A stretch of 19,140 nucleotides of DNA from an uncultured Bacteroidales bacterium (GTDB taxonomy: Bacteria; Bacteroidota; Bacteroidia; Bacteroidales; UBA932). Positions 1 to 19,140 of the stretch are shown here, piece by piece; position 1 is the stretch's first letter; each line of letters starts with the position of its first letter. The stretch covers positions 1-19,140 of the forward strand of contig CAKULN010000053.1 in the NCBI GenBank assembly GCA_934667175.1, given 5' to 3'. Position numbers and translations under genes: made by a program. The notes under the pieces were generated by a model. That model ran no database searches, was not told the origin of the DNA, and was given only the letters and a program-made list of their open reading frames with translations.

Positions 1-193
1 GGCCGGAGCCGAGCAAGGCCGTGCCGAAGGTATTGAGCAAGGAATGGCCAAAGGACTGGAGAAGGGGATAGAGAAGGGGATAGAGAAGGGGATAGAGAAG
101 GTCGCCAAGTCTTTGCTGTCGTTAGGCCTATCGGCTGAACAGATTAAGTCTGCCACAGGATTGAGCGAGGAGCGGCTAGAGGCTTTGCGGTGA
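1..193 (+). CDS. Rpn/PD-(D/E)XK nuclease family transposase, C-terminal end (partial)
   Basis: Only the 3' end of the gene is inside the window. Reading from base 2, the frame stays open to a TGA at 191-193 and gives about 63 residues. The tail is rich in Glu, Lys and Gly and holds three identical EKGI repeats. It ends in a short helical module (KSLLSLGLSAEQIKSATGLS) resembling the small C-terminal domain of Rpn-type recombination-promoting nucleases, also annotated as PD-(D/E)XK nuclease family transposases. In that family such tails follow the N-terminal nuclease domain, which lies outside this window, so no catalytic residue can be checked. The gene converges on the U32 gene with a 93-bp gap. 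The family call rests on tail similarity recalled from the family, not on the nuclease core. Confidence 0.7.
   Translation, partial: AGAEQGRAEGIEQGMAKGLEKGIEKGIEKGIEKVAKSLLSLGLSAEQIKSATGLSEERLEALR
59..94 (+). repeat. 12-bp in-frame tandem repeat, three copies
   Basis: The unit gagaaggggata occurs three times in perfect tandem, with a partial fourth copy to about 101. Each unit encodes Glu-Lys-Gly-Ile, so a change in copy number would keep the frame. Such variable EKG-type repeats are common in the linker before the C-terminal module of Rpn-family proteins. Confidence 0.9.
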
Positions 194-286
194 GAACATC
201 ACCGCGTTGCCAACGGAGGGCAAGGCAGACAGGATCACTTCGGAATATTCCCGAATCGCAGTGGTAGTGGTGGTAAATTTACACAA

Positions 287-2446
287 TTAATCGCTAACCA
301 GTACCACCATCTCGCAATTGGCGCAGTCGAATGAGAGAGGGTAGCGTTTGCTGTTGTTGTGGAGGTAGAGATGGGACGTTGGGAAAGTCTTGCGGTTGGA
401 TGCGGTCGATCCCGATGCTGATGGATTGTACGGGGTGGCCGAACCCTTCGTTCCGGCGGATTGCTGCCTGACTGGGCAGAGACCAAGCTCGTGGCGGATG
501 CAGTATTTTGTCCTCATCAGTTCGGCGTCCGGGCGGCGTGAGATCTCAAAGGCGTCGTCTGTCTGTGTGGCTCCCAATGACTGGTAGGTTTCCCGGGCGA
601 TATGGTTGGCGATGTTCGCCTTGTACGTAAGATGGATGCTTTCCGAGGCTTGTTCTTGAATATCAAAGACCTGGAATAAAGGAGACTTGGTGCTCCGGCA
701 GCCTCTCAAATACACAGGGCTGTTCTTTGAGATTTCCTCACTGCCGATGGAATCGGAGGATTCGATGTGAGTGGAGCTTGTCGATAGAGGAATAGCCCTG
801 CAAGGCATCTTCTCGAGGGTGGCGGCAAGGTCTCGTCTGATGGAGTTCAGAGTGGAGGCCGGGAGAAAAGGAATCGAGCCGTCAGGGGTCTCGACTTTAA
901 GCGAATGTAGTGTGAATGAATATATTCCCGTCACTTTTGAGATTTGTGAGGCGAACATCCCGCGCATCCTTTCGGCGTTCTCCGCTACGTCGCCTCCTGC
1001 TTCACGTTCCAGTGTGACATTTCGCCCATCCTGACTCACCGCATTGATTCTCAATGAATATGTCTGCTCATCCGGTCGCTTTGATGGCTCTTTGCTCAGT
1101 CGCTTCGGCAGGCTCAGCGACCGGTTCTTTTCTGTCACTAAGCGGCATCCTTCGGTCACTGAGCCTGTCGAAGTGACTGAACCTGTCGAAGTGACCAGGC
1201 CAACCTTGACCGAGATGTCCACAAAAACCGGAATCATCCTGACCGGCAGGTTGGACTCCAGCTCCCTTTCGAAATCGATGCTGAGGTTTCTGTACAGTTT
1301 CATGCCGGGATAGAGCCCTTGGACAACATTTCTGCACGTTATCTGGTTCCCCTTACAGACTTCCCCTCGGAAACCGACAATTTCTCCACGGCCTTTGGCG
1401 ATGAAAGAGAACCCATCCCCGTTATGAAGCCGTTCAGCAGGATTTTTCATCCGTACGTTTATCGTGGAGCCCTGCATGGAGGCCACTGTTCCGATCTCCT
1501 CTCCAATCGATTTCGGCGCGTTCATCGAGGACCATCCTGTCGATCGTTCCCCGTCCAGAAACAGTTGCGTGTAGCCACGGTTGAACGTTTTCCTAAGATC
1601 CGGCGTGAAACCTCCTTCCGACCGTCCGAACGAGGCCCTGCGGTACTTTTCCGGGTTCGCCGCGGCCAACTCATCCAACGCCAATGAATATGCCCGCACG
1701 GCATTCCGCACGTAGGAAACGCTCTTCAGCCGCCCTTCAATCTTGAACGAGCATATTCCCGCCTCCGCCAGATCTTTCAGTCTATCGATCAGGTTGTAGT
1801 CTTTCAGCGAAAGCAGGGCCTTGTTCCGCGCCAGGACATTTCCGGACTCGTCCACAAGGTCGTAGAGGGAGCGGCATGCCTGGATGCATTCCCCTCGGTT
1901 GGCGCTTCGCCCTGCGATCCGCTCTGACATGTAGCACTGTCCGCTGTAGCAGACGCAAAGGGCTCCGTGCACGAAAAACTCCAGTTCGCAGTCCACCGCC
2001 TTGCGCACTGCCTTGATCTGTTCCAAGGACATCTCCCTCTCCAGAACCAACCGTGAAGCCCCGACGCTTTCGTAAAGCCTGGCCTTCTCCGGAGTCCTTA
2101 TCGCGCACTGTGTCGACGCATGGACCGGCAGGTCTGTCAGTTTCCAGACCGCAAGGTCCTGCGCTATGATCGCGTCCACCCCGGCTGCCTTCGCCCCGGC
2201 AAGCAGCCGTTCGGCCTCCGCGAGTTCGTTATCGAAAAGGATTGTGTTGAGTGTAAGGAATATGCGCGCACCGAACCGGTGGGCATATTCACAGAGACGC
2301 TGGATGTCCTCCAGCGAATTTCCGGCGGCTTTCCGTGCCCCGAACGCAGGCCCGGCGATATACACGGCATCGGCACCGCAGTCAACCGCCGCGATGCCGA
2401 TGTCTATATTCCTCGCTGGAGCGAGCAATTCGAGATAGTCAAGCAT
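287..2446 (-). CDS. U32 peptidase-family protein (RlhA/TrhP-like, with DUF3656 region)
   Basis: The 719-residue protein starts MLDYLELLAPARN, the usual opening of U32 proteins. It carries the U32 signature around residues 155-175 (EFFVHGALCVCYSGQCYMS), followed by GECIQACRSLY. The Cys residues in LCVC, GQC, GEC and QAC match the cluster that binds iron-sulfur in the RNA-hydroxylating members. The tail has the expected YCIRHELGLC and FDCANCEM motifs, so the protein is full length. E. coli relatives RlhA and TrhP (YegQ) hydroxylate 23S rRNA and tRNA; length and the DUF3656-like middle favour the RlhA branch, but the substrate is inferred. Residues about 417-450 (VTSTGSVTSTGSV through RSLSLPKRLS) are translated copies of the dispersed palindromic repeat. 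Removing them would bring the length nearer RlhA size. Start at 2446; no convincing promoter or well-spaced RBS was seen. Confidence 0.9.
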   Translation of the reverse strand: MLDYLELLAPARNIDIGIAAVDCGADAVYIAGPAFGARKAAGNSLEDIQRLCEYAHRFGARIFLTLNTILFDNELAEAERLLAGAKAAGVDAIIAQDLAVWKLTDLPVHASTQCAIRTPEKARLYESVGASRLVLEREMSLEQIKAVRKAVDCELEFFVHGALCVCYSGQCYMSERIAGRSANRGECIQACRSLYDLVDESGNVLARNKALLSLKDYNLIDRLKDLAEAGICSFKIEGRLKSVSYVRNAVRAYSLALDELAAANPEKYRRASFGRSEGGFTPDLRKTFNRGYTQLFLDGERSTGWSSMNAPKSIGEEIGTVASMQGSTINVRMKNPAERLHNGDGFSFIAKGRGEIVGFRGEVCKGNQITCRNVVQGLYPGMKLYRNLSIDFERELESNLPVRMIPVFVDISVKVGLVTSTGSVTSTGSVTEGCRLVTEKNRSLSLPKRLSKEPSKRPDEQTYSLRINAVSQDGRNVTLEREAGGDVAENAERMRGMFASQISKVTGIYSFTLHSLKVETPDGSIPFLPASTLNSIRRDLAATLEKMPCRAIPLSTSSTHIESSDSIGSEEISKNSPVYLRGCRSTKSPLFQVFDIQEQASESIHLTYKANIANHIARETYQSLGATQTDDAFEISRRPDAELMRTKYCIRHELGLCPVRQQSAGTKGSATPYNPSASGSTASNRKTFPTSHLYLHNNSKRYPLSFDCANCEMVVLVSD
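1099..1196. repeat. Palindromic repeat copies inside the U32 coding sequence
   Basis: At 1099-1122 there is a copy with arms GTCGCT/AGCGAC around the core TTCGGCAGGCTC. At 1154-1196 there are two overlapping copies of the GGTCACT/AGTGACC type that share a middle AGTGACT. Both belong to the family scattered through the intergenic DNA to the right. They are read in frame within the U32 gene (residues about 417-450) without stop codons. Confidence 0.85.
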
Positions 2447-2670
2447 ACCTCTCGCTGAGATTAATTATTGGAACATTCCACGTCGCAAGATGGTTGCCCA
2501 TCTCGAATTCCCATTTCACGTTACCCCTACCCTAAATCCCTCCCCTCGGGGGAGGGGGATGTGCTTCGCACACCCCAAGGGCCTTTCACGTTACCCCCTC
2601 CCTAAATCCCTCCCCTCGGGGGAGGGACTTGCTTCCACCGCAAGCGGAGGAGAGGGAAATTTCTATGGAA
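2447..2670. repeat. Intergenic region with 70-bp direct repeat carrying GC-rich hairpins
   Basis: Two copies of a 43-bp block begin at 2514 and 2584, exactly 70 bp apart, with very few differences. Each holds the perfect hairpin CCCTCCCC-TCG-GGGGAGGG (2538-2556 and 2608-2626). The sequence after each hairpin differs, but each tail has its own smaller inverted repeat (GTGCTTCGCAC; CTTGC/GCAAG). The region lies just downstream of the TPR gene and upstream of the U32 gene, both on the - strand, so the hairpins could end or attenuate TPR transcription. There is no clear T-run, so termination is inferred. Confidence 0.8.
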
Positions 2671-3606
2671 TTACTTGCTGAGGGAGGCGATCATCTGCTT
2701 GGCCTGTGCGCCGAACTTCGGATCGTCCTGAACCTTCTTGTAGAACTCCAGGGCTTTGGCGTTGTTCTTGGCGCCCTGATAGAGAGCCGCCACAGTGAAG
2801 GTGATGGCCGGAGCGTTCTTTGCGTCAGGTTTGATCTCAAGGTACTTCTCGAAATACTTGATCGCGTCAGCGTTCTTGCTAAGCTTCTGGGAAGCCTGAC
2901 CGGCGATGAGGTAGGCGGTGGCGTTCTCAGCATATTCGTTGGCCTTTTCGGCGGCCTTGACAGCGTCAGCGAGCTTGTTTCCCTTGAAAGCGGCGTTGGC
3001 CTGCCTTACATAGATGTTGGAAATCTGCTCCTTGGCGGTTTCTTCCTCACCGTTCCAAGCAGCGTGCTTGAAAGCCTCGATGGCTTCCTCAGCCTTACCC
3101 TGGGCTCCGAGAGCCTGACCAAGATATAGAGCGGTCTTGCCGGCTGTGGTGTCGATTGCGTAAGACTTTGCGAAACCGTCGGCGGCGGTGGCGAAATCCT
3201 TGATCTTCAAGGCGTCCACACCTTTCTGCATCCACATCTGAGGAACGAGTTCCTTCGCCCTTTCCACAACTTCGGTGTTCTCATATTCAGTGGCGATCTT
3301 TTCGACCTCTTCAAGCTTTACGGCGGCCTCATCGTACTTCTTGTCCTTGATCAGGTCCTTGGCGATCTCAAGGGCTACACCCGGGATGGCGTTCTTGCAG
3401 TTGGCCACGAGCTCATCGGCGTCAGCGCCAATGGTCTTACCCATTTCGAGAGCCTTCTGGAAGCAATCGAGGGCTTCGGTCCAATTCTTCAGAGAGATGG
3501 CTGTGGCTCCATTATTGTAGAGTTCAGTTGCCTGGGCCATGTCCTGAGCGGATGCCATGCTTACTGCCATGAAAGCGGCAGCGATCGCGAGAATAAACTT
3601 TTTCAT
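2671..3606 (-). CDS. Secreted tetratricopeptide repeat protein
   Basis: The 311-residue protein has a clear Sec signal peptide (MKKFILAIAAAFMAVSMASAQ). The rest is Ala- and Lys-rich TPR-like helical pairs, for example TELYNNGATAISLKNWTEAL (near residue 30), KYDEAAVKLEEVEKIA, DFATAADGFAKSYAID, KAEEAIEAFKHAAWNG and NADAIKYFEKYLEIKPD. No other domain is visible, so it is probably a periplasmic or outer-membrane-associated scaffold. The strong preference for GAG, AAG and GCC codons would fit high expression. A -7 box lies 49 bp upstream of the start on the same strand. It is divergent from the M16-like gene and shares its promoter region. Partner unknown. Confidence 0.85.
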   Translation of the reverse strand: MKKFILAIAAAFMAVSMASAQDMAQATELYNNGATAISLKNWTEALDCFQKALEMGKTIGADADELVANCKNAIPGVALEIAKDLIKDKKYDEAAVKLEEVEKIATEYENTEVVERAKELVPQMWMQKGVDALKIKDFATAADGFAKSYAIDTTAGKTALYLGQALGAQGKAEEAIEAFKHAAWNGEEETAKEQISNIYVRQANAAFKGNKLADAVKAAEKANEYAENATAYLIAGQASQKLSKNADAIKYFEKYLEIKPDAKNAPAITFTVAALYQGAKNNAKALEFYKKVQDDPKFGAQAKQMIASLSK

Positions 3607-3652
3607 CGTATTAAAATTTATGTTTAACTATATTCCTGATAATAGCAATAAC

Positions 3653-3675
3653 CACAAATGTAATAAAAATTTGTG
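3653..3675. promoter_or_regulatory. Inverted repeat between divergent promoters
   Basis: CACAAAT at 3653-3659 and ATTTGTG at 3669-3675 form a perfect 7-bp inverted repeat with a 9-bp spacer. It overlaps the -7 box of the TPR gene and the -33 TTTG of the M16-like gene. It could be a shared operator, or simply two oppositely oriented promoter elements with similar sequence. Confidence 0.4.
3655..3662 (-). promoter_or_regulatory. Bacteroidetes-type -7 box for the TPR gene
   Basis: On the - strand this reads TACATTTG, an exact match to the TAnnTTTG box of Bacteroidetes housekeeping promoters. A start near 3650 would give a leader of about 45 nt to the ATG at 3606. The -33 element is not convincing: the nearest TTG is only 14 bp upstream. 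Confidence 0.55.
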
Positions 3676-3702
3676 TCAATTGCACATTATTGGTTATTTT
3701 TG
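3670..3702 (+). promoter_or_regulatory. Bacteroidetes-type promoter for the M16-like gene
   Basis: TTTG at 3670-3673 is followed after 21 bp by TATTTTTG at 3695-3702, matching the -33 and -7 (TAnnTTTG) consensus at normal spacing. Transcription would start near 3706-3709, just before the GGGAGG ribosome binding site at 3710-3715. This rules out the upstream ATG at 3673 and supports the ATG at 3724. Confidence 0.65.
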
Positions 3703-3723
3703 TCTAAACGGGAGGTATCAGTA

Positions 3724-6252
3724 ATGCGTTGCTTTATCAAATCAGTCTTGTGTTTTGCGCTGCTTGGTTTTTCAATAATGATGCCAGCGCAGGATCTGCC
3801 CGTTCTCCAAAAGGACGCGGCCGTCACGACGGGCAATCTCACAAATGGAATCTCATACTATCTGGTGACGAATCCTTCGATGAAAGGTGTGGCCGATTTC
3901 GCCCTTGTGCGCAAGGGTGAGTGCGACACACTTATGGCCAGAAAGGAGCTCTCCTCATTGCCTCACTTCAACAAGACCATTCCTTATAAGTTTCTGTCCC
4001 GGAAGGGAATAGGCTGCCGTCAGGAAGGTTATATCTCTTACAGTGGCGACGCCACCATATTCAGGTTCGATGATGTGCCTGTCTTTGATAAGGCGGCATC
4101 GGACACCACCCTTCTGATGATGTTCGATCTGATAGCGGCCCGCCCGTGTCGGCATGCTGTCATCATTGCGGGCGACATCAATCCATCGGCCATAATCGAA
4201 AGGATGAATGTCTTCTCATTGATGGTCCCGTCACGCAACCCTGTCTATAAGAAAAAGGAATATGTCTGGAAGCCTTTGGAGGAGGCAGAATATTCATTCA
4301 CCCCGTCAGACATTTCCTCCGTGACGGTGGAATTCCGCTCGCCGAGGACTCCGGACGATCAGATGGCGACCATTCAGCCGTTCATCTCGGAGCTTTTCTC
4401 GAACGCGCTGCGCGAGGTCGCCTCAAGCCGTCTTAGGGAGTCGTTCCTGTCCAGGAATATTCCTGTAAGATCATTGGAGGTAAGATATTCCGGCAGTGCG
4501 GCAAGCGCCGGTGACGAGCGTTTCAGCGTGAGTGTGCGGACATCCCGCGGCCAACTGATGCCGGCCACTTTGGCCGTCGCCTCCACTTTGTCGGAAATCT
4601 GCTCCAAAGGAGTCGGATCCGATGAATATAGGGTCGCGCGCAATTCCGTCCTGAACGCTTGCCTCAAGGCTTCCTCCAACGATGCGATCGTCCGCCAGTG
4701 CGCCTCCGCTTATCTATACGGAGCTGACTTGGCCTCCCCGGCGACCAAGGCGAGATTCTTTTTGTCAAGGAATATGTCCGCGAAGGCCGAGACTGATCTT
4801 TTCAACTCCTACGCCTCCGCTTTGCTCTCCGGAATGGAAACCCCGTACGTGACGTGGACCGGAAATGAGGAAGACTATGACGAGTGGTTCTGGCCGTCGG
4901 TGTTCGAGTCTGCCGGAAGAGGCGTCTCTATGCTGGAAAAGCCTTTCTATCATTGGAAAGCCAGTACCAAGGACACTTCGGCTTTCTGGAACGATAAGAA
5001 CAAGGTAAAGGTCAGGTCGGTGGTTTCCGAACCGGTCTCCGGTGGGGATATGTGGAATTTTTCCAACGGCATGAAGGTGATCTACAAGAAGATGGACACA
5101 AAAGGTCGCTTCAGCTATTCCTTGATGGTCAAAGGCGGTTTTTCCACCGTGAGAAGCCTTCAGCGTGGTGAGGGGGCTTTCTTCTCGGACATGTTTGGCC
5201 TTTGTGAGATCGCCGGAATGTCCGGAAGCGATTTTGACAAGATTCTCAAGTCCAACGGAATCGAGATGAACTGTACGGTTTCGACCTCGGATCTGAGATT
5301 GTCCGGCTCGGCTCCGTCAAACAGGCTTACCCTCGTGCTGAAGGCCTTGCTTTCCGCCGCCAATCGTAGAAGACCGTCCGCTTCCGCTTTTGAGTCATGG
5401 AGAACTCAGGAACTTGCGTCTCTGGAGCCGGCCTATCTTGACAGCCTGATGTACCAGGACTACAACTACTCATCGGTCAAGACTCCATCCGGACTGACGG
5501 CTTCAGTCATGGATGACGCGTCGGATTTCTTTGACAGCCAGTTTGTCCGCACCAATGACGGCGTTCTGGTGATCGCGGGGGACATGTCGGCGGAGTCGGT
5601 GCAGAAGGTGCTGTGTCAGTACCTTGGCGGATTCCGTGTCAGCAAGTCTTCGACAGTCAGGCAGTTCGTTCCTTACAAGATGCGCACTGGGGCGACAACA
5701 TACTCAAAGATCGGCTCTCCGGTCAGCATCAGCGTCGCCTTGGCCTGTGCCGAGCCTTTCACGACGGAGAACTACATGGCCTTCAAGGTCGCCGGCCTCG
5801 CCCTTCAGCGCAGGTTGACAGGCGTGATGGCCGAGCATGGTTTCAGCGTGAGGATGTCTGACCGTTTCAGCGTCTGGCCACAGGAGGCTTTGGAGTTGAT
5901 CTTCACTTGCTCTCCAGTTCCTGAGTCTGGTCTTCCTTGTGGGGTGAAGAGTGGCTCTGACCAACCGATGAGAGCCCTTGTCGCCGCAAGGAAAGCCATA
6001 GAGACAGTGCTTTCGCAACCGGTTGACGCGGCGGAACTGGCCTCGTGCAAATCCTTGCTGGCCAACAACTACGCCACCTATCTGTCAAACACGGACAACT
6101 ACATTGACGCCATCCTTATGCGCTATTCCGCCGGCAAGGATGTGCTCACTGGCTACAACAACAGGATCGGAAGCGTCTCCGCCGACAAGGTTAAGGAAAT
6201 CTTCGGCGTCCTGTCCGAAGGAATGAGAATTGAATATGTCGTCAAACAATAA
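3724..6252 (+). CDS. M16-like (insulinase family) exported protein lacking zinc ligands
   Basis: The 842-residue protein begins with a signal peptide (MRCFIKSVLCFALLGFSIMM). The ATG at 3724 is chosen because GGGAGG lies just upstream and the promoter lies within the longer reading frame. Two M16-type halves are visible. The first opens with LTNGISYYLVTNPSMKG near residue 40. The second opens with FSNGMKVIYKKMD near residue 446, and later segments fit M16 C-terminal domains (GVLVIAGDMS). The catalytic HxxEH motif is absent from both. Where active members read H-F-L-E-H, this protein reads GEGAFFSDM at about residues 482-490. It is therefore probably a non-catalytic M16 homologue, possibly a partner or chaperone subunit of an active M16 protease. 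The 3' end overlaps the next gene by 23 bp, suggesting co-transcription. Confidence 0.8.
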   Translation: MRCFIKSVLCFALLGFSIMMPAQDLPVLQKDAAVTTGNLTNGISYYLVTNPSMKGVADFALVRKGECDTLMARKELSSLPHFNKTIPYKFLSRKGIGCRQEGYISYSGDATIFRFDDVPVFDKAASDTTLLMMFDLIAARPCRHAVIIAGDINPSAIIERMNVFSLMVPSRNPVYKKKEYVWKPLEEAEYSFTPSDISSVTVEFRSPRTPDDQMATIQPFISELFSNALREVASSRLRESFLSRNIPVRSLEVRYSGSAASAGDERFSVSVRTSRGQLMPATLAVASTLSEICSKGVGSDEYRVARNSVLNACLKASSNDAIVRQCASAYLYGADLASPATKARFFLSRNMSAKAETDLFNSYASALLSGMETPYVTWTGNEEDYDEWFWPSVFESAGRGVSMLEKPFYHWKASTKDTSAFWNDKNKVKVRSVVSEPVSGGDMWNFSNGMKVIYKKMDTKGRFSYSLMVKGGFSTVRSLQRGEGAFFSDMFGLCEIAGMSGSDFDKILKSNGIEMNCTVSTSDLRLSGSAPSNRLTLVLKALLSAANRRRPSASAFESWRTQELASLEPAYLDSLMYQDYNYSSVKTPSGLTASVMDDASDFFDSQFVRTNDGVLVIAGDMSAESVQKVLCQYLGGFRVSKSSTVRQFVPYKMRTGATTYSKIGSPVSISVALACAEPFTTENYMAFKVAGLALQRRLTGVMAEHGFSVRMSDRFSVWPQEALELIFTCSPVPESGLPCGVKSGSDQPMRALVAARKAIETVLSQPVDAAELASCKSLLANNYATYLSNTDNYIDAILMRYSAGKDVLTGYNNRIGSVSADKVKEIFGVLSEGMRIEYVVKQ

Positions 6253-6841
6253 GTTCGGAACCATCATCCAAATCGGAGACATCCTTGTGTCTGAGGATGT
6301 CGTCACTGAATATTTCGCCTGCGACTACGCCCTTTGCAAAGGCTGTTGCTGCATCATCGGGGACAGCGGGGCCCCACTGGAGGAGTCCGAGTTGGAGCCT
6401 TTGGAGGAGAACTACCCTGTATATTCAAAGCTTATGAGGCCGCAGGGTCGCGCGCAGATCGACAAGGAAGGCTTTTTCTCCATCGACCGTGACGGGGACA
6501 TCGTGACTCCTGTCGTGGATCAGACAGAAGAGTGCGCCTACACGACATTCGACGAGTCCGGCAATTGCTTCTGTTCCATAGAAAGATGTTTCTTTCAGGG
6601 CACATGCAAGTTCCGCAAGCCGCAGTCCTGCTGGCTCTATCCGATTCGCGTCACCAGACTCACCGGCGGTGGCCAGGCCTTGAACCTCCATCGTTGGGGA
6701 ATATGCAAGGACGCCTATGAGAAAGGACGCCGCGAGGGCATCCATGTCTATGAGTTCCTACGTGAGCCGCTGATTTCCGTCTATGGAGAGGATTTTTATG
6801 CGGCTCTCTCCTTTGCCGCCCAAAAGATTCTGTCTGACTGA
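6230..6841 (+). CDS. DUF3109 family cysteine-rich protein
   Basis: The 203-residue protein matches DUF3109: an N-terminal IIQIGDILVSEDVVTEYFAC, the cluster CDYALCKGCCCIIGDSGAPL, then CAYTTFDESGNCFCSIERC, CKFRKPQSCWLYPIRV and HRWGICKDAYEKG. The many conserved cysteines suggest bound metal (zinc or iron-sulfur), as in the related YkgJ-type family. The biochemical role is unknown. The start overlaps the end of the M16-like gene in another frame; AAGGA at about 6218-6222 can serve as RBS. A second ATG six bases on (6236) is an alternative start. Confidence 0.85.
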   Translation: MNMSSNNKFGTIIQIGDILVSEDVVTEYFACDYALCKGCCCIIGDSGAPLEESELEPLEENYPVYSKLMRPQGRAQIDKEGFFSIDRDGDIVTPVVDQTEECAYTTFDESGNCFCSIERCFFQGTCKFRKPQSCWLYPIRVTRLTGGGQALNLHRWGICKDAYEKGRREGIHVYEFLREPLISVYGEDFYAALSFAAQKILSD

Positions 6842-6894
6842 GTGCGGTTCGGAAACAAAGCATAATGTCGTGGCCACCACTTGGGCCAATGTCT

Positions 6895-6930
6895 ACATTC
6901 TGATTAAGAAGTTGTTGGTATTCAGAATGT
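6895..6930. other. Inverted repeat in intergenic DNA
   Basis: ACATTCTGA (6895-6903) and TCAGAATGT (6922-6930) form a perfect 9-bp stem with an 18-nt loop, between the DUF3109 stop and the promoter of the hydrolase gene. There is no T-run. It may be a weak terminator or a binding site. Confidence 0.4.
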
Positions 6931-6982
6931 TAGTTAATGATATTGTCCATGCCTGACTATGGTTTGTGGCGGGTTATTGGTG

Positions 6983-6990
6983 TAACTTTG
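6983..6990 (+). promoter_or_regulatory. Bacteroidetes-type -7 box for the hydrolase gene
   Basis: TAACTTTG matches TAnnTTTG exactly. A TTTG at 6963-6966 lies 16 bp upstream, a little closer than the usual 19-21 bp. The box lies downstream of the ATG at 6966, so translation should start at 7020 in an A-rich leader without a clear Shine-Dalgarno sequence. Confidence 0.55.
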
Positions 6991-7019
6991 CATCTGGTTT
7001 TCTGATAAATAAGATAAAA

Positions 7020-7901
7020 ATGAGAACAAGATTAATCATTAGACTTGCTGTGTTGGCGGCAGTGATCGCCACCGCTTTAGGATGTGTCAAGACTCCCGCT
7101 TCAATCAAGGAATTGCCCTCAATGTACGTTAGAATGGACAGCGTCAAGGTACACTATAAGACAAGCGGTCGGGGTGACAAAGTCGTGGTTTTTGTCCACG
7201 GATTCGGGTGCGACATATACTCTTGGGAAAGACAGTTCGAAGGGCTGAAAGGCATCAAAGGCCTCAGGATGATATTCATGGATCTGCCTGGATTCGGCGG
7301 AAGCGACAAGCCGCGCGTGGAGTACACATTGCAATATTTCGCAGATGCAGTGAATGCCGTGATGGCGGCTGAAAGCGTTGATTCGGCTGTGCTCGTGGGA
7401 CATAGTCTCGGGACCCCGGTCTGCCGGCAGGTGCTTCTGACTGGCGGCAAGGGGGCGCTTTGCGACATCGACGGAGTGTACTGCTTTTACAGCGATCCCG
7501 TGAGTCCTGAATATGAAGCCGCGATCCATGCTTTCGCTGACAGCTTCACGGGCGAAGGCTGCCGCGCGAACATCGAAGGCTTTGTCACATCTTTGGCTGG
7601 CCCGGACACCCCGGCATCCATCACTGAATATGCCATGTCCACCATGCCATTGACTCCTGAATATGTCGCCTCAAGCACCATGCGCAATCTTGTGGAGCGG
7701 AAGTGGTGGACAGGGGAGCCTATCCTGGCTCCGGCCAAAATCATCTGCACCCGGAACAGCGGACTCGATCCTGACAACAAAGAGAAGATGGCGGCACTGT
7801 ACCCTCGGATGGATTATACCGAACTGACAACCTGCGGCCATTTCATCCAGATGGAGCAGCCGGAATTGGTGAACGAACAGATTCTGGATTTGCTGGACTG
7901 A
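7020..7901 (+). CDS. Alpha/beta hydrolase lipoprotein
   Basis: The 293-residue protein has a lipoprotein signal (MRTRLIIRLAVLAAVIATALGC), with the lipidated cysteine at residue 22. It has an alpha/beta hydrolase fold: oxyanion motif HGFG at residues 60-63, DLPGFGGSDKP, nucleophile elbow GHSLG with Ser129, a late acidic residue (Asp250 or Asp252, in NSGLDPDN) and His274 in CGHFIQMEQPE. The catalytic triad therefore looks complete. It is probably a membrane-anchored periplasmic esterase or lipase-like enzyme; the substrate cannot be read from sequence. The start at 7020 is supported by the lipobox and the upstream promoter box. It is followed by a strong hairpin. Confidence 0.85.
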   Translation: MRTRLIIRLAVLAAVIATALGCVKTPASIKELPSMYVRMDSVKVHYKTSGRGDKVVVFVHGFGCDIYSWERQFEGLKGIKGLRMIFMDLPGFGGSDKPRVEYTLQYFADAVNAVMAAESVDSAVLVGHSLGTPVCRQVLLTGGKGALCDIDGVYCFYSDPVSPEYEAAIHAFADSFTGEGCRANIEGFVTSLAGPDTPASITEYAMSTMPLTPEYVASSTMRNLVERKWWTGEPILAPAKIICTRNSGLDPDNKEKMAALYPRMDYTELTTCGHFIQMEQPELVNEQILDLLD

Positions 7902-7941
7902 CTCCGACCGCAACTGCTCTTAACATTATAAGTGTAATAGT

Positions 7942-8008
7942 GGCAGAAAAAAAGACTTTCCGAAATTTTGCACGTAACCAAAATTTCGGAAAATCTTTTT
8001 TCTCTGCC
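7942..8008. terminator. Long hairpin, probably a bidirectional terminator
   Basis: A long inverted repeat runs from 7942-7970 to 7979-8008 with an 8-nt loop (CACGTAAC). The inner 23 bp pair with one mismatch (CTTTCCGAAATTTTG opposite CAAAATTTCGGAAAA). A-runs on the left arm and T-runs on the right arm make it look like an intrinsic terminator on either strand. It lies 40 bp after the hydrolase stop and separates it from the efflux locus. Confidence 0.75.
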
Positions 8009-8019
8009 TTGTTCCACCG

Positions 8020-8189
8020 CCCGTCGGTCACTGGGTCTGCCCGTCGGTCACTGGGTCTGCCCGTCGGTCACTGAGCCTGCCCATCGGTCACTGGGTCTGC
8101 CCGTCGGTCACTGAGCCTGCCCGTCGGTCACTAGGCCTGCCCATCGATCACTGAGCCTGCCCATCGGTCACTGAGCTTGTCGAAGTGAC
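8020..8189. repeat. 20-bp tandem repeat array (8 units) ending in a full palindromic element
   Basis: Eight consecutive units of 20 bp start at 8020, 8040, 8060, 8080, 8100, 8120, 8140 and 8160, of the type CCCGTCGGTCACTGGGTCTG with a few substitutions. The last unit runs into a complete copy of the dispersed palindromic element (8166-8189). There are no unique spacers, so this is a minisatellite, not a CRISPR. The periodicity is exact. Confidence 0.9.
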
Positions 8190-8242
8190 AGAACGTCACG
8201 GTCAATTTAAAGTGCATGATCACTTCGACAAGCTCAGTGACC
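8166..8242. repeat. Inverted pair of palindromic elements
   Basis: The 23 bases at 8166-8188 are the exact reverse complement of 8220-8242, with a 31-bp spacer. Together they can form a large stem, upstream of the putative enhancer sites of the efflux operon. Confidence 0.85.
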
Positions 8243-8251
8243 GGGAGCAAA

Positions 8252-8270
8252 GTGTAAAGTTTTTTTACAC
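8252..8270. promoter_or_regulatory. Putative activator binding site 1 (enhancer)
   Basis: GTGTAAA-GTTTT-TTTACAC is a perfect palindrome of two 7-bp arms with a 5-bp spacer. Its centre is about 112 bp upstream of the predicted sigma-54 transcription start, a normal distance for an NtrC-type activator site. The binding protein is inferred. Confidence 0.55.
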
Positions 8271-8273
8271 CCA

Positions 8274-8292
8274 GTGTTAAATTTCTTTACAC
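8274..8292. promoter_or_regulatory. Putative activator binding site 2 (enhancer)
   Basis: GTGTTAA-ATTTC-TTTACAC repeats the architecture of site 1 with one mismatch between arms. It starts exactly 22 bp after site 1, about two helical turns, which would place two bound dimers on the same face of the DNA. Its centre is about 90 bp upstream of the predicted start. Confidence 0.55.
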
Positions 8293-8325
8293 TTTCTAAA
8301 ATTGCCATAATTGCTAAAATATTCA

Positions 8326-8338
8326 TAATTAATTGATT
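8326..8338 (-). promoter_or_regulatory. IHF-like site between enhancer and promoter
   Basis: On the - strand it reads AATCAATTAATTA, an exact match to the E. coli IHF consensus WATCAANNNNTTR. It lies between the paired palindromes and the -24/-12 promoter, where IHF-type bending is typical of sigma-54 promoters. The stretch is AT-rich, so a chance match is possible, and the Bacteroidales IHF/HU homologue may have another preference. Confidence 0.35.
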
Positions 8339-8345
8339 GTATTTT

Positions 8346-8363
8346 TTGGCACGCCTAGTGCTT
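8346..8363 (+). promoter_or_regulatory. Sigma-54 (RpoN) -24/-12 promoter
   Basis: TTGGCACGCCTAGTGCTT matches the consensus TGGCACG-N4-TTGCW with one mismatch. GG at 8348-8349 and GC at 8360-8361 are separated by exactly 10 bp, as required. The predicted start is an A at 8373, giving a 20-nt leader to the ATG at 8393. This also argues against the upstream ATG at 8333. The two palindromes and the IHF-like site upstream complete a standard sigma-54 control region. Confidence 0.7.
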
Positions 8364-8392
8364 GTGCTTTTTACCGAAAAGATAAAAAGAAC

Positions 8393-9748
8393 ATGAAAAA
8401 GACAATATTCATAACATTTGCGATGATGGCCGCGGCTCCGGTTTTCGCGCAGGAGTCGCTTCCCAGTCCGATGACACTGAAGGACTGTATGGAGTATGCG
8501 ATCAGCAACAGCACAAAGGTCAGGATCCAGCAGGCGTCCAACGGTGACGCCCGCCTCGCCAGAAGGGACGCGATTTTCGAGGCTTTCACCCCTGAGATCA
8601 GCGGAAGCAGCTATGCCTACTACAACTTCGGACGTGCCGTTGACCCTAAGACCAACACTTACGTCACCACGACATCATTCCATAACAGCTATGGAGTCAG
8701 TGCGGGCATCGCCCTTTTCAACGGATTCAAGGCCGTGAACAACATGAAGATCTCCAAGACATCCATCGCTCTCGGCAACTCCCAAGAGGACCAGATTGAG
8801 GCTGACATCTGCCTCGCCACGATGGAAGCCTATTGCAACGTGCTTTACTACAGCCAGCTTGCGGACATCTACAAGTCTCAGGTTGAGGTAGCGGAGGAGT
8901 CACTTGCCAAGGCCCGCCGCCAGGAGGAACTCGGACAGAAGGGCCACGCTGATGTGGTCGAGATGGATTCCAACCTCGCTGACAAGCAGTACCAACTCGT
9001 TGAGGCCAACAACAAACTCAACGATGCGAAGATCACCCTTGAGGACGTGATGTTCTGGTCGGAGCCAGGCGAGCTTGTCATTGACACGACCCTTCCGACC
9101 ACACTTGACTCAGAGCGGATGCTGACAGATTCTCTGGCGTTGGAAGACATGGTGGACTTCGCGCAGAACAACAATCCGGCTGCCCGTGTCGCAAGGTACA
9201 ACCTATTGAACGCCAAGCGGGAACTTAGCACCGCCAGATGGCAGCTGCTCCCTTCTCTGAATGCCTACGCGGGCTGGTCCACGACCTATTTCACCTATCC
9301 TGGCAGCGGTTCGACATCCGACCCGTTCAAGACCCAGTTCAAGAATAATGGTGGTGAATATGTCCAGCTGTCCCTGAATATTCCTATCTTCTCCGGACTC
9401 CAGCGCCACAGCAACATCGCAAGAAAGAAGAATGCGGTCGCGAAGGCCACAGCCGAGTACGACCAGAAGATGAGGGAGATCTCAGCCGAGGTGCACAGGG
9501 CTGTCCAGGACCGTGACGGAGCGTCCGCTGCCTACATTCAAGCGCAAAGGAAGTCCGATGTGCAGGAGGAAGCATATTCATTGAATATGAAAAAGTTGGA
9601 GCAGGGGCTCATCTCTCCGATCGAGTTCCAGACCGCCTCGAACAACTACCTTGAGGCGAATGCCCAGCGGCTCAATTCGCTCCTGACCTACTTCATCAAG
9701 CGCAGCGTGGTCAACTACTATGGTGGAGTGGATTACATCAATCAATGA
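8393..9748 (+). CDS. TolC family outer membrane efflux protein
   Basis: The 451-residue protein has a signal peptide (MKKTIFITFAMMAAAPVFAQ). After it come two TolC-type repeats of long amphipathic helices, with MTLKDCMEYAISNS near the N-terminus, an internal GVSAGIALFNGFKAVNNM and a later VQLSLNIPIFSGLQRHSNI. The two LFNGF/IFSGL segments are the usual beta-strand-to-helix marks of this family. Length is normal. It would form the trimeric outer-membrane duct for the adaptor and ABC transporter downstream. The start at 8393 follows from the signal peptide and from the promoter overlapping the upstream ATG. It is the first gene of the likely sigma-54-controlled efflux operon. Confidence 0.92.
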   Translation: MKKTIFITFAMMAAAPVFAQESLPSPMTLKDCMEYAISNSTKVRIQQASNGDARLARRDAIFEAFTPEISGSSYAYYNFGRAVDPKTNTYVTTTSFHNSYGVSAGIALFNGFKAVNNMKISKTSIALGNSQEDQIEADICLATMEAYCNVLYYSQLADIYKSQVEVAEESLAKARRQEELGQKGHADVVEMDSNLADKQYQLVEANNKLNDAKITLEDVMFWSEPGELVIDTTLPTTLDSERMLTDSLALEDMVDFAQNNNPAARVARYNLLNAKRELSTARWQLLPSLNAYAGWSTTYFTYPGSGSTSDPFKTQFKNNGGEYVQLSLNIPIFSGLQRHSNIARKKNAVAKATAEYDQKMREISAEVHRAVQDRDGASAAYIQAQRKSDVQEEAYSLNMKKLEQGLISPIEFQTASNNYLEANAQRLNSLLTYFIKRSVVNYYGGVDYINQ

Positions 9749-9944
9749 ATATGATTGTGTCGGTCGCTGGTCACTGAATATGTCTAATGATAGTTGCTTC
9801 GGCAGGCTCAGCAACCATATGACATGCTAATGGTACAGGACCTGCGGTCCCTGAACTTGTGGTCCCTGAGCTTGTCGAAGGGCCGAAGGGCCGCAAATGG
9901 ATAGAAAATAATAAACAAGTTACAAAAAGATAACAACAAACATT
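9749..9944. repeat. Repeat-rich junction after the TolC-like gene
   Basis: It holds a palindromic element with arms GTTGCT/AGCAAC (9793-9815) and a compound copy of the GGTCCCT type with an AAGGGCC tail (9846-9893). A short fragment beginning GGTCACTGA lies at about 9769. The last 45 bp before the adaptor start are A-rich, typical of a Bacteroidetes leader. No strong promoter is visible. Confidence 0.8.
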
Positions 9945-11201
9945 ATGGACAAGATAATCGAGAAAAAGAAAGGCTGGAGATCAGCCTTCACAAAAAAGGC
10001 GATGCCTTACTGGCTTGGAGCCATCGTGGTAGTCTTCGTGCTCTACCTTGTGTTCAGAGACAATTCCAAGACCCTCAGGGTTGATAAGGACACGATCACG
10101 GTCAGCGAAGTCGCTGACGGACAGTTCAACGACTATATTCGTGTAAGCGGTCAGGTTCAGCCGATGGTCACGATTCAGATCAGCCCGCTTGAGGGCGGTA
10201 CTGTCCAGAAGATCATCGTCGAGGAAGGATCCACCGTGAAGGCAGGCGAGCCGATACTTGTGCTCTCTAACGACAATCTTGATCTTCAGATACTTAACGC
10301 TGAGGCTGAGCTTGCAGAGAAGGAAAACATCCTGCGTAACACGATGATCTCGATGGAGCAGCAGAAACTCTCCCATGAGCAGAACAGGCTCCGCTACGCC
10401 TCCGAGGCCAAGCGCAACAAGAGAACCTTCGAGCAGAACCAGCAGCTCTACAAGGAGAAACTCATTTCCAAGGAGGATTTCCTCAAGGCTCAGGAGGACT
10501 ACGAGCTCTCGCAGCAGAACCTTGACCTTACCCTCAAGAGCATGGAGCAGGACAGTCTCTATCGTTCTACCCAGCTTCTGAGTCTCCGCGAAAGTCTGGA
10601 CAACATGAAGATGAACATGCAGCTGATCCGTCGTCGTAAGGAGAGCCTGACAATCAAGGCTCCGATCGATGGAGTCCTCGGACTCCTGGACGCCAACCTT
10701 GGTCAGTACATCGGTGCCGGCACAAAGATCGGCCAGATCAACTCCGAAGGCAGCTACAAGATTGAGGCTAAGATAGATGAGCACTACATCGACCGCGTTG
10801 TTCCGGGGCTTGACGCCACATTCGAGCGTCAGAGCGAGAAGTATGACGCTCAGGTGCGTAAGGTCTATCCTGAGGTCCGTGACGGCAAGTTCCAGGCGGA
10901 CTTCAAGTTCGAGGGCCAGCAGCCGGACAACATCAGGACCGGCCAGACATATTACCTGAACCTTCAGCTCGGTCAGCCGGAGCAGGCTGTCCTTATTCCT
11001 CGCGGAACATTCTACCAGAAGACGGGTGGCAAATGGATCTATGTTGTCACCAAGGATGGCGGCAAGGCTGTCAAGCGCGAGATCCGCATCGGTCGCCAGA
11101 ACCCTCAGTTCTACGAGGTCCTTGAAGGCCTGGAGCCGGGTGAGAAGGTCATCACCTCTTCCTACGACAACTACGGTGACAGCGATGTGCTTGTCTTCTG
11201 A
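9945..11201 (+). CDS. HlyD/MacA-type periplasmic adaptor (membrane fusion protein)
   Basis: The 418-residue protein has a short cytoplasmic N-terminus, one membrane helix at about residues 20-38 (YWLGAIVVVFVLYLVF) and a large periplasmic part. A split biotinyl-lipoyl domain is visible: the first half around 75-105 (GGTVQKIIVEEGSTVKAG), the second near 230-260 (IKAPIDGVLGLLDANLGQYI). Between them lies a long coiled-coil hairpin (about 110-225) rich in Glu, Lys, Gln and Leu. Beta-barrel and membrane-proximal parts follow (RTGQTYYLNLQLGQ, VLIPRGTFYQKTGGKWIYVV, LEGLEPGEKVITS). It would bridge the TolC-like duct and the FtsX-type permeases. The A-rich leader lacks a clear Shine-Dalgarno sequence. 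Confidence 0.92.
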   Translation: MDKIIEKKKGWRSAFTKKAMPYWLGAIVVVFVLYLVFRDNSKTLRVDKDTITVSEVADGQFNDYIRVSGQVQPMVTIQISPLEGGTVQKIIVEEGSTVKAGEPILVLSNDNLDLQILNAEAELAEKENILRNTMISMEQQKLSHEQNRLRYASEAKRNKRTFEQNQQLYKEKLISKEDFLKAQEDYELSQQNLDLTLKSMEQDSLYRSTQLLSLRESLDNMKMNMQLIRRRKESLTIKAPIDGVLGLLDANLGQYIGAGTKIGQINSEGSYKIEAKIDEHYIDRVVPGLDATFERQSEKYDAQVRKVYPEVRDGKFQADFKFEGQQPDNIRTGQTYYLNLQLGQPEQAVLIPRGTFYQKTGGKWIYVVTKDGGKAVKREIRIGRQNPQFYEVLEGLEPGEKVITSSYDNYGDSDVLVF

Positions 11202-11418
11202 TCGGTCATTGAGCTTGTCGAAATGACCGGAACGTTGAAACAACAGATGCTTCGGCAGGCTCAGCAACCATCAAAGAGAATAATTTCGTCAAAAATGCTT
11301 TCTCAGCAGCCTTTAGTCCCTGAGCTTGCGGTCCCTGAGCTTGTCTAAGGGTCGAAGGGCCGCCAATACAAGAAGCAAAACAAGAATATAAACAATAACA
11401 AATAAAAATCTTAAAGCC
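11202..11418. repeat. Repeat-rich junction between adaptor and ATPase genes
   Basis: A palindromic element with arms GGTCATT/AATGACC starts at 11204, two bases after the adaptor stop. A half-type copy (CTTCGGCAGGCTCAGCAACC) lies at about 11250-11269, and a compound GGTCCCTGAGCTTG-type cluster with an AAGGG-type tail at about 11316-11362. The last 50 bp before the ATPase start are A-rich. Confidence 0.8.
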
Positions 11419-12099
11419 ATGATTAAAGTTACAAATCTCTCCAAGGTCTTCAGAACCGAAGAAATCGAGACAACAGCCCTCAATGGGGTTTCATTCGAAA
11501 TCGCTGACGGTGAATTCGTCGCCATCATGGGCCCTTCAGGTTGCGGCAAGTCAACTCTGCTGAACATCCTCGGCCTTCTTGACAACCCTACCGGAGGCTC
11601 CTACGAACTTCTCGGAACTGAAGTCAGCCAGCTCAAGGAAAAGGAGCGCACAAAGTTCCGCAAAGGCAACATTGGGTTCGTGTTCCAGAGCTTCAACCTT
11701 ATCGATGAGCTGAATGTCTACGAGAACATCGAGCTTCCTTTGAGGTACCTGAACATCTCGGCGGCCGAGCGCAAGCAGAAAGTCACCGAGATCATGAAGA
11801 GAATGGCCATCAGCCACAGAGCACAGCACTTCCCTCAGCAGCTTTCCGGAGGTCAGCAGCAGAGAGTCGCCATCGCCCGTGCCGTGGTCGCTGGTCCGAA
11901 GCTGATCCTCGCTGATGAGCCTACTGGTAACCTGGACTCCAAGAACGGTAAGGAGGTGATGGATCTCCTCAGCGAGCTCAACAAGGAGGGCACGACAATC
12001 GTAATGGTGACCCACTCCCAGAGAGACGCAGCCATCGCCCAGCGCACAATCGACCTCTTCGATGGCCAGATTGTCTCTGACGTGAAGAACGAACTCTAG
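11419..12099 (+). CDS. ABC transporter ATP-binding protein (MacB/LolD type)
   Basis: The 226-residue ATPase is complete. It has Walker A GPSGCGKST at residues 38-46, a Q-loop in FVFQSFNLI, signature LSGGQQQRVAIARA starting at 142, Walker B LILADEPTGNLD at 162-173 and the switch His199 in MVTHS. The LDNPTGGSYELLG and GFVFQSFNLIDELNVYENIELPL segments are typical of the MacB/LolD/FtsE group, which powers FtsX-type permeases that push substrates or conformational change across the envelope rather than transporting through the membrane helices. It is the only ATPase in the locus and would serve both permeases. Confidence 0.95.
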   Translation: MIKVTNLSKVFRTEEIETTALNGVSFEIADGEFVAIMGPSGCGKSTLLNILGLLDNPTGGSYELLGTEVSQLKEKERTKFRKGNIGFVFQSFNLIDELNVYENIELPLRYLNISAAERKQKVTEIMKRMAISHRAQHFPQQLSGGQQQRVAIARAVVAGPKLILADEPTGNLDSKNGKEVMDLLSELNKEGTTIVMVTHSQRDAAIAQRTIDLFDGQIVSDVKNEL

Positions 12100-12574
12100 T
12101 TCGGTCATTGAGATTGTCGAAATGACCGAACTGTCCCTTCGGCCCTTCGACAAGCTCAGGGACCGCAGGCTCAGGGACCAGGACGAAATCTTTTTCGTGG
12201 GGATCGGCGAACATTTGGCGAGAGCTGATGACTCGCTGCAACGGACTTGACATTAGATAATGTATTATACCCATAAGTGCCGGTCCTCACGTTTAAGATT
12301 TTATTGGCGGATGGTTGCCAGAATCTTATAGTCAAACTCCTTAAATACTTTGTTTCGGTTCATCCAGAAGGTTGTCACAGCAAACCTTGGCCACCCGCGG
12401 CCATAAGCGGGAGGGGCCCAGCCGCAGGCTGTGAGGGACGGAGCGCGAAGCGCGGAGGGTTTCTCGTGGCAACCATCTGGATGAGGTACCAAAAACGGAT
12501 AAAAGTCCGTGGTGAGCAAATGATTTGATATCGAAAAAATAAATGATTGGCCTCAGCGAGGCCGTGAACGGAAT
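12100..12574. repeat. 475-bp junction with palindromic elements and a MITE-like element
   Basis: A palindromic element with arms GGTCATT/AATGACC lies at 12103-12127, three bases after the ATPase stop. An inverted copy (GGCCCTTCG...CAGGGACC) lies at 12141-12164 with a partial one to 12179. A separate element with inverted ends occupies 12361-12483. The stretch 12180-12360 holds no convincing gene; it has AT-rich DNA near 12245-12275 and a fragment (GATGGTTGCCA, about 12308) like the ends of the 12361 element. An 83-codon open frame across the repeats was not accepted as a gene. Confidence 0.75.
12361..12483. mobile_element. MITE-like element with 18-bp inverted ends
   Basis: The left end CATCCAGAAGGTTGTCAC and right end GTGGCAACCATCTGGATG are inverted repeats with two mismatches, enclosing 123 bp in total. 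The interior carries ACCTTGGCCACCCGCGG and the hairpin-forming CCGCGG/CCATAAGCGGGAGGG. Closely related sequence occurs at 14984-15038 and 17893-18056. There is no coding capacity. A non-autonomous transposable element or a REP-like family is likely. Confidence 0.6.
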
Positions 12575-14914
12575 ATGAACAGTTTTATTAACTTCTTGAA
12601 GCGCAACAAGCTTTACAGCGCTGTCAACCTTCTGGGGCTCAGCCTCTCGATGGCGTTTGTCCTGCTTCTGGCTGTGTATGTCACCAGCCAGCTCGGCATC
12701 GACTCGTTCAACAAGAACGCAGACAGAATCTATGTCGTCGCACAGAAAGAGACCCTGTCGAGCGGCTACTGGCTGTCTCGCCATATGAAGGCGAACTTCC
12801 CGGAGGTCGAGAGGTCGGCGTCATATTCCAGCAATGGATTGCAGGAGTACAAGATAGACGGCAACATCGTGAATGCCAGAACGTCCTATGCCGACTCTTC
12901 GTTCTTCGATATGTTCAGTTTCCCTCTCGTGGAGGGCGATTTCCGTGAGTGGAAGGCCTCGATAAGCGGAGTCTTGATCAGCGAGTCTTTCGCCAAGGCT
13001 CAGTTCGCTGACAAGGATCCGGTTGGACGTGAGATACGGTACGATGGAGCTGACTCGACAGTGAGCATCCTGACAGTCTCCGGTGTGTTCAAGGACATCG
13101 AGAACTCCATCATCAAGCCGTGCGACATATTCCTTCGCGGTGAGATCATGACGATCACCAATCAGGCGAACGATGAGCGTATGTCCAATTCCGGTGCGGC
13201 GACATGCTTTGTGATGACCTATCCGAGCGCAGATCTTCCAGCAAGGCACGATGATATTCTTAAATGGTGCCGGGAGAATTGGTGGGTATATTCATCGGAC
13301 TATGGCGGAGACGAGAATGACGTGAGGATCATTCCTTTGCGGGATGTCTATTTCCTGTCAGACGGCAATGAGGACTACAATGACAGTTTGGTTCTTGGCA
13401 ACAAGACGACCGTGATGCTGCTTGCCGGAATGTGCTTCCTGCTGCTTCTGTTCGCCATCCTGAACTATGTGAACATGACCACGGCTCTCTCCGGCTTCCG
13501 CGCCAAGGAGATGGCCACCAGAAGGCTTATCGGTGCCACGAAAGGTGGCATATTCCTGAAAATGATTGTTGAGAGCACCATCATCTGCGCGGCCGCTATG
13601 GTCGTCGCCATCCTGCTTGGCGAGGCCATTTCCCCAGCGGCTTCGAAGGTGCTGAACTATGACATCTCGATTTTCAAGGCTGTCTCTCCGGTGAGTGTGA
13701 TTGTCTGTGTCCTGTTCACGGTTCTGGTCGGTGTCATCGCTGGTATCGTGCCTGCGCTCATCATCCAGAAGGCCGAGCCAATCGAGATTATCCGAGGCAC
13801 GCTCAGGCTCAAGACCAAGACCCTTTACAGCAAGGTCATCATTGTCATCCAGAATGTCATCACTGTGGTGATGCTTGTGACAGCGTTCACGATGTTCCTC
13901 CAGATTCGCTCTATGATCAACGCTCCGGTGGGTTACAATACTGAGGATCAGATCACCATCAGCAATCAGTTCGGGCGTGCCAGCGAGTTGACGCCACTCA
14001 TCAACAAGCTTAAGGCTGAGAGTTGCGTTGAGGCCGTGGGACTTGGAAATGGGCATCCGATGTTCATGACCAACAACTGGACGATGTCCACCGAAAGCGG
14101 AAGAGAGGCCTCGTTCCAGATGGTCCAGGGCGACAGCACCTATTTCAATATTCTTGGAATCAGGAAGAAACAAGACAATCACACTCCGGACTGCTATTGG
14201 TTGAATGAATATGCCTACGGAGTTCTCGGCATCGACGAGTCTGCCACGGAGTTCAATACCAAATTCAATGGCACGATGCAGATTGGTGGAATCTACCACG
14301 ACTTTAAAATCAAGCCTTTGCTGGAGGAGCAGCATCCTGCGTTGATCTATCAGTATGACGAATATCCTGCCAAGAGGTGGCCGTGGACGATTCTTATCAA
14401 GACCACACCGGATCACAAGGAGGCGTTGGCGAGAGTGAAGGCTGTCTTTGATGAGATGTACCCGGACAAGATATTCGATGCCAGTTATGTGGAGGATGAC
14501 ATCAAGATGGTGTTCGCCTCCGATAGGAGGGTGCTGGAGATCATGGTCATATTCACAATCCTTTCAGTGCTGGTTTCGGCTCTCGGTCTTGTGGCGATGA
14601 GTTCGTACTACATGCAGCAGGAACGCAGGACTGTCTCGCTGAAGAAGGTCTATGGTGCTGATTACAACTCTGTTCTGTGGGGTTTGGTGGCTGAGTTCAT
14701 GAAGATGATAGGTGTGGCGTTCATCATCGCTGTGCCTGTGGCTTGGTACCTGATGCACACATGGCTGAACGGCTATTCGTACAGCATCAGCCTACATTGG
14801 TGGATCTTCGCCATTGCCGGCCTCTTCACCGCCCTCATCGCTGTTCTGGCCGTCCTCTGGCAGGCCATCCGCGCGGCCCGCACCAACCCGGCTCTCGAAC
14901 TGAAAAAGGAATAG
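12575..14914 (+). CDS. FtsX/MacB-type ABC transporter permease, first of two
   Basis: The 779-residue protein opens FINFLKRNKLYSAVNLLGLS. A first membrane helix spans about residues 17-37, then a periplasmic MacB-type domain to about 270. Three helices make the first FtsX domain (about 275-300, 325-350, 370-395), including NMTTALSGFRAKEMATRRLIGATKG. A second set follows: a helix near 425-445, a second periplasmic part and three C-terminal helices from about 650, with ERRTVSLKKVYGAD. It thus has the duplicated, eight-helix layout of Bacteroidetes FtsX-like efflux permeases. There is no ATPase domain; the ATPase is encoded just upstream. Long repeat-filled gaps separate it from both neighbours. 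Confidence 0.9.
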   Translation: MNSFINFLKRNKLYSAVNLLGLSLSMAFVLLLAVYVTSQLGIDSFNKNADRIYVVAQKETLSSGYWLSRHMKANFPEVERSASYSSNGLQEYKIDGNIVNARTSYADSSFFDMFSFPLVEGDFREWKASISGVLISESFAKAQFADKDPVGREIRYDGADSTVSILTVSGVFKDIENSIIKPCDIFLRGEIMTITNQANDERMSNSGAATCFVMTYPSADLPARHDDILKWCRENWWVYSSDYGGDENDVRIIPLRDVYFLSDGNEDYNDSLVLGNKTTVMLLAGMCFLLLLFAILNYVNMTTALSGFRAKEMATRRLIGATKGGIFLKMIVESTIICAAAMVVAILLGEAISPAASKVLNYDISIFKAVSPVSVIVCVLFTVLVGVIAGIVPALIIQKAEPIEIIRGTLRLKTKTLYSKVIIVIQNVITVVMLVTAFTMFLQIRSMINAPVGYNTEDQITISNQFGRASELTPLINKLKAESCVEAVGLGNGHPMFMTNNWTMSTESGREASFQMVQGDSTYFNILGIRKKQDNHTPDCYWLNEYAYGVLGIDESATEFNTKFNGTMQIGGIYHDFKIKPLLEEQHPALIYQYDEYPAKRWPWTILIKTTPDHKEALARVKAVFDEMYPDKIFDASYVEDDIKMVFASDRRVLEIMVIFTILSVLVSALGLVAMSSYYMQQERRTVSLKKVYGADYNSVLWGLVAEFMKMIGVAFIIAVPVAWYLMHTWLNGYSYSISLHWWIFAIAGLFTALIAVLAVLWQAIRAARTNPALELKKE

Positions 14915-15167
14915 CACTTCGGTCACTGAGCTTGTCGAAGTGACAGTATATGGACTTGAAATCTGTTACGGTTTTGTCTTTATCATCCGGAAGGTTGCCA
15001 CAGCGAACCTTGGCCACCCGCGGCCATAAGTGGGAGGGTGGTTCGGCCCTTCGGCAGGCTCAGGGACCGTAAGCCGATATACAATGTTTCGGTCACTGAG
15101 CTTGTCGAAGTGACCTGCGGTAATAAAAATATCAAGAAATAATTAACCTCTATTGGGAGGGGAAAAT
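14915..15167. repeat. Repeat-rich junction between the two permease genes
   Basis: A palindromic element (GGTCACT/AGTGAC) starts at 14921, six bases after the stop. A left-end copy of the MITE-like family lies at 14984-15038 and passes directly into a GGCCCTTCGGCAGGCTCAGG-type copy (15045-15068). Another full GGTCACT/AGTGACC copy lies at 15091-15115. GGGAGGGG at 15155-15162 is an unusually strong Shine-Dalgarno sequence, 5 bp before the next ATG. Confidence 0.85.
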
Positions 15168-17531
15168 ATGAGAAGAGTAAGTGATTTGATAATCAAGGTT
15201 CTGTCCTTGGGAGTGGGGATGGCGATCGCCATCATCCTGATCGCGAAAGTGTGCTTTGAATTGTCGTATGACAATGCTTATCAAGATGTTGAGAGGATCT
15301 ACAAGATACGTACAGGCATAGCGAGACAAGGCGATGACAAGGATTTCGGACAGGTCAGCGGAGCGGTGGCTCCGGGATTCAAGGCCGAGGTTCCTGGCGT
15401 GCTTGAGGCTACAAGGTACTCGAGTGTGTTCAACACCGAGACTTTTATCATTGACGAAGAGGAAAACAAGGTCGAAGCTGGGCACATCATCACCGACTCC
15501 TGCTTCTTCAAGATATTCGACAGGCCATTCCTTGCGGGAGATCCGGAGGACGCGTTGAAGGCCTGGGATTTCAAGGTCGCTGTCTCGAAGTCATTCGCCG
15601 AGAAACTGGGCGGAGTCAACGAGGCAATCGGCAAACAGATCGCAAACGACCAGATGCCGAAGTTGAAACTGACTGTCTGCGGAGTCTATGAAGACTTTCC
15701 GAAGAACGGCTCCATTCATCCGGATGTCATCCTGTCCATTGAGACGATGAGCGCCTGGAGCCTTAACAACTGGCTCGGCAACGACCGCTACATCGGATTT
15801 GTGAAACTGGCGGAAGGTGTTGACCCTGCGTCCCTTAAGGATGCCATTCATGAGATGCAGAAAGCGCATCAGCCATTGGATGAGCTGGAAAAGAACGGCA
15901 CCACGATGTGGTACTTCCTGGCTCCTTTCGCCAAGGAGCACAGCTCTCAGCCAGAGGTCAGGAATCTGGTCTTCATCCTCTCGATTGTCGCCATTCTGCT
16001 TCTGCTCGTCTCCATCATGAACTACGTCCTTGTGGCCATCTCGGATGTCATCCGCAGGGCACGTGAGGTCGGAGTCCGCAAATGCTACGGAGCCGAAGCA
16101 TGGGACATCAACAAGATTCTCCTCAAGGAAACAGCCGGCAATCTGGGACTTTCTCTTGTCGTGGCCGCGTTGCTTGTCCTTGCGTTCAGAGGCGCGGTGG
16201 AATCCCTGCTTGGAGTCCCTGTGCAGGACCTTATCACTCCGCTCTCCATCTGGATCATCATCGGAATCGTCATCCTTGTGTTCCTTGTCTCCGCCATCAT
16301 CCCGGCCCAGATGTTCAACAGGATTCCTATCTCCAGCGCCTTCAGGGGCTACAAGGAGAGCAAGCGTCGCTGGAAAATCTCCCTGCTGGCATTCCAGTTC
16401 GCCATCAATGCCGTACTCGTGTCTCTCGTGCTGATCGTAAGCTTCCAGTACCGCAAGGTTCTGAACACCGATCCGGGCTACGAGTACAAGAACCTGGTCT
16501 ATGAGACATTCTCCTCTTATGACCAGACCAAGATGAACGCCATCGCCGGGGCCGTCCGTATGCTTCCAGAGGTAGAAGCCGCGGAACTGACATACACATT
16601 GCCTTTCTACAGGGCTTCCGGCAACAACGTAAGCCTGCCGGGAGACGATCGCGAACTTTTCAACATCGCTGATGAATATGGCGCCTCGGAAGGTTTCTTT
16701 GACATGATGGGTTTCCGTCTTGTCGAGGGATCCGTTCCTAAAGGTCCGAACGATGTGGCTGTCAGCAAGTCGTTTGTGACCAAGATGGCCGCCTTCGCGG
16801 ACTGGTCTGACGGTGCCGTGGGCAAGATCGTCAACATTTCCGAGCACGATCAGGTCACCATCTGCGGAGTCTACGAGGATTATGTCATCGGAGATGTCAC
16901 CGACATGGACGAACGTCCGAGCGTCCGCTTCTGCTGGAATAGTGACTTCTACACTGAGGAATATAAGGAGAAGGGTGGATATGATTGGGCCGGCTTGATG
17001 CATACCATTGTCATCAAGCTGAACGAAGTCACCCCTGAGACGATTCGCAAGGTCGAGAGGGCCATTAAGGAGGTGGCTCCTGACAGCGATGCCGAGGTGA
17101 AGGCATATTCAGAGACACTTACGAGCATGTACGACTCCACTAAGCAGATGAAACGTACCTATGAGCTCGGTTCTTTGTTCGCCCTTCTGATCGCCATCAT
17201 CGGCCTAATCTCCTACGTCCGTGACGAGAACTACCGCCGCAGCGCTGAGATAGCTGTCCGCAAGGTCAACGGAGCCCAGTCCTCGGAGATCGTGTCGATG
17301 CTTGTGATGGATGTCTTGAAGATGGCTGTCATCGCAGTGATCATCGGTGACGCAGGCGCATGGCTCGTGGCCCATTACTGGCTACAGCAGTTTCCGGTCA
17401 AGATTGCCCTGAGCCCTCTGTTCTTCATCGCAGCCGACATCATTGTTCTCGCCATCATCGTGGCCACAATCGCCATCGGTTCCCTGAGAATCGCCCGCAT
17501 GAATCCTGTCGATTCCCTCAAGAACGAGTAG
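15168..17531 (+). CDS. FtsX/MacB-type ABC transporter permease, second of two
   Basis: The 787-residue protein starts at ATG 15168 rather than the upstream TTG at 15153, because GGGAGGGG sits 5 bp before this ATG. A first helix spans about residues 8-30 (VLSLGVGMAIAIILIAKVCF), with a periplasmic MacB-type domain to about 265. Then come the first FtsX helices (LVFILSIVAILLLLVSIMNY; VIRRAREVGVRKCYGAEAWD), a mid helix near 410-430, a second periplasmic part, and the final helices with YRRSAEIAVRKVNGAQSS. It has the same architecture as the permease before it but clearly different sequence, so the pair may form a heterodimer. The N-terminus lacks part of the charged segment that usually precedes the first helix. 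Confidence 0.9.
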   Translation: MRRVSDLIIKVLSLGVGMAIAIILIAKVCFELSYDNAYQDVERIYKIRTGIARQGDDKDFGQVSGAVAPGFKAEVPGVLEATRYSSVFNTETFIIDEEENKVEAGHIITDSCFFKIFDRPFLAGDPEDALKAWDFKVAVSKSFAEKLGGVNEAIGKQIANDQMPKLKLTVCGVYEDFPKNGSIHPDVILSIETMSAWSLNNWLGNDRYIGFVKLAEGVDPASLKDAIHEMQKAHQPLDELEKNGTTMWYFLAPFAKEHSSQPEVRNLVFILSIVAILLLLVSIMNYVLVAISDVIRRAREVGVRKCYGAEAWDINKILLKETAGNLGLSLVVAALLVLAFRGAVESLLGVPVQDLITPLSIWIIIGIVILVFLVSAIIPAQMFNRIPISSAFRGYKESKRRWKISLLAFQFAINAVLVSLVLIVSFQYRKVLNTDPGYEYKNLVYETFSSYDQTKMNAIAGAVRMLPEVEAAELTYTLPFYRASGNNVSLPGDDRELFNIADEYGASEGFFDMMGFRLVEGSVPKGPNDVAVSKSFVTKMAAFADWSDGAVGKIVNISEHDQVTICGVYEDYVIGDVTDMDERPSVRFCWNSDFYTEEYKEKGGYDWAGLMHTIVIKLNEVTPETIRKVERAIKEVAPDSDAEVKAYSETLTSMYDSTKQMKRTYELGSLFALLIAIIGLISYVRDENYRRSAEIAVRKVNGAQSSEIVSMLVMDVLKMAVIAVIIGDAGAWLVAHYWLQQFPVKIALSPLFFIAADIIVLAIIVATIAIGSLRIARMNPVDSLKNE

Positions 17532-17689
17532 CGCTGCCGTATCTTCCCGGTCGTTGAGCCTGTAGCCCGGCCCTTCGACGAGCTCAGGGACCCCAAACTC
17601 ACCAACCGTGGTTCGGCAGGCTCACCAACCATGGTTCGGCAGGAGTTGATGTCGTGACAGTTAACTATTTGTTAAACAGTAAAATGAAC

Positions 17690-17725
17690 AAGTTCGTGGT
17701 GTAGTTTTAAGCACCACGAACTTGC
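17690..17725. terminator. Perfect hairpin, possible terminator
   Basis: CAAGTTCGTGGTG (17690-17702) pairs fully with CACCACGAACTTG (17713-17725) around a 10-nt loop. It is the first strong stem after the permease stop that is not part of a repeat family. There is no long T-run afterwards, so it may instead protect a transcript end or belong to a small RNA. Confidence 0.5.
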
Positions 17726-17892
17726 GTTATTGTCCGGTAACCAGTTGATTATCTGCCACGCATTCAGAATCAATGAGTGGTGTATAACTTATTGATACCA
17801 AGCGAAAAGGTTTCTCCTCTTTAGTGAGAAACTGCTAAAGGGAAAAGGTGATATTCCTGATAATGAGTATATTGCCTTTCACGGCTTCCTTT

Positions 17893-18056
17893 GCCTCAGC
17901 GAACCTTGGCCACCCGCGGCCATAAGCGGGAGGGACTCAGCCGTCAGGCTGGGAGGGTGCTTCGACCCTTCGGCAGGCTCAGGGACCACAACAAACTCAG
18001 CAACCGTGGTTCGACAGGCTCACCAACCGAAAATGTTCGTCGGGGCAACCTTCCGG
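17893..18056. mobile_element. Degenerate MITE-like copy with nested palindromic repeats
   Basis: The left part (CAGCGAACCTTGGCCACCCG and onward from 17897) matches the elements at 12361 and 14984. The right end GGCAACCTTCCGG (18044-18056) is the exact reverse complement of the left end of the 14984 copy (14987-14999). Palindromic-family repeats lie between, suggesting insertion of one family into the other. The outermost left end is degraded. Confidence 0.5.
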
Positions 18057-18069
18057 CCGCATAAGAGTT

Positions 18070-19140
18070 CTACTTGAATATGAGCGTGAAGACAGTCGCT
18101 TCGGAATCCGAGCGGGTTAGACGGAGGGTGCCGCCGTGCATCCTCATGATCTGGCGGGAGAGACTGAGGCCGATGCCGCTGCCGTCTGGCTTTGTGGTGA
18201 AGAAAGGAATGAAGATCTCCTCCTGGCTTGCCGCGCTGATCGGTGGTCCGTCATTGCTGACATTGATGATGACGTTGTCCCTCTTGTCAATCTCTGCGGA
18301 GATCTCGATGTGCTTCGCTCCGGCCTGGGCGGCGTTCTTGACCAGATTGATGAGAATCTGAGAGATCTGGCTCTCGTCAGCGTACAACAGTACATCCTCG
18401 GTTTTCTCCACGAATTTCGCCACGGCTCCGGCGGCTGTCAGCACCGGCTGGCTGAGGTCGATGACCTTGGCGGCGAGATCCCGCGCGAAGAAAGCCTTTC
18501 TGACCGGCACGGCCACGTGGGTCAGATCCCTGTACGAATTGACGAACTTTATCAGGCCGCGGGACGAGCTGGCGATTGTCTCCAGACCTGCCTTGAGGTC
18601 TGGGCCATCGGAGGGCGGAGTGATTGTCCCGGCATATTCGGAAAGAGCCTCGGAAAGGGACGCGATCGGGGTGACGGTGTTCATGATCTCGTGGGTAAGG
18701 ACCCTGATGAGCCTGGTCCAGGATTCCGACTCGTTCTCCTCTATGGTCTCCGAGATGTCGTTCACGGCGATGATTTTCACGTCTTTACGCCCGATGTGGG
18801 CGGAAGTGGCGGAAAGAGAGATGTTTGTCTGCGAACTTTCTGAATATATCGACGCTTTCTGGTCTAGTCCTTCCTCCACTTTTTCGAATGCGCTTCTTAA
18901 CGAAGGGCCTACGATGTCAAGCTGGCGAAGCGTGCTTAAAGAAGACACGCCCAACAGAAGCAGAGCCTGCTTGTTGGTGTAAAGCACGGAATCCGTTCCG
19001 GACTCCAGCACGAGAATCCCGGTCTTGGCCTTGTCGAGCATCTGCCCGTAATATTCCTCCTGCTCCCGGATATCCGCGGTCTCTTTCTGGAATATGGTCC
19101 GGATTCGGTTTAGGGTCCGGTTTATCTTCCGGCTGCCCAA
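18070..19140 (-). CDS. Sensor histidine kinase, NtrB/NtrY type (N-terminus outside window)
   Basis: The reading frame is open to the right edge, so the N-terminal part (probably membrane helices and HAMP) is missing; 356 residues are visible. After a helical linker there is a PAS-like domain (about residues 30-115), then the phosphoacceptor segment VLTHEIMNTVTPIASLSEAL, with the histidine codon at 18691-18693. The ATPase domain follows: N-box QILINLVKNAAQA, G1 VSNDGPPI, an F-box (FIPFFTTKPDGSG) and G2 GIGLSLSRQIMRMHGG. The HExxNxxTPI form is typical of NtrB/NtrY kinases that partner sigma-54 activators. It converges on the efflux operon, whose promoter looks sigma-54 dependent, so it likely senses an envelope signal and controls that operon. 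Confidence 0.9.
   Translation of the reverse strand: MGSRKINRTLNRIRTIFQKETADIREQEEYYGQMLDKAKTGILVLESGTDSVLYTNKQALLLLGVSSLSTLRQLDIVGPSLRSAFEKVEEGLDQKASIYSESSQTNISLSATSAHIGRKDVKIIAVNDISETIEENESESWTRLIRVLTHEIMNTVTPIASLSEALSEYAGTITPPSDGPDLKAGLETIASSSRGLIKFVNSYRDLTHVAVPVRKAFFARDLAAKVIDLSQPVLTAAGAVAKFVEKTEDVLLYADESQISQILINLVKNAAQAGAKHIEISAEIDKRDNVIINVSNDGPPISAASQEEIFIPFFTTKPDGSGIGLSLSRQIMRMHGGTLRLTRSDSEATVFTLIFK

Follow-up and report, generated by a model that had tools for sequence, protein, structure and literature searches.

Predicted sigma-54 control region of a MacAB/FtsX-type efflux operon in Bacteroidales and its candidate NtrC-type activator

The analyzed window, a stretch of 19,140 nt from a contig of an uncultured Bacteroidales bacterium in whose coordinates all element positions are given, contains at 8252-8363 what is very probably the sigma-54 control region of the following tripartite MacAB/FtsX-type efflux operon, with an NtrC-type regulator as the activator. 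Orthologous loci keep the elements of this region in fixed order and spacing (Table 1). Paired enhancer sites combined with an IHF bend constitute the textbook architecture of NtrC-type sigma-54 promoters. The order of enhancer, bend site, -24/-12 promoter and gene is the same here, and the regulator coded in a related locus (L066) has the receiver, AAA+ and Fis-type HTH parts of an NtrC-type protein, whereas the activator loop is GAFTDA and not GAFTGA, the half-site is TGTAAAG and the target is a MacAB/FtsX pump.

Table 1. Elements of the predicted control region and genes of the efflux locus in the window
Feature	Position	Strand	Remarks
Distal enhancer palindrome	8252-8270		GTGTAAAGTTTTTTTACAC; GTGTAAA-N5-TTTACAC; half-site TGTAAAG/CTTTACA
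Proximal enhancer palindrome	8274-8292		GTGTTAAATTTCTTTACAC; GTGTTAA-N5-TTTACAC; 71 nt before promoter start
IHF consensus, exact	8326-8338	-	AATCAATTAATTA; sequence match
IHF/HU-type bend site (predicted), conserved register	8327-8339	+	AATTAATTGATTG; one mismatch to WATCARNNNNTTR
Sigma-54 -24/-12 promoter (predicted)	8346-8363	+	TTGGCACGCCTAGTGCTT; GG-N10-GC, GG 8348-8349, GC 8360-8361
20-nt leader (predicted)	8373-8392	+	start at 8373 if C at 8361 is position -12; ATG of the TolC-type gene at 8393
TolC-type outer membrane efflux protein	8393-9748	+	Pfam OEP; 94% relative P0001
HlyD/MacA-type periplasmic adaptor	9945-11201	+	Pfam, NCBIfam
MacB/LolD-type ABC ATPase	11419-12099	+	Pfam, NCBIfam
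FtsX/MacB-type permease 1 (ADOP-like)	12575-14914	+	Pfam, NCBIfam
FtsX/MacB-type permease 2 (ADOP-like)	15153-17531	+	Pfam, NCBIfam
Histidine kinase, convergent, cut by window end	18070-19140 (Pfam entry 18070-19137)	-	Pfam

The initial annotation had placed four elements upstream of the operon and every position it gave was borne out. The two 19-bp palindromes, described there as exactly 22 bp apart, are indeed separated by 22 nt from start to start, but the proximal one carries a single mismatch between its arms. With up to two mismatches allowed, the palindrome pattern occurred twice in the window, both times in 8252-8292, against 0.01 occurrences expected. The distal palindrome lies 93 nt before the start of the promoter, with 95 nt from the beginning of its TGTAA to the GG, and the distance of the proximal one falls in the range most common among relatives (70-72 nt). 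The IHF consensus, for which the window has six matches where 0.91 would be expected, is weak evidence on its own. The -24/-12 pattern gave a single match when up to two mismatches were allowed (1.68 expected per window), and this match was exact. Neither the promoter nor the IHF element would convince by itself; what is convincing is their combination together with its conservation.

Conservation was evaluated in 80 Bacteroidales loci fetched via alignment of TolC (the best 80 of 312, with TolC 56-62% identical to that of the window). The window and these relatives formed a set of 81, for which 300 nt upstream of the match starts were compared with 50 dinucleotide shuffles of each region. The -24/-12 pattern TGGCA-N7-TG[CTA] was present in 77 regions (1.68 in shuffles) and the palindrome TGTAA-N5..14-TTACA in 69 (0.58 in shuffles). 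In 66 regions a palindrome was located 50-100 nt 5' of the promoter, and 77 had at least three half-sites 5' of it; neither arrangement arose in shuffles (0.00 for both). In 40 regions a palindrome, an IHF word (either strand) and the promoter followed one another in this order (0.00 in shuffles). The spacing was constrained as well: of 45 pairs of plus-strand IHF consensus and promoter, 44 had their starts 19 nt apart with the IHF consensus first, and the distance from palindrome to promoter fell at 70-72 nt for 54 pairs and at 92-93 nt for another 10. The 81 regions are mutually related and these counts do not represent independent events, but the TolC of the relatives shares only about 60% identity with that of the window, and the alignment shows variable bases between the elements. 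The four regions without the promoter pattern (L001, L008, L011 and L012) stayed in the set of 81 and were dropped from the anchored set. Alignment A2 comprised 68 of the remaining 77 regions, with L021, L038, L047, L050, L059, L061, L074, L078 and L079 excluded by hand.

The alignment of orthologous upstream regions had been named beforehand as a test able to refute the proposed control region; promoter and palindromes were found conserved and the claim was not refuted. Some of its details had to be modified. The palindrome as such is a conserved form (66 of 81), yet two strictly paired dyads about 22 bp apart were seen only in the window and 7 of the 80 relatives, most other relatives having a single palindrome with half-sites of one orientation ahead of it. 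The GG-N10-GC promoter is exact in the window, but GC at -12 is shared by only 39 of the 77 regions with the pattern, whose matches end in TGC in 39 cases, TGT in 33 and TGA in five (GT or GA in 38). As for the IHF site, the minus-strand match proposed initially is exact, but the conserved register is the one on the plus strand, which overlaps it with an offset of one base: WATCARNNNNTTR occurred on the plus strand in 48 regions (1.60 in shuffles), an exact match being absent from the other 33, and on the minus strand in seven (1.30 in shuffles).

The efflux locus itself consists of five pump genes, assumed to be carried on a single transcript, with intergenic gaps of 196-475 nt; repeats are present in the one gap read as sequence. 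The best NCBIfam model was DarC for the adaptor, DarD for the ATPase and ADOP for both permeases, with DarB next, and in this the locus resembles the darobactin export system DarB/C/D and MacAB. It differs in having two permease genes and in that the matches lie below the curated cut-offs of the Dar models; the general RND adaptor model was the sole one among the listed NCBIfam matches to exceed its cut-off. The convergent kinase gene at the window end lacks the part encoding the N-terminus, being cut ahead of the membrane part, and its product has a longer linker, PAS-like by eye, to which Pfam gave no name. It is homologous to the kinases coded beside the regulator in relatives, and its partner regulator gene is expected to lie outside the window.

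The likely activator, as judged from gene neighborhoods and domains, is an NtrC-type response regulator with a GAFTDA loop. Its gene (ELFGH...G[AS][FY]TDA) was identified in 61 of the 80 related loci, with the loop GAFTDA in 59, GSFTDA in one, GAYTDA in one and GAFTGA in none. In 42 loci the regulator gene was directly upstream, followed by a kinase gene whose end is less than 500 nt from TolC; another 13 loci had it further upstream on the same strand and six on the opposite strand. No regulator was found in the remaining 19 loci, of which four had only the kinase and 15 neither gene; six of these 15 have less than 2.7 kb of upstream DNA and nine have more. Pfam assigned a receiver, a Sigma54_activat domain and a Fis-type HTH to the L066 regulator. 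RpoN was coded in all 32 relatives' genomes tested and HU/IHF-family genes in all 16, and RpoN and the regulator are presumably coded in the window's own genome as well. The initial proposal that RpoN and an NtrC-type activator would use this region thus gains support from the conservation in orthologues, from RpoN in 32 of 32 genomes and from the regulator in 61 of 80 loci.

Strong sigma-54 activators numbered two to four per genome (a total of 46 below E 1e-60 across 16 genomes), and the loop in the 30 activator loci read was GAFTDA in 14, GAFTSA or GSFTSA in 14 and GAFTGA in two. GAFTDA and GAYTDA are among the variants expected to stay active in the part of PMC4641369 covered here. In one of the 16 genomes (G014, with locus L077), no GAFTDA regulator was present among its two strong activators; its TolC gene is nevertheless preceded by a palindrome and a weaker promoter. 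This genome may be a case against strict coupling of regulator and region, or its record may be incomplete.

The same half-site recurs at the regulator genes themselves. Within about 230 nt upstream of 59 of them (L001 and L036 were dropped), the palindrome TGTAA-N3..8-TTACA was detected in 22 cases (0.10 in shuffles), and 11 of these also had GG-N10-G[CT] downstream of the palindrome (0.00 in shuffles). In nine of the 11 the palindrome starts 95 nt before the GG, the same distance as for the distal palindrome of the window, and two of them (L056 and L080) have two palindromes. Upstream of 12 of the 59 genes, TA-N2..3-TTTG runs into TGTAAAG (0.00 in shuffles), so the site would sit on a housekeeping promoter, suggesting repression. 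None of these features was found upstream of 34 of the 59 genes. The palindromes suggest autoregulation of the regulator gene in some relatives.

The link between kinase, regulator and pump was also approached from the side of the kinase, relatives of which were found at E 1e-30 in 152 of the 295 genomes of the order. FtsX-type genes were present in all eight stretches in which regulator and kinase were annotated. In 20 further kinase loci from other genomes, most of them taken from high in the match list, the regulator adjoined the kinase in every case and at least one efflux gene was present in 18 (FtsX 15, HlyD 14, ABC 13 and TolC 13); the two loci without an efflux gene lie near contig ends. 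A single membrane helix was predicted for 61 of the 63 short kinases of relatives, and among 16 other kinases printed, eight have two helices 3-8 residues apart. A further difference from the textbook NtrC-type systems is that the kinases of relatives show no large periplasmic part.

Several of the distant upstream regions carried TTGGCA...TTTGC with paired TGTC/GACA dyads, that is TGTC and not TGTA, and others were unclear. All 61 in-group regulators, associated with TGTA half-sites, have the recognition helix SRPT. Among 23 distant loci, the helix [ST]RQT was found in 12, eight of them with mostly TGTC and four with mostly TGTA half-sites, and SRPT with TGTA in two, the rest having no usable helix or another one. 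The half-site letter appears roughly to follow the recognition helix, which is suggestive only, as helix and half-site disagree in 4 of the 12 distant cases and kinship was uncorrected.

Based on these data the following mechanism can be proposed. The phosphorylated NtrC-type regulator (receiver, AAA+ with the GAFTDA loop and Fis-type HTH), made from the gene pair with the kinase whose end occupies 18070-19140, would bind upstream at a distance of 70-95 nt, on the TGTAAAG half-sites. The DNA would be bent at about 8327-8339 by a protein of the IHF/HU type, and the bend would let the regulator touch the RpoN-RNA polymerase at 8346-8363, whereupon the promoter would open. Through the same half-site the regulator may also control its own gene in some relatives. 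Binding, bending, phosphorylation, transcription and pump function are all deduced here from architecture and conservation.

An improbable alternative is that the sigma-54 promoter is true but is activated by another enhancer-binding protein, the palindromes binding a repressor or a different regulator. The two to four strong activators per genome (46 below E 1e-60 in the 16 genomes) would leave room for such a protein, and in line with it G014 retains the region without a GAFTDA regulator and nine loci have neither regulator nor kinase although their upstream DNA exceeds 2.7 kb. However, the operon-linked regulator has both receiver and Fis-type HTH domains, the same palindrome precedes 22 of 59 of the regulator's own genes, half-site letter and recognition helix tend to co-vary, and the half-sites are situated at enhancer distance, off the promoter itself.

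Transcription of the operon from a housekeeping (sigma-A type) promoter, with the -24/-12 match as a relic or a coincidence, is very unlikely. In favor of this reading are the AT-richness of the stretch, the frequency with which -24/-12 matches arise by chance when up to two mismatches are allowed, and the occurrence of the motif TAnnTTTG, taken from the part of PMC9723704 covered here, within 100 nt of TolC in 12 of the 81 regions. The last figure compares with 7.4 in shuffles, so the word is little enriched in relatives, and the 100 nt preceding TolC in the window do not contain it, whereas TGGCA-N7-TG[CTA] in 77 of 81 regions (1.7 in shuffles) and the fixed spacings of 19 nt and 70-72 nt speak for the sigma-54 promoter. 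That the palindromes are mere AT-rich hairpins, a terminator or repeat-derived sequence, as the 20-bp tandem array and inverted repeat just upstream might suggest, is scarcely credible, since the array unit is G+C-rich with letters unlike the TGTAAAG half-site and the half-sites persist in relatives that differ in upstream sequence.

The specificity and spread of the predicted sigma-54 control region were examined with R1, a sequence-only model built from the 68 aligned regions with the window in the training set. R1 gave one strong match in the window, at 8247-8364, and a profile made without it, from the remaining 67 rows of the same alignment, recovered the window site at E 1.5e-10. In 24 relatives' genomes, chosen as suppliers of loci so that the presence of matches was expected, the number of R1 matches per genome ranged from 1 to 12 at E up to 0.1, and the 30 R1 loci returned from them were all at efflux genes (28 TolC, one permease and one ABC ATPase). 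Of the 16 loci from a plain palindrome search, five were inspected; two had a permease, one of them with the promoter pattern, and the remaining three had neither an efflux gene nor a promoter. Across the order, R1 matched 14 of 295 genomes at E 1e-5, a figure that is probably too low as a measure of the spread, since the half-sites of other lineages are TGTC and the filters were stricter.

In more distant genomes, similar regions also precede non-efflux genes. In G279 and G200 they were observed before an outer-membrane-like ORF, a small secreted ORF and a metallo-hydrolase-like ORF, as classified by eye. Two of the G279 loci, L172 and L171, have such -24/-12 regions accompanied by half-sites; the genes downstream are a small secreted ORF in which E[DN]WM motifs recur and an outer-membrane-like ORF of 787 residues. 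The genome of locus L009 (G019) had 12 R1 matches, five of which reach at least 70 bits and lie on five contigs; either the pump module is multiplied in it or the bin is mixed.

The initial annotation regarded RpoN-controlled efflux in Bacteroidales as little described. No paper defining this enhancer motif, its activator or the link of regulator and pump was found in the open-licence literature, judged by title and the start of the abstract, but a sigma-54 link had already been predicted in a 2025 survey (PMC12316311), the part of which covered here reports COG0577 FtsX-type permeases as enriched for sigma-54 promoters in Bacteroidia. The survey and the present locus have in common the class of ABC permease, the prediction of a -24/-12 promoter ahead of it and the bacterial class; its result is a statistical enrichment, and in the part covered, enhancer motif and activator for these permeases are not given. 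Its activator filter, as described there, retained only exact GAFTGA and would thus drop the GAFTDA family of regulators, which suggests that activator surveys requiring exact GAFTGA would miss this family. Mapped -24/-12 sigma-54 promoters (SM4) are likewise available in Bacteroidota from Flavobacterium psychrophilum (PMC9723704), for which the selection in Table 2A comprises chaperones, envelope proteins and gliding genes, with no pump operon and no enhancer motif in the part covered.

The guess made from one sequence is thereby turned into a defined cis code of TGTAAAG half-sites, bend site, -24/-12 promoter and fixed distances, to which a candidate activator can be assigned; for this phylum, literature searches found no defined sigma-54 enhancer. 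It offers a testable regulon for the pump operons of gut Bacteroidales. In the Bce-type modules of Firmicutes, a kinase with a short extracytoplasmic part is coded near an FtsX/MacB-type ABC transporter. The kinase of the relatives, apparently also with a short extracytoplasmic part, is likewise coded near such a transporter, whereas the output regulator is NtrC-type with sigma-54 and not OmpR-type. A broader and rather doubtful possibility is that the loci represent an order-wide, self-regulating detoxification module of Bacteroidales, whose kinase, lacking a periplasmic sensor, might read the state of its partner FtsX/MacB transporter and whose GAFTDA NtrC regulator might switch the pump on from the sigma-54 promoter; if true, the module would be the sigma-54 counterpart of the Bce systems.

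Several repeats were noticed in and around these loci. In the window, a 20-bp tandem array of 7.8 copies (8019-8173) and a 24-bp perfect inverted repeat (8165-8243) both end just before the control region. Repeat words of the CTGAGC type appear again at 9846-9875 and near 17600, and a similar repeat at 1158-1195 is located within a long ORF on the minus strand (287-2446), as if inserted in frame into the coding sequence. Repeat-like peptides (SERSEES, SERSEGS and PGQARN) were also seen just before the HTH in the regulators of L123 and L125 and at the start of the kinase ORFs of L056, L064 and L071, suggesting interspersed repeats in or beside the regulator and kinase genes.
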